Shown here in pieces: positions 1 to 64,000 of a DNA stretch of 64,000 bases (the stretch's first letter is position 1; each line of letters begins with the position of its first letter). This DNA comes from Porphyromonadaceae bacterium H1. Lineage in GTDB: Bacteria; Bacteroidota; Bacteroidia; Bacteroidales; Paludibacteraceae. The notes beneath the pieces were generated by a model, which did not search any database, was not told the DNA's origin, and was given only the letters and a program-made list of their open reading frames with translations. Made by a program: the position numbers and the translations under genes. Location of the stretch: contig BDEJ01000030.1 of the NCBI GenBank assembly GCA_001653155.1, positions 1-64,000 on the forward strand. The letters run 5' to 3'.

Positions 1-236
1 TTCCCCAAACCCCTCCCCCTGCGGGTACTCCCCTTTGACTAAAGGGGAGATTCGTAGAGCGAAGGCATGAAGTCAATTATTTTGAGCCTTCTTCATTTTC
101 TCTTCCAAATAATGTCCCCTTGTGTTCAAGGGGACGAGGGCGTAGCCCGGAGGGGTTAGACAGTAATTCATGCTTTTCCCCAAACCCCTCCCCGCTACGC
201 GGTACTCCCCTTTGACTAAAGGGGAGATTCGTAGAG
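1..236. repeat. Cluster of hairpin-forming repeats, two near-identical copies of about 60 bp
   Basis: Positions 1-59 and 176-236 are near-identical direct repeats differing mainly in the few bases after CCCTCCCC. Each contains a 9-bp perfect hairpin with loop GACT (CTCCCCTTT/AAAGGGGAG at 28-49 and 205-226). Between them a third hairpin, GTCCCCTT/AAGGGGAC, lies at 114-135, and CCCGGAGGGG occurs at 147-156 and again at 242-251. The cluster lies just past the 3' end of the minus-strand HhH gene, so it may help end transcription. It looks like a small interspersed or REP/MITE-like element, but only this part is visible because the window starts inside it. Confidence 0.7.
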
Positions 237-261
237 AGCAGCCCGGAGGGGCTCGAAGCAC

Positions 262-2340
262 TTAAAAGCGATAGCACAACAAAAAGCGAAGGTCTGTCTT
301 GCGGTTTCCGCGAATCTCCTCGCCGCCCGTCCCGATACTCCGGCGGTCGTCGGCATAGAGGGTTTGCGCCAGTTTCAGCCACAGCGACAGGGCGGAATTG
401 ATTTCGTAGTTCAGAATCAGAGAGCAGCGACTGCCCAAACCGTAATACACGGGTAAACTGAAAACGTAGGGGATATCCTTTTCGTAGGCATAAAGACGAT
501 TGGCGTAAGCTCGGGCATCGAAGAAGCGATACAGAAGGCTCAGTCTCAGAGGCAGGCGCCGGAAACGGCAGCTCAGCTCCTGCAAGGCTCCGAAGCCGTA
601 ACCGGCTTTGGCGGGAGCTGCATGCAGAATATTGGCATCGAGCTGCGTACGGAAGGAAAGATTTCCACAGATAAAATCGAGACCATAGCGCCAACTGCTC
701 TGCTTCCGGGGCACGACGCTGCGTATCCTTGCTGTGGAATTCGAATTGTTCTCTTGCTTGCTCTCATACTTCACACGCCAGAACATGGATAAATTTCTGC
801 CGGGTGTATAATCGGCCTGCAACAGGTAATCGGCCCCAAAGGACGGGGAAGCCGTCCGGTAACGAAGCCAAGGGAAAGCATAGGAGTCGGCATAAGCAGC
901 TATTTTCCAGTATTTGGCAGGGTGCAGTTCGACTCCCAGATAAATTCCGCACTCGTTGGACAAGGCGGCCTGCTCGGAAAAAGCGGCAGCATAAAAGTTC
1001 TGATATTCGGGAGCAAAATAACGTTGCAACAGCACGAGTTTCGCCCGGGAGGAAGGCAAGGTCAGAGCGAGGATGTTCAGCGTAGCCAAGGCATTTTTGC
1101 CGCTCCAGGCCGTCTCGCCGGAGAAAGAGAGGCTTCCGTAGCGCAACCTGTAGGATAAGCCCAGACAAAACTGCTCCCTCCCGCTGAAATAAAAATAGTT
1201 GTAGAAAGTCTTGCGAGGCCGGAAATCCCGGTCGAAAAGACCGTATAGGAGGGTAGCTCCAAGTTCCGCATTCCGATGCAGAAAGCGGAGGTTAGCCCCG
1301 GCAAGTTGCTCGTTTACGCTGTGTTTCTTCTTCAGCTCGGAAGCCGTACGGTGCAAGCCGTATCGATAAAAACTGCCGAAACTCGCACCCAGGGTATCGG
1401 CATCAAGCTGCTTGTTGGAATAAAAAGCGCTAAGCGTCCATTTCTCGAATTCCACACTGGCAGCTACTCCTCTGAAAAAACGGTATTCGTTCGAGCCGGA
1501 ATACTTGCGAAACCCCTGATTCCGGGGCGATACATGAACGACATAAGGCGATTTCCTCATGGTAAAATCCTGACGAACTACCAGCCCCTGCCCAAAATTA
1601 GCTTTGAAATCTCCGACGACAAGAGTCTTCAACTTTCCAATGTTTTCAATTTGAAGATGGGCCGAATAAAAATCGAAGCCTTTTTGTCTCTCGCTCCAGA
1701 AAACTTCCCCGGCATCTTTCTCTCCGGTGAATCCGGCCTGTATCCGTTTGGAATACCTGAAGCGGTAGCGCAAGGAGGCATAGAAAGGGTCTCCGAGGTA
1801 TTTCTCCTGCTTGCCTTTCCCTTCGGCAGGAAGGTATCCGGCTTTTCCTTCCAAGCCTCGGTCCATGCGGAGGAGCAGATTACTCTTCCCATGTCTGAGC
1901 AGATTGGCCCAAGTTATCCTGCCGGAGCGCTGCTTCGGCTCGCCGACATAAACAAAAGGCAGAAGGCGTCGTATATCCGTCATATCCAATCCGTCAATCA
2001 ATCTCAGCTCGTAGATGGTCTGCATCGGGCCAAAAGTATAGAGATAGTACAACAGGTTTTCGATTTGAGAGTCGGAAAGAAAGGGAAGACGCTCCAGCTC
2101 GTCCTTGCTAACAGCATTCAAGTCCATCGGCTCCGAGGCCAGTTGCAGCAAATCGTCATAAAAACTTTCGTAATCGATAGACTCTCCAAGCTCCTCGGCA
2201 TAACGTTCAAGAATATCGGCAACAAGCTTTCCGATGTTTTCCGTCCCCTCGTCCTGAGCCTGCAAGGAAAAAACAGGCAGAAAGAGCCAAACAACAAGGC
2301 TTCTTAGGCGCAGTCTTTTTATAAATCCGGAGTTTTTCAT
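262..2340 (-). CDS. Exported helix-hairpin-helix protein with a large beta-rich C-terminal region
   Basis: The 692-residue product starts with a signal peptide (basic residues, then LVVWLFLPVFSLQAQ). Residues about 70-135 contain two ComEA-like helix-hairpin-helix units with the pattern LNAVSKDELERLPFLSDSQI and a second unit ending in LLPFVYVGE. The remaining 550 residues are rich in alternating aromatic and polar residues and end with Phe (LLCYRF), as outer-membrane barrels do. The gene lies 36 bp after a small barrel gene on the same strand, probably in one operon. HhH units usually bind DNA; whether they do so here outside the cytoplasm is unknown. No specific function is known to me. Confidence 0.8.
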   Translation of the reverse strand: MKNSGFIKRLRLRSLVVWLFLPVFSLQAQDEGTENIGKLVADILERYAEELGESIDYESFYDDLLQLASEPMDLNAVSKDELERLPFLSDSQIENLLYYLYTFGPMQTIYELRLIDGLDMTDIRRLLPFVYVGEPKQRSGRITWANLLRHGKSNLLLRMDRGLEGKAGYLPAEGKGKQEKYLGDPFYASLRYRFRYSKRIQAGFTGEKDAGEVFWSERQKGFDFYSAHLQIENIGKLKTLVVGDFKANFGQGLVVRQDFTMRKSPYVVHVSPRNQGFRKYSGSNEYRFFRGVAASVEFEKWTLSAFYSNKQLDADTLGASFGSFYRYGLHRTASELKKKHSVNEQLAGANLRFLHRNAELGATLLYGLFDRDFRPRKTFYNYFYFSGREQFCLGLSYRLRYGSLSFSGETAWSGKNALATLNILALTLPSSRAKLVLLQRYFAPEYQNFYAAAFSEQAALSNECGIYLGVELHPAKYWKIAAYADSYAFPWLRYRTASPSFGADYLLQADYTPGRNLSMFWRVKYESKQENNSNSTARIRSVVPRKQSSWRYGLDFICGNLSFRTQLDANILHAAPAKAGYGFGALQELSCRFRRLPLRLSLLYRFFDARAYANRLYAYEKDIPYVFSLPVYYGLGSRCSLILNYEINSALSLWLKLAQTLYADDRRSIGTGGEEIRGNRKTDLRFLLCYRF

Positions 2341-2376
2341 GAGCGGGCAGCTTTAAAAGTTGCAGCAAAGGGCTAA

Positions 2377-3186
2377 TCAAAACTTGTATGTGATCATTCC
2401 AAGCGAATTTAGCCCCAAAACGGGATGCAGTTCGCAGTTCAAATCGAAAGCGAAGGACAGCAAGTCAATCCGAAGTCCCAGGCAAGCTACAAGATACTGC
2501 GAAGCATAGGCGCCGAGTTTCAGCGTGATCAGTTGCGGTAGACGGTAGTCAAAGCTTACGGCCAGCCGGTAGTTCGAAGCTATTTCGCGATCGCCCTGCA
2601 TGCGGCAAGTGAAGCGCTCCGACATAAAATATTCCAGTCCCAAGCTATACACAGACGGCAAACGCTTGTAGCTATATTCGCTTTTTAAATGCGTCTGAAA
2701 AGGATTGAAGCTGTGAAAGCCGACATGAAGCTTAGGCGAGAGAAAGAGCATCAAGCCCGCCTGACCAAGTATTGCGGAACGGTACAGATTATCGGCAGCA
2801 AAATAGCTTGTATAATAATTGAATTGCACGCCTATGCTGAATTTATCGGCAAAACTGCGCGCCAGTCCTATTCCGGCCATCATCTCATGATACAGCGAAT
2901 ATCCGAAGTGCGAGAAAGCCAGTCCGACATTTACTTTATCCGTAACAAAAGCGGCCTGAAGGGATTTGTTAGACAGTTCTTTGATAAAGAATCGGTTGTC
3001 AAACAGGAAAGCCAGCTCGTTCCGGCTGTATCGAGCCAGAGCGGCGGGGGTTTGAAAAGCGCTCCAGGAGCGGGAATCGGAAACGGAAGTCTGAGCAAGC
3101 GACGAGGACGAAGCTATCAGGTTGGAAACCTGAGCAAGCATGCAAGCATGCGGTGCAAGCAGCAAAAGAAACAAGAATCTTTTCAT
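2377..3186 (-). CDS. Small outer-membrane beta-barrel protein, PorV/PorQ-like in appearance
   Basis: The 269-residue protein has a signal peptide (MKRFLFLLLLAPHACMLAQ), many short amphipathic strands (NVGLAFSHFGYS, FSIGVQFNYYTSYF, TLKLGAYASQYL) and a C-terminal Phe (MITYKF), all typical of an outer-membrane barrel of about 14 strands. The Asn/Ala-rich start, with FQTPAALARYSRNELAF, resembles the PorV/PorQ/FadL-like group of Bacteroidota, but I cannot assign a named family with certainty. It is first in a likely two-gene operon with the HhH barrel protein and has a TAnnTTTG box about 65 bp upstream. A joint role of the two at the cell surface is inference. Confidence 0.7.
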   Translation of the reverse strand: MKRFLFLLLLAPHACMLAQVSNLIASSSSLAQTSVSDSRSWSAFQTPAALARYSRNELAFLFDNRFFIKELSNKSLQAAFVTDKVNVGLAFSHFGYSLYHEMMAGIGLARSFADKFSIGVQFNYYTSYFAADNLYRSAILGQAGLMLFLSPKLHVGFHSFNPFQTHLKSEYSYKRLPSVYSLGLEYFMSERFTCRMQGDREIASNYRLAVSFDYRLPQLITLKLGAYASQYLVACLGLRIDLLSFAFDLNCELHPVLGLNSLGMITYKF

Positions 3187-3251
3187 AACACAAAATGCAA
3201 TTGGGATTCTTCTATAAAAACTGTTGGGAAAAGAATCCGAATGTCATGAAT

Positions 3252-3259
3252 CAAAGGTA
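3252..3259 (-). promoter_or_regulatory. Promoter -7 box for the barrel/HhH operon
   Basis: The minus strand reads TACCTTTG, an exact match to the Bacteroidota -7 consensus TAnnTTTG. It lies about 65 bp before the start codon at 3186. I saw no clear -33 element. Confidence 0.45.
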
Positions 3260-3340
3260 AATATCCGGACTTTTCATTTTTATTTCATCAAAAGTAGCAA
3301 AAACTTGTAACAGCAACTTCCTTAAAAGCAATTTAATCTG

Positions 3341-3348
3341 TATTTTTG
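3341..3348 (+). promoter_or_regulatory. Promoter -7 box directly before the DUF4294 gene
   Basis: TATTTTTG matches TAnnTTTG. The predicted transcription start (6-7 nt downstream) falls on or next to the GTG start at 3354, so the message may be leaderless. Confidence 0.45.
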
Positions 3349-3353
3349 CCTGC

Positions 3354-3968
3354 GTGAGAAACAAAAGATTACATATCGCAACAGGAGCGCTGCTGCTCCT
3401 ATGGAGCACTGCGACGGCTCAATACGCGGAAACGGATCGTCCTATTCCTCCCGGAGGGGCTTTGCTCCAAGTAGAAAAAAGCGCTACCGATACCTTGTTC
3501 CTCGCCAATCTGCCTCGTATCCATGTCTTCCCGAAGCAACAACATGTAACGAAGAAACAGGAGGAGTTTCACTGGAGAACCGTTCGGGATGTAAAAAAGG
3601 CCCTGCCTGTGGCTAAAATCGTAGGAGCTGAAATGAGAAAAACAAATAAAATTCTCTTTACTCTTCCCGACGACAAAGCTCGGAAGGAATACCTCTCCAA
3701 ATACGAAAAAGAACTCTTTGCCCAATACGAACCCATGCTCAGACAGTTCACCATCAGCCAGGGTAAAATGCTTATCAAGCTGATCGACCGCGAATGCCAA
3801 CAAAACTCCTACGATTTAATCCGAATCTACAGAGGTGGTTTTACGGCTTTCTTTTGGCAGGGTATTGCCTACCTTTTCGGCGCCAACCTAAAAACGGAGT
3901 ATGATCCCGAAGGAGAAGACCGCAACATCGAACAAGTCATCCGTTTAGTAGAAGCCGGTCAGCTTTAA
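3354..3968 (+). CDS. DUF4294 domain protein, exported
   Basis: A GTG start gives a 204-residue protein with a good signal peptide (MRNKRLHIATGALLLLWSTATAQ). No ATG in this frame would keep that peptide; the first is near residue 92. The mature part matches the Bacteroidota DUF4294 pattern: a conserved LPRIHVFP segment, a charged helical middle (DKARKEYLSKYEKELFAQYE), and YDLIRIYRGGFTAFFWQ followed by LFGANLKTEYDP near the end. The family function is unknown. It is transcribed divergently from the barrel/HhH operon and convergently with the BspA-like gene, and I see no operon partner. Confidence 0.85.
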   Translation: MRNKRLHIATGALLLLWSTATAQYAETDRPIPPGGALLQVEKSATDTLFLANLPRIHVFPKQQHVTKKQEEFHWRTVRDVKKALPVAKIVGAEMRKTNKILFTLPDDKARKEYLSKYEKELFAQYEPMLRQFTISQGKMLIKLIDRECQQNSYDLIRIYRGGFTAFFWQGIAYLFGANLKTEYDPEGEDRNIEQVIRLVEAGQL

Positions 3969-4112
3969 ACACAAAAAGCAACATGCATGAGGAGCTTCGA
4001 AAGCTCTCGACTAAAACGATAGAGCCGGCAGCTCGTTTATGACGAACTTCCGGCTCCCGCATTCAAATATCTAAGCATCCGGCGAGTCTATCGCACGGAT
4101 AGGTCTTCTTCC

Positions 4113-5504
4113 CTACTTCACCACTACCTTTCCTGCGGCTTTACCCGAGCGCAACATATAAAGCCCGGCCGGGAGTTCAATACTTTGTTTGCCTGTCATA
4201 GCGGGCAGTTGGGCTACACGGGTACCTGCTATGTTATATACCTGTAAGACATCGGCTGCATCACTGATGTGTAATGTACCTTCCGTAGACCAAACACGGA
4301 TACCCGCTTCGGACAAGGTAATGCTCAAGGCTGAAGTTCCCGGCTCTTGAGTTACGGCCACCTCCCGGACAATACTACCGGATTTGATCAGCAACTTTCC
4401 AGCCCGGGCTGCTGCTTTGGGATTTTTCACGGCCCGAATGCTAATCTTCTTATTTCCTGAATCTGTCGCGGGATTAGGAAGCGTCAACCAGGAATCATCC
4501 GAACTTACAGTCCAGTCTGTGTTGGATGTTATGGTCAATTGCTTATCTCCTCCTTCTCCAGCAAAGGTTAATTTAGCAGGCGAAACGACAAGCTCCGGTT
4601 CCGAAGCAGCCTGCCTAACGGTCACTCGATGAGTAGAAGTGCCGGCAGTGAAAGTAATGGTTGTTGTACGTTCCTTGGTGCTTGGATTCTTTCCGGCCTC
4701 CACTTTCATAGATACCGAAGCATTCCCCGAAGCCGGTGTAAGCTTCAACCAGTTGTCTGCCGAGGCTTGCCAGCGAACATTAGTTTGTACTTCTATGCTT
4801 TTACGTTCTCCCTCAGCCTTCAGATTAAGACTTCCGGTCGATATGTTAAAGACATCCTCCTCATGAATTCTAAACTCCCTCCATACATTCGCTTTCTTAT
4901 AATTGGGAGTCGTAAAAGTCGGAACGGCCAACGTAACAACACTTTTGTTTATCCCTTCAAAAACATTCGAATTAATAGCCGGAGGTACCGACCAAAAGAC
5001 CTTGCATTCTTTTAAATTCGAACAATACGAAAAAGCAAGCTCTCCCAAGGTTCTCAAACTGCCGGGAAGTGTAACTCTATTTAAGTTTTCACACTGAGAA
5101 AAAGCTTTTTCTCTAATAGCCGTTACACTACTTCCAATCATAACCGAATTCAACCCCACACATTTGAGGAAAGCAAACTTTCCTATCTCTGTCACATTGT
5201 TCCCGATAACGATCGAATTCAGTTGCTTGCATTCGGCAAAAACGTATTCATCAATTTTTGTCACTCGATAAACTTTCCCGGCGTTGCTTACAGAGGCAGG
5301 GACGGTGATTTCTCCCATAGGGACATTCCCTTCGCTATAATAGGACTGGGTCTTTTTATCCACCCGATTCAACTGGCTCACCACAGTTACCTCCTGACCG
5401 GATATTTTGTAAAAAAGTTTCCCTTCTTTGAAATCGTAAACATTTTGTGCTTCTGCAACAGCAATTCCGAAGAGGGTAGCAAGAATGAGCAATGTTTGTT
5501 TCAT
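4113..5504 (-). CDS. Secreted BspA-type LRR protein with BACON domains and a type IX secretion tail
   Basis: The start at 5504 (MKQTLLILATLFGIAVAEAQ) is preferred over the longer frame because it begins with a signal peptide. The 463-residue protein has four parts. Residues about 30-215 carry BspA/TpLRR leucine-rich repeats (NSIVIGNNVTEIGKFAF, NSVMIGSSVTAIREKAF). About 220-295 and 300-385 are two BACON-like domains with the W-x-S/A-x-D-x-W-L pattern (VRWQASADNWLKL, TDWTVSSDDSWLTL). The C-terminus is a T9SS type A sorting domain (VYNIAGTRVAQL, GLYMLRSGKAAGKVVVK). It is probably exported through the PorSS and anchored or released at the surface, with a role in adhesion or carbohydrate binding. 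Confidence 0.85.
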   Translation of the reverse strand: MKQTLLILATLFGIAVAEAQNVYDFKEGKLFYKISGQEVTVVSQLNRVDKKTQSYYSEGNVPMGEITVPASVSNAGKVYRVTKIDEYVFAECKQLNSIVIGNNVTEIGKFAFLKCVGLNSVMIGSSVTAIREKAFSQCENLNRVTLPGSLRTLGELAFSYCSNLKECKVFWSVPPAINSNVFEGINKSVVTLAVPTFTTPNYKKANVWREFRIHEEDVFNISTGSLNLKAEGERKSIEVQTNVRWQASADNWLKLTPASGNASVSMKVEAGKNPSTKERTTTITFTAGTSTHRVTVRQAASEPELVVSPAKLTFAGEGGDKQLTITSNTDWTVSSDDSWLTLPNPATDSGNKKISIRAVKNPKAAARAGKLLIKSGSIVREVAVTQEPGTSALSITLSEAGIRVWSTEGTLHISDAADVLQVYNIAGTRVAQLPAMTGKQSIELPAGLYMLRSGKAAGKVVVK

Positions 5505-5745
5505 ATCGTAAATCGTTTTGATGCGGCCTACTCTTTCGTGGATTTTCGGCATCCTCCGTATGTGATTTTATTGTGATTTTCTAAGACTTGACTGACTGGA
5601 GTAAAGGGGACTCTGAGAGAGCATCCTCCGGCATGATGCTGCAAAGATACTAGAAAGTATTTAAACAATAAGCGATATAATCTTTTTTTTTCAAGATAAC
5701 TATACGGAAAGTCTATTTTAACTCGGCTTTCTTCGGAGAAATTAC

Positions 5746-5753
5746 TACCTTTG
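5746..5753 (+). promoter_or_regulatory. Promoter -7 box for the DUF5063/exonuclease/RlmI operon
   Basis: TACCTTTG matches TAnnTTTG and lies 19 bp before the start of the DUF5063 gene, giving a short leader. No convincing -33 element is visible. Confidence 0.5.
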
Positions 5754-5772
5754 CAGCAAATTTTTTAGTTAC

Positions 5773-6369
5773 ATGAAGGCTTCTTTGCCCAATCATTACG
5801 TTTACCAACCGGCGGTCATTGAGTTTATCAGTATAGCCGCCGAGACTTGTCTGCTACTCGAACAATTATCGGGCCAAACACTGACTTCCTTTGTCGATCA
5901 ATCGCTCAAATTGCTGCCGACGCTTTACCTCAAAGCTCAATCGACGGAGATTCCTCCCCGTGCATTGGACGAAGAAGACATCGAACGATTCGTAACGGAA
6001 GAAGACTATAACTATGTGAAAGAGGGGGTTATGAACCTGCTGGGTAACGAGGATTCCTATTTGGAGGTCTTTCACCCCGACATGCCTTTTAGCGACACGC
6101 CGGTAGTGGCCTTTGTGTCCGAAAACCTAGCCGACATCTATCAGGAACTAAAGGATCTGGCAGCCAACTACCGATTGGCCCGGGAGGATGTAATGAATGA
6201 CGCCTTAGTGCTTTGTCTCGAAGCCTTTTCGGAGCATTGGGGGCAAAAGCTCCTGAATGCCCTCAGAGCCTTACACTCACTCCGCTACAGCGCCGCCTGG
6301 CAAGATATTGAAGTCCTCCGCTCCGAATCCCCGTCGCTCTACGGAAATAACTTTGCAGATGACTTTTAA
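5773..6369 (+). CDS. DUF5063 domain protein
   Basis: This 198-residue soluble acidic protein has no signal peptide. The pattern FISIAAETCLLLEQ near the start, a long helical middle with LPTLYLKA, and NLADIYQELKDLAANYRL plus FSEHWGQKLLNALRALHSL toward the end fit the DUF5063 family of Bacteroidota. Its function is unknown. It is first in an overlapping set: the next gene starts inside its last codons (ATG at 6359), so translation of the two is probably coupled. In related genomes, to my knowledge, it sits beside the same exonuclease. Confidence 0.8.
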   Translation: MKASLPNHYVYQPAVIEFISIAAETCLLLEQLSGQTLTSFVDQSLKLLPTLYLKAQSTEIPPRALDEEDIERFVTEEDYNYVKEGVMNLLGNEDSYLEVFHPDMPFSDTPVVAFVSENLADIYQELKDLAANYRLAREDVMNDALVLCLEAFSEHWGQKLLNALRALHSLRYSAAWQDIEVLRSESPSLYGNNFADDF

Positions 6370-7018
6370 AGCAAAAATAAGTAAAGAAGAAATTAACGTT
6401 CTTCCTCTTGAAGCCTTCGAAGGAGGAATCACACAGATAGAGGATGCTGCGGCAGCAAGACAGGCCGTAGCAGTTCTCAGAAGCTTTCCGGCCATAGGTA
6501 TCGATACGGAAACCCGCCCTTCATTCAGCAAAGGAGTCCGCTACAAAGTGGCTCTTTTCCAAGCCTCCACAGCGGATCACTGCTACCTCTTCCGTCTGAA
6601 TAAGATGGAAGACACAGCTTCGATTTTCGACCTTCTCTCCGACAAAAACGTAAAAAAGATAGGACTTTCCCTCCGCGACGACATATCGGGGCTTAGCAAA
6701 CGGCACTCTTTCAAACCTCAAAATTTCATAGACATACAAAGCATCGCACAGCGGTATGGTATTTTGGAGTTGAGTCTTCAAAAAATTTATGCCATCGTTT
6801 TTGAAAAAAAAATATCAAAAGCGCAGCGCCTTACAAACTGGGAGAACGATGTATTGAGCAGCGCTCAGCAAGTATATGCAGCCACCGATGCCTGGGCTGC
6901 ATTGCGCATTTACAACCGCCTGCAACAGGAAAAAGCCCTCAGTCCAAAGCAATTGACCAAGCTTATCAGCGAACAAAACAGTATTGTAACAACAGAAAAA
7001 AACGAACAAGAGCCATGA
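6359..7018 (+). CDS. 3'-5' exonuclease of the DnaQ/Werner-like (DEDD) fold
   Basis: The start at 6359 (MTFKAKISKEE) is chosen because upstream residues of the longer frame lie inside the DUF5063 gene. The 219-residue protein has the DEDD motifs: ExoI as GIDTETRPSF (Asp and Glu), ExoII as KIGLSLRDDISGL (Asp) and ExoIII as YAATDAWAALRIY (Tyr and Asp). It therefore looks active, with DEDDy type. It resembles the small stand-alone Werner-type exonucleases of Bacteroidota. It overlaps DUF5063 by 11 bp upstream and RlmI by ATGA downstream. The substrate (RNA or DNA) cannot be read from the sequence. Confidence 0.85.
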   Translation: MTFKAKISKEEINVLPLEAFEGGITQIEDAAAARQAVAVLRSFPAIGIDTETRPSFSKGVRYKVALFQASTADHCYLFRLNKMEDTASIFDLLSDKNVKKIGLSLRDDISGLSKRHSFKPQNFIDIQSIAQRYGILELSLQKIYAIVFEKKISKAQRLTNWENDVLSSAQQVYAATDAWAALRIYNRLQQEKALSPKQLTKLISEQNSIVTTEKNEQEP

Positions 7019-8205
7019 GGGAGACGCCTGTCATATCCTTAAAACCGAAAAAAGAAGAAAGCGTCCTTCGTTTTCACCCGTGGATATTCTCCGGCGCCAT
7101 ACGGAGCATGGAAGATGGCATAAAAGAAGGAGATTTGGTAAGTTTACGAGACTCCGGAGGTAATTTCCTCGCATGGGGGCATTATCAGGTTGGGAGTATC
7201 GCCGTACGGATTCTTTCTTTTAAAGAAGAAGAATGCATCGACCGCGCTTTTTGGCAGCAAAAAATACAGACAGCCTACCGTCTCAGAGAAGCCTTGGGGC
7301 TAATCCGCCCCGGAGCAAACAACTGCTACCGCCTTATACACGGCGAGGGAGACGGACTCCCCGGAATGGTTGTAGATGTTTACGACAAGACAGCTGTTAT
7401 GCAGGCTCATTCGGTAGGGATGCATCAGGTACGCCAACTACTGGCCGAAGTGCTTGCTGACAGTTTGCCCGGACTTAAAAACATATACTACAAATCGGAA
7501 ACGACCCTCCCCTATTACGCTCCGGTAGAAGCGGAAGACGGCTACCTGATAGGCGGAAATACCGACAGCGAAGCTCTCGAAAACGGACTTCGCTTTCGGG
7601 TAGACTGGCTGCATGGCCAAAAGACGGGCTTTTTCATCGACCAACGTGAAAACCGTAGCCTCTTGGAGCATTATGCAGGCGGACGTGTGGTTCTCAATAT
7701 GTTTTGCTATACGGGAGGCTTCTCGGTCTATGCTCTCCGGGGTGGGGCCCGCCTGGTACATTCGGTGGACAGTTCGGCAAAGGCTGTTGAGCTCACAAAG
7801 CAGAATGTAGCAGCCAACTTCCCGGCCGACGATCTGCGCCATGCAGCTTTTGCGGAAGACGCCTTTCGCTATTTCAAAGACAACGGACAGGCATACGACC
7901 TGATCGTGCTCGACCCGCCGGCTTTCGCCAAGCACCGATCTGCCCTGCACAATGCCCTGAAAGGCTATCAACGCCTCAATGCCCGAGCTTTCGAGCAAAT
8001 ATTACCGGGTGGTCTGCTCTTTACCTTTTCCTGCTCACAAGCGGTAAGCAAGGAGCAGTTCCGGCTCGCAGTGTTCAGCGCTGCAGCGGAAAGTGGTCGT
8101 AAAATACGCATCCTGCATCAGCTCACACAAGGGCCCGACCATCCTATCAACATTTACCACCCCGAAGGAGAGTACCTGAAAGGCTTGGTACTTGCCGTAG
8201 AATAG
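7015..8205 (+). CDS. rlmI: 23S rRNA (cytosine) methyltransferase, RlmI type
   Basis: The 396-residue protein has an N-terminal PUA domain (residues about 4-80, beginning LKPKKEESVLRFHPWIFSGAI), a central RlmI/RlmK-type linker (HGQKTGFFIDQRENR) and a Rossmann methyltransferase domain. That domain carries the SAM loop (NMFCYTGGFSVYAL), the acidic motif DLIVLDPPAFAK and the catalytic-cysteine motif TFSCSQAVS. The pattern is that of SAM-dependent m5C methyltransferases acting on 23S rRNA (position 1962 in E. coli numbering). It starts in the ATGA overlap with the exonuclease. The exact target base is inferred from the family. Confidence 0.88.
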   Translation: MRETPVISLKPKKEESVLRFHPWIFSGAIRSMEDGIKEGDLVSLRDSGGNFLAWGHYQVGSIAVRILSFKEEECIDRAFWQQKIQTAYRLREALGLIRPGANNCYRLIHGEGDGLPGMVVDVYDKTAVMQAHSVGMHQVRQLLAEVLADSLPGLKNIYYKSETTLPYYAPVEAEDGYLIGGNTDSEALENGLRFRVDWLHGQKTGFFIDQRENRSLLEHYAGGRVVLNMFCYTGGFSVYALRGGARLVHSVDSSAKAVELTKQNVAANFPADDLRHAAFAEDAFRYFKDNGQAYDLIVLDPPAFAKHRSALHNALKGYQRLNARAFEQILPGGLLFTFSCSQAVSKEQFRLAVFSAAAESGRKIRILHQLTQGPDHPINIYHPEGEYLKGLVLAVE

Positions 8206-8227
8206 AACAAAGAAGGTTTAACAAAAA

Positions 8228-8899
8228 ATGATAAAAGCTATTTTTTATAAGGAGTGGATAAAAACCCGCTGGGTTGCCATATCGGCAGCCATAATCTCCT
8301 TAGGTTTTGTTTGGTATAGCTGCGCACGAATCGAAAAGGCAATACTTATCAAAGGAGCTCCGTACATCTGGGAAGCTTTGCTCACACACGATATTGTGCT
8401 CATTGAGCTGCTTTGCTACATGCCGCTTTTTGTGGGACTGGTATTGGCCTTGGCACAATACGTCCCGGAGATGCAGCAAAAACGCTTGAAGCTAACTCTT
8501 CATCTGCCGGTAGAAACACTCACAATAGCGGGATCGATGGTGCTTTACGGTTTGATCGTACTGCTGTTTATAGTTGCACTCAACTTCGTAGTATTGGCGC
8601 TCTATCTTCAAAAGTTCTTTGCTGCAGAGCTGGTCAGTCGCATTTTGCTAACCGCTTTGCCCTGGTATGCTGCCGGTCTGGCGGCTTATGGTCTTACTGC
8701 TTGGACATGCTTGGAGCCTGTATGGAAAAGACGTTTGCTTCATGTCTTTGTTGCCGCATTTTTACTTCGTTTGTTCTTTCTCATTCCGAATCCGGAGGCC
8801 TACAACGGCAGCCTGTGGTGGATTCTCCCACTCTCTGTTTTGTTTCCCGGATGGGCATTGCTATCGATAAAACGCTTTAAAGAGGGTAAACAGGATTGA
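8228..8899 (+). CDS. Integral membrane protein, ABC-2-permease-like
   Basis: This 223-residue protein has about six membrane segments, among them VAISAAIISLGFVWYSCA, VLIELLCYMPLFVGLVLALA, MVLYGLIVLLFIVALNFVVLAL and LPWYAAGLAAYGLTAW. The N-terminal MIKAIFYKEWIKTRW is the usual short amphipathic start of ABC-2-type permeases, where the motif KEW precedes the first helix. It is followed 45 bp later by a DUF4857 gene. No ATP-binding subunit lies beside it in this window. It may be one half of an export or bacteriocin-type ABC transporter, but no substrate is indicated. Confidence 0.65.
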   Translation: MIKAIFYKEWIKTRWVAISAAIISLGFVWYSCARIEKAILIKGAPYIWEALLTHDIVLIELLCYMPLFVGLVLALAQYVPEMQQKRLKLTLHLPVETLTIAGSMVLYGLIVLLFIVALNFVVLALYLQKFFAAELVSRILLTALPWYAAGLAAYGLTAWTCLEPVWKRRLLHVFVAAFLLRLFFLIPNPEAYNGSLWWILPLSVLFPGWALLSIKRFKEGKQD

Positions 8900-8944
8900 A
8901 CAAGATTGTTAGTTTGAAAATAAAATACAAGGAATTTATCGCCT

Positions 8945-10171
8945 ATGCTTCGTTTTTTTCAATTACTTCTCATCGGGATTTCGATTGCTTTATTGGCTTA
9001 CTTACTGCCTTGGCTCTATCGTTTTGCTACACTAAGCCCGGAAGCTAAAACCTTTGTTGTTTACAGTCGCATGATCGACGATTTTGCAATAGTGAACCAC
9101 AATGCAGACAAGAAGCTGCCGAAGTACAGCGATCTGTCGGGACGGAGCTACACGCAAGCCGAATTCGACAGCATATTGCCGATGCTTTACTACCGTCAAC
9201 TGCTGTCCGACGGCCGTCTTCCCGATACGCTGTTCGGTCATGCAGTAAACTCCAAGCTGATTGCGAAAGAAAACTTCGTATTCCGCCATGCCCCTGCACA
9301 CATCAACCGACGGAATTGCGAATTGTATTTTTTATTAGAGTCAGCTTCATCAAGAGTTGACTTGCAAATGCCCGACGATGTGTTCCGTTTCACGAAAGAA
9401 GGGATTGAGTTCGTGGACATGACGCAGAACAAGGTGAAAAGAGAAAAAACAGCCTTGTTCCGCAAGGCATTTACACGAGAAAACGTTAGGTTGCCCATAA
9501 GTAAGATAAGCGGCAATCCGACTGTAAGAAAAGATTACGACGAAGGTTACTTCTTTAGCGATGCTTCGGGAAGGCTTTTTCATTTCAAACAAGTGCAAGG
9601 CCAACCCTACCTCCGGCACATCCCTCTGCCGGAAAGATTGCAAATAGCCGAAATTTTCATAACAGAATTTCTCGGACGACATCATTTTGCTTTTTTGAGC
9701 GATACGGAGGGAGGATTTTATGCTCTGAAGGCGCCCGACTACAGCTTGCAGCGTGTGGAGCTAAATCCTTTCTTCCCGCAAAGCGACGAGCTGGTAGTGT
9801 TCGGCAACATGCTAGACTGGACGCTGCGCTTGGGGAGGCGGGATAGCATCTACTATACAGCAGTAGATGCACAGAGTCTTTCGACTATCCGGACTTGGGG
9901 GCAGCTCAGAAAACAAGCAGACTGTACCGAGAGTCTCTATGCCTACCTCTTCCCCTTCGAGCTCAACTTCACATCGCCCAAAGATAAATATTTCCAGCCG
10001 CGCATCAATAATTTTTCGTGCCAAGCCATATTTTTCAACCTGCTTTTACTGATAACTTTCTTAGGGATTTCGAAACGCCGAAATACTACTCTTTTGATGG
10101 CATCCGGATTAGCCATTGCCTGCCTGGGAATTTTCGCCTTCATCCCTTTAATCATCATCCGGAAAGGCTAA
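8945..10171 (+). CDS. DUF4857-like membrane protein
   Basis: The 408-residue protein has one N-terminal membrane helix (FQLLLIGISIALLAYLLPWLY), a large extracytoplasmic domain (about 30-350) and two C-terminal helices (AIFFNLLLLITFLGI and LLMASGLAIACLGIFAFIPLII). The pattern YSRMIDDFAIV, YSDLSGRSYTQAEFDSILPMLYYRQL and LPDTLFG matches what I know of DUF4857 proteins, which accompany ABC transporter genes in Bacteroidota. Phe/Tyr-rich repeats in the middle (HFAFLSDTEGGFYAL) suggest a beta-propeller-like or beta-rich fold. It is probably co-transcribed with the permease upstream. Function unknown. Confidence 0.7.
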   Translation: MLRFFQLLLIGISIALLAYLLPWLYRFATLSPEAKTFVVYSRMIDDFAIVNHNADKKLPKYSDLSGRSYTQAEFDSILPMLYYRQLLSDGRLPDTLFGHAVNSKLIAKENFVFRHAPAHINRRNCELYFLLESASSRVDLQMPDDVFRFTKEGIEFVDMTQNKVKREKTALFRKAFTRENVRLPISKISGNPTVRKDYDEGYFFSDASGRLFHFKQVQGQPYLRHIPLPERLQIAEIFITEFLGRHHFAFLSDTEGGFYALKAPDYSLQRVELNPFFPQSDELVVFGNMLDWTLRLGRRDSIYYTAVDAQSLSTIRTWGQLRKQADCTESLYAYLFPFELNFTSPKDKYFQPRINNFSCQAIFFNLLLLITFLGISKRRNTTLLMASGLAIACLGIFAFIPLIIIRKG

Positions 10172-10369
10172 AGGAAGTCCAAGTTAGCCGGAAGTTCGTC
10201 CGAAGGTACCGCTCAATGTAAAGCCGCAAACTAAAGCAAGGATGTAAAACTTTCACAAAAACGACAGATATGAGATTGGGATAAGTACCACACCACCTGT
10301 TTTTATTTTAAATAAAGTTTCGATGCTCTCAGCAAAAACATCTAGTAAAATCTAAAAAACAACTTCTCG

Positions 10370-12409
10370 ATGTATAAAATTTACAACCTACTGGCGGTAT
10401 TTCTTTTAACTGCTTCTTCCTTGTTTTCGCAACCTTGCAACATCACCCCCCGGCCTAAACACATCGAATACGGAACAGGTTTCTACTATCTGCCTCAAAA
10501 AACTAACTACAGCACTAATTTGAAAGGGCAATCCGGGGATTGGCTTCGGAAAATCCTCCGGCAGGACAAAATTCAATTCCGAGAAACATTCGGGAAAGCC
10601 CCAATCCGTTTCCGATGTACGCAAAACGACCTTGAAGCCGAATCTTACAGCCTTCGTATCGACGCCTCCGGGATCCGTATCGAAGCGCCAAGCGAAAAAG
10701 GTCTTTTTTATGCATGGCAATCCTTCCTACAACTTCTTCCCCCTCCTGAAAACGGACAATATCGCCTGCAATTCTGCCACATACAGGATGCACCTCGATT
10801 CAGTTATAGAGGTATGCATCTGGATGTGTCTCGCAACTTCTTCGATAAAAACTTCATCAAGAAACAGCTCGACGTCATGGCGCAATACAAACTAAACCGT
10901 TTCCATTGGCATCTGACCGACGGATCGGGCTGGCGCATTGAAATACCGACCTATCCGGAACTAACCCACCAAAGTGCTTTCCGTCCCTATCCCAATTGGG
11001 CAGCCTGGTATCAAGGCGGACGGAGTTTCTGCTCACCTGAACATCCCCAAGCCCAAGGCGGCTATTATAGTCAGGAAGACATCAACGAAATTGTTCAATA
11101 TGCAACTGACAGATGCATCGAAATCATAGCTGAGATAGAAATGCCGGGGCACTCGGAGGCAGCCCTTAGCGTCTATCCACATTTAGCCTGCCCGGGAGAG
11201 ACTACGGAAAAGCCAAATTACTGCAGCGGAAAAGAAGAGACATTTGTTTTCCTCGAAAACGTGTTAAGCCACTGTGCGAAGCTTTTTCCCTCCTCCTACA
11301 TACACATCGGTGGCGACGAAGTGGACAAAACACCTTGGAGCAAATGTCCGTACTGCATACAAAGGATGAAAGAACAGAACATAAAGGATCCCGATCACCT
11401 GCAAGAATACTTTATCAATCGGATGGAGGGAGTACTGAAGAAGCTGGGAAAGAAAGCCATTGTTTGGGACGAAGCAATAGTGGGAAAGCTCGCAACCGAG
11501 ACTCTCGTGATGTGCTGGAGAAATGCTTCTATGGGTGTTCAAGCTGTCAGTCAAGGACAAAAAGTCATCATGACTCCGTCGGAGTTTTGTTACCTGAATT
11601 CCTATCAGAATGCTCCTCCCCTCGAACCTCTGGCCATGGGTGGTTACATCCCTCTGAGGAAGGCCTACAGCTTCGATCCTTGCATGGACATGATTTCGAA
11701 TGCCGATAAAAAGAAGGTTTTAGGACTTCAGGCTTGCCTCTGGACGGAATATATCGATACGGACTCTCATGCCGAATACATGCTCTATCCCCGTCTGGTA
11801 GCTCTTGCCGAATGCGGATGGACGGATCCGGAAAGAAAGAGTTGGCCGGATTTCTATCGACGCGCCCTCTCAATCGCTGAATCCTTGAAACTTTCCGGTT
11901 ATCACAGCTTCGATTTGCGACAAGAGGTCGAGGAACGGAGCTCCGCCGATGCAACTCGTGGAAATATAGCCTATAACAAACCCGTTCACTACAAAAATAA
12001 GTATCACAGTAAATATCCGGCAGCGGGCGATAGCTCTCTCACCGACGGTTTAAAGGGAGGATGGCACTATGGAGATCTGCGCTGGCAGGGCTTTCTCGAT
12101 ACGGATATCGATTTGCATATCGATCTCGGAGTAAACACGTCGATTAGCAGCATTGATACGGAATTTATGCAACAAAAAACACAATACGTATGGTTGCCGA
12201 AAGAGGTACGTTTCCTGCTCTCGGAAGACGGCAAAGAGTTCCGGCTGCTTCAAAGCTATAGCACAAACATCTCGGCCAACGAAGAACGAGTCATATTCAA
12301 CAGCTACCGCTGGGAAGGGCAAGCAACAGGACGCTATATAAAACTCCAGGCTCTAAACCGAGGAATACCGGGAGGCTGGCTTTTCATCGATGAAATTGTT
12401 GTTCGCTGA
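10370..12409 (+). CDS. Beta-N-acetylhexosaminidase, GH20
   Basis: The 679-residue exported enzyme has a signal peptide (MYKIYNLLAVFLLTASSLFSQ), a GH20b domain (about 22-140), a GH20 TIM barrel (about 143-500) and a C-terminal beta-sandwich (about 540-679) of F5/8 type C or CBM32 type. The catalytic pair is Asp316-Glu317 in HIGGDEVDK. Substrate-site motifs RGMHLDVSRNF, FHWHLTDGSGWR and EIEMPGHSEAAL are all present, so it should be active. It removes terminal N-acetylglucosamine or galactosamine from host glycans or chitobiose, probably in the periplasm or at the outer membrane. It stands alone, with tadA 38 bp downstream. Confidence 0.92.
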   Translation: MYKIYNLLAVFLLTASSLFSQPCNITPRPKHIEYGTGFYYLPQKTNYSTNLKGQSGDWLRKILRQDKIQFRETFGKAPIRFRCTQNDLEAESYSLRIDASGIRIEAPSEKGLFYAWQSFLQLLPPPENGQYRLQFCHIQDAPRFSYRGMHLDVSRNFFDKNFIKKQLDVMAQYKLNRFHWHLTDGSGWRIEIPTYPELTHQSAFRPYPNWAAWYQGGRSFCSPEHPQAQGGYYSQEDINEIVQYATDRCIEIIAEIEMPGHSEAALSVYPHLACPGETTEKPNYCSGKEETFVFLENVLSHCAKLFPSSYIHIGGDEVDKTPWSKCPYCIQRMKEQNIKDPDHLQEYFINRMEGVLKKLGKKAIVWDEAIVGKLATETLVMCWRNASMGVQAVSQGQKVIMTPSEFCYLNSYQNAPPLEPLAMGGYIPLRKAYSFDPCMDMISNADKKKVLGLQACLWTEYIDTDSHAEYMLYPRLVALAECGWTDPERKSWPDFYRRALSIAESLKLSGYHSFDLRQEVEERSSADATRGNIAYNKPVHYKNKYHSKYPAAGDSSLTDGLKGGWHYGDLRWQGFLDTDIDLHIDLGVNTSISSIDTEFMQQKTQYVWLPKEVRFLLSEDGKEFRLLQSYSTNISANEERVIFNSYRWEGQATGRYIKLQALNRGIPGGWLFIDEIVVR

Positions 12410-12447
12410 GTTCCTCACCTATCTTTAACTTCTTCTCACAAGAAACT

Positions 12448-12930
12448 ATGCCTATAACTTACTACAGCTCTAACTCGGATATACCGACAGTAACGCGCGA
12501 TGAGGAATTTATGTCCATGGCTCTGGAAGAAGCCCGAAAAGCCCTCAAAAAAGGAGAAGTACCCATTGGAGCCGTAGTGGTATGCGAAGGACGCATCATA
12601 GCCCGCGGACACAATCTAACGGAAACCCTGACCGATGTAACGGCACATGCAGAACTTCAAGCTATTACAGCCGCTGCCCAGTACTTAAGCGGGAAGTATC
12701 TGACAAACTGCACGCTTTATGTAACGTTAGAGCCTTGTGTGATGTGTGCCGGAGCCATCGGTTGGGCACAAATAAGCCGTATCGTCTACGGGGCTTCCGA
12801 CCCGAAGAGAGGCTTCTCCCGATTTGCTCCAAAGGCATTCCATCCAAAGGCAAAAATATCGGCGGGTGTATTGGAAAAAACCTGCGGAGATTTACTTTCA
12901 TCCTTCTTTACAGAAAAGCGGAAAGGCTGA
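12448..12930 (+). CDS. tadA: tRNA(adenine34) deaminase
   Basis: The 160-residue protein has both zinc motifs of TadA: His67-Ala-Glu69 in TAHAEL, with Glu as proton shuttle, and Pro96-Cys97-x-x-Cys100 in EPCVMCAGA. The flanking sequences DPKRGFSR and FHPKAKISAGV also fit. It converts A34 of tRNA-Arg(ACG) to inosine, allowing CGU, CGC and CGA reading. About 17 residues before the usual start (FMSMALEEARKAL) form a non-conserved tail, so a later start is possible; the ATG of FMSM at residue 22 is an alternative. It is in the same orientation as the hexosaminidase. Confidence 0.93.
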   Translation: MPITYYSSNSDIPTVTRDEEFMSMALEEARKALKKGEVPIGAVVVCEGRIIARGHNLTETLTDVTAHAELQAITAAAQYLSGKYLTNCTLYVTLEPCVMCAGAIGWAQISRIVYGASDPKRGFSRFAPKAFHPKAKISAGVLEKTCGDLLSSFFTEKRKG

Positions 12931-13026
12931 ATTTACAGATAACGCTTTAGCGCAAACAACCCGGAATGCATCCACAACCGAAACTCTCTAAGGAGGACTT
13001 TTCATATCGGAAAGTTATACATGGTT

Positions 13027-14019
13027 TTACTGCACAATAAACAAATCAAAGAATTTGATACCTGATTCTTTCGCCGTCAGAAAGTAAAAGATAAAACTGT
13101 ACAGGACACCTATAAACATAATCACCTTACTCAAGGTAGAAGCCTGGTGATAGTCCTCAGGGGTTTTCGCTCTCCAAACCAGGTATATCAACAACATAAA
13201 AGGCATCAGGCCTCCAAAGATTATGTAGCGCAGACTCAGGGAGCCTTCGAAGGGCAAGAGACGACTTACAACGAGTAATGCAGCCATGTTGACAACGATG
13301 AGTAGCGAAATAAATATCTTGGTCTTTTGTGTACTCCATACGATGGGCAAAGTCCTGCACTCCATCTCGCGGTCGCCGGGAGCATCTTCGCAGTCTTTTA
13401 TCAGCTCGCGCACCCAGGTACACAAAAAAGCAAACAATGCAAATCCGCCTATCCATATATAGCAGGTTCGAGGTATTTCCGTCTCAAAAATCAATTCTCC
13501 GTATTTTTTGTGCAAAACAGCCAACTCCATGATGGGCACCACCAAGATACTCAAAGCTGTACTAAAGGCTATCACCAAATTACCGATAAGGAACTGCCGC
13601 TTGTAATTCGAAGAATAAAACCACAACAAACCCGGCACCACAACAAAAACAAAGGCAAGTGTAAAGCTACGAGTAAGATAAGAGAGCAACAAACCCAACA
13701 GGACACCTGCTCCTGTCAGAATCTGATGCATCAACATGGCTGTCTGCCGCGGCAAGAGCCTTCCGACAATTTGTTTATCGGGCTTATTGATAGCGTCGAT
13801 TTTCACATCAAAATAATCATTGATTACATAGCCCCCTGCGGCAACAAATACAGAGGCTGCAATCAACAGAGTAATGTTCAGGGGTGAAAACGATGAAGTG
13901 TCAAAGCCGAAAGTTTGTAAAATGGGCACAAAAACCACACGGTTCATCATAAATTGGACAAAGGCCAGAAACAGAAGGTTCGGGAGGCGCAAAAGCCGCA
14001 AATAAGCATCTATTTTCAT
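13027..14019 (-). CDS. UbiA-family prenyltransferase (GGGP/DGGGP synthase-like)
   Basis: The 330-residue protein has about eight to nine membrane helices and both aspartate-rich UbiA motifs: NDYFDVKID (N67 to D75) and, later, KDCEDAPGD. The start MKIDAYLRLLRLPNLLFLAFVQ is the normal first helix. Bacteroidota members of this group are usually named geranylgeranylglycerol-phosphate geranylgeranyltransferase, the enzyme adding the second chain in archaeal-type ether lipids, but other prenyl acceptors are possible. It is last in a minus-strand cluster, 32 bp after a nitroreductase-like gene. The class is clear from the motifs; the acceptor is not. Confidence 0.8.
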   Translation of the reverse strand: MKIDAYLRLLRLPNLLFLAFVQFMMNRVVFVPILQTFGFDTSSFSPLNITLLIAASVFVAAGGYVINDYFDVKIDAINKPDKQIVGRLLPRQTAMLMHQILTGAGVLLGLLLSYLTRSFTLAFVFVVVPGLLWFYSSNYKRQFLIGNLVIAFSTALSILVVPIMELAVLHKKYGELIFETEIPRTCYIWIGGFALFAFLCTWVRELIKDCEDAPGDREMECRTLPIVWSTQKTKIFISLLIVVNMAALLVVSRLLPFEGSLSLRYIIFGGLMPFMLLIYLVWRAKTPEDYHQASTLSKVIMFIGVLYSFIFYFLTAKESGIKFFDLFIVQ

Positions 14020-14051
14020 TCTTATAAAAGCTATTCAGGTCAACGGTCAGG

Positions 14052-14861
14052 TTATTTTCGATTCGCAGTAAAAGAAATAACGTAATTCAGCTTGGAGTGC
14101 TTCGGATAATCTTCGGAAAAATGGAAACTTCCTTCGATGGAAAGGGCCTTACAAGTCTCCGCGAAATGGCAAAGTGCAATACCCATATCGATTCTATCGA
14201 AGCTGGGAAAAGGGTCTTTATAAAAATGGAAACTATCCTTCTCATGCAAGACACGCCATTCCTGCTTGTTATGGGCCGAAGGAGCAAGGCGAAGCATCTC
14301 GAGCGCTTCGGCATAAGGGCCGGCAAGCTGGGGTGTCAATGGCATTGCGAATGTTTCATGAAAGAACAAACTTCCAAAAGCTTTCCGGGGTTTGGGTTTC
14401 TCGCCGGATACGAGAAGGAGTCTCTCAATCCATCGTTTCTTTTCGGCCGGATAGCCCAACGGAGAAACGATTCGAAGCCTTTCGTTTTGTTTCAGTTTGG
14501 CTTGCTTGATGAAGTCGCTGCGAGAGAAAGCTCCTCCCAACCAGCAGCTACCCAAGCCCAAGCTGGTACAAAAAAGAATGAGCTGCTCGAAGAGGTAGGC
14601 AGCTCCCTCCTGATCGAAAGGGCCCTCTTCGTAGACAAGCAAGAGGAAGGCAGGAGCCTTACTAATAAAGCCGTAAGTCCCCAACTTCAGGCGCTCCGTC
14701 TCCGAGGATGTTTCTACAAGTTCTATGCGGGTTTTCACGCCCCGGGGAGCTTGCGTTTGCGCAATGAAGTTTTTTATCTGATCCCGGTGCTCTGCGCGGA
14801 GACCTTCTCCGGTAAATGTCCTCGTAGAGCGGCGCTGTTTGATTTGTTCTTGGAGGGTCAT
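14052..14861 (-). CDS. Nitroreductase-like protein, duplicated-domain TM1586 type
   Basis: The 269-residue protein starts with QIKQRRSTRTFTGE, the flavin-binding signature of nitroreductases, and later has LFCTSLGLGSCWLGGAFS and IVSPLGYPAEKKRW. The second half (about 170-269) repeats the fold in a degenerate form (EALEMLRLAPSAHNKQEWRVLHE, DRIDMGIALCHF). This layout fits the TM1586-type putative nitroreductase family (Pfam TM1586_NiRdase), which forms a pseudo-dimer in one chain. It probably binds FMN and uses NAD(P)H; the substrate is unknown. It overlaps the upstream DUF2520 gene by ATGA, so the two are in one operon. Confidence 0.75.
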   Translation of the reverse strand: MTLQEQIKQRRSTRTFTGEGLRAEHRDQIKNFIAQTQAPRGVKTRIELVETSSETERLKLGTYGFISKAPAFLLLVYEEGPFDQEGAAYLFEQLILFCTSLGLGSCWLGGAFSRSDFIKQAKLKQNERLRIVSPLGYPAEKKRWIERLLLVSGEKPKPRKAFGSLFFHETFAMPLTPQLAGPYAEALEMLRLAPSAHNKQEWRVLHEKDSFHFYKDPFPSFDRIDMGIALCHFAETCKALSIEGSFHFSEDYPKHSKLNYVISFTANRK

Positions 14862-15628
14862 AACAGATGTCTTTTGATAATGCTTTCGGAAAGCAATTCA
14901 TAGAGTTTTTGTAAATCCGGCCGTTCCTCCAAAAGCCTCATATGTTCTTCCATCACTTGCCAGTTGTTACGGACTGCCGGTCCCGTCTGTGCGTCGTGAG
15001 GCGAAAGCGTCCGCAGCTTATCGGCCGTTTCTCTGATAAGGGGTAGCAAAACTTCAAATGGGAGCTTCGCCGCTTCGGTAAGTTGAGACGAGAGCTCGTA
15101 AAGATGATTGGTAAAATTACAGGCGAAAACAGCTGCCAAATGCAGCTGTTTTCGCTGTTGGCTGTTTGCCTCACGTACGTTGTCCGATAACATCCCTGCG
15201 AGAAGCTTTGTTTTGCTGAGGGCTGCTTCGCTGTTGGCTTCAATAAAGACGGGAATCTCCGAGAAATCAATGGGTTTAGCCTTAGAGAAAGTTTGCAGGG
15301 GGTACAACACGGCATAATTCTCCGAATAAGCTCTGAAAACATCCAAAGCGACACTGCCTGCCGTATGTATCAACAGACTATCGTTTCGCCTACCCAAACA
15401 TTCAAGCAGCGTGGGGATGGCATGGTCGCTAACGGCAAAAATAAGCACGTCTATCGAACTATCGAGTTGAGACAGGTCATCCAGCGCTTCGGCGTCTATC
15501 TTACGGGCTAATGCTTCGGCATTCGAAAAGTGGCGGCTATAGACCTGCACAATAACACTCCCTTTTCGATGCAAGGCGGTGGCGAGATGGCTTGCCAGGT
15601 TTCCGGCTCCTATCAGTGCTATTTTCAT
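14858..15628 (-). CDS. DUF2520 Rossmann-fold oxidoreductase-like protein
   Basis: I place the start at 15628 (MKIALIGAGNLASHLATAL) because the residues before it in the longer frame are non-conserved and overlap the next gene upstream. The 256-residue protein has an N-terminal NAD(P)-binding Rossmann fold (GAGNLASHLA, LIFAVSDHAI, HTAGSVALDVF) and a C-terminal helical DUF2520 domain (LHLAAVFACNFTNHLYELS, LPLIRETADKLR). It is related to pyrroline-5-carboxylate reductase and 6-phosphogluconate dehydrogenase folds. The reaction is unknown. It is linked by ATGA to the nitroreductase-like gene and lies 17 bp after a small membrane gene. Confidence 0.82.
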   Translation of the reverse strand: MKIALIGAGNLASHLATALHRKGSVIVQVYSRHFSNAEALARKIDAEALDDLSQLDSSIDVLIFAVSDHAIPTLLECLGRRNDSLLIHTAGSVALDVFRAYSENYAVLYPLQTFSKAKPIDFSEIPVFIEANSEAALSKTKLLAGMLSDNVREANSQQRKQLHLAAVFACNFTNHLYELSSQLTEAAKLPFEVLLPLIRETADKLRTLSPHDAQTGPAVRNNWQVMEEHMRLLEERPDLQKLYELLSESIIKRHLL

Positions 15629-15645
15629 GCTGGCGGTTTTTCTTA

Positions 15646-15972
15646 CTATTTGCTTCGCTTCCGAGTGAAAATAAGAACAAGGCCTGCCAGCACGAACAAA
15701 GCAGGCCAAACGTATTCGGCATAGCTTTGTGTGAGACGAATGATGTCCGAGAGGCGCAACCAGACTGCAACAGCAAGCAATACCCAGGCAACAGTCTTAC
15801 TGCTGTGGAAAAGCAAGAAGATGCCCCCAACGATAAGCAAATAGGACGATGCATTAAAAAGATGCGGCACAACTTCCTTGGGCAGGAGTTCAAGCTGCTT
15901 AAAGAGGAACAAGCTTCCCAAAACAAGCAGGGAAACTCCCCATGCCAAGCGATTGTCTTGTTTTATAAGCAT
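15646..15972 (-). CDS. Small membrane protein with four helices, LiaI/LiaF-TM (DUF5668) type
   Basis: An ATG at 15972 gives a 108-residue protein; a TTG seven codons earlier is the alternative. Four hydrophobic segments are visible: LAWGVSLLVLGSLFLFKQL, LFNASSYLLIVGGIFLLF, TVAWVLLAVAVWLRLSDI and YVWPALFVLAGLVLIF, followed by the basic tail TRKRSK. The order and the WG/WP pair at the helix starts resemble the LiaF transmembrane domain family (DUF5668), which often reports on envelope stress. It lies between the second nitroreductase and the DUF2520 gene in one minus-strand operon. No enzymatic motif is seen. Confidence 0.7.
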   Translation of the reverse strand: MLIKQDNRLAWGVSLLVLGSLFLFKQLELLPKEVVPHLFNASSYLLIVGGIFLLFHSSKTVAWVLLAVAVWLRLSDIIRLTQSYAEYVWPALFVLAGLVLIFTRKRSK

Positions 15973-16021
15973 TCTAACAGCATGTTTTCTCAATTAATGA
16001 TTCCTTTGGGGGCTTTATCTT

Positions 16022-16564
16022 TCACTTCTCGTGATAACGCTCGTTGTGTACTTTTTCGAACTGCAACTTATCCTCTTCAAAAGCATTTTTATGTTCGACG
16101 GGGCGTCCAATAGCGATCATGCACACAATTCCCAGTGTTTCGGGCATACCCAGCAGAGCGCGGACATAACTCTCCGTATCGACAGTCTCGTCTTTCATAC
16201 GTCCGTTTACCTGCACCCAACAGCTCCCTAAGCCCATACTGTGGGCCTGCAATTGAATAAAAGCGCTTGCAATCGAAGCATCCTCTACCCAAGCAGTACT
16301 TTTCTCCTTATTCACTGCCACCACGACGACTAAAGGAGCATGTTTCATAAACTGCGATCCGGTTGGTCGACATTCGGAAAGCTTACAAATGGTATCAGTT
16401 TGTTCTACTACCACAAACTCCCAAGCATTACAGTGTTTAGCGGTAGGAGCCATCAAAGCGGCTTTCATCAATAGGGCTTTCTGTTCTTCGCTTATCTGTT
16501 CGGAGCTGAATTTACGGATGCTCCTGCGCGTTTTCAGCAGCTCAAAAAAAGCAGTGTTCGTCAT
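16022..16564 (-). CDS. Nitroreductase family protein
   Basis: The start at 16564 (MTNTAFFELLKTRRSIRKF) is an ATG; the longer frame begins at a TTG. The 180-residue protein has the FMN-binding start LLKTRRSIRKFSSEQI, the LMAPTAKHCNAWEFVVV segment and the C-terminal flavin motif HSMGLGSCWVQV followed by GIVCMIAIGRPVE. These are typical of small dimeric FMN-dependent NAD(P)H nitroreductases. The natural substrate is unknown. It lies 20 bp after a DUF3298 lipoprotein gene and 49 bp before the small membrane gene. Confidence 0.88.
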   Translation of the reverse strand: MTNTAFFELLKTRRSIRKFSSEQISEEQKALLMKAALMAPTAKHCNAWEFVVVEQTDTICKLSECRPTGSQFMKHAPLVVVVAVNKEKSTAWVEDASIASAFIQLQAHSMGLGSCWVQVNGRMKDETVDTESYVRALLGMPETLGIVCMIAIGRPVEHKNAFEEDKLQFEKVHNERYHEK

Positions 16565-16584
16565 TGTGTTATTATATAGCAAAT

Positions 16585-17406
16585 TTAGTTTTGAGATTTT
16601 TCAATCAGGTAAGCGATGGGGCTATCGGTCTTCAGCAAAGTGGCGAGGCGGCTGAAAGGCAGTACCACTTCGGTATGCCCCATGTAATAGGGGGCGATTT
16701 CGTAAGGATTGAAAACGTAGGTGATGGCCTCATCGGATATGTAGAAGTTTCCGTTCGGTTTGATGGAGTCCTCCCAATAGTCAAGTTCTTTCAGCTCTTT
16801 TTCGGAGAACATGGCTTTGTTGTCTTCGTTTATTTTTGTGCGAAGCAAAGCCGTGAGTTCACTCTGATAATCTTGCGTAAAAAGATCCGCTTCGGTAATA
16901 AGGTGCTTGGCCTTAAGGTCGAAATTGTAGTACGAGCGAATTTCCAGGCCGTATGCCCCTCCCATAAAGGCATAGCGATCCAAGCCGTAAGAAAATATAT
17001 TCTGATCGTTCAACAGGGAAAAACCTTCGATGGTATGTTCGTTGTTGAAGGGATAGAGCAGGTCCTCGTCTTTCGATTCCTGCAACAGGGGTTCGTTGTT
17101 GAGTCGATACTCTTGCCTCATATCGGCAGCATAAGCCGGCAAAAGCGAATCGTTGGAGAGTTGCAGGTAGTTCTCTCCGAATATCAGAGACACAAGAGAC
17201 GAACGGATCAGGGAATCATTCTCCGTATGACCGGCAGGAAGCTCCATCTGTATCGAAATTCTAAAGGCTCCCCGCGAAGTGTCGGAGGACAAATAATAGG
17301 TATCTGCATAACTAAGGGACAATAACTTGGATCCGGGATTTTCCCTACATGAAAACAGAAACAAAGCAGAAAAGCCTAAAAGGCTAAGGAATATTGTTTT
17401 TTTCAT
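16585..17406 (-). CDS. DUF3298-type lipoprotein (RsiV-like)
   Basis: The 273-residue protein has a lipoprotein signal with lipobox LFLFSC, cysteine at residue 20, and is therefore probably lipid-anchored in the cell envelope. The C-terminal half contains the DUF3298 features: YGLDRYAFMGGAYGLEIRSYYNFDLKAKHLITEADLF, and near the end YISDEAITYVFNPYEIAPYYMGHTEVVLPFS (each quoted only in part elsewhere). DUF3298 also occurs in the anti-sigma factor RsiV, where it binds lysozyme, but no sigma factor lies next to this gene. It is first in the operon of nitroreductase, small membrane protein, DUF2520 and UbiA genes. Confidence 0.78.
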   Translation of the reverse strand: MKKTIFLSLLGFSALFLFSCRENPGSKLLSLSYADTYYLSSDTSRGAFRISIQMELPAGHTENDSLIRSSLVSLIFGENYLQLSNDSLLPAYAADMRQEYRLNNEPLLQESKDEDLLYPFNNEHTIEGFSLLNDQNIFSYGLDRYAFMGGAYGLEIRSYYNFDLKAKHLITEADLFTQDYQSELTALLRTKINEDNKAMFSEKELKELDYWEDSIKPNGNFYISDEAITYVFNPYEIAPYYMGHTEVVLPFSRLATLLKTDSPIAYLIEKSQN

Positions 17407-17544
17407 ATGGCAGATAGTTTTTGTTGGTGGATATTTTGTTTAAACGCGGTCGAGATCCTGACTTGCGAAGATACAACATTTATTCGAGAACAAATAGCCT
17501 CAGCCTTCAGCATCGACGGATTTTTTCATCTCTATTTCTTCCGC

Positions 17545-18789
17545 TTACAAGCCTTCGGGACTTTTAGCACGAAACAGCAAAGAACTGTCGCCGTAGCTCA
17601 AAAAGCGAAAATCATTTGCAAGAGCATATTCGTATATCTCTTTCCAAGCATCGCCCACAAAAGCCGACACCAGCAGCAGCAAGGTGCTTTTGGGCTGATG
17701 AAAATTAGTTATCACCGCATCTACCAGACGGAAGCGGTATCCGGGGCGTATCATGATTTGTGTAGCAGCATGCAGCTTGTCCATCTTCTCTCGCTCCAGA
17801 TAGTCTAGGATGTGCTGCAGAGCCTCTTGTGTAGACATCTCTGGGAGTTGGGTTTCATAAGGAGCCCACTGCGTAACCGTCAAAGCATCCTGACATTTTC
17901 CGGAAGCAAGCGCCACTCCAATATGATATAAACTCTCGAGACTGCGCACAGAGGTTGTACCTACAGCAACAAGCGTGCCCTTGTGTTGAATGAATTTCTC
18001 AAGAGCTTTCCGGCTCACCTCAACAAGCTCGGTATGCATCTGATGCTCAGAAATGTACTCCGACTTTACCGGTCGAAACGTACCGGCTCCTACATGCAAG
18101 GTCAACTCCTCCCGCTCGATACCTTTCTTTGCAAGGGCCCCCATCAACTCCGCTGTAAAATGCAGACCTGCTGTCGGAGCGGCCACAGAACCTGCTATTT
18201 TCGAATAAACGGTCTGATAATCTTCGTAATCACGTGCTTCCGTCTTCCTATTCAGATAGGGCGGGATAGGCAACTCGCCTGCAAGTTCCAAAATGTCTGC
18301 CAACAGTAAGTTTTCGTTGTCCCAGGTAAAACGTATCGAATGCCCGACTTTATCGCTGTAGAGCAACTCTGCCTCCAAGCGGCAAACACCCTCTTTCGTC
18401 TGCAAGTCTTTGAACAGAATATCGCCTTTCCATTTTTTCAGATTTCCCACAAGACACTTCCAGGTGCAGCTTCCCGAAGCGCTCAATGCCAATGCGTAGT
18501 CGCTCGGCTCTTCCGGTTCCAAACAAAAGATTTCGACACGAGCTCCCGTTTCCTTATAGAACTCGATACGGGCCCGAATTACTTTCGTATTGTTGTAAAC
18601 AAGCAGAGATTGAGGCGGAAGGAAGTCAGTTAATGAGGAGAAACGGCTTTGGCTAATCTTCCCGTTTTCGAAGAGCAACAATTTTGACGAATCTCGCGGA
18701 GAAAGCGGATGCTTGGCAATGCGCTCGTCCGGTAACGGATAATCAAAGTGAGCAATGGATAAATCGTCTTTTTCTGAATTCGTATTCAC
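17545..18789 (-). CDS. queA: S-adenosylmethionine:tRNA ribosyltransferase-isomerase
   Basis: The 414-residue protein shows the QueA pattern: IAHFDYPLPDERIAKHPLSPRDSSKLL at the start, VYNNTKVIRARI, then SVAAPTAGLHFT, LTLHVGAGTFRPV, VGTTSVRSLESL and TNFHQPKSTLLLLVSAF. Its length is somewhat above the common 340-360 residues because of inserts near residues 100-140. It moves the ribose part of SAM onto preQ1 in the tRNA wobble position to make epoxyqueuosine. Its start faces the Smr gene, and the two share a symmetrical promoter region. Confidence 0.95.
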   Translation of the reverse strand: MNTNSEKDDLSIAHFDYPLPDERIAKHPLSPRDSSKLLLFENGKISQSRFSSLTDFLPPQSLLVYNNTKVIRARIEFYKETGARVEIFCLEPEEPSDYALALSASGSCTWKCLVGNLKKWKGDILFKDLQTKEGVCRLEAELLYSDKVGHSIRFTWDNENLLLADILELAGELPIPPYLNRKTEARDYEDYQTVYSKIAGSVAAPTAGLHFTAELMGALAKKGIEREELTLHVGAGTFRPVKSEYISEHQMHTELVEVSRKALEKFIQHKGTLVAVGTTSVRSLESLYHIGVALASGKCQDALTVTQWAPYETQLPEMSTQEALQHILDYLEREKMDKLHAATQIMIRPGYRFRLVDAVITNFHQPKSTLLLLVSAFVGDAWKEIYEYALANDFRFLSYGDSSLLFRAKSPEGL

Positions 18790-18804
18790 AAGAGAGAAAA
18801 ATTA

Positions 18805-18828
18805 TTGTATTTTTGTGCAAAAATACAA
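18805..18828. promoter_or_regulatory. Inverted repeat holding two divergent -7 boxes (queA and the Smr gene)
   Basis: Arms TTGTATTTTTG (18805-18815) and CAAAAATACAA (18818-18828) are a perfect inverted repeat with a 2-bp centre. Each arm contains TATTTTTG, so 18808-18815 is a -7 box for the plus strand and 18825-18818 for the minus strand. The minus transcript would begin about 22 nt before queA; the plus transcript about 100 nt before the Smr gene. Confidence 0.5.
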
Positions 18829-18921
18829 CAAAACAAGCTATTCTAAACATCATACTGCGATTTAGCGTAAGCCGGCTTCGTGTATGCTACGCAGCAAGTG
18901 TGATTTAACAAAAGAGAATTT

Positions 18922-20010
18922 ATGATAAAAAAAGGAGATAGAGTGCGTTTTCTGAATGCTGTGGGAGGGGGTGTGGTAACACGCATTGACGAGAAAAAAG
19001 GCTTGGTTTATGTGGTAGACAACGATGGATTTGAGGTTCCGGCCTTGGAGCGAGAATGCGTTGTAGTCCCGACTGTTGTAGCAACGACCAACATGCCATT
19101 GAGGGACTTCTCGTCGCCAAGCAAATCCGCAGTCCCGGTAGCGGAGGAAAGCACTCAACAAAATCACACTCCCGTATTTGAAGAAGCCGAAACATACGAA
19201 ACACCCGAAGGAGACGAGCCGAAATACCTGCTGGCTTTCTTGCCAAAGGACATCAAGCAGCTGCAAAGCTCATCCTACGAATGCTATCTGGTAAACGACA
19301 GCAATTACTTTGTCTTTTACAACATCGTCAGTGGGACGGAAGAGGCAAAGAAAAGCATAGCGCATGGATTGATTGAGCCGAACATGCAAGAATGTCTGCT
19401 TGACATAGAAAAAGAGGAGTTGAACGACTGGAGCCGTATTCATGTACAGATGTTAGCATTCAAACGAAACAAGAACTATCCGCTCCAACCAAGCGTCGAT
19501 GAAGAGATAAAGATCCACCCGGTAAGTTTTTACAAGTCACACAGCTTTACCGAGAACGACTATTTTGAAGAGGCAGCAATGTTGGTTGAAGTCGGATGCA
19601 AGCGAAAAGAAAAAACCGAGAAAGAGATCCTGAGAAATCTTTCCTCCGAAAGCTTGCGCGAAGCGGTATTGAGCAAAGAAAAAAAAGGCGAACTTCCCCG
19701 TCGGAGAAACAAGCGCCCACTCAAAGCCGAAATTATCGAGGTGGACTTACACAGCGCCGAGCTTCTCGACACTACGGCAGGCATGTCCAATGCCGACATT
19801 CTGGAATACCAGCTCAACAAGTTTCACGAAACACTCAACACGTATAAAAACAAACGCGGGCAACGCATCGTTTTCATCCACGGAAAAGGAGAAGGCGTCC
19901 TGCGGAAAGAAATAGAAAACAGCCTCAAGACCCGATACAAGTCCTACCACTACCAAGACGCATCTTTCCGCGAATATGGCTTCGGAGCCACCTTGGTAAT
20001 GATTCGCTGA
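18922..20010 (+). CDS. DUF2027/Smr domain protein
   Basis: The 362-residue protein begins with a small beta-rich domain (GDRVRFLNAVGGGVVTRID, VYVVDNDGFEVPAL), followed by a DUF2027 domain (about 95-220, with YLLAFLPKDIKQLQSS and YECYLVNDSNYFVFYNIVSG) and a C-terminal Smr domain with VDLHSAELL, QLNKFHETLNTY and VFIHGKGEGVLRKEI. Smr domains nick or bind branched DNA or act as RNases; in Bacteroidota this combined protein is widespread and its substrate is unknown. It is transcribed away from queA. Confidence 0.88.
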   Translation: MIKKGDRVRFLNAVGGGVVTRIDEKKGLVYVVDNDGFEVPALERECVVVPTVVATTNMPLRDFSSPSKSAVPVAEESTQQNHTPVFEEAETYETPEGDEPKYLLAFLPKDIKQLQSSSYECYLVNDSNYFVFYNIVSGTEEAKKSIAHGLIEPNMQECLLDIEKEELNDWSRIHVQMLAFKRNKNYPLQPSVDEEIKIHPVSFYKSHSFTENDYFEEAAMLVEVGCKRKEKTEKEILRNLSSESLREAVLSKEKKGELPRRRNKRPLKAEIIEVDLHSAELLDTTAGMSNADILEYQLNKFHETLNTYKNKRGQRIVFIHGKGEGVLRKEIENSLKTRYKSYHYQDASFREYGFGATLVMIR

Positions 20011-20060
20011 GCCCGGCTAACCGGTCGCACCGGACTTACAGATGGCAAAATCAGTTGATT

Positions 20061-20534
20061 ATGAAAAAAATTCTCTTACTATTTTCTTTCTCTTTAGTAC
20101 TATTTTCTCTGTCGGCCCAATGCGACACCTGCCACATAAGCATCGAAAAAAAATGGTACGGCTATCGCTTTGAACTGCAAGGGCAGAACGTAACGATAGA
20201 CCGCTTACTTTTGCTTACGCAGTCCGAGAGGGAGGCTTATGCCTATGCGCAGAAAGCTAAATCTCTATCACGAGGAGGAAATCTCTTATGTTTTGTAGGA
20301 AGCTTCTGCAGCGCCTGGACTTTGGGAGCTTTAACCACCGGCAAACGAAGCGTCAACTGGCCTATGCTTGGAGTTGGGTTGGGGAGCTTTGCGATAGCAT
20401 TCCCTTTATTAAAATCCGCCAACAAAAATGCCCTCAGGGCTGCGGAACTTTACAACAGCACGGGGCGGAGGCAGGCTACGGAAGTCAGTTTGAGCATTGT
20501 GCCGAATGGGCTCTCGCTGCAGCTTGCCCTTTGA
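20061..20534 (+). CDS. Small exported protein, family not recognised
   Basis: An ATG at 20061 gives 157 residues; the longer frame begins at a TTG two codons earlier. It has a signal peptide (MKKILLLFSFSLVLFSLSAQ), then CDTCHISIEKKWYGYRFELQG, and a hydrophobic central stretch (GGNLLCFVGSFCSAWTLGAL, MLGVGLGSFAIAFPLL) that may form a membrane hairpin. The end (LSIVPNGLSLQLAL) looks like a single beta strand. Such proteins are common in Bacteroidota but this one is not a family I can name. It lies 50 bp after the Smr gene and 45 bp before the HhH gene. Confidence 0.65.
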   Translation: MKKILLLFSFSLVLFSLSAQCDTCHISIEKKWYGYRFELQGQNVTIDRLLLLTQSEREAYAYAQKAKSLSRGGNLLCFVGSFCSAWTLGALTTGKRSVNWPMLGVGLGSFAIAFPLLKSANKNALRAAELYNSTGRRQATEVSLSIVPNGLSLQLAL

Positions 20535-20579
20535 CGCCTACGGCATTTCTTCCTACTTAAATAAAAACAAGTTTTAGTT

Positions 20580-21509
20580 ATGAAGTGGAAGGATTTCTTT
20601 TATTTTTCACGCGGACAGCGCATCGGCATCCTCATTTTATTAGTACTCATCGTACTTACCTTTGCCTTAGATATTTTCTTTTTGCGCCGTTTGAAGCCTC
20701 CTCCCGAGTCGAACGGAGAGGCATTTTTACGAGAGGCCCTCGAATTCCGTGCATCGCTGGAAAACTACGACAGCATCATGGAAGTCACGAGGCAGCAGCG
20801 TTACAAGGAGCGCTATGCCAAACGAAACACTTCGTACACCTGGCCCAATGCATCGCATCGAAAGGCTTATCAGCTCTTCGGTTTCGATCCGAATACCATC
20901 GACTCGGCAGGCCTGCTGCGCTTGGGATTAACACCTCGAATGGCCTCCTCGCTACTCAAGTACCGCTCTAAAGGAGGGAGCTTCCGAAATAAAGAGGATT
21001 TTGGAAAAATCTACGGCATCCCCGCTCAGAAAAAGGAGGAGCTGATGCCTTATATCGAGATAGATCCGAGCAGGAAGCAAATCCGAAAGGACGAGGGACC
21101 GAAAGAAGATATCTCCATCGAGTTGAATGCCGCAGACACAACGCAACTCATGCGCGTGAGAGGTATCGGACGGAGCTATGCACGCTCCATCGTCGGATAC
21201 CGAAAACGTCTGGGAGGCTTCGTTTCCGTAGAACAACTGCGCGAAATATACGGCATGCGCCCCGAAAACTACGAGCGCATCGCGCCACAATGTCGTGTGG
21301 ATTTAAGCCTGCTGCAACCCATAAAAGTGAATACGGCCTCCGTCAGCCGATTGCGGCAACACCCTTATTTAAACTTTTACCAGGCCAAGGCCATCTACGA
21401 ATTGCGACGGGAACGAGGGCGCTTGCAAGACATCGATGAGCTAGGCAACTTGGAGGAGTTTACAACGGAGAGCTTGACAAAGATAAAGCCTTACTTGAGC
21501 TTTGAATAG
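20580..21509 (+). CDS. Membrane-anchored helix-hairpin-helix protein, ComEA-like repeats
   Basis: The 309-residue protein has one N-terminal membrane helix (GILILLVLIVLTFALDIFFL) and then three HhH units: DSAGLLRLGLTPRMASSLLKYR with NKEDFGKIYGIP; ELNAADTTQLMRVRGIGRSYARSIVGYRKRLGG with VEQLREIYGM; and KVNTASVSRLRQHPYL with DIDELGNLEEF. The pattern LN-A-(D/S)-L-x-x-(V/I)-x-G-I-G is that of ComEA and competence-type HhH domains that bind double-stranded DNA. The topology, with most of the protein outside the cytoplasm, would suit capture of external DNA, but no other competence gene is visible nearby. Confidence 0.8.
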   Translation: MKWKDFFYFSRGQRIGILILLVLIVLTFALDIFFLRRLKPPPESNGEAFLREALEFRASLENYDSIMEVTRQQRYKERYAKRNTSYTWPNASHRKAYQLFGFDPNTIDSAGLLRLGLTPRMASSLLKYRSKGGSFRNKEDFGKIYGIPAQKKEELMPYIEIDPSRKQIRKDEGPKEDISIELNAADTTQLMRVRGIGRSYARSIVGYRKRLGGFVSVEQLREIYGMRPENYERIAPQCRVDLSLLQPIKVNTASVSRLRQHPYLNFYQAKAIYELRRERGRLQDIDELGNLEEFTTESLTKIKPYLSFE

Positions 21510-21721
21510 AAACAGTCGAAGTTTCCATCAAAGAGTCAGCAGAAGAGAATGGGCAAACTCTCGGACAAGCTGTTGAAAAAATTGAAAGCGAGATAGAAAC
21601 TTATTCAAATGAAAGAGCTATCTTTGTCAAAAAAACAAGGGAACAGGTAGTCTTACTTACCGGAAGGAAACTATGGGACGAAAGCTTATATTTTCGAACG
21701 ACGAAGAATCCAACGAAACCG
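21506..21721 (+). other. Open reading stretch without a start codon
   Basis: Starting right after a TGA at 21503-21505 a 71-codon stretch stays open to a TAA in the TPR gene's 5' end. It has no ATG, GTG or TTG in frame. The charged, helix-like composition (ESAEENGQTLGQAVEKIESE) looks like protein, but it is most likely a chance open frame or the remains of an older gene. Its last third is antisense-free overlap with the TPR gene in another frame. Confidence 0.25.
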
Positions 21722-23064
21722 TAAAACGTTATGAGAAATACCTCTCAGGACAAGCCGGCGGCTACTTCGATGTAGAGGAGCTCGAAGATATTATCGAATT
21801 CTACCTGCGAAACGGACTCACAGAAGACAGCCTGCAAGCCCTCGAACTCGGTTTCAAGCTCCACCCCAACAGCAGTGAGCTGAAGCTCAAACGCGCCAAG
21901 ACCTATTTGGCCACAGGTGACAACCAAAGTGCCATCCAACTCCTCGACAGCTTAGCAGACAAAGACGAGTACGAGGCCACATTACTCCGCATGCAAATCC
22001 TCCTCCGCCTCGGCAGGAATGAAGAGGCTCATTTGCTCGCCACCCGCCTTTGGGCGCAAGGCCCGGAAGAAGATGCGGACAACATTTGTCTCGATATTGC
22101 CAGCGTCTATTCTGCCCAACAGGAATGGGGGAAAGCTCTTTCCTGGCTCCACAAGGGCGATTCGCAAAATTCTCAAAACACCGATCTTCTCTTCGAGCTT
22201 GCCTTTACCTACGAGCAACAGAACGCTTTTCCACAGGCTATCGCCACTTACAACCGCATCATCGACATTGATCCCTACATCACCGAAGCCTGGTTTGACA
22301 TGGGGCAAGCCTACTACGCTCAACAAAACTACAACAAAGCCCTCGAAGCCTACGAGTTTGCCCTTACCATAAATGAAAAGGACAGCCTCACCCTGCTGCA
22401 AAAGGCACATACGCTCTTTCAGCTCGACCGCTTTGAAGAGGCCATCGAACCCTACAAAGAATACGGAAAAATAAGCGGCGACCTCTGGCAGACCTCCCTC
22501 TTTTTAGGAGAGTGTTACGAAAACATGGGGGAATACGATCAAGCAGTCATCCACTACGAAAACTCCATCGACCTCTACCCCGAGAACTACGACGCGCTCA
22601 TCGGAATCGGGATCTGCCTGCTCGAGCTTCGACGTTACGAGCTCGCTCAATCCTACTTGCAAAAAGCCATCAGCATACAGGAGGACTCGGCCGAAGCCTG
22701 CACCTACTTTGCCGAAGCACTGACCGGAAGCGGACAGCTCGACGAAGCCATTCGGAACTACAAACACTCCCTTAGGCTCAACCCAGGTCAGACAAGCGTC
22801 CTGGTAACCATCGGCCAGTATTACTACCACCGCGAAGCCCCCGATGTTCCAACGGCTCTGAGCTACTTCCTCCAAGCTCGGGAACAAGACCCCGAATACG
22901 AATACATAAATGCGTTTATTGCAGCCTGTTATTTCACAATGGGTGAAGAGGAGTCGGGACAGGCTCATCTGGCCGAAGCTCTCAGCAAGGATGCAGAAGC
23001 CGCTCAGATATTCCGCGACAACTATCCCCAACACGCACACTTTTTGAGTCAAAATCCGACATGA
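21673..23064 (+). CDS. Tetratricopeptide repeat protein
   Basis: The 463-residue protein is made mostly of about a dozen TPR units, e.g. YNRIIDIDPYITEAWFDMGQ, NYNKALEAYEFALTINEKDS, QAVIHYENSIDLYPENYDAL and EAIRNYKHSLRLNPGQTSVL, with the typical W/Y-x-x-x-G-x-x-A spacing. It has no signal peptide and no membrane helix, so it is probably cytoplasmic. The last codons overlap the start of aroE by ATGA, which links the two in one operon. TPR proteins act as scaffolds; the partner cannot be read here. Confidence 0.9.
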   Translation: MGRKLIFSNDEESNETVKRYEKYLSGQAGGYFDVEELEDIIEFYLRNGLTEDSLQALELGFKLHPNSSELKLKRAKTYLATGDNQSAIQLLDSLADKDEYEATLLRMQILLRLGRNEEAHLLATRLWAQGPEEDADNICLDIASVYSAQQEWGKALSWLHKGDSQNSQNTDLLFELAFTYEQQNAFPQAIATYNRIIDIDPYITEAWFDMGQAYYAQQNYNKALEAYEFALTINEKDSLTLLQKAHTLFQLDRFEEAIEPYKEYGKISGDLWQTSLFLGECYENMGEYDQAVIHYENSIDLYPENYDALIGIGICLLELRRYELAQSYLQKAISIQEDSAEACTYFAEALTGSGQLDEAIRNYKHSLRLNPGQTSVLVTIGQYYYHREAPDVPTALSYFLQAREQDPEYEYINAFIAACYFTMGEEESGQAHLAEALSKDAEAAQIFRDNYPQHAHFLSQNPT

Positions 23065-23801
23065 GACACTATGGCCTGATCGGCTACCCGCTGCAACACT
23101 CTTTTTCCAAGCAATTTTTCAGCACAAAATTTGCCACAGAGAATATCCAGGCCGACTACGAAACTTTCGAACTCTCTTCCATTGATGAGTTTCCTATCTT
23201 AATACGGAAGCAACCTCTGTCCGGGCTTAATGTTACCGCACCTTACAAACAGCAAATCATACCCTACCTCCATCACCTGAGCGAAACGGCTGCCGCTGTC
23301 GGCGCTGTAAACGTTATAAGCTTCAAGAAACATGCTGATCGCCTGCTGCTCACCGGACACAACTCGGATATCATCGGATTCGAGCGTTCCCTGCTTCCAC
23401 ATCTGAAATCGAGGCACGGCAAGGCTCTGATATTGGGAAGCGGCGGAGCAGCACAAGCCGTCTTTTACGTCCTGCAAAAACTCGGCATAGAGACCCGTTT
23501 CGTCTCGCGCAATCCATCGGGCAGGAAAACCATCGGATACAACATGATCGATGCAAGGATGCTGGATGCCTGTAAACTTATTGTGAACGCCTCTCCCGTA
23601 GGGACCTTCCCCGACAGCAACAATTGCCCTCAACTGCCATACGAGTTGCTAAGTCCGGATCATCTTCTTTACGATTTGGTATACAATCCGGCCGAAACCC
23701 TTTTTCTGAAAAAAGGCAAACAACAAGGGGCTCAAACCGTCAACGGGATGGAAATGCTTATCGGTCAAGCCGAAGCCGCCTGGGAAATTTGGAATACATA
23801 A
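23061..23801 (+). CDS. aroE: Shikimate dehydrogenase
   Basis: The 246-residue protein has YGLIGYPLQHSFSKQFFSTKF at the shikimate-binding start, the catalytic-lysine motif NVTAPYKQQIIPYLH, GAVNVI, the NADP-binding loop GSGGAAQAVFYVLQ and NASPVGTFPDSN near the end. It is somewhat shorter than E. coli AroE (272). It reduces 3-dehydroshikimate in the chorismate pathway, using NADPH. It is read from the ATGA overlap with the TPR gene. Confidence 0.94.
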   Translation: MRHYGLIGYPLQHSFSKQFFSTKFATENIQADYETFELSSIDEFPILIRKQPLSGLNVTAPYKQQIIPYLHHLSETAAAVGAVNVISFKKHADRLLLTGHNSDIIGFERSLLPHLKSRHGKALILGSGGAAQAVFYVLQKLGIETRFVSRNPSGRKTIGYNMIDARMLDACKLIVNASPVGTFPDSNNCPQLPYELLSPDHLLYDLVYNPAETLFLKKGKQQGAQTVNGMEMLIGQAEAAWEIWNT

Positions 23802-24049
23802 ACGCCTCTACGGATATCGGAACAAACAGCTTACAACATGAAAAACCGCATATTAGTCTCATGACCTTTTATCCACACGCACAACCGGCAAGGAAAGTTT
23901 TAAAACGATGCTTCAAAACATTTTTTTCTTCTGAGAAAAAACCGTAAATTAGCACCGATAATTTTAAAGTCTCCCGACAACAGTCTTTCCGCTGCAGGGC
24001 AAAACCAAAAGAAATTATCACGCATAAGAACAAACAACTACAGGCATCT

Positions 24050-25993
24050 ATGAGCTATCTTAATTTCGACAAAATGCTTCTGACTAACCTGGAGCGTTCG
24101 CTTTCAAAAGAGATTATCCGAAGCAATCGTGCCGGAGCCTACAACAGCACAACAATTGTGGATTGCAACACCCGCAAATACCACGGGCAATTGGTCGTTC
24201 CTTTGCCTCATTTGGATGAGAACAACCACGTATTGCTATCCTCACTCGACGAAACCGTCATTCAACACGGAGCGGAATTTAACTTGGGCCTACATCGTTA
24301 CGAAGGCAACCACTACAGCCCCAACGGACATAAATACATCCGCCAGTTCGACTGCGATTTCGTGACACGCACTGTTTACCGGGTAGGGGGCGTCATCCTG
24401 TCGAAAGAGCGCCTACTCGTTTCTTTTGAGCCCCGGGTGCTCATCAAATACACCTTACTCGAAGCGCACTCCCAAACTATTTTGCGTTTCAGACCTTTTT
24501 TGGCCTTCCGAAACGTACACGCTCTTACGCGAGAAAATGCAGAGGCGGATACCTCCTTCGAAAATTGCGAAAACGGCATAAGCATGTGCATGTACCATAA
24601 TTATCCTCGGCTCTACATGCAATTCACCCGTAAAAACAGCTACGAACATCACCCCGACTGGTATAAAAACATCGAATACTATAAGGAGCAAGAGCGCGGA
24701 TTCGAATACCGGGAGGACTTATTGGTGCCGGGATATTTCGAAATGCCGATAAAAAAAGGAGATTCAATTATTTTCTCGGCAGGTCTATCCGAAGTATCCA
24801 CTCGAAAATTGAAAGCTCTCTGGGATTACGATCTCTCCCGGCGCGTACCCCGCAAAGACATGTTCGCCTGTCTGAAAAACTCCGCACAACAGTTCTACAA
24901 ACGCGAAGCCGGAGAGACATACTTGTTAGCCGGCTATCCGTGGTTCGAAGCCCGGGCCCGAGACCAGTTCGTGGCCTTGCCGGGAAGTACGCTTACCATT
25001 GACAGGATGGACTATTTTGATGATATCATGAGCAGCTCGATCAAGGAAATCCGCCGCTTTCTAACCGGCGAGCTAAGCGAACAAAGGCTGAAAGGAATCG
25101 ACGACCCCGATGCTCTCTTGTGGTTTCTCTGGGCCATTCAGCACTACGCTGCGACACATTCCATACAAAAAGCTGCGACACGCTTCGGCGAGTTGGCCAC
25201 AGAAATCATTTCCTTCATCCGTAAGCAACAACATCCCAGGCTTTTCATTCATAATAACGGTTTGCTCTACGTCGACGGACATTCGAAGCCCGCAACATGG
25301 ATGAATGCCGTAGAAAACGACCGCCCCATCCTGACTCGATCCGGATATGTGGTAGAGATAAATGCCTTGTGGTACAACGCCCTTAAGTTTGTTGCCGAGA
25401 TGGAGCGAGAGCTAAAACACGAACATGCGGCAGACCTTATCGACTATCAGGCTGAAATGGCACGCGAAGAATTTGTTAAGGTATTTTGGAACGGAAGCTA
25501 CCTTTACGACTACGTGGAAGGCTCCTACAACGACAAAGAAGTGCGCCCCAACATGATTTTTGCAGTGGGGCTGCCCTACTCGCCCCTCAACCGCCAACAG
25601 CAAAAAGCGGTAATCGACATTGTTACGCGCGAGCTGCTTACCCCCAAAGGTCTTCGAACTCTCAGCCCCAAAAGCGGATTTTACCGTCCGAGCTACGTTG
25701 GCGGACAACTCGAACGTGACCGAAACTACCACAATGGCCCGGTTTGGCCTTGGACTTTTGGGGTCTTTGCAGAGGCCTACATTCGTGTACACAAAGACCG
25801 AGGCTACGACTTCATCCGTCGAATGCTTTTAGGTTTCGAAGCCGACATGACGGAGCTGGGCATCGGGACTCTCAACGAACTCTACGACGGCAACCCTCCC
25901 TTCAAAGGGCACGGAGGTGTATCCTTCGCCATGAGTGTAGCGGAGGTGTTGCGAGCAATAGACATGATAAGAAAGCATACAAAAACCGAATGA
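24050..25993 (+). CDS. Glycogen debranching enzyme (amylo-alpha-1,6-glucosidase type)
   Basis: The 647-residue protein has an N-terminal GDE_N-like domain (about 20-290; NRAGAYNSTTIVDCNTRKYHGQLVV, VLLSSLDETVIQHG) and a C-terminal GDE_C/GH133-type (alpha/alpha)6 barrel (about 310-640; RDQFVALPGSTLT, DALLWFLWAIQHY, NRQQQKAVIDIV, LRTLSPKSGFYRPSYVGG, YHNGPVWPWTFGVF). It removes alpha-1,6 branches from glycogen. It is first of three co-directional genes; four bases separate it from the glycosyltransferase. The C-terminal motif GTLNELYDGNPPFKGHGGVSFA is also typical of the family. Confidence 0.9.
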   Translation: MSYLNFDKMLLTNLERSLSKEIIRSNRAGAYNSTTIVDCNTRKYHGQLVVPLPHLDENNHVLLSSLDETVIQHGAEFNLGLHRYEGNHYSPNGHKYIRQFDCDFVTRTVYRVGGVILSKERLLVSFEPRVLIKYTLLEAHSQTILRFRPFLAFRNVHALTRENAEADTSFENCENGISMCMYHNYPRLYMQFTRKNSYEHHPDWYKNIEYYKEQERGFEYREDLLVPGYFEMPIKKGDSIIFSAGLSEVSTRKLKALWDYDLSRRVPRKDMFACLKNSAQQFYKREAGETYLLAGYPWFEARARDQFVALPGSTLTIDRMDYFDDIMSSSIKEIRRFLTGELSEQRLKGIDDPDALLWFLWAIQHYAATHSIQKAATRFGELATEIISFIRKQQHPRLFIHNNGLLYVDGHSKPATWMNAVENDRPILTRSGYVVEINALWYNALKFVAEMERELKHEHAADLIDYQAEMAREEFVKVFWNGSYLYDYVEGSYNDKEVRPNMIFAVGLPYSPLNRQQQKAVIDIVTRELLTPKGLRTLSPKSGFYRPSYVGGQLERDRNYHNGPVWPWTFGVFAEAYIRVHKDRGYDFIRRMLLGFEADMTELGIGTLNELYDGNPPFKGHGGVSFAMSVAEVLRAIDMIRKHTKTE

Positions 25994-25997
25994 TCAT

Positions 25998-27257
25998 ATG
26001 AAAGCACTAATGCTGGGATGGGAGTTCCCCCCGCACATATTGGGTGGATTAGGAACAGCAAGCTATGGGCTTACGAAAAGCATGTCCCAACAAGGAGATA
26101 TGGAAATCACCTTTGTGATCCCCAAGCCTCAGGGAGACGAAGACCAAAGTTTCCTGAAAATAACAGGAGCCTGCTGCGTGCCGGTGGTTTGGAAAGAAAA
26201 CAGCTGGGAACATGTAAATGTCCGTATCGGCAAGCTGATGCATCCCGACGAATACTTCTGGCTGCGCAACGGAATCAAATACGACTACCGACGCATCTAT
26301 ACCAACGACTTGGGTTGCATTGATTTTTCGGGTCGCTACCCCGACAATCTTCTCGAGGAGATTTCCAATTACGAAGCCGTTGTAAGCGTATTGGCTCATC
26401 AACTATCTTTTGACATCATCCATTCGCACGACTGGCTAACCTATCCTGCCGGGGTATTTGCCAAGCAAATCAGCGGAAAACCTCTGGTGGTGCACGTACA
26501 TGCCACCGATTTCGACCGTAGCCGCGGACAGGTGAACCCCATTGTTTACGGCATCGAAAAACGAGGTATGGAGCTGGCCGATCACATCATCACCGTGAGC
26601 GACCTCACACGGCGCACCGTCATCGAGAAATACCACCAACATCCGGATAAAGTAACAACGGTTCACAATGCCGTAGAACCGCTCAAGGATGTAGACAGCT
26701 TTGTAAAAACTCCACGGAAGGACAAAGTCGTAACTTTCCTGGGGCGAATAACCATGCAAAAAGGACCGGAATACTTCGTAGAAGCGGCACATCGGGTATT
26801 GCAAAAAACACAAAAGGTGCGTTTTGTCATGGCCGGAAGCGGCGATATGATGCAAGCCATGATCGACCTCGCAGCCCAACGTAACATCGCCGACCGTTTC
26901 CACTTCACGGGCTTCCTCAAAGGAAGGGAAGTGCATCAAATGCTGGCCGAAAGCGATGTTTACGTAATGCCCTCCGTATCCGAACCCTTCGGCATATCAC
27001 CTCTCGAAGCCATGCAGGTAGGCACACCCAGCATCATATCCAAACAGTCGGGTTGTGCCGAGATACTGACCCACGCCATAAAAACCGACTACTGGGACAT
27101 CGAGGCCATGGCAGACGCTATTTATACCATTGTGGAAAATCCGGCTGCCTACCGCTCCTTACGCGAACTGGGACGCGAAGAGGTGAACAACATCCGATGG
27201 TACGATGCCGGATTGAAAGTACGCAAGATTTACGACAGACTAACCGGAGCTTTGTAA
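25998..27257 (+). CDS. GT4 glycosyltransferase of glycogen/alpha-glucan metabolism
   Basis: The 419-residue protein has GWEFPPHILGGLGTASYGLTKSM at the N-terminus, which in starch/glycogen synthases binds the sugar nucleotide, and HSHDWLTYPAGVFAKQ. In the C-terminal half are FLGRITMQKGPEYFVEAA and the EX7E motif in SEPFGISPLEAMQVG. It resembles the GT4 enzyme found between the debranching and GH57 genes in Bacteroides operons. It may act in glycogen synthesis, although a classical GlgA would be GT5. Sugar donor unknown. Confidence 0.85.
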   Translation: MKALMLGWEFPPHILGGLGTASYGLTKSMSQQGDMEITFVIPKPQGDEDQSFLKITGACCVPVVWKENSWEHVNVRIGKLMHPDEYFWLRNGIKYDYRRIYTNDLGCIDFSGRYPDNLLEEISNYEAVVSVLAHQLSFDIIHSHDWLTYPAGVFAKQISGKPLVVHVHATDFDRSRGQVNPIVYGIEKRGMELADHIITVSDLTRRTVIEKYHQHPDKVTTVHNAVEPLKDVDSFVKTPRKDKVVTFLGRITMQKGPEYFVEAAHRVLQKTQKVRFVMAGSGDMMQAMIDLAAQRNIADRFHFTGFLKGREVHQMLAESDVYVMPSVSEPFGISPLEAMQVGTPSIISKQSGCAEILTHAIKTDYWDIEAMADAIYTIVENPAAYRSLRELGREEVNNIRWYDAGLKVRKIYDRLTGAL

Positions 27258-27307
27258 ATCATAAATTCTATAACTGCAAACACTTCTATTAAGATACAAC
27301 ATCCATT

Positions 27308-28606
27308 ATGAAAAATATTTGCTTTTACTTCGAAGTTCACCAAGCCCTTCGTCTGAAACGCTATCGCTTCTTCGACATCGGAGACAATCATTACTACTAC
27401 GACGACTTCCAAACGGAGGACTACCTGCGCAATTTGGTAGAAGAGGCCTATCTGCCGGCCAATCGAACCATTGCCGAGATGATACGCAGCTCGAACGGCA
27501 AGTTCAAGTGTGCGTTTTCCATATCGGGCATCAGCTTAGACCTCTTCGAGCAGTATGCTCCGGAGCTGATTGACAGCTTCCGCGAATTGGCACAAAGCAA
27601 TACGGTGGAATTTTTGGCCGAACCTTATGCTCATTCCCTCGCTTCGGTATTCAACCCCCAGGAGTTTGAGCTGCAAGTAAAAATGCACAGCGACAAGATA
27701 GAAAGCCTTTTTGGAAAACGCCCGACGGCCTTTCGAAATGCCGAATTAATCTATTCCGACGAAATCGGCGAACTGGTTGCCAACATGGGATACAAGGTCA
27801 TGCTCATCGACGAAGCACGGCACATCATGGGATGGAAAAGTCCCAACTTCGTCTATCGACATGCTTACCGCCCCAAACTCAAACTATTGGTACGAAACTA
27901 CAAACTGAGCGACGACATAGCATTTCGCTTCTCGGACCACAGCTGGAAGGATTTCCCACTTACTGCCGAAAAATACATACATTGGATTAAAAATACTCCT
28001 CCGGAGGAAAACATCATCAATATTTGGATGGGGTACGAAGCTATCGGCCACTTCCAACGTCAGGAATCGGGTATTTTCGATTTTCTCAAAGCCATACCCT
28101 ACCGGGCCATGGAACAGGAAATCGGTTTCATCTTCCCCTCGGAAGCCGGACGACGCATCGAAGCGGTAGACAGCCTGAGCGTGCCTCATCCCATCAGCTG
28201 GTCGGGACACGAGAAAGACCTCACACCCTGGCTGGGGAATGACCTCCAGCAGGAAGCTCTCAACAAACTATACGCCGTATCCGAACGGGTACACCTCTGC
28301 AAAGAGCATCCTCTCAAGTACGACTGGCTCATGCTACAGACCAGTGACCACTTCCGATACATGAGTCACAAAGACCCCTTTGGAACTTATTACGAATCAG
28401 CCTACGACGCATTCATCAACTACATGAACGTACTGGCCGATTTTCTTGATCGCGTCAATGCACAATATCCCGACGGCATCGAGAACGAAGAACTCAATGA
28501 ACTGATAAAGACCATCAACAACCAGGAAAAGCAAATCGCACTACTCGAACAAGAAATTGCCAAACTGCAGGCAGCTAAACCTGTGTGCAAGCGGAAGACA
28601 AACTAA
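27308..28606 (+). CDS. GH57 alpha-amylase-like protein, acid/base residue apparently missing
   Basis: The 432-residue protein has GH57 features: CFYFEVHQALRLKRYR at the start, FLAEPYAHSLAS near residue 103, and the nucleophile region TAFRNAELIYSDEIG with Glu146. Region 4, normally an Asp-containing MDYETFGEHQ-like motif, here reads WMGYEAIGHFQ (residues 240-250), with Gly242 at the place of the catalytic Asp. A group of GH57 homologues in Bacteroidota is known to lack one or both catalytic residues. It is third in the debranching/GT4/GH57 operon and may have a binding or altered catalytic role. The last 35 residues form a coiled coil (EKQIALLEQEIAKLQAAK). Confidence 0.85.
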   Translation: MKNICFYFEVHQALRLKRYRFFDIGDNHYYYDDFQTEDYLRNLVEEAYLPANRTIAEMIRSSNGKFKCAFSISGISLDLFEQYAPELIDSFRELAQSNTVEFLAEPYAHSLASVFNPQEFELQVKMHSDKIESLFGKRPTAFRNAELIYSDEIGELVANMGYKVMLIDEARHIMGWKSPNFVYRHAYRPKLKLLVRNYKLSDDIAFRFSDHSWKDFPLTAEKYIHWIKNTPPEENIINIWMGYEAIGHFQRQESGIFDFLKAIPYRAMEQEIGFIFPSEAGRRIEAVDSLSVPHPISWSGHEKDLTPWLGNDLQQEALNKLYAVSERVHLCKEHPLKYDWLMLQTSDHFRYMSHKDPFGTYYESAYDAFINYMNVLADFLDRVNAQYPDGIENEELNELIKTINNQEKQIALLEQEIAKLQAAKPVCKRKTN

Positions 28607-28967
28607 TCAAACGAAAGACATATACATTCATCCTCTTGGATTTTCTTCATGGTAAAGCTCTTACACATTCCCTCAAAGAATTATGAGTCTTGTTCTTATC
28701 TCAAGAGAAATTCAAAGCTTATGTCCGGCATGCCGCATCCTTCTGCAAGCCCCAAAGAAGAGGTTTAAAGCAGCAAGCAATAAAAAATAACTACGAACAT
28801 CGGAGGTCTTTTCATGCACCGAATATTCTTCATGATTTTTCTTCTATTATAAGAAATGCCTATGGGGGGATAAAACGAAATATAGCTTGATTAATTTCAA
28901 AGCTCACGATTCAAAAATTGACGATTATTCTCTATATTTGCAGCATGTAAGAAAACAACGAGAAGAT
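28607..28967 (+). promoter_or_regulatory. Intergenic region with -7 box for the hexuronate operon
   Basis: This 361-bp gap holds no convincing gene. A 67-codon frame at 28690-28890 lacks any known pattern and is probably spurious. TATATTTG at 28933-28940 matches TAnnTTTG and lies 27 bp before the SDR start at 28968, which supports the shorter start chosen for that gene. I saw no strong hairpin here. Confidence 0.55.
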
Positions 28968-29783
28968 ATGCTACAGAATTTATTTGACATCAGTTCCAGG
29001 GTTATCGTTATTACAGGCGGCTGCGGAGTCTTAGGCTCCGAGATGGCCCTCTACCTCGCCGGACAGGGCGCCACAGTGGTAGTATTGGATCGGGATGCGG
29101 TCAAAGGCGCCGAACTCCGCAACCGAATAAAGAAAATGGGGGGAAAATCCCTCTTCCTCGAAAGCGATGTGCTTGACAAAAGCATTCTCGAACAAAATCG
29201 CCAAGACATCCTCAAATCCTACGGAAAAATCGACGTACTGGTCAATGCCGCAGGAGGGAATATGCCGGGTGCCACCATCGCGACAGATCAAAGCATCTTC
29301 GATCTCGATATGGAAGCATTCAAAAAGGTCGTTGATCTCAATCTCTTCGGCAGCGTCCTACCTACAATGGTCTTCGCCCGCGCCATGGTCGACGCCGGTA
29401 CGGGCAATATCATCAACATAGCTTCCGAATCGGCCCTGCGTCCTCTCACGCGCGTTGCCGGATACGGAGCAGCCAAAGCCGCTGTAGCCAACTTCACCAA
29501 ATACATGGCCGGAGAATTAGCACTGAAATTCGGGTCCGGATTTCGGGTAAATGCTTTGGCACCAGGATTTTTCATCACCGACCAAAACCGCAACCTCCTC
29601 ACTCATCCCGACGGCAGCTATACCGATCGTGCTCGCAGCATTCTCGCGCACACTCCCTTCGGACGCTTTGGCGAGGCTCACGAACTACTCGGTTCCCTCC
29701 ACTATCTCGTGAGTGATGCATCCCGTTTTGTTACAGGAAGCATTCTGGTGGTAGATGGCGGATTCGATGCTTTCTCCATCTAA
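28968..29783 (+). CDS. SDR-family oxidoreductase, probable D-mannonate oxidoreductase
   Basis: The start at 28968 (MLQNLFDISSRVIVITGG) is chosen because the promoter box lies between it and the longer frame's start. The 271-residue protein has the SDR features: the TGGCGVLGSEMALYLAGQG cofactor loop, NAAGG, NIASES (catalytic Ser), and the YGAAKAAVANFTKYMAGE Tyr-Lys pair. Placed 30 bp before uxuA, it is probably the fructuronate reductase/mannonate oxidoreductase of the glucuronate pathway in this group of bacteria, but that substrate is inferred from the neighbour. Confidence 0.85.
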   Translation: MLQNLFDISSRVIVITGGCGVLGSEMALYLAGQGATVVVLDRDAVKGAELRNRIKKMGGKSLFLESDVLDKSILEQNRQDILKSYGKIDVLVNAAGGNMPGATIATDQSIFDLDMEAFKKVVDLNLFGSVLPTMVFARAMVDAGTGNIINIASESALRPLTRVAGYGAAKAAVANFTKYMAGELALKFGSGFRVNALAPGFFITDQNRNLLTHPDGSYTDRARSILAHTPFGRFGEAHELLGSLHYLVSDASRFVTGSILVVDGGFDAFSI

Positions 29784-29813
29784 ACTCAAAAAAATTAAAA
29801 CAGCAATCCCGAT

Positions 29814-30983
29814 ATGAAACGTTTCGAACAAACCTGGCGCTGGTATGGGCCCAAAGATCCCGTTTCTCTTTCCGACATAAAACAAGCCGGAGCAACGGGA
29901 ATTGTTACCGCACTCCACCACATAAAAAACGGTGAAGTATGGACCGTAGAAGAGATACGAAAGCGCATCGCCAAAATAGAAGCAGAAGGACTCACCTGGT
30001 CGGTAGTAGAAAGTATCCCCGTACACGAGCACATCAAAACACGGGAAGGAAAATTCGCTGTTTACATCGAGAACTACAAACAAAGCATCCGCAACCTGGC
30101 TGCCTGCGGCGTAAAGATTGTTACTTACAACTTCATGCCGGTGCTCGACTGGACACGTACCGACTTGGCCTATACCCTGCCCGATGGATCAAAAGCCCTC
30201 CGTTTCGAACGGGCTGCTTTCATAGCCTTTGACCTCTTCCTCCTCAAACGTCCGAATGCGGAACGGGAATACACTCAGACCGAAATCGAAAAGGCGCGGC
30301 AGCGATTTGCCGACATGAGTCAAGAAGAGAAGGATCGCCTGACCCGCAACATGATTGCCGGACTACCGGGAGCAGAAGAAAGCTTTACCCTCGAAGAGTT
30401 TCAGCAGCAGCTCGATCGCTACCGCCAAGTCGATGCCGAAACGCTACGCTCGAACCTGATAGCCTTTGTTGCTGAAATAGCTCCCGTCGCGGAAGCCTGT
30501 GGTGTGAAACTGGCCATTCATCCCGACGACCCACCCTACCCGATCTTAGGACTGCCTCGCGTGATGAGTACCGAAGCGGATTTCCTCCGACTGGCGGAGG
30601 CCGTTCCTTCCGCATCCAACGGGCTCTGTTTCTGTACCGGTTCTTTCGGAGTAATACCGGAGAATAAGCTAGCCGAAATGCTTCGGAACTTGGGCGACAG
30701 GGTACATTTTGTTCACTTCCGTTCGACCCAACGCGACGCCGAAGGAAACTTTTACGAAGCCAACCACTTGGAGGGTGACGTCGACATGTATGCCGTAATG
30801 AAGGAGCTTGTCCTTCTGCAACAGAGACGGCAAATATCCATTCCTCTGCGCCCCGACCACGGGCACCAAATGATAGACGATTTGCGTAAGCAGACTAATC
30901 CCGGCTATTCCTGCATCGGTCGGCTGCGCGGATTAGCTGAGTTGCGTGGCCTCGAAATGGGAATCGCCCGGTCCATCCTCTAA
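29814..30983 (+). CDS. uxuA: Mannonate dehydratase
   Basis: The 389-residue protein has the start [86 protein letters not shown] and [14 protein letters not shown], all typical of UxuA. Metal-binding His and Asp residues in HPDDPP and [16 protein letters not shown] are present. It dehydrates D-mannonate to 2-keto-3-deoxygluconate in glucuronate/galacturonate breakdown. It is the second gene of the hexuronate operon. Confidence 0.95.
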
Positions 30984-31207
30984 GAAAAAAACAACACTCC
31001 CCTTGTTGCATACCGCAACTCACTCAAAAGCAGACAACGAGGAAAAACAAAAAAAGGTATGTAGTTTCTGCTTCGATAAGCTTTAATAACAAAACTGTAA
31101 ATTTCCTCAAAAAGGAGGAAGAACAGATATAATCCCATGAAAACAAGTCAAATAGACCCCCAAAAACAGTTTTTCAAAGGAAAAATCAGCTAAAAAAAAC
31201 ATCAAAA

Positions 31208-31245
31208 AAGCCCGAAAATAGGTTGTATAACATATTTTCGGGCTT
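31208..31245. terminator. Perfect 13-bp hairpin
   Basis: AAGCCCGAAAATA (31208-31220) and TATTTTCGGGCTT (31233-31245) form a perfect 13-bp stem with a 12-nt loop. The T-rich tail is on the minus-strand side (a run of Ts after GGGCTT in that direction), so it would stop minus-strand transcription best; on the plus strand the tail is not T-rich. Confidence 0.55.
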
Positions 31246-31344
31246 GTGCATGAAGAAAAATCCATGTTTCTTTGCAACACTTAACAATAATAACACAACA
31301 CAATCTTTTTTATACCTTAGAAAAACTAATACCTATTTAAGCAA

Positions 31345-31380
31345 AAAAATGCGGGGCTTTGTGAAAAGCCCCGCATTTTT
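31345..31380. terminator. Perfect 16-bp hairpin with GTGA loop, bidirectional terminator
   Basis: AAAAATGCGGGGCTTT (31345-31360), loop GTGA (31361-31364) and AAAGCCCCGCATTTTT (31365-31380) form a perfect 16-bp stem. The T run continues at 31376-31381, so it fits a Rho-independent terminator, and the A run before it serves the opposite strand. It stands between uxuA and the NfnA-like gene. Confidence 0.8.
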
Positions 31381-31444
31381 TATACATCTATCAAAAAAAG
31401 CATGCATTTTATCAAGAAAAGAAGAGCAGACAAGGCTTTTTACT

Positions 31445-31452
31445 TATATTTG
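31445..31452 (+). promoter_or_regulatory. Promoter -7 box for the NfnAB/rimM operon
   Basis: TATATTTG matches TAnnTTTG exactly and lies 35 bp before the NfnA-like start. It is placed downstream of the two hairpins, as expected for a new transcription unit. The 504-bp gap from 30984 holds no other convincing gene. Confidence 0.6.
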
Positions 31453-31487
31453 CAAAACCAAAAAGACAGAGGAAACTGACAGTAGCT

Positions 31488-32333
31488 ATGAATAAAATTA
31501 TAAGCAAAGAAATTTTCTCAGAGAATGTTGTTCAATTTGAGGTAGAGGCCCCTTTAATCGCCAAAGCCCACAGAGCCGGACATTTTGTTATCGTCCGTGT
31601 CGGAGAACAAGGGGAGCGCATGCCACTCACCATTGCTTCCTCCGATGTGCAAAAAGGAAGCATCAATCTGGTAGTACAAAAAGTAGGTGTTTCTTCCGCG
31701 AAGCTTTGTGCGCTCAATGCGGGAGATTATATTACGGATTTAGTGGGGCCGCTGGGAAAAGCCACGCACATCGAAAACTTCGGCACCGTACTGTGTGCCT
31801 GCGGCGGAGTGGGAACAGCTCCCATGCTGCCCATCGTAAGGGCCCTGAAGAAAGCGGGGAATCGCGTAATCACCGTTCTGGCAGCACGCAGCAAAACCCT
31901 TATCATTCTCGAAAAACAAATGCGCGAGCACTCCGACGAAGTCATCATCATGACCGACGACGGATCCTACGGAACAAAAGGACTTGTTACCAACGGTATC
32001 GAAAGCGTATTGCAACGGGAGTCTGTGGATTTCTGTGTTACAGTGGGGCCTGCCATCATGATGAAGTTTGTAGGACAACTTACTCAAAAATACCGCATCC
32101 CTACCGTTGCCTCTCTCAACACCATCATGGTGGATGGTACGGGCATGTGCGGAGCCTGTCGTGTTACGGTCGATAAAAAGACAAAATTCGTCTGTGTAGA
32201 TGGCCCCGAGTTCGACGCCCACCAAGTGGACTTCGACGAAATGATCATGCGCCTGAATGCCTATAAAGACTTGGAACGAGGAGCCATGCAGCGCTTTGCG
32301 GAGCAACCCGAGCAGGACAGGCCGGCAATGTAG
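31488..32333 (+). CDS. Sulfide dehydrogenase/NfnA-type FAD-NAD(P)-binding subunit
   Basis: The 281-residue protein has an N-terminal FAD domain (about 1-95; GHFVIVRVGEQGERMPLTIAS), a nucleotide-binding domain (about 96-205; CACGGVGTAPMLPIVRALKKAG) and a C-terminal [2Fe-2S] site (about 216-240; DGTGMCGACRVTVD with Cys221, Cys224 and Cys236, and Asp216 as a possible fourth ligand). This is the small subunit of NfnAB (NADH-dependent reduced ferredoxin:NADP oxidoreductase) and related sulfide dehydrogenases. It is 33 bp before the large subunit. Confidence 0.88.
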   Translation: MNKIISKEIFSENVVQFEVEAPLIAKAHRAGHFVIVRVGEQGERMPLTIASSDVQKGSINLVVQKVGVSSAKLCALNAGDYITDLVGPLGKATHIENFGTVLCACGGVGTAPMLPIVRALKKAGNRVITVLAARSKTLIILEKQMREHSDEVIIMTDDGSYGTKGLVTNGIESVLQRESVDFCVTVGPAIMMKFVGQLTQKYRIPTVASLNTIMVDGTGMCGACRVTVDKKTKFVCVDGPEFDAHQVDFDEMIMRLNAYKDLERGAMQRFAEQPEQDRPAM

Positions 32334-32366
32334 AACAGTTTCAGCCACAATCCTCCACATACAGCT

Positions 32367-33836
32367 ATGAAAGAAGAAAGCCAAATAAAACAGGAAAGAG
32401 AGCAAGATTGGCGGGTATCGTTGCGTAACGGAATGAAAGCCAAAGATCGTATTGCCATACCACGAGTGCAAATGCCCGAGCGCGACGCCCGCATACGCAG
32501 CACAAATAACGAAGAGGTAAATTTAGGCCTGACTGAAACCCAGGCCATGACGGAAGCGCAGCGCTGCCTCGACTGTGCCAAACCAACTTGCATGGACGGA
32601 TGTCCCGTAGGTGTAAACATCCCTACTTTTATAAAATATATCGAGGTAGGCAATTTCCCGGCAGCAGCAAGAACTCTAAAGCAAACCTCTGCCCTACCTG
32701 CGGTTTGTGGACGCGTATGCCCTCAGGAGAAGCAGTGTGAGGCTCATTGCATCCATCTGAAGATGAAGAGCACTGCCGTCTCTATCGGTAATTTAGAGCG
32801 TTTCGCCGCCGATTACGAACGCAACAGCGGCTGCATATCGGTACCCGAAGTGGCTGCCTCGAAAGGCATAAAGGTAGCTGCCGTAGGTTCGGGGCCGGCC
32901 GGTCTTTCCTTTGCCGGCGACATGGCCAAGTTAGGCTACGACGTAAGCGTCTTCGAAGCCTTACACGAAATAGGAGGCGTACTGAAGTACGGCATACCCG
33001 TTTTCCGCCTCCCGAACGAAATCGTAGATGTGGAAATAGACAACCTCCGAAGCATGGGAGTCAAATTTGTAAAAAACTGCATCGTAGGAAAAACCATCAC
33101 TATCGACGATTTGAAAGCCGATGGTTTCAAAGGAGTATTTGTAGCCAGCGGGGCGGGGCTACCGCGCTTCATGAATATCCCCGGAGAGAATCTGGCAGGC
33201 GTCATGTCTTCCAACGAATACCTTACACGGGTGAATCTGATGAATGCGGCATCCGCTACATCGGATACTCCCGTATATACCGGTAAGAAAGTAGCCGTCA
33301 TCGGAGGCGGAAATACAGCCATGGACTCGGTGCGTACCGCGCGTCGGCTCGGAGCCGAAAGAGCCATGATTGTTTACCGCCGTTCGGAAGAAGAAATGCC
33401 GGCTCGACGGGAAGAAATACATCACGCAAAAGCAGAAGGCATCGATTTTCTCACCTTGCGCAATCCGATAGCCTATCAAGGCGACGAGAAAGGCCGGGTT
33501 ACCCACATGCAGCTCCAAGTCATGGAGCTCGGTGAGGCAGACGCTTCCGGCAGACGTGCGCCTCGCGAAATTCCGGGAAAAACGGAATGCATCGAAGTGG
33601 ACGAAGTAATTGTGAGCGTTGGCGTCTCGCCCAACCCTCTGATTCCCCAATCCGTATCCGGTCTCGATGTCAGCAAATGGGGAACCATTGTTGTGGACGA
33701 ATCGAGCATGCAGTCCTCCATACCCATGATTTTTGCGGGTGGAGACATTGTGCGCGGCGGAGCTACCGTCATTCTGGCCATGGGAGACGGACGTCGAGCT
33801 GCGAAATCAATGAACGAATGGTTAAGCAAGAAATAG
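32367..33836 (+). CDS. NfnB/GltD-like FAD-dependent pyridine nucleotide oxidoreductase
   Basis: The 489-residue protein has an N-terminal iron-sulfur domain with eight cysteines in two groups (CLDCAKPTCMDGCP and CGRVCPQEKQCEAHC), a FAD-binding loop (AAVGSGPAGLSFAG at about 170) and an NADP-binding loop (VIGGGNTAMDSVRTARRLGA at about 312). The ending MIFAGGDIVRGGATVILAMGDGRRAA is typical of the glutamate synthase small-subunit family. With no large GltB partner here, and with the NfnA-like gene next door, it is better read as the NfnB-type bifurcating subunit. Confidence 0.88.
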   Translation: MKEESQIKQEREQDWRVSLRNGMKAKDRIAIPRVQMPERDARIRSTNNEEVNLGLTETQAMTEAQRCLDCAKPTCMDGCPVGVNIPTFIKYIEVGNFPAAARTLKQTSALPAVCGRVCPQEKQCEAHCIHLKMKSTAVSIGNLERFAADYERNSGCISVPEVAASKGIKVAAVGSGPAGLSFAGDMAKLGYDVSVFEALHEIGGVLKYGIPVFRLPNEIVDVEIDNLRSMGVKFVKNCIVGKTITIDDLKADGFKGVFVASGAGLPRFMNIPGENLAGVMSSNEYLTRVNLMNAASATSDTPVYTGKKVAVIGGGNTAMDSVRTARRLGAERAMIVYRRSEEEMPARREEIHHAKAEGIDFLTLRNPIAYQGDEKGRVTHMQLQVMELGEADASGRRAPREIPGKTECIEVDEVIVSVGVSPNPLIPQSVSGLDVSKWGTIVVDESSMQSSIPMIFAGGDIVRGGATVILAMGDGRRAAKSMNEWLSKK

Positions 33837-33843
33837 AGTCCGT

Positions 33844-34365
33844 ATGATATCTTTCGAAGAAGTTTTTCCAATAGGACAAATACAAAAAACTCACGGTGTA
33901 GCGGGCGAAATGGCCTGCTCCTTTTCTTCCGAAATATTTTCGGAGGAAAATATTGATTTCGTTGTACTCGATATCGAAGGTATTCTGGTGCCTTTCTACA
34001 TAAGTTCATTTCGTCCCAAGGGTCAGAAAAGCGGACTTTTGATGCTGGAAGGTATTAACTCCGAAACAGAAGCCCGACAACTGTCGGGAAAGAAACTCTA
34101 CATTCCGAAATATCATCTGGATAAAGTCGATTCGCAGGAAATAGATTTAAGCTATTTCATCGGGTTTGAAGTCCAAGACGGACAGGCCGGCCGGGTAGGA
34201 CAGATAAACGACGTGGATGAAACAACTCCAAACAGCCTCTTCGTTGTAAGCTGTGGCAAAGACGAGTTTCTGATTCCGGCCGGAGCGGACTACATCCGCT
34301 CCGTGGATCATGAACAGGGCATCCTCTATGTCGATTTACCCGAAGGGCTGATCGATTTGGCTTAA
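33844..34365 (+). CDS. rimM: Ribosome maturation factor
   Basis: The 173-residue protein has the RimM beta-barrel start (FPIGQIQKTHGVAGEMAC), the middle (LMLEGINSETEARQLSGKKLYIP) and the PRC-barrel end (YFIGFEVQDG, GRVGQINDVDETTPNSLFVV, FLIPAGADYIRSVD). It helps assemble the 30S subunit head. It is the last gene of the plus-strand run and ends one base before the convergent GH97 gene, leaving no room for a terminator. It is 7 bp after the NfnB-like gene. Confidence 0.93.
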   Translation: MISFEEVFPIGQIQKTHGVAGEMACSFSSEIFSEENIDFVVLDIEGILVPFYISSFRPKGQKSGLLMLEGINSETEARQLSGKKLYIPKYHLDKVDSQEIDLSYFIGFEVQDGQAGRVGQINDVDETTPNSLFVVSCGKDEFLIPAGADYIRSVDHEQGILYVDLPEGLIDLA

Positions 34366-34366
34366 A

Positions 34367-37045
<2,679 letters not shown>

Positions 37046-37053
<8 letters not shown>

Positions 37054-37615
37054 TAGGCAACATAAGATTAAGAAGCCCTGCAATGAGCAGGGGCGACACG
37101 ATAACCGAGAGAGAAAAAACCAGCAGGAACTGTTCTCTTTCTTTCTCCGACATTTTCATCACAGCACCCAAGCCGCCCCAAAGCAGGTAAGCGGCGTGTA
37201 TAACCAGAATCTGAAGAAAGAAAAGACTGGGAATCAGGCTCACAAGCATTTTCAGCACAAAAACAGTGGTAAACGAATAAGCAACTACGCTCTCACAAGC
37301 GGCTTGTGAAAATGTGAGACCTGTTTTCTTCCGTAAAAACTCCCAACAAAGCCGGCAAGCTAAAAAATACCCCCCCAGCAAAGAAATAGCATTTACCGAA
37401 GCTTTCAGCAAGGCCATCTCAAATTTTCGCTCCGGGCTGTGCAGCAAAGCGGCCAGGAAGCTTAGCGCCACACAAAGCACAATCCATGGGAGTACATAGC
37501 TTGCACGAAGGTCTTTCACCTCCATCTTCTCGGAAGCAATGAGCTCCCAGGTAGCATTGGGCTTCAGCAACAAGCCTCGCGTTCTGTTCAGGATCTGTTT
37601 AAAATCAATTCTCAT
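37046..37615 (-). CDS. Yip1-family membrane protein
   Basis: The 189-residue protein has a cytoplasmic start ([19 protein letters not shown]) and five hydrophobic segments: [75 protein letters not shown] and [19 protein letters not shown]. The W-E start and helix layout fit the Yip1/DUF1282 family. The function in bacteria is unknown. It overlaps smpB by 8 bp. Confidence 0.8.
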
Positions 37616-37673
37616 GTACCGTTAGCGAAAAATGCAAAGATACGGGATAAAATTTATTTTCGAAGTTTTTAGC

Positions 37674-38894
37674 TTAGGAAACTCCCTCCAGAAAGCGCCA
37701 GGCCAAATAGGCCAAGGCCCCGGAGCCCGTTTTAAGAGCTTCTTCGTCTATCCGAAAACTCGTTGTGTGCAAACCGCCTGCTTGCGCATTCTCCTTTCCA
37801 CGTATTCCGAGGCGGTAAAAAGTAGCCGGATAGCACTGCGTAAAAAAACCGAAATCCTCCGAAGTCATACGCACCTCCATATCCCGTACAGATTCTTTCC
37901 CCAGATATTCTTCGGCAAAACGACGGGCAGCTTGGGTTACTTGAGGATGATTATCGACACAAGGATAACCTTCCGGAATATCAATTTCAGCGCAACAACC
38001 ACAGGCGTCACAGGTCGCAGTAACAATACGGCGAATATGCTCTTTAGCCTGCTCACGCCAGAGCTCATCCATCGTCCGCAAACTGCCCGAAAGGCGGACT
38101 TCCGAAGGAATTACATTGGTGGCCCCTTCGGCTATTAAGCTTCCAAAGCTCAAAACCATGGGGGTCAACGGATGACAAAGGCGGCTCCTCAACTGTTGCA
38201 GGGCAACAATGCTTTGTGAAGCGGCCAGCACGGTATCGTTAAGCAGGTGAGGCAAAGCGCCATGCCCTCCCTTTCCTCTGATTTTGATGTGGATCTCGTC
38301 AGCCGAAGCCATTACGCGCCCTTCTCTGAAAGCCAGCGTGCCGGTCGGATAATCCGGCGACACATGCTGCCCGATGATCATATCGGGCTTCCAGTCCTCA
38401 AACACCCCATCCTCCAACATCAAGCGGGCGCCTCCGGGCGATTTCTCCTCGCCGGGTTGAAAGACGAGCAGCACCCTGCCTGAAAAAGAATCCTCCATGT
38501 CCTTCAGAATGCGTGCCGCCCCAAGCAGCGAGGCCGTATGAGCATCGTGCCCACAAGCATGCATTACACCGTCGCGAAGCGACTTCCAAGGCAAGTTCGT
38601 TCCTTCGGATAGAGGAAGGGCATCCATGTCGGCACGTAGGGCCACGGTCTTGTCCAAAGGAGATTTTTTCCCCGATATGAGTCCCAGCACACCGGTAGTT
38701 CCGAACCCGCTACGGTATTCGATTCCCATTTTATCCAATTCGCTGCAAACAAAGGCCGATGTTTCAAACTCGCAAAACGACAACTCCGGATGAGCGTGCA
38801 AATGACGGTAACAACGACACGAATAGTCGAAGTAAGCCTCGCTGAGATCATGTATTTTTTTTAACGCGGTATGTATCGTCTCCATTCTGAGCAT
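37674..38894 (-). CDS. M20-family amidohydrolase
   Basis: The 406-residue protein has the M20D pattern: HLHAHPELSFCEFET, ALRADMDALPLSEG, MHACGHDAHTASLLGAARIL (metal-binding Cys-His), VFQPGEEKSPGGARLMLEDG and MTSEDFGFFTQ near the end. It is typical of hippurate hydrolase/N-acyl-amino-acid amidohydrolase enzymes. A second ATG three codons later (MET) is an alternative start. A -7 box lies upstream on the minus strand. The acyl-amino acid substrate cannot be read here. Confidence 0.9.
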   Translation of the reverse strand: MLRMETIHTALKKIHDLSEAYFDYSCRCYRHLHAHPELSFCEFETSAFVCSELDKMGIEYRSGFGTTGVLGLISGKKSPLDKTVALRADMDALPLSEGTNLPWKSLRDGVMHACGHDAHTASLLGAARILKDMEDSFSGRVLLVFQPGEEKSPGGARLMLEDGVFEDWKPDMIIGQHVSPDYPTGTLAFREGRVMASADEIHIKIRGKGGHGALPHLLNDTVLAASQSIVALQQLRSRLCHPLTPMVLSFGSLIAEGATNVIPSEVRLSGSLRTMDELWREQAKEHIRRIVTATCDACGCCAEIDIPEGYPCVDNHPQVTQAARRFAEEYLGKESVRDMEVRMTSEDFGFFTQCYPATFYRLGIRGKENAQAGGLHTTSFRIDEEALKTGSGALAYLAWRFLEGVS

Positions 38895-38916
38895 ATAAAC
38901 GCAAAGACTGACAGTA

Positions 38917-38924
38917 CAAAATTA
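38917..38924 (-). promoter_or_regulatory. Promoter -7 box for the M20 gene
   Basis: The minus strand reads TAATTTTG, matching TAnnTTTG, about 23 bp before the start codon at 38894. A TTTTG lies 21 bp further upstream (plus 38946-38950), a plausible -33 element. Confidence 0.55.
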
Positions 38925-38988
38925 CAAATAAGGATGCAAATTTAACAAAATTAACCCGGCTTTTTTTAGGCATAGTCCTTTAATTTTG

Positions 38989-38996
38989 TATTTTTG
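38989..38996 (+). promoter_or_regulatory. Promoter -7 box for the DUF1573 pair
   Basis: TATTTTTG at 38989-38996 directly follows TAATTTTG at 38981-38988; both match TAnnTTTG. The start codon lies at 39086, so the leader would be about 85-90 nt. Confidence 0.45.
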
Positions 38997-39085
38997 CAGG
39001 CAATGACTACTCCCCCATCACCCTCGATGCGAGGCAGTCAGCACGGAATCAGATATACTCACAAGAAATTAATCCAACTACTTGT

Positions 39086-39523
39086 ATGAAAAAACTTAGT
39101 GTATTTATTGCCTTAGTTAGCCTAACTGCAGTATTAATGGCGAAAGGACCTGCCATCACGTTCAAAGAAAGCGTTCACGACTTCAAAGAGATAGAAGAAA
39201 TGGGAGGTTTGGCCAAACACGATTTCGAATTCACCAATACGGGCGATGCAACCTTGGTCATCAACTCGGTTCGCGCTTCTTGTGGATGTACCACCCCTTC
39301 GTGGACAAGAACTCCTATCGAACCCGGCAAGAAAGGTGTCATATCGGTTGCATACAACCCGCAAGGCCGCCCGGGCTCATTTATAAAAACAATTACCGTA
39401 CGCTCCAATGCAAGCGAAGAGGATGCTCAGATGCTTCAGATAAAAGGGAAGGTTGTAAATACAAAGCAAAGTAAAGGTCCTAAATCCAGAAACAGATCTG
39501 AGGCCGTGCCTTACACATACTAA
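39086..39523 (+). CDS. DUF1573 domain protein, exported
   Basis: The 145-residue protein has a signal peptide (MKKLSVFIALVSLTAVLMA) and a single immunoglobulin-like DUF1573 domain with HDFKEIEEMGGLAKHDFEFTN, the invariant RASCGCTTPSW motif (its cysteines may bind metal or form a disulfide) and VAYNPQGRPGSF. It ends in a short basic tail. It is 12 bp before a second DUF1573 gene, probably in one operon. The family is envelope-associated; its function is unknown. Confidence 0.88.
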   Translation: MKKLSVFIALVSLTAVLMAKGPAITFKESVHDFKEIEEMGGLAKHDFEFTNTGDATLVINSVRASCGCTTPSWTRTPIEPGKKGVISVAYNPQGRPGSFIKTITVRSNASEEDAQMLQIKGKVVNTKQSKGPKSRNRSEAVPYTY

Positions 39524-39535
39524 CTCCATTCCGAT

Positions 39536-40606
39536 ATGAGAGAAGCTCTGATACTTCTTGCATTCGGTCTTTCTTCAACTGTTGCTTTCGCAGAGGCGGT
39601 CATTCAGTTTGACAGCAGAAAGCATGATTTCGGGAAAGTTCCGGAGACAGACGGAAAGATCAGGCATGAGTTTGTATTCAAAAACGCAGGCAACTCTCCT
39701 CTCTTAATCGAAAGGATAGAGGCCTCTTGCGGATGCACCACTCCGCTGTGGACTGCAACGCCCGTCTGGCCGGGACAAAAGGGAAGAATACAGGTCGTCT
39801 ACAATCCGCTGGGGCGCAAAGGGCCTTTTTCGACCACAATAGCTGTAATAAGCAACTCGCTGGAGCAGGAAGAACAGCTCATCCTGACGGGAGATATCAC
39901 CCCCAAAAGCAGAGTGGAAGACTATCCTTACTCCATGGCTGCGCTCAAGCTAAGTTCCCGCAGAGTGGGGATAAACAACATCCACAAAGGTGAAATAAAA
40001 CAAGAGGATATCTTTATAGTCAACCGGGGTGAACAGCCGGTAAAGCTCTCTTTCGCCAATGTCCCCAAATACATCACCGTGACGGCAAGCAGCCAAAGCT
40101 TAGACGTGAACCAGAAAGCAACGCTTACCTTCACCTACAACTCCTTGCTGTGCAAGCAATGGGGGCGGGTTTCCGATGTAATTTACCTGAGAACGGATAA
40201 AGAACGCCTCTCGGCCAGCGAGAGCAGTATAGTCGTCAACGCCAACATTCTTGAAGACTTCTCTTATCTCTCATCTTTCGAACGGACAAACGCTCCCATC
40301 CTCGAGCTAAGCAACCGGGTTGTGCACTTCGGGAGCCTGAAAACGGATAAGCAACGAAGCATGCGTGTAAAACTGCGAAACAGGGGCAAAAACCCTTTGG
40401 AAATACGGGACATCAGCAACAACAACAAAGAAATCAACATAGAGAGCAAGAAAGCCGTCATTAAAGGAGGGAAACGCAGCCATCTGAAAATAACGCTCGA
40501 CACAGCCGGATTAAAAAGAGGACGCTACAGACGGACAATTACCTTACAAAGCAACGACCCTCAAAACAGTCTTACACAAATCATCATACTGTGGCACGTG
40601 AAATAA
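39536..40606 (+). CDS. Three-domain DUF1573/Ig-like protein
   Basis: The 356-residue protein begins with a signal peptide (MREALILLAFGLSSTVAFAEA). Its first domain repeats the DUF1573 pattern of its neighbour (KHDFGKVPETDGKIRHEFVFKN, EASCGCTTPLW, VYNPLGRKGPFS). Two further Ig-like domains (about 130-240 and 255-356; NRGEQPVKLSFANVPKYI and LSNRVVHFGSLKTDKQRSM) lack the SCGCTTP motif. It probably arose by duplication and fusion. Likely periplasmic or surface-exposed; no function known. Confidence 0.85.
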   Translation: MREALILLAFGLSSTVAFAEAVIQFDSRKHDFGKVPETDGKIRHEFVFKNAGNSPLLIERIEASCGCTTPLWTATPVWPGQKGRIQVVYNPLGRKGPFSTTIAVISNSLEQEEQLILTGDITPKSRVEDYPYSMAALKLSSRRVGINNIHKGEIKQEDIFIVNRGEQPVKLSFANVPKYITVTASSQSLDVNQKATLTFTYNSLLCKQWGRVSDVIYLRTDKERLSASESSIVVNANILEDFSYLSSFERTNAPILELSNRVVHFGSLKTDKQRSMRVKLRNRGKNPLEIRDISNNNKEINIESKKAVIKGGKRSHLKITLDTAGLKRGRYRRTITLQSNDPQNSLTQIIILWHVK

Positions 40607-40656
40607 AAAGCTGCCCATAGAAACACTACCTAAAAGCAAGAATAGAGAAAGCATAC

Positions 40657-41751
40657 ATGCACTACCGACACCATCATCCCGAGAACGATCCGGCCTACAA
40701 AGGCCTCAGTGTGAATCAAGGCGTAGAAAACGTACCGATTATCAATCCTTACGAACGGCCCCGCCGCCGTCGCAAAACCTACAGTGTCGGCGACTATGTA
40801 AACGGCATTCTTGCAAGTGATATATCCATGCTGGGACAAGCCGTTACGCTGATAGAGAGCTCCCTGCCGGAGCATAACGAAACCGCTCAGCGAGTAATTG
40901 AGAAATGCCTCCCTCATGCCGGACGCAGTACCCGACTGGGAATAACAGGTGTACCCGGAGCTGGCAAAAGTACTTTCATCGAAGCATTGGGCATGCACCT
41001 CGTCCGTAAAGGACAGAAACTGGCCGTACTCGCTATCGACCCCAGCAGCGAGCGTTCCAAAGGCAGCATTCTCGGCGACAAAACCCGTATGGAAGAGTTA
41101 TCCACTGCCGAAGGAGCCTTCATTCGTCCTTCTCCATCTGCCGGCTCACTCGGTGGAGTAGCCCGCAAGACACGGGAGAGCATCATTCTCTGCGAAGCTG
41201 CCGGATTCGATACGGTATTTGTCGAAACCGTAGGCGTAGGACAGTCCGAAACTGCCGTTCATTCCATGGTCGATTTCTTTCTGCTTATACAGCTCGCCGG
41301 GACAGGAGACGAATTGCAAGGCATCAAGCGCGGAATCATGGAAATGGCCGATGGTATTGCTATCAATAAGTGCGACGGCAACAATGTGGAGAAGGCCCAT
41401 GTAGCACGAACCCTCTTTGGAAATGCCCTGCGCCTCTTCCCTCCGCACGAAGCCGGATGGCTACCCGAAGTACATACCTGCTCGGCCGTCGAAAAAAATG
41501 GGATAGCCGAGGTCTGGGAAATGGTTACACGCTACATGCAATTTGTAGAGAAAACCGGCTACCTATACCGGAAACGCAACGACCAAGCTAAATATTGGAT
41601 GTACGAGAGTATTAACGAAAGCCTCAAAACAAGCTTCTATACCAACCCCAAAATCAGTCGGATGTTGCCCGATTACGAACAACGTGTCCTCAACAACGAG
41701 ATATCTTCTTTCGTAGCTGCCCGGCAACTCTTGGACAGCTATCTCGGTTGA
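40657..41751 (+). CDS. meaB: Methylmalonyl-CoA mutase-associated GTPase
   Basis: The 364-residue protein has the G3E-family P-loop GVPGAGKS (residues 98-105), AIDPSSERSKGSILGDKTRM, FVETVGVGQSET and NKCDGNN (the guanine-specificity motif). It is the chaperone that protects and reloads the B12-dependent methylmalonyl-CoA mutase. The mutase genes are not in the window. Its C-terminal helices (EKTGYLYRKRNDQAKYW) fit MeaB. The adjoining minus-strand pseudogene may run into its last codons. Confidence 0.93.
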   Translation: MHYRHHHPENDPAYKGLSVNQGVENVPIINPYERPRRRRKTYSVGDYVNGILASDISMLGQAVTLIESSLPEHNETAQRVIEKCLPHAGRSTRLGITGVPGAGKSTFIEALGMHLVRKGQKLAVLAIDPSSERSKGSILGDKTRMEELSTAEGAFIRPSPSAGSLGGVARKTRESIILCEAAGFDTVFVETVGVGQSETAVHSMVDFFLLIQLAGTGDELQGIKRGIMEMADGIAINKCDGNNVEKAHVARTLFGNALRLFPPHEAGWLPEVHTCSAVEKNGIAEVWEMVTRYMQFVEKTGYLYRKRNDQAKYWMYESINESLKTSFYTNPKISRMLPDYEQRVLNNEISSFVAARQLLDSYLG

Positions 41752-42651
41752 CAAAATCCCGACGAAAACCTCCGGAGAAGAATTCCAACACTTCCATATA
41801 CGGGTCAAGATAAAGCACAGAGAGGGAAATCAAAGGGATACACAAGCGAGGCAAAGCATAAGTACAACCCCGACTCCTCCAAAGTTCATTTAATATTTTC
41901 AGCCGTTCTTTATTGGTCATTTCCAAAAAAGAAGGGGAAATCATTTTATAAATATTGTCAGGTATTAACCTGCATTTTTTTACAAAATCATCACTGCTAT
42001 AATAAAAGTTGCCTAACCTATCGGCAATGTTGTCATCTGAATAAACAGAACTAATCGTTCTATTTACTTTATTTATCTTACCTTTTGAGAAATATACATC
42101 AAAAGATATATCTTGATACGAATTACTATCCACAATTATAAAACCAAGATTTGCCCGCCCAGGTCTTTTTATCGCAAACTCATAAATATATATATATCGC
42201 CGTCAGTAATCGGTGTTTGAGAGATAATTGACCGTCTGCTTTTCTTATTCCTACTGAATACGCCCAAGTTGTGGCATATAAGGGATAAGACTGCAAACCG
42301 ATATTCGGTATTCCATTTAACCAAAGAGATAAAGAAGCCATATTTACACAGTTGGTTGTCATTCCTTGAAATGGCAATATTTCCCTAATCCTCTCGTTAG
42401 TGTAAAAATATGCCTATTGACAACTTCTACGGGTAAGGTTGGATATACTGTGTAATCTGACGTACTTTTTCTAAAATAAGTAGCGAAACCAAGTTTACTA
42501 TTAGGAACTTTTGTTTCATTAGGACCGTAAGACATTAACGTATTCCCTTTGTACAGTGATCTTTTTTATCTCTGTTGCCGTGTATGTTGCCCTAAACAAT
42601 TTACTAAAGATAAAATAGACAACACCAAAATACACAGTATAACCTTTTCAT
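41752..42651 (-). pseudogene. Degenerate lipoprotein-like gene, several frameshifts
   Basis: From an ATG at 42651 a protein-like text can be followed across frames: a possible lipoprotein signal (MKRLYC, then SILSLVNCLGQ), MSYGPNETKVPNSKLGF, YTVYPTLPVEVVNRHI, NCVNMASLSLWLNGIPNIGL and SNSYQDISFDVYFSKGKI, ending near 41760. It needs at least one repair near 42640, a stop removed near 42568, a one-base repair at the AAA near 42380, and one TA unit at 42186-42197. It follows the Tae4-like tip remains by 12 bp, so it may have been that tip's partner. The 3' end is uncertain. Not a family I can name. Confidence 0.6.
42186..42197. repeat. (AT)6 tract at a frame break
   Basis: Twelve bases of alternating AT lie exactly where the reading frame of the lipoprotein-like gene shifts. 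Adding one dinucleotide, or losing one base, joins the frame before (KHRLLTAIYIY) to the frame after (EFAIKRPGRANLGF). Confidence 0.7.
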
Positions 42652-42662
42652 ATTACAAAGAA

Positions 42663-42860
42663 TTAAAAATTCCATAGATTATAACGATATGCATAAGAAC
42701 CTGCATAACTATTATCGATAGCACCCGTCATATTTATACAACGCTGCGTGCCCCCACGCTCCAAATCTTGCCGGATAATTGGCTTGCATAATGTAAACTC
42801 CTTTATTTCCCAAGCGAAGAATAATTAGTCTCTCTATCTCTATTAATATAGCAGTATATT
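42663..42860 (-). pseudogene. Remains of a Tae4-like amidase toxin tip
   Basis: The minus strand carries LGNKGVYIMQANYPARFGAW followed by GHAALYKYDG, then after a one-base shift at GGG, NSYAGSYAYRYNLWNF and a stop at 42663. The G-H-A-x-L-Y-x-x-D-G pattern followed by Y-R-x-N-L-W near the end resembles the C-terminus of Tae4-type peptidoglycan amidases (Tae4 motif: GHxxLW/Y). A second break lies near 42812. The 5' part is missing. It is probably a displaced Rhs tip. Confidence 0.45.
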
Positions 42861-42872
42861 AATAGATCATTC

Positions 42873-43385
42873 TTATGAGCGAAAAAAATGAAACCTCTTT
42901 TTCTTCTTTTGTTTCTTTTGCTTCTCTTTCTCAGGGAAATAGAAGCACTTGCACCTCTGTCGATCAATGATAAGAAAAAAACTGAAAGTGCGAGCTTTGT
43001 TCTCTATGTAGCCGGGTACAAATCTAACCTGCCTCAATAATACCTCAATGGAGTTTTTCAAGGAATCATTATCGGTGTCAATATATAACTTATGGCACAA
43101 GGGCTTACCATCGGCATCGACGATATAAAACACATAAAATCTATGCAAGTTTTGTGAATCCAATATATGACAGAGAGAATCCAAAATATTCGAACAATCG
43201 ATGTCCAAACCGGGAGATTTATCCCATAGATTCCATATCAGCATCTTACCCGAATCTGCTTCTATAGCTCTGATAGCTTCTTCACATCTTATCGAGTCTA
43301 TCATTTGTGCTTGAGTAGGACAGGCCGAGATTATTCCGATACAGACCATCGAAAGTAATCTTATAATAATATTGTTTTTTACCAT
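42873..43385 (-). CDS. Exported 170-residue protein, possible partner of the Rhs tip
   Basis: The protein has a signal peptide (IIIRLLSMVCIGIISACPTQAQ) and a mature part with LDIDCSNILDSLCHILDSQN and YVFYIVDADGKPLCHKLYID, ending in a very basic tail (KEKQKKQKKKKRFHFF). It starts 7 bp inside the end of the upstream Rhs-tip gene, the usual toxin-then-immunity arrangement. The signal peptide would place it in the periplasm, which suggests a toxin acting there. The family is not recognised. The frame is intact. Confidence 0.6.
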   Translation of the reverse strand: MVKNNIIIRLLSMVCIGIISACPTQAQMIDSIRCEEAIRAIEADSGKMLIWNLWDKSPGLDIDCSNILDSLCHILDSQNLHRFYVFYIVDADGKPLCHKLYIDTDNDSLKNSIEVLLRQVRFVPGYIENKARTFSFFLIIDRQRCKCFYFPEKEKQKKQKKKKRFHFFRS

Positions 43386-43860
43386 CTTCTTGGAATTTTA
43401 TAAATGAAATGCCACCACTTATGTAAATATTTTTGTGATTCCGGAAAATCTAAAATACGATTTTCAAAAGCGCGAATATGCCCCATAATATGCTTATTCA
43501 ATTCTCTAGGGAAGAGCCCTTGATTTTTATACTGATATATGAATCCTAAGCGCTCTTCCGGAGCCAGCGTATAAATATCCCCCGGCTGTCTTGCTACAGG
43601 TATTCCATTTTTTATTTTTGTAGCATGATATAATTCCTTATAAATAGCACGAGCAAGCTTGGCTCTGCTCTCGTTTATCGCACCCGTTGGCTGCGCCGGC
43701 CCCAAGGATCGTAGGCGTAGCGTTCTACGACATTACCGGCTTCGTCCGCTAAAGCGACTAAGCTCCCCAGGTAATCCGAATAGGCGTAATAAAGCGTTTC
43801 CGCTGAAGCGCTTTGTATCAGTATTGCGCCACCGCTAAGGTAGTGGATTTTTTGCCGACT
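43379..43860 (-). pseudogene. Rhs core fragment and toxin tip, one-base frameshift between
   Basis: The minus-strand frame from 43860 reads KIHYLSGGAILIQSASAETL then YYAYSDYLGSLVALADEAGN and VVERYAYDPWGRR, the diagnostic Rhs/YD-repeat core. A one-base deletion near 43690 moves it out of frame with the following tip (PTGAINESRAKLARAIYKEL ... FPRELNKHIMGHIRAFENRI), which itself stays open to 43379. The 5' 1-plus kb of an Rhs gene is absent (stop at 43861-43863). The tip's activity is not recognised. It ends by overlapping the exported partner gene. Confidence 0.75.
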
Positions 43861-43904
43861 TCATGCTTAAATATTTGATAACATAAAGGTTATTGGAATC
43901 GCTG

Positions 43905-44441
43905 CTAATTTGGCACATTACTATATTTTTGCCATAATTCGGGGTATTTAACAGGCAAATCTTCTTCTTCCCAATCTTCACCTTTGATATCTTCTTCAGT
44001 GTGATAATCCAAATAACCGACGGCAATATCTCTTGGCAAGTCTTTTTCAGTGTCTTCTCCAAATTTTAAGAGAAAGGCATTGTCCGCAACATATAATAAG
44101 TCTTCACCCTCATATTCCAAGTCCGGAATATCTTTTGTGGCTATTACATCCGGATTCTCTATGGCCGCAAAAAAGAACTCTTTCCCTTCGGCTATCAATC
44201 GGCACCTGAAATACAAGAAGCTATCATCACTGACATAACCACTCACGATTTTAGCAGCAGCTATTAAATTGTAATGAGCTGATTCTGCAAGCACTTCTCG
44301 GAGTTTGCGCTCAAACTCGATGATCTCAACTTCGTCGAAAGTGGCCAACCTGTTTGTCATGAGTTGTAGCTGATGAGAAAAATCGCTTCTCTCCTCTTTC
44401 GACTGTTCAATTAGACTCCAAAATAATGCTTCACTCATCAT
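43905..44441 (-). CDS. DUF4240 protein, likely immunity protein
   Basis: The 178-residue soluble protein has the DUF4240 pattern: a start with ALFWSLIEQSK, EIIEFERKLREVLAESAHYN, IVSGYVSDDSFLYFRCRLIA and FFFAAIENPDV. DUF4240 proteins commonly stand next to polymorphic toxin tips, and this one follows an Imm44-like gene by an ATGA overlap (start ATGATG at 44441). The frame is intact and the composition acidic, as many immunity proteins are. The toxin it matches is not certain; the truncated tip further upstream at 44832-45062 is the best candidate. Confidence 0.75.
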   Translation of the reverse strand: MMSEALFWSLIEQSKEERSDFSHQLQLMTNRLATFDEVEIIEFERKLREVLAESAHYNLIAAAKIVSGYVSDDSFLYFRCRLIAEGKEFFFAAIENPDVIATKDIPDLEYEGEDLLYVADNAFLLKFGEDTEKDLPRDIAVGYLDYHTEEDIKGEDWEEEDLPVKYPELWQKYSNVPN

Positions 44442-44820
44442 CTAAAATTTTTTAAATCTTTTTCGAATGCAATTATATCAAAATTTTTCACTTTTTCCGC
44501 CAAGTTTGGAAGAATTTTTACAATTCCATCTATTATAAATTGTTTAACGGCAGAATCTTCAAGCTGTACAAACTGCTCAAAATCATACTCAATTTCGCAT
44601 TCAAGTCTTTTTTTGACTTTGTATATTTGGTCTTTCTTGGTTTGAAAAATTGTTTAAATACTTCGCTTACGCAGATTATACCAATATACAATTCCTCTAA
44701 CTCTCCTCCATAGCTCCTTTCTAAGAAAAACGCTTTAAGTTCATTTGACAAATCATTGATGGTAAACATTGATTTGTCCGGGATCTTCCTATCTATGCAT
44801 CGTGTTAACGCTACTTTCAT
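44438..44820 (-). pseudogene. Imm44-like immunity gene broken in a 7-A/T tract
   Basis: The first frame starts at 44820 (MKVALTRCIDRKIPDKSMF ... LERSYGGELEELYIGIICVS) and leaves the correct frame at the homopolymer 44608-44614. Adding one base rejoins it to RLECEIEYDFEQFVQLEDSA and KVKNFDIIAFEKDLKNFR, which ends at a TGA overlapping the DUF4240 start by ATGA. The repaired protein would be about 127 residues. The pattern SYG-x(n)-IG-II-x(n)-RKTK-x(n)-(I/L)-x-(I/Y)-DF resembles the Imm44 family. Whether this is real inactivation, slipped-strand switching or a sequencing error cannot be told here. Confidence 0.65.
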
Positions 44821-44831
44821 ATTTTTGCAAA

Positions 44832-45062
44832 TTATCTAAAAATTTTATTTCCTGGTGGCAAATGCCCATGCTGTACCGCATACCCATATATCATAATTTT
44901 TTCCTGAATTTTTATTTCAATTACATTGCCATAAAAAATCGGCTCGATCGAAACTCCTCCAAGAATCATATTATCCAATTGTGGCTGTGAATACCTTTTA
45001 GTCGGATTAGTTGTTTCGCCATATTTCCACACATCTCTCCAGCTTTCAAAATAATAACGTTC
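44832..45062 (-). pseudogene. Orphan toxin tip fused to an IS transposase start
   Basis: The open frame continues from the transposase fragment into RERYYFESWRDVWKYGETTN followed by PTKRYSQPQLDNMILGG and EKIMIYGYAVQHGHLPPGNK. The sequence K-Y-G-E-T-T-N-P-T-x-R-Y-S ... E-K-I-M-x-Y ... L-P-P-G-N-K looks like a Rhs-type C-terminal toxin domain of about 75 residues. The front part is gone, replaced in frame by transposase codons near 45060. The Imm44-like gene follows 11 bp after it, in the usual order. The activity is not recognised. Confidence 0.6.
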
Positions 45063-45311
45063 CCTCGCATGCTCCACAACACTTTCGTCCGAAAGATTGC
45101 GGATGTGTTTGAGCATCAACAAGCCCACCTTCAGGTGGATCGGTTTAGCCGGACGTCCATTATCAGGGCAATAAAGCGGTGAGAATTCTTTCTCAAACAT
45201 ATCCCAATCAATCTTGTGGGATAAAATGAACAGCGGATGTTGACTATCCAAGGTACTTTCTAATGAAAAGAAAAGCGAGCTTTGTTATTTTTCTTGTGGT
45301 TTTGCTAACAT
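45060..45311 (-). mobile_element. 5' remains of an IS5/IS1182-type transposase
   Basis: From an ATG at 45311 the frame reads MLAKPQEK, a stop (TAA, plus 45285-45287), then QSSLFFSLESTLDSQHPLFI and DMFEKEFSPLYCPDNGRPAK, GLLMLKHIRNLSDESVVE, a DUF772-type transposase N-terminus. It breaks off after about 85 codons and is joined to a toxin tip. The premature stop and lost 3' part mean it is inactive. Terminal repeats were not identified. Confidence 0.7.
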
Positions 45312-45430
45312 CGTCTTCTGTAAGTTTTGTTATATAAATGTACAAAATCTTGCAGATAAATACAAAAAAATATCAATTACTTTTCTGTATATCATGAGAT
45401 TGAGGGCTTTTTAAGGCTCGACTAAATAAT

Positions 45431-45455
45431 CAAAGCCCGATTTAATCGGGCTTTG
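45431..45455. terminator. Perfect 11-bp hairpin at the end of the DUF1871-like gene
   Basis: CAAAGCCCGAT and ATCGGGCTTTG form an 11-bp stem with loop TTA. On the minus strand it includes the last codons and TAA of the DUF1871-like gene (ending 45442). The tail after it (GATTATTT) is only moderately T-rich. Confidence 0.6.
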
Positions 45456-45714
45456 TTGTGTGATATACTTGGATTATTTCTTCACAAATTTGCTGTAAAT
45501 CTTCCAAATGCTCTTTGTTTGTAGGGTCATAACCTGTTCCTATTTTGTTTATCAGAATATCTTCTAAGCATTTCTCTAACTGTTCTCGGCTTTCAATAGA
45601 TTTGAGTATCGAAGGAACATATCCTTTATATTCATCTATGGCAATATCTTCAGGCACTCCAATAGGATTCCAATTAGCCAAAACACGATTTATATCTTCA
45701 ATTATCTGTTTCAT
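45442..45714 (-). CDS. DUF1871-like protein, likely immunity protein
   Basis: An ATG at 45714 (MKQIIEDINRVLANWNPIGV) gives a 90-residue protein; the longer frame starts at a TTG. NWNPIGVPEDIAIDEYKGYV and CLEDILINKIGTGYDP match what I know of DUF1871 proteins. It starts 7 bp after the stop of the toxin tip gene and is probably its immunity gene. The frame is intact. A hairpin marks the end. Confidence 0.65.
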   Translation of the reverse strand: MKQIIEDINRVLANWNPIGVPEDIAIDEYKGYVPSILKSIESREQLEKCLEDILINKIGTGYDPTNKEHLEDLQQICEEIIQVYHTTKPD

Positions 45715-45721
45715 AATGTAA

Positions 45722-46243
45722 TTACTCAAAGGATATGAAATGTCCTTTATCTAAACCTTTTGCCGTACCTGGTACGTTGCTAAATACGGTAACAACTTCA
45801 CCTTTTGCATTAACAACAACAGTATTTCCTCTTAACGTATATCTGGTCTGCGCTCCATGCCTGCCCATTGCTTGAACTGGCGTCCCTTCTCTAACAATCT
45901 TTAAAATATCTGTGGTTTTGAATCCTCTTTTAATCGCCTGATTAACAGCATGCTGCTTAAACCCTTTAATTACTGATGTACTTGTCTTAGCGGCAGCATT
46001 CTTTGCTCCCGTTGTAATACCAACAATTAAACCTTTTGCAGCTATCGACTCACCTGTGGGGCCGCCTAACAATATATCGCCTGCATACAGTAAACCGTCT
46101 ATCGCCCATTCCCACCAAGATGATTTACCATCCAAATTATAATCAGGAGCTAAATTCTCTATAAACTTTCTCTTTGGCTCCTCCGGCGGGTCTTGATGCA
46201 TCATCTCATTAAACAACATCGAATAGGCTCCCGTTACTGTCAC
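45722..46243 (-). CDS. Rhs-type toxin tip, 5'-truncated
   Basis: The frame opens after a TAA near 46270 and has no ATG near its start (a GTG at 46243 is the first possibility), so it is probably a displaced C-terminal piece. It has a linker (YSMLFNEMMHQDPPEEPKRK), a hydrophobic helix (WWEWAIDGLLYAGDILLGGP, AAKGLIVGITTGA) and a C-terminal domain (FKQHAVNQAIKRGFKTTDIL, then GAQTRYTLRGNTVVVNAKGE, VVTVFSNVPGTAKG). The H-A-V-N-Q-A-I-K-R-G-F pattern is reminiscent of DUF4258-type toxins. It is followed by the DUF1871-like gene. Confidence 0.6.
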   Translation of the reverse strand: MTVTGAYSMLFNEMMHQDPPEEPKRKFIENLAPDYNLDGKSSWWEWAIDGLLYAGDILLGGPTGESIAAKGLIVGITTGAKNAAAKTSTSVIKGFKQHAVNQAIKRGFKTTDILKIVREGTPVQAMGRHGAQTRYTLRGNTVVVNAKGEVVTVFSNVPGTAKGLDKGHFISFE

Positions 46244-47031
46244 CGATTTCGGATGTGCCGCTATGTCTTAGTAGATGTACATTTCTCAGCTTTCATCAAG
46301 ACTCGTTATAATTTTGATAAGGATTGGGCCTGCTAAGCTTAATAGCGTCTCGTTGTATTCTTTATGGGAATCAATACCTCATCGGCCGCTAAGATAATGT
46401 TTCTTTTGGATATCTTGTTCCATGTGAGATTACAAATTTTGCGGAACTTTTTATCATGAAAATAGATTTTATACCTGCCGTTTGTTTGTTTCGATTTTCT
46501 TTCTTCCGATAAATAGCCTCTGAACCAGATTTTTAAATGTTCTTTTCCAATTGTGGGGCTTTCACAAGCACATCCCCTTTAAGTAATAAGTATTCCTTGG
46601 AGCGCATGACCTTGTTTTGATAAGATCTTCAGACGATAAAGTATATTTATTTGAAAATTAGCTTATTGAGCGCCGGATTGTTGCTGAGGTAGGAACGAGG
46701 AGAGCTTCATTGATAAAGAGATTCTTTTTCCAATTGCAATTCGATGGATACTATGAAGAGCTCCCGCGTAAGTTCAACTAAGCAACCATTAGTGGAATGG
46801 GGAAGGATTGATTTTTCGGACAAGGGAAGAGAAAACACTTCTCTATCCTTTGCTTCGAAGGGATAAATCTCTATCTTGGCCTTCGTCCTAAAAAAGTTGT
46901 ATTCACTGCTTAAAACTACACCCTGCCGGCTGAAACTACACCGAAGGATATTCCCCATATTTTTTGTATCTTTGCAGGCCGTTTTCCGGCACACTAAACA
47001 AAAGAAAACTATATAATTAATATATTTTGAT
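46244..47031. other. Gap before trigger factor, one open frame without a start
   Basis: On the minus strand 46578-46339 is open for 79 codons without a start codon (CESPTIGKEHLKIWFRGYL, GRYKIYFHDKKFRKICN); it may be another displaced or decayed coding piece. I did not recognise it. The remaining sequence to 47031 is AT-rich, holds a near-repeat of AAACTACACC (46914 and 46932 areas) and the tig promoter box, and shows no convincing gene. Confidence 0.35.
46967..46974 (+). promoter_or_regulatory. Promoter -7 box for tig
   Basis: TATCTTTG matches TAnnTTTG and lies about 58 bp before the tig start at 47032. No clear -33 element. Confidence 0.5.
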
Positions 47032-48393
47032 ATGAATATCGTCAGAAAAGACCTCGACAACAACACGGCACAGCTACGCTTGCACATCGAAAAAGCCGAC
47101 TATGCCGAAAAAGTAAACAAAGCCCTGCGCAACTACCGCCAAAAAGCCAACATCCCCGGCTTCCGTCCCGGACACGTACCTCTTGGCCTGATACAGCGGA
47201 TGTATGGTAAGGCCGTGCTCGCCGAAGAGATCAACCAACTCATAGGCGACGCTTTGAGCAACTACGTTCAAGAAAACAAACTCCAACTCCTCGGCGAAGC
47301 CCTCCCGAACGAAAGCGAACAAGGCGAAATTGACTTCGGAACGCAGGAAGATTTTGAATTTATCTTCGACATCGCACTTGCCCCCGAGTTCGAGGTAGAA
47401 ATGAACAAGAAAGATACAATCAACTATTACAACATAGAGGCTTCCGACGTCATGGTTGAAAACCAGATGAAGGCCTACACCGGACGCTACGGAAAATACA
47501 CACAGGAAGAAGAAGCTCAAGAGAAGGATATGCTGAAGGGTCAACTTCTCGAGCTGAAAGATGGAAAGATCAACGAGGCCGGTGTGAAGGTTGAGAATGC
47601 CGTACTGACTCCGGCTTACATCAAAGACGAAGAGCAGAAAAAACTTTTCGATAAAGTAAAAAAAGGGGATATTGTCGTATTCAATCCACAAAAAGCCTTT
47701 GGAGATAAAGCTGAAGTGGCTTCACTCCTGAATTTGTCAAAAGATGCGGCGCAGGAAATTCAGTCCGACTTCCAATACAGCATCCAGAGCATCACCCGAT
47801 ACGTTGAAGCCGAAGTTAATCAAGAACTCTTTGATAAAGTATACGGCGAAGGCGTAGTGAAAAGTGAGGAAGAATTTCGGGAGAAAATCCGCGAGAACAT
47901 CGTCGAAAACCTCACAGCCGACAGCAACTACAAATTCGGCATCGATGCACGCGCTTTCTTCCTCAAAAAATACGAGAATCTCAGTTTCCCCGACGACTTC
48001 TTGAAACGCTGGGTCTTAGCAAGCAACAAAAACATGACCTCCGAACAAGTGGAGGAAAACTATCCTCAAATGCTTGCCGACCTCAAGTGGCACCTGATAA
48101 AAGATAAATTGGCCAAAGCCAACGAAGTCAAGGTAGAGTTCGACGACGTAAAAGAACAGGCAAAAAAACTGGCTAAAGCCCAGTTCGCTCAATACGGGAT
48201 CATCGGGATGGACGACAACGTTATATCCAACTACGCCGACGACATGTTGAAGCGTGAAGAAACCGTAAAAAGCCTCTTCGAGAAAGTAGCCGAAGAGAAA
48301 GTACTGGAAGTGATAAAAACTACCGTGAAGCTTACGAATAAAACGGTATCCATCGACGAATTTAACAAGATGTTCGAAGCGGAAAGTCACTAA
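47032..48393 (+). CDS. tig: Trigger factor chaperone
   Basis: The 453-residue protein has the ribosome-binding domain with the tail FRPGHVPLGLIQRMYGKAVL near residue 42, a peptidyl-prolyl isomerase-like region (about 155-240, degenerate compared with E. coli) and a long helical C-terminal arm. It binds nascent chains at the ribosome exit tunnel. Bacteroidota copies often have a weak PPIase region. A strong bidirectional terminator follows it. Confidence 0.93.
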   Translation: MNIVRKDLDNNTAQLRLHIEKADYAEKVNKALRNYRQKANIPGFRPGHVPLGLIQRMYGKAVLAEEINQLIGDALSNYVQENKLQLLGEALPNESEQGEIDFGTQEDFEFIFDIALAPEFEVEMNKKDTINYYNIEASDVMVENQMKAYTGRYGKYTQEEEAQEKDMLKGQLLELKDGKINEAGVKVENAVLTPAYIKDEEQKKLFDKVKKGDIVVFNPQKAFGDKAEVASLLNLSKDAAQEIQSDFQYSIQSITRYVEAEVNQELFDKVYGEGVVKSEEEFREKIRENIVENLTADSNYKFGIDARAFFLKKYENLSFPDDFLKRWVLASNKNMTSEQVEENYPQMLADLKWHLIKDKLAKANEVKVEFDDVKEQAKKLAKAQFAQYGIIGMDDNVISNYADDMLKREETVKSLFEKVAEEKVLEVIKTTVKLTNKTVSIDEFNKMFEAESH

Positions 48394-48416
48394 ACAACCG
48401 GATACAGACCATCAAT

Positions 48417-48451
48417 AAAAAAACCGGAGGCAGTTAAAACCTCCGGTTTTT
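48417..48451. terminator. Bidirectional terminator between tig and the RND operon
   Basis: AAAAAACCGGAGG (48417-48429), a 9-nt loop and CCTCCGGTTTTTT (48439-48451) form a 13-bp perfect stem with a T run. It serves both tig (plus) and the RND permease (minus). Confidence 0.85.
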
Positions 48452-48493
48452 TATTTCCCTTTCTGGCTGTCCTATGCGAAGTATTCCCTTCAA

Positions 48494-51400
48494 TCAAATT
48501 TCGTACATCAAGCTTTCAATATCTTGGGTCTCCGGCTTCTTATTGTGCCCCAACCCGTGCAATACTTTATATATCACAGGAACTACTACAAGCGTAAGAA
48601 AGGTGGATACAAGCATCCCTCCGATAATTACCCAGGCCATACCGTTGCGCAACTCCGCACCGGAGCCTTTCGAAAGCGCTACGGGAAGCATCCCGATGAC
48701 GGTTGAAAAGGCGGTCATCAGAATGGGGCGGGTACGGATGCGCACCGCCTGCACGAGGGCTTCGTCCATACTCCGGCCGCTGCGCCGCGCTTCGTTGGCG
48801 AAATCCACCAACAGGATGGCATTCTTAGCCACCAGCCCCACCAGCATCACCAAACCCAACATGGCGTAGATGCTCATCGCCGTATCCGTCAAAGCCAATG
48901 CCAAAACAGCCCCCACGACCGAAAGCGGAATGGAAAACATCACCACCAGCGGATCGATCCAATTGTTGTAGAGCACGGTCATCGAGAGGTAGATGAGTAA
49001 AAGTGAAAGCAGGAGCGCGGTGCCAAGCACGCTCATCGAGTCGCTCATCTTTTTCATGTCGCCCGTAGCTTCGATGCGGATGCCTTTCGGCCTGTACAGT
49101 CGATTGACTTTATCAAGAAACTGCTTCGAGACGGCTCCGGCGGCTACGCCGAATACCTGCGAACGAAGGGTCACGGCAGAGTTTCGGTCGAAACGTTCCA
49201 GGCGATTCGGCCCGGCCCCGGGTGTTACTTCTGCAAACTGTGCAAGACTTACCCGCTCGCCGCGGTTGTTGATGAAGGTCAGTCCCGACACATCTTCGGC
49301 CAATCCACGATAGGCTCGGTCGGCGCGTATGTTGATGTCGTATTCGTAATTCCCTTCGGTATATTTGAGCTGGTTGTTACCCTGAAAGTGCATCTGCATC
49401 ATCATTCCCACATTATCCAAGGTCAAGCCCAGTTCCGACATCCGGTCCCGATCCACGGAAACCGCAATCTCGGGCGTAGCATGCTCTACCGAGAGCTCCT
49501 GCTGCATCACGCCGGGGATGGAACTCAAAACCTCCAGCGCCTCTTCGGCAAAAAGCATCACCGAGTCGGTATTGTTTCCGGTGATGATGTATTCGATGGC
49601 AGCTTTCGAGGCCGTTCCCGTAAGGCTTACGCTGAAAATATTCACCTTTGCATCCACCAGCAAATCGCTCAGCGGCTTTCGGATGCGTGTGATGTAACTT
49701 TCCGTGCCCTCTTTCTGTTTTTTCAGCTTCACATTCAGTTCCGCCAGATAAGGCGTCCCTTTCGAACTTTGGGTATTATCACTCGTAACCCCCAGCATCG
49801 TAACCACTTTGTCCGTTTCGGGGAGGCTCAGGAACCAGTTTTCGGCGCGCTGCACCAGTGCATTCGAAGCCTCCATGGAGATGTCTTTAGGCATCTCGAG
49901 TTGCACGATGAACTCGCCCCGGTCGATGTAAGGCTGGAATTCGAAGTTGACGAAGCCCAGCGGGAAAAGCGCCAGTACCGCTCCGGCAACGATCAGCACC
50001 GCCAACCCGACCCAGCGTTTATGTCCCAGCCCCCACTCCGAGATTTCCGAGACCCACTTGCCGAAGCTTTCGATGCCTCGCTCGAAGCCTTGCAGCAGTT
50101 TTTCAAATGCATTTTTTCCGGTCAGCTCCTGTAAGTTGGCAAAACGAGAAGTCAGAAGCGGAACGAGCGTGAGGGCGGAAAGCAGACTGAAAAGAATGGA
50201 GATGACGATGACGGCACAAAACTGCCTCAGGATATCCGACACAAGAGTGTTGGTGAAGATGATCGGCAGGAAGACCACAGCCAGTACAACGGTTACCGAA
50301 ACCACGGTTGTTCCGATTTCCTTCAATGCATCGAAAGTGGCTTTCACGCGGTTTTTCCCCATCTCCATGTGGCGGTAAACGTTTTCGATTACTACGATGG
50401 CATCGTCCACCAATACCCCGATTACGAGGGAAAGAGCCAGCAGCGACATCAGGTTCAGCGTAAAGCCGAAGAGCTGCATCCCGATGAAGGTGGCGATGAG
50501 CGAAACAGGAACGACCCCCATCACAATAAGGGCGTTTCGGAAGTTGTGGAGAAAGAGTAAGATGACGGCGGCCACCAGCAGTACGGCGAGGAACAGATCG
50601 GTAATCACCGAGTCGATGGAGTGATGTGTGAAGAGGGTAGTGTCCTGTACCGTTTCGATGCGCAAGCCTTCGGCCGAATAAGCTTCTTCGAGCTCTTCGA
50701 TGCTGCGCGCCACCTCCTCGCTCACCCGGATGGCGTTGGCATCCGACTGCTTGAGCAGATTTATCAGAACGGCGTCCTGAGCGTTCACCCGCCCGAGTTT
50801 GACGGGGTCTTTCACCGCATCGACCACATCGGCCACATCGCTCAGACGCACCGGAGCTCCCGTTTGAGTAACGCTCACCACAGTCCGGCGCAGCTCCTCG
50901 ATGCTCCGCAGCTTTCCGGACAAGCGGATGGCCGTCTGCGAATCGTCGGTATGCAGGTAACCCGTAGGGAAATCGAGGTTCGACGCACGAATGGCACCCT
51001 GCACCATCACCGGCGTCAAGCCGAAGGTTTTCATCCGATCGCTGTTCAGATTAATTTGCAGCTCACGTTGCAGTCCACCCACAAGCGAAATCTTTGCGGC
51101 TCCCCGCACGCGGGACAATTCGGGCACGATGTGTCTGTCCAGCAGGTCGTAAAACTCGGTTGCCTCCAAGGCCGACTTGGCCGAGAGAATCAGAATGGGT
51201 TTCTCGTCCACCGATATTTTCGAGACCGTAGGCGAAAGGATGTCGCGCGGGAGTTCCGAACGCTTGGCTGCCAACAGATTCTGGGCGTCGGTAGTGGCTT
51301 TGTCTATATCCGTTCCGTAAACGAAAGACACAATCAGCATCGACATGCCTTCAAAGGAGAAAGACTGCATCTGGTCAATTCCTTCCATGCTCGAGAGGGC

Positions 51401-51607
51401 GTCTTCGGCCTTCCGTGTAAGCGAATTTTCCACTTCTCCGGGCGATGCTCCGGGATAGACAATCTGTATGTTCAGCACCGGAGGGGTGAATTTGGGCATC
51501 AACTCTGCATTGAGGTTTTTGTAACTCAGGTAGCCTAATACGGTCAGCAGCAGAAAGAGTACGGTAACGTATACCGGCCGCTTGATGGATAATTCTGTTA
51601 TTTTCAT
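48494..51607 (-). CDS. RND efflux transporter permease (HAE1/AcrB family)
   Basis: The 1037-residue protein has the AcrB layout: an N-terminal helix (KRPVYVTVLFLLLTVLGYL), two large periplasmic loops (about 35-330 and 570-870) and two groups of membrane helices. Helix 4 carries SLVIGVLVDDAIVVIENVYR with the paired Asp residues of the proton relay, and the C-terminal half has GLVMLVGLVAKNAILLVDFA. It probably pumps drugs, bile salts or fatty acids. It is last in the tetR-tolC-adaptor-permease operon. Confidence 0.93.
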   Translation of the reverse strand: MKITELSIKRPVYVTVLFLLLTVLGYLSYKNLNAELMPKFTPPVLNIQIVYPGASPGEVENSLTRKAEDALSSMEGIDQMQSFSFEGMSMLIVSFVYGTDIDKATTDAQNLLAAKRSELPRDILSPTVSKISVDEKPILILSAKSALEATEFYDLLDRHIVPELSRVRGAAKISLVGGLQRELQINLNSDRMKTFGLTPVMVQGAIRASNLDFPTGYLHTDDSQTAIRLSGKLRSIEELRRTVVSVTQTGAPVRLSDVADVVDAVKDPVKLGRVNAQDAVLINLLKQSDANAIRVSEEVARSIEELEEAYSAEGLRIETVQDTTLFTHHSIDSVITDLFLAVLLVAAVILLFLHNFRNALIVMGVVPVSLIATFIGMQLFGFTLNLMSLLALSLVIGVLVDDAIVVIENVYRHMEMGKNRVKATFDALKEIGTTVVSVTVVLAVVFLPIIFTNTLVSDILRQFCAVIVISILFSLLSALTLVPLLTSRFANLQELTGKNAFEKLLQGFERGIESFGKWVSEISEWGLGHKRWVGLAVLIVAGAVLALFPLGFVNFEFQPYIDRGEFIVQLEMPKDISMEASNALVQRAENWFLSLPETDKVVTMLGVTSDNTQSSKGTPYLAELNVKLKKQKEGTESYITRIRKPLSDLLVDAKVNIFSVSLTGTASKAAIEYIITGNNTDSVMLFAEEALEVLSSIPGVMQQELSVEHATPEIAVSVDRDRMSELGLTLDNVGMMMQMHFQGNNQLKYTEGNYEYDINIRADRAYRGLAEDVSGLTFINNRGERVSLAQFAEVTPGAGPNRLERFDRNSAVTLRSQVFGVAAGAVSKQFLDKVNRLYRPKGIRIEATGDMKKMSDSMSVLGTALLLSLLLIYLSMTVLYNNWIDPLVVMFSIPLSVVGAVLALALTDTAMSIYAMLGLVMLVGLVAKNAILLVDFANEARRSGRSMDEALVQAVRIRTRPILMTAFSTVIGMLPVALSKGSGAELRNGMAWVIIGGMLVSTFLTLVVVPVIYKVLHGLGHNKKPETQDIESLMYEI

Positions 51608-51641
51608 GACTCACACTCTTTAGTTCTTCCGCATCAAAAGC

Positions 51642-52694
51642 TTATTCCACAACACGCACAGGGGCTCCGTCAGTAAGATTAATCAATCCGGCCACTACGA
51701 TGCTGTCGCCCGGCTGCAAGCCTTCGAGCAGCTCGATGCGTTCATCCACCATATTGCCCGTCACCACTTTCCGCTTCTTTGCTTTGCCCTTCGACAGCAC
51801 AAAGACATGGGCTGCCTGCACGCTACCCCCCACGGCGCTGCGCGGAACGAGTATTCCCTGCTTCTGCTCCTCCGGCTCGAAAACTGCGGTAACGAACATG
51901 CCCGGTTTCAGGCCTTTTTTATCGCCCTTAATCGCAATTTCGACGGGAAAATTCAACGAGCGATCGGCTTTCTCTCCGACGAAGGAGATCCGCCCCTCAA
52001 AACTCTCGCCCGGGAAAGCACCCGCCTTCAGCACAACCGATTGTCCTCGAAGCAGATTCAATCGTTGCTTTTCGGTAACGAAACAGCTTGCTTTCAGCTC
52101 CGAAACATCAACAATGTCGAAGAGCTTCGAACCGGGATTGACGAAACTGCCGACCTCCACGTAGCGTTTTTCGATGCTTCCGCCGATGGGAGCTTTTACC
52201 GATGCGTCGGCCAGTCGGCGCCGGCTGGTAAGGTAGCGGCTTTCGGCTGCGATCATTTGCGTGCGGATGTTGTCTAATTGCTGGTCGGTTACGCCGCCCT
52301 GTGCGTTGGCGTTTTTGAAGCGTTCGTAATCTTTCTTGAGTGCGTTGTACGTGGCTTCGTTCGATGCGGCCTCGGCACTCAGCATCTCGCTATCGATTTG
52401 CATAAGAAGCTGTCCTTTCTTTATGGATTGACCTTCGTCGACATAAATCCGAACGACCCGACCCGTTACATCCGATAGAAAAGACAGGTCGCGCAGAGCT
52501 TCCAAGACGCCTACGGAAGTGAATCCGCCGGAATACTCGCAGGAGGCGACGACCTCTGCCCTCACCGCTACGGTCGAAGAGAATTCGGCCAGCTTCCGGG
52601 TTCTTTCCGCGGCTGCCCGTTTGTTCGAAACGAGTACTCCGACAATCAGGGCGATGGCCCCGCATACAGCAAGAATATAAGCGATTTTTTTCAT
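51642..52694 (-). CDS. RND efflux periplasmic adaptor subunit
   Basis: The start at 52694 (MKKIAYILAVCGAIALIVGVL) is chosen because it begins a signal/anchor helix. The 350-residue protein has a barrel-sandwich motif (GRVVRIYVDEGQSIKKGQLL), a helical hairpin (SAEAASNEATYNALKKDYER, DQQLDNIRTQMIAAESR) and a beta-barrel (SFVNPGSKLFDIVDVSELKA). It links the permease to TolC. It is 34 bp before the permease gene on the minus strand. Confidence 0.93.
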   Translation of the reverse strand: MKKIAYILAVCGAIALIVGVLVSNKRAAAERTRKLAEFSSTVAVRAEVVASCEYSGGFTSVGVLEALRDLSFLSDVTGRVVRIYVDEGQSIKKGQLLMQIDSEMLSAEAASNEATYNALKKDYERFKNANAQGGVTDQQLDNIRTQMIAAESRYLTSRRRLADASVKAPIGGSIEKRYVEVGSFVNPGSKLFDIVDVSELKASCFVTEKQRLNLLRGQSVVLKAGAFPGESFEGRISFVGEKADRSLNFPVEIAIKGDKKGLKPGMFVTAVFEPEEQKQGILVPRSAVGGSVQAAHVFVLSKGKAKKRKVVTGNMVDERIELLEGLQPGDSIVVAGLINLTDGAPVRVVE

Positions 52695-52717
52695 GACGAT
52701 ATTTATCTTATTAATGT

Positions 52718-54097
52718 TTATTTTACGTTCATCAGTTCCCGGATATTCCCTCCCGCCTTTTTTAGTTCGATAAGCGACTTCATACATTCATTCAGGGCAT
52801 TGGCATAACTCAGCTGCGCCTGTACCAGCGATTGGCTGGCATTGAGGACATCCGACAGGGAGGAGAGTCCGAGGACAAAGTTGTTTTCCGCCGTTCGGAA
52901 CACCTCCTCGGCCAAGCCTCGATTATCGCGCTGGAGGGTCAGGGTATGGCGGGCGTCTTGCAGCTTCATTTGTGCGTTCATGTAGGCCATATTCAGCGAC
53001 TGTTCCAGTTGCACGGCGTCTTCCCGGGCTTTAAGTTCTTCCATGCGCGCCTGATGAATTTTCGAGCGGCGTGAGAATCCGCTGAAGATGGGGACTCTAA
53101 GGCTTAATCCCAGCACGGAGGTGGGATACCAGTAGTTGCTTTCCCCACGGAAGAGCTGGTCGCTCATTCCGTTGTACTGGTAGTTGAGCATCAGAGAGAG
53201 AGTTGGTAGATTCTCATAAATCGCCGATTTTTTCTGCAATTCGATCAAGTGCATCTGCTCCCTAAGGAGGCAGTAGGGTGTTTGTCCCTGCAAGGAGAAA
53301 GGAACGACGGTTTCCGAGGAAGCTTTCTCTTCGAAAAAAGACCAGTCGACCGCTTCCACTTCGAAGGGAAGGTTCACGTCAAGCCCCATTTGCAACTTCA
53401 GCAGGTTTTTCTGTACGCTGGCCGCATTTTCGATGGCGCTTTTCTGGGTGGTGAGATTCACTAAGTTTACTTTCAGGCGGTCGAGGTCGGTTTTCCTCAC
53501 CAGCCCATTTGCGTAATTCACTTCCATAGTCTTCAGCATCCGGCCCACCAGTTCGATGCTCTTTTCCATCTGTTCGGCGGCATACTCGGTGGATTGAATG
53601 GCATAGAAGACTTCGGCGCTTTGTGCAATCAGCTCTTCTTCGTTCGACTCGGCGCCGAGCGCAGCCAGTTTTTCGGCCGTTTGCGCGATGGCCAGCGCAT
53701 TGAAAAGGGAGAAATTCACTACCTGCTGGTTGAGGGAGAACCCGGCGTTGGCACTGTAAGTAGTACCCATCTCCACCGTCATGTACTTCGGGGCCTTCGG
53801 GTCTTGCGCCTGCGGCGGCAACATGCTGTTCAGAAAATTGGGCATGATGAATTTTGCCTTTTTCAGGTTGTCGTTCAAGTTGGCCGAAGCATTTATCTGA
53901 GGTAGCAGCGCCCCCAGCACTTCTTTGCGAGCGTAGGAAGCCTTCTCGACATCGTAGCGCATCTTTTTCTGGTTACGGTTGTTTTCAACGGCGTATTCGA
54001 GACAAGTCCGCAAGGAATAGGGCGCTTGTGCAAACAAGAACGTCGTTACCAGCAACAGGCAGGCCGTCAAGCATATTGTTTTAACTTTTGTATTCAT
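52718..54097 (-). CDS. TolC-family outer-membrane efflux protein
   Basis: The 459-residue protein has a signal peptide (TICLTACLLLVTTFLFAQ) and long helical stretches with the TolC repeat layout: YAVENNRNQKKMRYDVEKAS, then EQMEKSIELVGRMLKTMEVN, and in the second half NNFVLGLSSLSDVLNASQSLVQAQLSYANAL (partly quoted). It forms the outer-membrane duct of the pump. It lies 13 bp after tetR and 24 bp before the adaptor. Confidence 0.93.
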   Translation of the reverse strand: MNTKVKTICLTACLLLVTTFLFAQAPYSLRTCLEYAVENNRNQKKMRYDVEKASYARKEVLGALLPQINASANLNDNLKKAKFIMPNFLNSMLPPQAQDPKAPKYMTVEMGTTYSANAGFSLNQQVVNFSLFNALAIAQTAEKLAALGAESNEEELIAQSAEVFYAIQSTEYAAEQMEKSIELVGRMLKTMEVNYANGLVRKTDLDRLKVNLVNLTTQKSAIENAASVQKNLLKLQMGLDVNLPFEVEAVDWSFFEEKASSETVVPFSLQGQTPYCLLREQMHLIELQKKSAIYENLPTLSLMLNYQYNGMSDQLFRGESNYWYPTSVLGLSLRVPIFSGFSRRSKIHQARMEELKAREDAVQLEQSLNMAYMNAQMKLQDARHTLTLQRDNRGLAEEVFRTAENNFVLGLSSLSDVLNASQSLVQAQLSYANALNECMKSLIELKKAGGNIRELMNVK

Positions 54098-54109
54098 AAA
54101 AACTAAGCG

Positions 54110-54694
54110 TTACAGTTGTTGTTTCCCTTTTTCCGATACGAGGGCGCGCAGATTGTATTCCGCCATGTCGGCGAAGTAGGATTTAGGCAGGAAAGGATGG
54201 TGATTGATGAGGCTGTTGATGTAGAATCCGAAGACGGAATAGCTCATATAGCGCCCCATCACCTCCGCATCAAGCTCTGCCCGATAAAGGCCTTGCGCGA
54301 TGCCTTGTCTCAGGTTTGCTTCCATCTTCTGCTGAAACGAGCCGGAGCCGGCGAGGTGCTCCAAAAGCGCCTGATTGGGATTGAGTCGCATCATATCGTA
54401 GAAAAAAACCGGACTGAGCTCGGTAAAAAAACGATTCACCCGAAGAAAACCCTCGCGCAGATTTTCGATTGCCGAGCGCTTCGGATCATCCAGCCCGCCC
54501 AGTGCCTCCCTCAAGCTGGAAGAAACCGAGCGGATACATTCTTTCAACAACTCCTCTTTCGAAGCGAAGTGATTATAAAGCGTTTTTTTCGAGATGCCCA
54601 TCTTCCCCGCCACCTCCTCAAGCGACAGACGCAAGCCATCCTGCCGGAAGACTCCCAGCGCCTTCTCGATGTAATACTCTTTTTTGGAACTCAT
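54110..54694 (-). CDS. TetR-family regulator of the efflux operon
   Basis: The 194-residue protein has an N-terminal TetR helix-turn-helix (LSLEEVAGKMGISKKTLYNH, FASKEELLKECI) and a helical ligand-binding C-terminus typical of the family (LREGFLRVNRFFTELSPVFF, YAFSEGE absent). It is first in the operon, so it probably represses its own transcription and that of the pump. An inverted repeat over the promoter upstream is the likely operator. The inducer is unknown. Confidence 0.9.
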   Translation of the reverse strand: MSSKKEYYIEKALGVFRQDGLRLSLEEVAGKMGISKKTLYNHFASKEELLKECIRSVSSSLREALGGLDDPKRSAIENLREGFLRVNRFFTELSPVFFYDMMRLNPNQALLEHLAGSGSFQQKMEANLRQGIAQGLYRAELDAEVMGRYMSYSVFGFYINSLINHHPFLPKSYFADMAEYNLRALVSEKGKQQL

Positions 54695-54738
54695 ATTATT
54701 GACTGTTTTTTAGGTTTCACTCTAAAATTAAATCGAGA

Positions 54739-54746
54739 CAAAATTA
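54739..54746 (-). promoter_or_regulatory. Promoter -7 box of the efflux operon
   Basis: The minus strand reads TAATTTTG, an exact TAnnTTTG match, about 45 bp before the tetR start. It overlaps the inverted repeat at 54742-54773. Confidence 0.6.
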
Positions 54747-54773
54747 CACTATAGGAACCGGAAAAGTGTAATT
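54742..54773. promoter_or_regulatory. Inverted repeat over the efflux promoter, likely TetR operator
   Basis: AATTACACT (54742-54750) and AGTGTAATT (54765-54773) form a perfect 9-bp inverted repeat with a 14-bp spacer. One arm overlaps the -7 box on the minus strand, the usual place for a TetR-type operator. Confidence 0.6.
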
Positions 54774-54814
54774 AATACACACAATTAACTAACTTTAATA
54801 GAGTCAAATAAGAA

Positions 54815-54846
54815 AGAGGTGAGTAAATTTCGATCTACTCACCTCT
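54815..54846 (-). terminator. Terminator after polA
   Basis: AGAGGTGAGTA (54815-54825), a 10-nt loop and TACTCACCTCT (54836-54846) form a perfect 11-bp stem. On the minus strand it is followed by a T-rich tail (TTTCTTATTT), so it fits the polA 3' end at 54882. Confidence 0.75.
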
Positions 54847-54881
54847 ACTCTAATTCGTTACAAAGAGTCTACACAAACACT

Positions 54882-57674
54882 CTAATGAGCTTCGAGCCAA
54901 TTAGCTCCATAACCGCAATCGGCTACCAGAGGAACGCGAAGCCGGAAAGCTCCTTCCATTTCCTCCACCACGGCCTTGCGAACGGCATCCAGCTCGCAAA
55001 CCGGGACACTAAAATTCAACTCGTCGTGCACCTGCATAATCATTTTTGCCTCCAGATTTTCCCGCTCAAAACGCTCCTGAATACGAATCATGGCAAGTTT
55101 AATAATATCCGCAGCACTACCCTGTATAGGAGCGTTAATGGCGTTCCGCTCGGAGAAACCACGCACAACATTATTCTGCGAGTTAATATCCGGGAGGAAG
55201 CGTTTACGTCCAAGCAAAGTCTCAACATACCCGAGTTCCTTAGCACGACGGATACTTGCATCCATGTATTCTTTCACTTGAGGATAGCTCTCAAAATAGC
55301 CATCTATCAGCTCCTTAGCCTCCGAGCGTGGAATGTTCAGGCGCTCCGAAAGACCGAAAGCAGAAATACCATAAATGATTCCGAAGTTTGCCGTTTTCGC
55401 CTTACGACGCATATCGCTTGTCACCTCCTCGGGAGACAAGCGATAAATTTTTGCTGCAGTAGCACTGTGTATATCGTTGGCATCAAGGAAGGCTGCAATC
55501 ATATTGGCATCCTGGCTGAGGTGGGCCATAATACGCAATTCGATTTGCGAATAATCGGCGCTCATAAACAGAGAATCGGGATTGGGGATAAAAGCCTTGC
55601 GTATTTCCTTGCCTTGCGCATCGCGTATGGGTATGTTCTGCAGGTTGGGATTGCTGGAGCTAAGCCTTCCGGTGGCAGTTACCGTCTGATTGTAAGAGCT
55701 GTGTATTCTACCCGTCTGAGGATTCACAAGTGCGGGTAGCGCATCGATGTAAGTACTGAGCAGTTTTTTGAGCCCTCTGTAGTCCAATATTTTCCCTACA
55801 ACGGGATGTTTCGAGCGGAGCTTTTCCAAAATATCCTCGGAGGTCGAATATTGCCCGGTCTTGGTTTTCTTCGCTTTGGCATCTATCTTCAGTGTTTCAA
55901 ACAGCACCTCTCCGACTTGTCGAGGCGAGGAAACATTAAAATCCCGACCGGCCTCAGCCTGTATCTCATCCTCAAGACGCCGAGCCTCCGCAGCAAGAAT
56001 TTCGGAACTTTGCTCCAGAGCCTGTGTATCAATCCGCACTCCACTGCGCTCCATCCTTTCCAAAACTCGAACAAGAGGCATCTCCACATCGTAAAAAAGC
56101 CTTTCAAGCGCATTGTCACGCAATTCCTTCTCCAGTATATTTTTTAAGCGGAAGGTGATATCGGCATCCTCGGCAGCATAGTTACATAACAAAGTCGCAT
56201 CGACCGCACGAATGGCAATCCGGTTCTTACCCTCGCCCAACAGGTCTTCGTAAGTTATAGTCCTGTACTTTAAATAAATATCGGCCAAATAATCCATACC
56301 GTGTCTCATTTCCGGTTGCAACAGGTAGTGGGCTATCATCGTGTCGAAAAGTCGGCCTTGCAGAGCAATACCATAAGAAGTCAGCACGGACAAGTCGAAT
56401 TTAAGGTTGTGTCCGATCTTTTCGATTTCGGGGTTTCCGAAAAAATCACGAAATTCTGCAAGCACCTCCAAAGCCTCATCTCTGTTTTCGGGCAACAAAA
56501 CAAAATAAGCTTCCCGCTCACAAAAGCAAAAAGAGAGCCCCACGAGCTCGTCGCGAAAGACATCAAGCCCCGTGGTTTCGGTATCAAAACAGACCGATTT
56601 CTGATCTTGCAATTTTCGAAGCAAAGCAGCGCGCTCCTCTCGAGTCCGCAGCAGCTGATAGCTGTGTTCGCTGTTCTCTATGGAGGCCGGCCCGGAAGAG
56701 GAGTCTTCATCAGGAAAGCTCGGCGAAGCCTGAGGCTCGGAAAGTTCGGGATTGTCAAACAAAGACATTTGCAGGCTTTGCACTCCGGCAGGAGGTAAAA
56801 CTGTCGACGAGCTGCCGAAAACTTTGGCAGCCAGACTTCGAAACTCCAGTTCGTCAAAAAGCCGTCGAAGCTCGCTCTCGTTTACGGGCCTTAGCCGCAA
56901 AGCCTCCTCTTCAAACTTCAGAGGGACATCTGTTTTGATCGTAGCCAAGAAGCGCGAAAAAATGATTTGCTCTTTGTTGTCTTCTATTTTATTCCGCAAG
57001 GCGCCTTTTATTTCCGCACTGCGCTCGAACATCCGATCGATACTGCCAAATTCCTGCAGAAGCTTCACGGCCGTTTTCTCTCCCACCCCCGGACAGCCGG
57101 GAATATTATCCGAAGCATCTCCCATAAGAGCCAACAAATCAAGCATTTGTTCATGGCTATCCAAGCCGTATTTAGCCTTTACCGCCTCTGTCCCCATTAC
57201 TTCAAAGCCTCCTTTATGCCGGGGTCGATACATAAAAATACGATCGGAGACCAGCTGACCATAGTCTTTATCGGGAGTGAGCATATAAACTTCGAAACCT
57301 TGCTTTGCGGCCTGACAGGCCACCGTGCCGATAACGTCATCGGCCTCATAACCGGGCTCTTCAAGTAAAGCGATGTTGTAGGCCCGAATCAGGTCTTTTA
57401 TAAGAGGCACCGACTTGCGTATGTCCTCCGGCGTTGCTTCGCGTTGGGCCTTATAAGCCTCGTAAGCTTCGTGACGGAAGGTCTTTCCACTCGGATCGAA
57501 AGCAACGGCTATATGTGTGGGTTCTTCACGCTTAAGGACATCTTCCAAGGTATTGACAAAACCCAGAATCGCAGAGGTATTCATCCCTTTGGAGTTGACT
57601 CGCGGATTCCGTATAAAAGCATAATAAGCCCGATAGATAACCGCATAGGCATCAATCAGAAATAACTTCTTCAT
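54882..57674 (-). CDS. polA: DNA polymerase I
   Basis: The 930-residue protein has a 5'-nuclease domain (about 1-290; YRAYYAFIRNPRVNSKGMNT, GDASDNIPGCPGVGEKTA), a 3'-5' exonuclease domain (about 335-510) that keeps the metal ligands in FDTETTGLD (D364, E366), and the polymerase domain (about 530-930) with motifs A (SADYSQIELRIMAHLS), B (RRKAKTANFGIIYG) and C (MQVHDELNFSV). It looks proofreading-proficient, unlike some family members. It is used in repair and Okazaki fragment processing. Confidence 0.95.
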   Translation of the reverse strand: MKKLFLIDAYAVIYRAYYAFIRNPRVNSKGMNTSAILGFVNTLEDVLKREEPTHIAVAFDPSGKTFRHEAYEAYKAQREATPEDIRKSVPLIKDLIRAYNIALLEEPGYEADDVIGTVACQAAKQGFEVYMLTPDKDYGQLVSDRIFMYRPRHKGGFEVMGTEAVKAKYGLDSHEQMLDLLALMGDASDNIPGCPGVGEKTAVKLLQEFGSIDRMFERSAEIKGALRNKIEDNKEQIIFSRFLATIKTDVPLKFEEEALRLRPVNESELRRLFDELEFRSLAAKVFGSSSTVLPPAGVQSLQMSLFDNPELSEPQASPSFPDEDSSSGPASIENSEHSYQLLRTREERAALLRKLQDQKSVCFDTETTGLDVFRDELVGLSFCFCEREAYFVLLPENRDEALEVLAEFRDFFGNPEIEKIGHNLKFDLSVLTSYGIALQGRLFDTMIAHYLLQPEMRHGMDYLADIYLKYRTITYEDLLGEGKNRIAIRAVDATLLCNYAAEDADITFRLKNILEKELRDNALERLFYDVEMPLVRVLERMERSGVRIDTQALEQSSEILAAEARRLEDEIQAEAGRDFNVSSPRQVGEVLFETLKIDAKAKKTKTGQYSTSEDILEKLRSKHPVVGKILDYRGLKKLLSTYIDALPALVNPQTGRIHSSYNQTVTATGRLSSSNPNLQNIPIRDAQGKEIRKAFIPNPDSLFMSADYSQIELRIMAHLSQDANMIAAFLDANDIHSATAAKIYRLSPEEVTSDMRRKAKTANFGIIYGISAFGLSERLNIPRSEAKELIDGYFESYPQVKEYMDASIRRAKELGYVETLLGRKRFLPDINSQNNVVRGFSERNAINAPIQGSAADIIKLAMIRIQERFERENLEAKMIMQVHDELNFSVPVCELDAVRKAVVEEMEGAFRLRVPLVADCGYGANWLEAH

Positions 57675-57810
57675 CTCTATTTGTTTGTTTGACTATCATT
57701 CGTTTAAGCCGGACAGATCCCAAATCCATCCCGGAAAAGAAGAAATGTCTTTCTTTTTCAGACTGTAAAAGTAACTAAAATTTATCCGGAAACACCACAA
57801 GCTCTCGAAA

Positions 57811-57818
57811 CAAAAATA
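57811..57818 (-). promoter_or_regulatory. Promoter -7 box for polA
   Basis: The minus strand reads TATTTTTG, matching TAnnTTTG, about 137 bp before the polA start. It lies next to the plus-strand box for the polyprenyl synthetase. Confidence 0.4.
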
Positions 57819-57827
57819 AAAAATGCT

Positions 57828-57835
57828 TACTTTTG
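57828..57835 (+). promoter_or_regulatory. Promoter -7 box for the polyprenyl synthetase
   Basis: TACTTTTG matches TAnnTTTG and lies 28 bp before the start codon at 57864, giving a leader of about 22 nt. Confidence 0.5.
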
Positions 57836-57863
57836 CAATTCCATTTTACGCGAAGTCTTATTC

Positions 57864-58838
57864 ATGAGTTTTACGGAGACCATAAAAGAAGTAATTACAT
57901 CGGAAATGCAAGCTTTCGAGGAGGCTTTTGCAGCGGCTTTCCGTACGGACAATAGCTTGCTGGCGGGGGTTAACGAATACGTACTGCGCAAAAAAGGAAA
58001 ACAGCTCCGGCCGGCTTTGGTTTTGCTCACGGCAAAGCTATTAGGAGAGGTCAACACAAGCAGCATACAAGCCGCACTTTCCGTCGAGTTGCTACACACC
58101 GCCAGCTTGATTCACGATGATGTGGTGGACGAAACCATGGAGCGTAGAGGAAAGGCTTCGGTGAATGCCCGATGGAGTAACAAAATAGCTGTATTGGCAG
58201 GCGACTACCTGCTATCAAAGTCGCTCTTACATGCCACAGAGACCCAGAACATCGATATTCTGAGCGTTATTTCGAGAATTGGAGTACAACTGTCCGAAGG
58301 CGAGTTGCAACAACTCTCGAATATGCAAAAAGGAGCGGTATCCGAAGAGGAATATTTCACAATTATCCGGAAAAAGACAGCCATGCTTTTCGCTTCCTGT
58401 ACGAAAATCGGGGCTATATCGGCAGGAGCCGATAAGGAAACACGCCTGCATCTGGAACGTTACGGAGAATTTTTGGGAATCTGTTTCCAAATAAAAGACG
58501 ATATTTTCGACTACTCGGAGAACGACAAAATCGGGAAACCGACAAGAAACGATATCCGTGAGGGTAAAATCACCCTACCGCTTATCCACGCCCTGGGGAA
58601 AAGCACGGAAGCCTTAGTCAACGACATCCGGGAATGGATTCGATCGCGAGAGCTATCCCCTGAACACATCAAAGAAATCGTTGCTTTCGTCCATCGAAAC
58701 GGAGGAATAGCATACGCCGAAGAACATATGCAAATTTATAAAGAGAAGGCCATTGGCGAGTTACAGACGCTTCCCGACTGCCAAGCAAAAGAGGCCCTCA
58801 TCGCTTGTGCGGAATTTGCGGCAAAAAGAAGCGTATAG
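57864..58838 (+). CDS. Polyprenyl diphosphate synthase
   Basis: The 324-residue protein has GKQLRPALVLLTAKLLG, the first aspartate-rich motif LIHDDVVDETMERRG (DDxxD at 85-89), GDYLLSKSLLHA, and the second aspartate-rich motif IKDDIFDYSENDKIGKPTRN near residue 213. It is of the all-trans long-chain type that makes the side chain of menaquinone. The product chain length depends on residues before the first motif and cannot be fixed here. Confidence 0.92.
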   Translation: MSFTETIKEVITSEMQAFEEAFAAAFRTDNSLLAGVNEYVLRKKGKQLRPALVLLTAKLLGEVNTSSIQAALSVELLHTASLIHDDVVDETMERRGKASVNARWSNKIAVLAGDYLLSKSLLHATETQNIDILSVISRIGVQLSEGELQQLSNMQKGAVSEEEYFTIIRKKTAMLFASCTKIGAISAGADKETRLHLERYGEFLGICFQIKDDIFDYSENDKIGKPTRNDIREGKITLPLIHALGKSTEALVNDIREWIRSRELSPEHIKEIVAFVHRNGGIAYAEEHMQIYKEKAIGELQTLPDCQAKEALIACAEFAAKRSV

Positions 58839-58849
58839 AAAACAAAAAA

Positions 58850-58885
58850 GACTGTTCCGCGAGCACAATCCGACGCGAAACAGCC
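58850..58885. terminator. Imperfect hairpin between the polyprenyl synthetase and the sigma factor
   Basis: GACTGTTCCGCG (58850-58861) and CGCGAAACAGCC (58874-58885) pair at 10 of 12 positions around a 12-nt loop. It lies between two convergent genes. The T tail is weak. Confidence 0.4.
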
Positions 58886-58911
58886 TTGTGTAAATTTCAG
58901 AGCACGGAAGT

Positions 58912-59418
58912 TCAACGATAGTCTTTCAGCTGGCTTTGCAAGCGCTTACGAGCCAAAAAGATACGACTTTTAACTGTTCCTATGGGCAGGTTCATGCTTT
59001 CGGCTATTTCTTCGTATTTATAACCCTGAACGTGCATCGTGAACGGAATCCGGTATTCATCGGGGAAGGAGCTAATCGTATTGCTTATCTCACCTACTGC
59101 GTACGCCCCATCCGGACTTTCAAAACCGGAGTTCTGCGACACATTCAAATGGTAAAGGTCACTGGTCTTGTCGATAATAGTCTGGTTACGAACAATCCGG
59201 CGGTAGTTATTGATGAAGATATTCTTCATCACCGTAAGGACCCAGCCCTTAAAATTGATATTGTCCGTGAACTTATCCCGATTATCGAGAACCTTTAATG
59301 TAGTATCCTGCAGCAAGTCTTCCGCATCTTCATGGTTCAAAGTCAGCGAGAAAGCGAAATTACGCATATTCCCCTGCAGAGCCATCAATTCATTTTCAAA
59401 CTGAACGTTCTTTTTCAT
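58912..59418 (-). CDS. ECF-type RNA polymerase sigma factor
   Basis: The 168-residue protein has sigma region 2 (MRNFAFSLTLNHEDAEDLLQ, DTTLKVLDNRDKFTD, FKGWVLTVMKNIFINNYRR) and region 4 (FPDEYRIPFTMHVQGYKYEE, IAESMNLPIGTVKSRIFLAR, KRLQSQL). It is an ECF sigma. No anti-sigma gene is next to it in this window. It is transcribed away from the NfeD gene and convergently with the polyprenyl synthetase. Confidence 0.93.
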   Translation of the reverse strand: MKKNVQFENELMALQGNMRNFAFSLTLNHEDAEDLLQDTTLKVLDNRDKFTDNINFKGWVLTVMKNIFINNYRRIVRNQTIIDKTSDLYHLNVSQNSGFESPDGAYAVGEISNTISSFPDEYRIPFTMHVQGYKYEEIAESMNLPIGTVKSRIFLARKRLQSQLKDYR

Positions 59419-59628
59419 AAACTAATACCTTTTTGATAAACCAAGTAGTTCCTGTGAGCGAATTGTGGAACATCTCTCGAAAACGTTTTTTGAAAATACT
59501 TTCCGAATAAGCTATTTAAGCAAACGACTGTCAGCTGTCTATACTGAATATGGAACGTAAAAGATTACTTCCGAAAATATTTTTATCGTTTTATGTTGCA
59601 AAAGTAAGCTATATTTTTGAATTATTCG

Positions 59629-59636
59629 TATATTTG
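59629..59636 (+). promoter_or_regulatory. Promoter -7 box for the NfeD-type gene
   Basis: TATATTTG matches TAnnTTTG and lies 20 bp before the start at 59657. A second match, TATTTTTG, is at 59612-59619. On the minus strand TACTTTTG at 59606-59599 may serve the sigma factor. Confidence 0.5.
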
Positions 59637-59656
59637 AAGTCCTAATTTTAACAAAA

Positions 59657-61051
59657 ATGAGCAAAAGACAAGTAATATTGATATTGATTTTTTCTATATG
59701 CACTCTGACGGCATTCGGAGCCGCCTCGCAGAAAAATATCTTTACCATCGATCTGAAAAAAGAAATTGGCGGCACCACATGGATATACGTACAAAAAGGA
59801 TTTGCCCAAGCTGAGGAAAAAGCGGCGGATCTCATTTTGATACACATGAACACCTATGGAGGAGAAGTTTTGTTCGCCGACTCGATACGTACCAAGGTAC
59901 TAAACAGTCACATACCTGTTTATGCATTTATCGACAACAACGCGGCTTCCGCAGGTGCTCTGATTGCCATAGCTTGCGATAAGATTTTCATGAGAAACGG
60001 TGCGATGATTGGAGCCGCCACGGTTGTAAACTCAAGCGGCGAAGCCATGCCGGACAAGTACCAATCTTACATGCGGGCTACTATGCGGGCTACTGCCGAG
60101 GCTCATGGCCGGGACACCCTTATAACGGGTCAAGACACAAGCTACGTATGGAAACGGAACCCACAAATAGCCGAAGCCATGGTAGACGAGCGTATTGTGA
60201 TCGAAGGAGTCAGCGAGGCCGGCAAAACACTGACATTTACAAGCGAAGAAGCTCTTCGAAACGGCTATTGCGAGGGCATTGCAAACAACCTGAAAGAAGT
60301 AATTGAAAAGCATCTTGAGTACAGCAACTATACAATCACATCCTTCCAGCCCAGTATATGGGACGAGATAAAAGGCTTCTTTATGAGCTCCATTGTCCAA
60401 GGCATATTGATCATGCTCATCATAGGCGGCATTTATTTCGAGCTGCAGACACCGGGTATCGGCTTTGCACTGGGAGTGGCCATCACTGCCGCCGTACTGT
60501 ATTTCCTACCTTTGTACATCGACGGATTAGCGGCACATTGGGAGATACTCATCTTTATCGTCGGATTGGCCTTGCTTGCCGTCGAACTATTTGCTTTACC
60601 GGGCTTCGGATTTTTCGGCTTCTTGGGTGTGGTTCTGATTCTTTCCGGGCTGACACTAAGCTTGATAGACAATGTTGTATTCGACTTTGAAGCCGTAAAA
60701 ATTTCACTCGTACGCAAAGCCATCATCACGGTTCTTGGAGGTTTGGGAGGAGGTTTCGCTCTCACAATTTACCTCAGCTCCAGGATAGGCGGCCGAGGCT
60801 GGTTCAAGCAAATGGCTTTAAACACTTCCCTGCTCAAAGAGGAGGGTTACGTAGGCGTAGCCACAGAAGTCAAACGTTTCGTAGGACAAACAGGAGTAGC
60901 ATCTACCGACTTGCGCCCTTCAGGAAAAATAAAAGTCGACTCAAACACTCTTGATGCGATTTCGGAGGAAGGCTTTATCGAAAAAGGGGAATCGGTAATC
61001 GTAAGCAAGCAAGAGGGCGCACAGGTGTACGTAGTGCGAACAGGAGATTAG
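59657..61051 (+). CDS. NfeD-type membrane serine protease
   Basis: The 464-residue protein has a signal peptide (QVILILIFSICTLTAFGAAS), a ClpP/SppA-like protease domain (about 25-225) with IHMNTYGGEVLFADSIRTK and the likely catalytic Ser98 in NNAASAGALIAIA and Lys134 in MPDKYQSYMR, three to four membrane helices (about 240-375) and a C-terminal NfeD OB-fold (GVATEVKRFVGQTGVASTDL, RPSGKIKVDS). It probably degrades membrane proteins such as stomatins. No stomatin partner is beside it. Confidence 0.88.
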   Translation: MSKRQVILILIFSICTLTAFGAASQKNIFTIDLKKEIGGTTWIYVQKGFAQAEEKAADLILIHMNTYGGEVLFADSIRTKVLNSHIPVYAFIDNNAASAGALIAIACDKIFMRNGAMIGAATVVNSSGEAMPDKYQSYMRATMRATAEAHGRDTLITGQDTSYVWKRNPQIAEAMVDERIVIEGVSEAGKTLTFTSEEALRNGYCEGIANNLKEVIEKHLEYSNYTITSFQPSIWDEIKGFFMSSIVQGILIMLIIGGIYFELQTPGIGFALGVAITAAVLYFLPLYIDGLAAHWEILIFIVGLALLAVELFALPGFGFFGFLGVVLILSGLTLSLIDNVVFDFEAVKISLVRKAIITVLGGLGGGFALTIYLSSRIGGRGWFKQMALNTSLLKEEGYVGVATEVKRFVGQTGVASTDLRPSGKIKVDSNTLDAISEEGFIEKGESVIVSKQEGAQVYVVRTGD

Positions 61052-61106
61052 CCTCGAAGCGGTCGAGCAAGAAATTTCTTCACAAAGCCTCTTCACCGGC
61101 TTAGCA

Positions 61107-61811
61107 TCAAGCGGGTTCGGTAAGAGCATTCTCAAAAAAACGCCACAAGGCATCGTCTTGCGGAACGGGCGCTGTGATGTGCACTGCCTTTTTGGAAACG
61201 GGATGAATAAAATCCAAGGAGCGGGCGTGCAGACTGATGCCTCCGTGGGCATTGGAGCGAGGGAAGCCGTATTTCAAATCGCCTTTTATCGGACAGCCGA
61301 TATGTGCCAACTGGCTTCGAATCTGATGATGTCTCCCAGTTTCCAGGCTCACTTCCAGCAAGTTGTAAGCATCCGAGTGAACAAGCAGGCGATAAGTCAA
61401 AACAGCCGGTTTGGCTCCGGAGCGCGGCGCGTCGTAAGCTTTTGATTTGTTTTGTATTTCGTTACGTATGAGATAGTGCTCCAAACGACCTTCCGGGGCT
61501 TGAGGTTTCTCCTTCACGACGGCCCAGTAAGTTTTAGTCACTTCTCGATTGCGAAACATATCGTTGAGACGCGTCAAAGCTTTACTCGTACGGGCAAAAA
61601 GCAGCACTCCACTCACTGGGCGGTCGAGGCGGTGCACCACCCCCAGAAAAACCTCACCGGGTTTGTTGTATTTCTGCTTCAGATAAGCCTTCACCAGCTC
61701 GGAAAGAGGGGTGTCTCCGGTCTTATCCCCCTGGACAATATCCGAACTGCCCTTATTTACGGCAATGATGTGGTTGTCTTCGTAAAGGATCTGTAGTGAG
61801 GATGGCTTCAT
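61107..61811 (-). CDS. RluA-family pseudouridine synthase
   Basis: The start at 61811 (MKPSSLQILYEDNHIIAVNK) is preferred because the upstream part of the longer frame is not conserved. The 234-residue protein has ILYEDNHIIAVNKGSSDIVQ, the catalytic-Asp motif GVVHRLDRPVSGVLLFARTS, and HHQIRSQLAHIGCPIKGDLK. It has no S4 domain, so it is a stand-alone type. It isomerises uridine in rRNA or tRNA; the position cannot be told. It is 62 bp after rlmB. Confidence 0.9.
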   Translation of the reverse strand: MKPSSLQILYEDNHIIAVNKGSSDIVQGDKTGDTPLSELVKAYLKQKYNKPGEVFLGVVHRLDRPVSGVLLFARTSKALTRLNDMFRNREVTKTYWAVVKEKPQAPEGRLEHYLIRNEIQNKSKAYDAPRSGAKPAVLTYRLLVHSDAYNLLEVSLETGRHHQIRSQLAHIGCPIKGDLKYGFPRSNAHGGISLHARSLDFIHPVSKKAVHITAPVPQDDALWRFFENALTEPA

Positions 61812-61873
61812 AGACAGCAATATAAACGCATTGATGAGGAGTATCGAAAAAGAAAGAGCCGATTCAATTGAAG

Positions 61874-62635
61874 TTAAGATTTTCGTTGCCGGAGAATTTC
61901 GTACATCATCACCCCTGCGGCAACCGACACATTCAGCGAAGCAATATTCCCCCAAAGAGGAATCCGTACTAAATTATCGCAAAGGCGCAAGTGTTCGGGA
62001 GCGATACCATCTTCCTCCGAACCAAGGATCAAAGCAACGGGATCGCGGTAAGAGATTACACAGTAATCCTCAGCGGCCTTCTCGGTAGCAGCCACCAGCT
62101 TAAGTCCCGACTCGGATAAAAACTTCAGCGCATCTCTCATATTCAACTCCCGGCATACGGGGATGGAAAGAAGTGCGCCGGCAGAAGTTTTAACGGCATC
62201 GGCATTGATGGCGGCAACACCTTTGGCCGGCACCACGATAGCATCAACACCGGCACATTCGCAGGTACGGGCAATAGCTCCGAAATTCCGCACATCGGTA
62301 ATTCCGTCCAACACGACGATAAAAGGGTTTCGCCCTTCTTCATAGATGGCAGGGATGATATTCTCCAAACGCTGGAATACGACCGGAGAAATAAAAGCAA
62401 TTACCCCTTGGTGGTTTTTTCGTGTAATACGGTTGAGCCTTTCGAGAGGCACCTTCTGAACCGGTATCGAAGTTGTAGCAAGAAGCGTGAGGAGTTCGCG
62501 TGACAAGTCGCCCGTCATATCACGACGAAGCAGCACTTTCTCAATTTCCTTTCCGGCCTGCAAGGCCTCCATCACGGCACGGACACCGAAAATAAGATCC
62601 TTCTCGGGACGTTGTTTTTTAGTATAAAAAGCCAT
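61874..62635 (-). CDS. rlmB: 23S rRNA (guanosine-2'-O)-methyltransferase, RlmB type
   Basis: The 253-residue protein has a small substrate-binding domain (FGVRAVMEALQAGKEIEKVL, VPLERLNRITRKNHQGVIAF) and a SPOUT methyltransferase domain with LDGITDVRNFGAIARTCECA, LILGSEEDGIAPEHLRLCDN and IPLWGNIASLNVSVAAGVMM. These are the three knotted-fold motifs. It methylates G2251 in E. coli numbering. It is first in a two-gene operon with the RluA-type gene. Confidence 0.92.
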   Translation of the reverse strand: MAFYTKKQRPEKDLIFGVRAVMEALQAGKEIEKVLLRRDMTGDLSRELLTLLATTSIPVQKVPLERLNRITRKNHQGVIAFISPVVFQRLENIIPAIYEEGRNPFIVVLDGITDVRNFGAIARTCECAGVDAIVVPAKGVAAINADAVKTSAGALLSIPVCRELNMRDALKFLSESGLKLVAATEKAAEDYCVISYRDPVALILGSEEDGIAPEHLRLCDNLVRIPLWGNIASLNVSVAAGVMMYEILRQRKS

Positions 62636-62817
62636 TTCTTTCTTGAAGACTTAAAATTCGGTTCATTCCGAAAACAGGTCTTTTCATGCCCGCAAAAATA
62701 TAAAAAATAGCCTTATCCCGGAAGTTTCTCTTCTCTCCGAGCCGAACTTCAAGGATTTTTCGAAGGAAATAAGGCAAGTAGCTCAAGGGTATGATGACAG
62801 ATAAACAGAAAAAGCAC

Positions 62818-62866
62818 TCCCTATTTATAGGGATTAGAGGCTCGAAAATCCCCCTTTTTAGGGATT
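62818..62866. promoter_or_regulatory. Two tandem palindromes upstream of the TonB receptor promoter
   Basis: TCCCTAT-TT-ATAGGGA (62818-62833) is a perfect palindrome with a 2-bp centre, followed by GATT. AATCCC-x8-GGGATT (62847-62866) is a second, looser one. Their centres are 31 bp apart, about three helical turns, and the second ends 22 bp before the -7 box at 62889, where an activator would bind. Confidence 0.5.
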
Positions 62867-62888
62867 CCGGAGTAGCGCAAAAGAAGAT

Positions 62889-62896
62889 TATCTTTG
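62889..62896 (+). promoter_or_regulatory. Promoter -7 box for the TonB-dependent receptor
   Basis: TATCTTTG matches TAnnTTTG. The leader to the ATG at 63015 would be about 110 nt and contains a 9-bp stem (CATAATTTT/AAAATTATG) and a G/C-rich stretch that may fold. No known riboswitch pattern was recognised. Confidence 0.5.
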
Positions 62897-63014
62897 CAAT
62901 CCAAATTGCAGAGCCATAATTTTCCTTATTGAAAATTATGCCGGGCGGCCCTGAAACCGACAGAGTAAAGATAGCGCCCCTGCTCTGCTTAGTTATTTTT
63001 TGACAAAGCGCAAC

Positions 63015-64000
63015 ATGCTGCTTACGATATATAAAAGGTTCGGACTTACTGCTCTGCTCTTTTCCTTTCTTACTTTTCCGGCTTTATGTCAACAAGTAAA
63101 AGGCGAAAATCACGGACGGTTAATCTTAAACATTCAGGAGAGATTTACGCACATACCCCTTGTCCAAGCTTCCGTTTCGTTGAAAAGCGCTTCGAAGCAA
63201 TTTTACAGCTTGGCGGACAAAGACGGCAACTGCATATTCGATGCTCTTCCTTACGGCAAATACCTTCTGAAAGTTTCTTGCGTTGGATATCAAAACTACG
63301 GAGAGGACTTCGTCTTTTCATCAGCAACAAGCAAAACGATTACCATGACTCTGAATACCCGACAACTGAAAGAGGTAACCATCACGGCCTCAGAAACACG
63401 CGGAATGACGAGTTCATCGACGATAACCCGAGAAGCCATCGAGCACATCCAGCCTACGAGCTTCAGCGATTTACTCGAACTGCTTCCGGGAGGCTCCTCC
63501 AAAGACCCGAAAATGGGCAGTGCAAATACCATCAGCCTGCGTGAAGCCGGTAAAAGCAGCGACCACAACATCTCGTCCCTCGGAGTTGCTTTTGTAATAG
63601 ACGGCACCCCCATCAATACCGACGCGAACCTCCAGTTTCTCCCCGGAGCCAACGCAAGCGACCCCGACATCTCGCGGCGCAGCGTAAACAAAGGAGTGGA
63701 CATGCGCATGATTCCTACCGACGATATTGAAAAAGTAGAAATTGTTCGCGGAATACCTTCCGTAGATTACGGTGATTTAACGGGCGGTGTGGTGAAAATT
63801 GTACGCAAATCCAAGCCAAGCCCCTGGGAGGCCCGTATCAAAGTGGATGAGTATAGCAAGCTGTACTCCGTAGGAAAAGGATTTGGACTGAACAAGCAGC
63901 GCACAACGCTGAACTTTAACGTGGATTTTCTGGACAGCAAAGTCGACCCGCGGAACAACTTCGAAAAGTACAAGCGGCTGACGGGTTCCTTGCGCTTAAG
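63015..64000 (+). CDS. TonB-dependent receptor, 5' part (runs off the window)
   Basis: From the ATG at 63015 the frame stays open to the window end (about 328 residues). It has a signal peptide (FGLTALLFSFLTFPALCQQ), a carboxypeptidase-regulatory-like beta-sandwich (about 35-115; LVQASVSLKSASKQFYSLAD, YGKYLLKVSCVGYQNY) and a plug domain (about 120-270; VTITASETRGMTSSSTITRE, FVIDGTPINTDANLQFLPGA, IPTDDIEKVEIVRGIPSVDY). The ligand is unknown. No SusD partner can be seen. The gene is incomplete because of the window edge. Confidence 0.9.
   Translation, partial: MLLTIYKRFGLTALLFSFLTFPALCQQVKGENHGRLILNIQERFTHIPLVQASVSLKSASKQFYSLADKDGNCIFDALPYGKYLLKVSCVGYQNYGEDFVFSSATSKTITMTLNTRQLKEVTITASETRGMTSSSTITREAIEHIQPTSFSDLLELLPGGSSKDPKMGSANTISLREAGKSSDHNISSLGVAFVIDGTPINTDANLQFLPGANASDPDISRRSVNKGVDMRMIPTDDIEKVEIVRGIPSVDYGDLTGGVVKIVRKSKPSPWEARIKVDEYSKLYSVGKGFGLNKQRTTLNFNVDFLDSKVDPRNNFEKYKRLTGSLRL

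Follow-up and report, generated by a model that had tools for sequence, protein, structure and literature searches.

What does a GH57 protein do in a glycogen operon once its acid/base aspartate has become a glycine? The question is raised by a gene at 27308..28606 of the window, a 64,000-nucleotide stretch from Porphyromonadaceae bacterium H1 (contig BDEJ01000030.1; all features given here lie on the forward strand), whose 432-aa ORF is assigned as a GH57 α-amylase-like protein by Pfam, profile and structural model. A GGG codon at 28031..28033 places Gly242 at the acid/base position in CSR-4 (WMGYEAIG); the nucleophile position in CSR-3 (FRNAELIYS) is Glu146 (27743..27745). The gene was originally described as clustered with a debranching enzyme and a GT4, and both are indeed upstream on the same strand: a GH133-type glycogen debranching enzyme (GDE_N and GDE_C; 24050..25993) is followed by the GT4 (25998..27257), directly upstream of GH57, giving the order GH133–GT4–GH57. 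The source genome (2.84 Mb, 117 contigs) has a single GH57.

The Pfam GH57 domain (PF03065) matches residues 6–292 with 218 bits (cut-off 21), and the AlphaFold model (mean pLDDT 95.1, pTM 0.91) has the GH57 fold, best matched by Aquifex aeolicus amylopullulanase (9kyq; Z 34.9, rmsd 3.0, 341 residues aligned). Comparison with 9kyq reveals the incomplete TIM barrel of the family, and the top 19 rows of the structure search are all GH57 chains. A PDB search with the single GH57 sequence gave a chance match only; we therefore required a profile, built from 137 relatives and searched against PDB sequences, with residue numbers counted by hand in the alignments. Residues 146 and 242 align with Glu123 and Asp214 of Thermococcus litoralis 4-α-glucanotransferase (1k1w), and with Glu185 and Asp349 of Thermotoga maritima AmyC (2b5d), the stretch at residue 242 falling in a weak second alignment piece in 1k1w and in a third piece in 2b5d. 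We take T. litoralis His13, Glu79, Glu216 and Asp354 to be further active-site residues, and nothing here depends on their roles. The available portions of PMC5347038 and PMC6616209 identify Glu123/Asp214 and E185/D349 as nucleophile and acid/base; a search of PMC9582752 for T. litoralis residue names returned none. The window protein thus has the nucleophile Glu in CSR-3 and lacks the proton-donor Asp in CSR-4, as first proposed, and no alternative Asp aligns at the acid/base place in the profile alignments. Because a change from Asp to GGG takes at least two base changes, and because a non-Asp state is common to 88 of the 89 members of its clade (below), residue 242 is neither a chance substitution nor a sequencing error.

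Proteins of this kind belong to the GH57 α-amylase-like group, reportedly named by Janecek and Blesak in 2011. The group does include members without catalytic residues, as the original prediction had held: the portion of Martinovicova and Janecek (2018; PMC6037648) available to us lists 126 α-amylase-like proteins, 66 of them bacterial, and considers that those without catalytic residues very probably cannot function as typical members of the family. The window protein conforms to the group, having lost the Asp while its sister group is Asp-type with a Tyr-Tyr ending. This Tyr-Tyr pair, ending CSR-5 and marking active α-amylases, is absent from the window protein (R350-Y351) and present in Asp-type rows (Y350 in 45/48, Y351 in 46/48); residues 350–351 correspond to logo positions 35 and 36, the two CSR-5 end tyrosines of active GH57 α-amylase, by our own alignment from the text description in the accessible part of PMC6037648. 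CSR-1 reads HQA in the window, where residue 13 (27344–27346) is Pro in 81/89 clade and 48/48 Asp-type rows.

To place the substitution in time, we drew relatives from named genome contigs and from genomes sampled at family, order and phylum level. A GH57 match occurs in 267 of 295 Bacteroidales genomes and in 12 of 198 phylum-wide genomes, six of these 12 being weak (E 1e-10 or worse). Of the 195 distinct GH57 proteins collected, 78 have G at residue 242, 54 N, 49 D, 5 E, 5 T and 4 S, and 181 have E at residue 146. The tree alignment holds the window protein and 136 of the 195, having been pruned of rows at least 80% alike to one already taken, of the window's own copies and of rows with unknown residues; the resulting 137-row tree was made by a quick method with SH-aLRT support only, after removal of the columns around residues 146 and 242, and two long rows (L146 and L147) are of uncertain placement in it. 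The tree divides into an Asp-less clade of 89 rows (G 48, N 31, E 4, S 3, T 2, D 1) and a sister group of 48 (D 44, N 2, E 1, S 1), termed Asp-type here. This split has 100 SH-aLRT support and takes one change in the GH57, GT4 and GH133 trees alike, so the split descended along with the genomes; it is also one fully supported change in a GH57 tree built without CSR-3, CSR-4 and the C-terminal tail.

Asp is most simply ancestral, since all five outside-order rows that fall among these proteins (L132–L136) carry it. The distribution of Asp and non-Asp states on the tree takes six changes, which we read as one ancestral loss, four single losses outside the clade (L144, L188, L203 and L147) and a regain of Asp in the L109 lineage. 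As Asn rows prevail on the earlier clade branches, with Gly in the window's family (Paludibacteraceae by its named rows), the simplest path would be a single loss from Asp to Asn, followed by Gly in Paludibacteraceae; among the named rows, those of Dysgonomonas, Petrimonas and Proteiniphilum have Asn at 242. The glycine first remarked on is therefore real but no peculiarity of one enzyme, belonging instead to an old, clade-wide loss in which Asn preceded Gly. Individual rows depart from the pattern. Two Paludibacteraceae rows within the Gly group (L109 and L110) have regained Asp in the motif IWVDAETFG, which is without the neighbouring Glu-His. A paralogous set (L195–L198) has both catalytic places replaced, with Ser146 and Glu242 in 4/4 rows, and retains tail, GT4 and GH133; one genome (G340) holds two GH57 copies, one of the Asn type (L159) and one of the Ser146/Glu242 type (L196), each with its own GT4 and GH133 matches. 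On the Asp-type side, one row (L145, from genome G040) has His at the nucleophile place, and G040 yields no GT3 match and carries an unfused phosphorylase directly after its GH57 gene.

The cleft around the lost Asp is largely retained: H11 (89/89), E101 (87/89), N144 (87/89), E146 (79/89) and W298 (89/89) are kept in the clade, with E146 replaced by A, S or D in the other ten rows. The residues beside the lost Asp were freed and now vary widely, as at E248 (Glu in 46/48 Asp-type rows, 38 changes in the clade) and H249 (His in 43/48, 44 changes in the clade). The window belongs to a sub-clade of 22 rows, 21 of them with G242, in which three further positions are fixed: Gly300 (28205..28207; Asp in 47/48 Asp-type rows), Arg350 of CSR-5 (28355..28357; Tyr in 45/48) and His354 (28367..28369; Thr in 47/48), each in 22/22. 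By its residues, then, the sub-clade has lost two acids (D242 and D300) and gained two basic residues, a combination that could suit an anionic ligand.

One rival reading is ordinary hydrolysis or transglycosylation in which another residue serves as the acid; candidates would be the conserved Glu244, just two positions past the lost Asp, and, within the sub-clade, His354. Of the 89 clade rows, 72 have Glu and 10 have Asp at residue 244, and His354 is fixed in the window's sub-clade. Yet Glu244 is no more constrained than before, with 14 changes in the clade against two in the Asp-type group, and it is also found in the Asp-type enzymes, so it is no compensating change; His354 is missing from the Asn-type rows, where Thr stands in 31/31. 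We regard a substitute acid as improbable.

Outside the barrel, the C-terminal helix (residues 388–423; 28469..28576) has a frozen core specific to the clade. P388, E394, E395, L396, L399, I403, Q406, I410 and L413 are near-invariant, and the 3-4-3-4-3 spacing from L396 to L413 resembles, on our reading, the core pattern of a coiled coil. Of the sites that vary in the Asp-type group, the clade has frozen 9 of 30 within residues 386–415 but 6 of 177 in the rest of the protein (p = 2.4e-5); the comparison uses the 40 clade and the 42 Asp-type genomes in which all three genes are present, with L180 and L195–L198 left out. The tail motif is found in 80/89 clade rows, the remaining nine being mostly near variants, and in 0/48 Asp-type rows, whose tails are likewise charged. 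In the monomer model, confidence drops near the beginning of the helix (pLDDT 65, residues 391–400).

Conservation of the neighbours extends across the split. GT4 lies directly upstream in 79/84 clade and 46/46 Asp-type rows (with at least 1,500 bp upstream), and GH133 precedes it in 41/42 and 41/41 (at least 3,500 bp); in the five clade rows without an adjacent GT4, there is none in the stretch covered (L007, L011, L015 and L021) or it lies farther off (L180). The operon had been offered as grounds for a changed function, and although the cluster is real, the Asp-bearing ancestral type sits in the same cluster, so operon membership alone does not explain the Asp loss. What does differ is the rate at which GT4 evolves. 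Its tree length is 5.48 in the clade and 16.23 in the Asp-type group (40 and 42 genomes; ratio 0.34), against ratios of 0.54 for GH133 and 0.66 for GH57 in the same genomes. With L180 and L195–L198 again left out, the clade has frozen 26 of the 175 GT4 sites that vary among Asp-type genomes, against 23 of 419 such sites in GH133 (p = 0.0004). Fixed switches between the groups include, by residue of the window's GT4, Gly to Pro at 115, Gly to Arg at 176 and Val to Cys at 353 (each 76/76, the same five rows left out), in a GT4 that otherwise barely changes in the clade. No significant clustering of the frozen GT4 sites in the N-terminal acceptor domain is seen, whether for residues 45–135 (p = 0.08) or for residues 1–190 (p = 0.29), and no GT4–GH57 fusion was found in 200 pairs.

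By its residues the GT4 is an intact GT-B enzyme, E329, E337, R250 and K255 being invariant in 59 rows. Its best PDB match by sequence is GlgM (6tvp; E 3.5e-21, or 2e-34 by profile), whose donor residues His109, Asn171, Arg207, Lys212, Glu289 and Gly292 (PMC7137382) map, by our own reading of the alignment, to H168, N224, R250, K255, E329 and G332, all six invariant in 59/59 rows. This likeness gives some purchase to the main rival account of the GH57 protein, an altered chemistry in which the retained Glu146 would continue to form a glycosyl-enzyme, protonation being unnecessary for a donor whose leaving group is good. GT4 could then make α-maltose-1-phosphate, from which GH57 would pass the maltosyl unit to glycogen, much as GlgE does with another fold. 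The account would make sense of a nucleophile that is kept although the acid/base is gone, and of the acids lost and basic residues gained in the sub-clade. It fits less well with the GT4 itself, which scores 122.8 bits against a cut-off of 302.4 on the NCBIfam GlgM-like model (TIGR02149) and for which, by structure alone, other GT4 enzymes rank equal to GlgM or higher; nor does it sit easily with the ten rows in which the nucleophile is replaced. We consider altered chemistry unlikely.

Downstream, the two sides of the tree differ sharply. A gene for glycogen synthase (GT3) and/or phosphorylase (GT35) follows GH57 in 33/45 Asp-type rows and in 0/75 clade rows (with at least 1,500 bp). A phosphorylase frame of 1,343–1,454 aa, representing a GT3–GT35 fusion, is present in 18/19 Asp-type genomes, and a phosphorylase frame above 900 aa in 0/37 clade-side genomes with a match (counted by hand and excluding G047, whose GH57 is fragmentary). 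The fused ORF of about 1,400 aa often adjoins GH57 (L118, L124 and L143; G041, G042, G051 and others). In the Asp-less clade, GT3 and GT35 are separate genes located elsewhere. In the source genome, contig 17 groups a GT3 of 547 aa, a phosphorylase of 854 aa and a GH13, while contig 16 has a GlgB-like GH13 (675 aa). Contig 43 has a GH77 with CBM20, and also a 271-aa ORF (L225:1486–2298) that matches only the N-terminal half of GT5 starch synthase and lacks the C-terminal GT domain. The loss of the acid/base, the freezing of the tail, the slowdown of GT4 and the break in the operon all map to the same stem branch. As changes on one stem branch amount to one event, their coincidence does not disclose a cause. 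Three Asp-type rows that lost Asp on their own (L144, L188 and L203) still have the core genes downstream, so the operon break is not needed for the loss.

A further rival is that the protein is a relic in decay, its former work having passed to a GH13 amylase. The GH13 homologue, which in the source genome stands next to GT3 and phosphorylase, is present in 34/41 clade-side and 9/19 Asp-type genomes (p = 0.012, hand count), an association that is weak, crosses both groups and is only suggestive. The GH57 protein is itself under strong purifying selection, with dN/dS of 0.022–0.056 in close pairs (7 of 10 with computable GH57 dS), a range that rules out a pseudogene; open frames, the conserved operon and the newly frozen tail likewise speak against decay, which we regard as largely excluded and highly improbable.

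The original prediction offered binding of glycogen or altered chemistry, which proves to be the right pair of options, and the evidence leans to binding. Removal of the proton donor with the cleft left intact is how crystallographers trap a substrate. D352 is presumably the acid/base of A. aeolicus amylopullulanase, in which case D352N is the same Asp to Asn swap in a binding form. PDB titles describe this D352N protein with cyclodextrins or maltotriosyl-maltotriose (8zyi, 9jlt and 9jlu). As the loss of the donor alone matches this substrate-trapping design, we infer that the clade protein binds α-glucan without cutting it, and suggest that the tail lets it assist GT4 in reaching or selecting chain ends; our analysis gives that full reading about an even chance. 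The GH57 barrel and its glucan cleft are retained, but the proton donor disappeared on a single ancestral branch, replaced by Asn and later by Gly. The disarmed protein would bind α-glucan chains and cut them at no useful rate, serving as an accessory subunit of the adjacent GT4 that positions a glycogen chain end near the glycosyltransferase. The C-terminal helix, with its frozen, coiled-coil-like core, would be the contact with GT4, or with another copy of itself, which would give several binding sites.

Several observations weigh against this reading of a glucan-binding partner. A pure binder would not need the nucleophile, yet it is kept in 79/89 rows. The frozen GT4 sites show no significant clustering that would locate a contact face. 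There is also no fused form of the two proteins among the 200 pairs examined, Asp has come back in L109/L110, and the coincident changes count as a single event. A bolder extension, which we hold as tentative, is that GT4 and GH57 together form a two-part α-glucan synthase, with the former amylase as primer-binding site and the tail as docking element; here the fused glycogen synthase–phosphorylase gene would have split and left the operon as the GlgM-like GT4 slowed.

In the portions of the literature that we consulted, the window protein is a known kind of inactive relative, and its history and the coupled change were not found described: the open-licence texts available contain no link of an Asp-less GH57 to GT4 and no description of the tail. 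What is new relative to that literature is that the loss has a single origin, that the tail froze, that GT4 slowed and that the operon broke. Annotation from family alone would name the protein an α-amylase. A traceable loss, a surviving Asp-type sister in the same operon, strong selection, and a candidate partner and contact make the role of this dead glycosidase directly testable. The case bears on glycogen synthesis in Bacteroidales, where an unexplained GT4 occurs alongside a GT3 synthase, a phosphorylase and a GH13 branching enzyme.

Known systems share parts of this arrangement. For the published α-amylase-like proteins, the accessible part of PMC6037648 does not give function, single origin, tail or a GT4 link. 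T. litoralis 4-α-glucanotransferase (1k1w) and the GH57 branching enzymes (1ufa/3p0b, 3n8t, 5wu7 and 2b5d) share the fold and an aligned nucleophile with the window protein, which differs in its Gly at the acid/base, its much shorter chain and its 14–18% identity to them. The A. aeolicus D352N structures have the same fold and, with α-glucan or cyclodextrin in the crystal, an engineered Asp to Asn change, presumably at the acid/base as in the Asn-type rows; they are, however, laboratory mutants of an active enzyme, whereas the clade change is natural and fixed. GlgM, the nearest solved relative of the neighbouring GT4 by sequence, has the same donor-site residues; the GT4 departs from it in scoring below the NCBIfam cut-off and in an N-terminal part that aligns poorly, and the sources available on mycobacterial GlgM gave no tie to GH57. 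In Bacteroides thetaiotaomicron, the portion of PMC12834350 to hand identifies BT_4303 as GH133 and BT_4305 as GH57. The archaeal clusters of GT4, GH133 and GH57 described in the available part of PMC11046441, for example in Picrophilus, are alike at the level of gene kinds, with the same trio standing next to one another; their GH57 member is there called a GH57-amylase. The same source reports low glycogen in a Sulfolobus acidocaldarius GH57 mutant.
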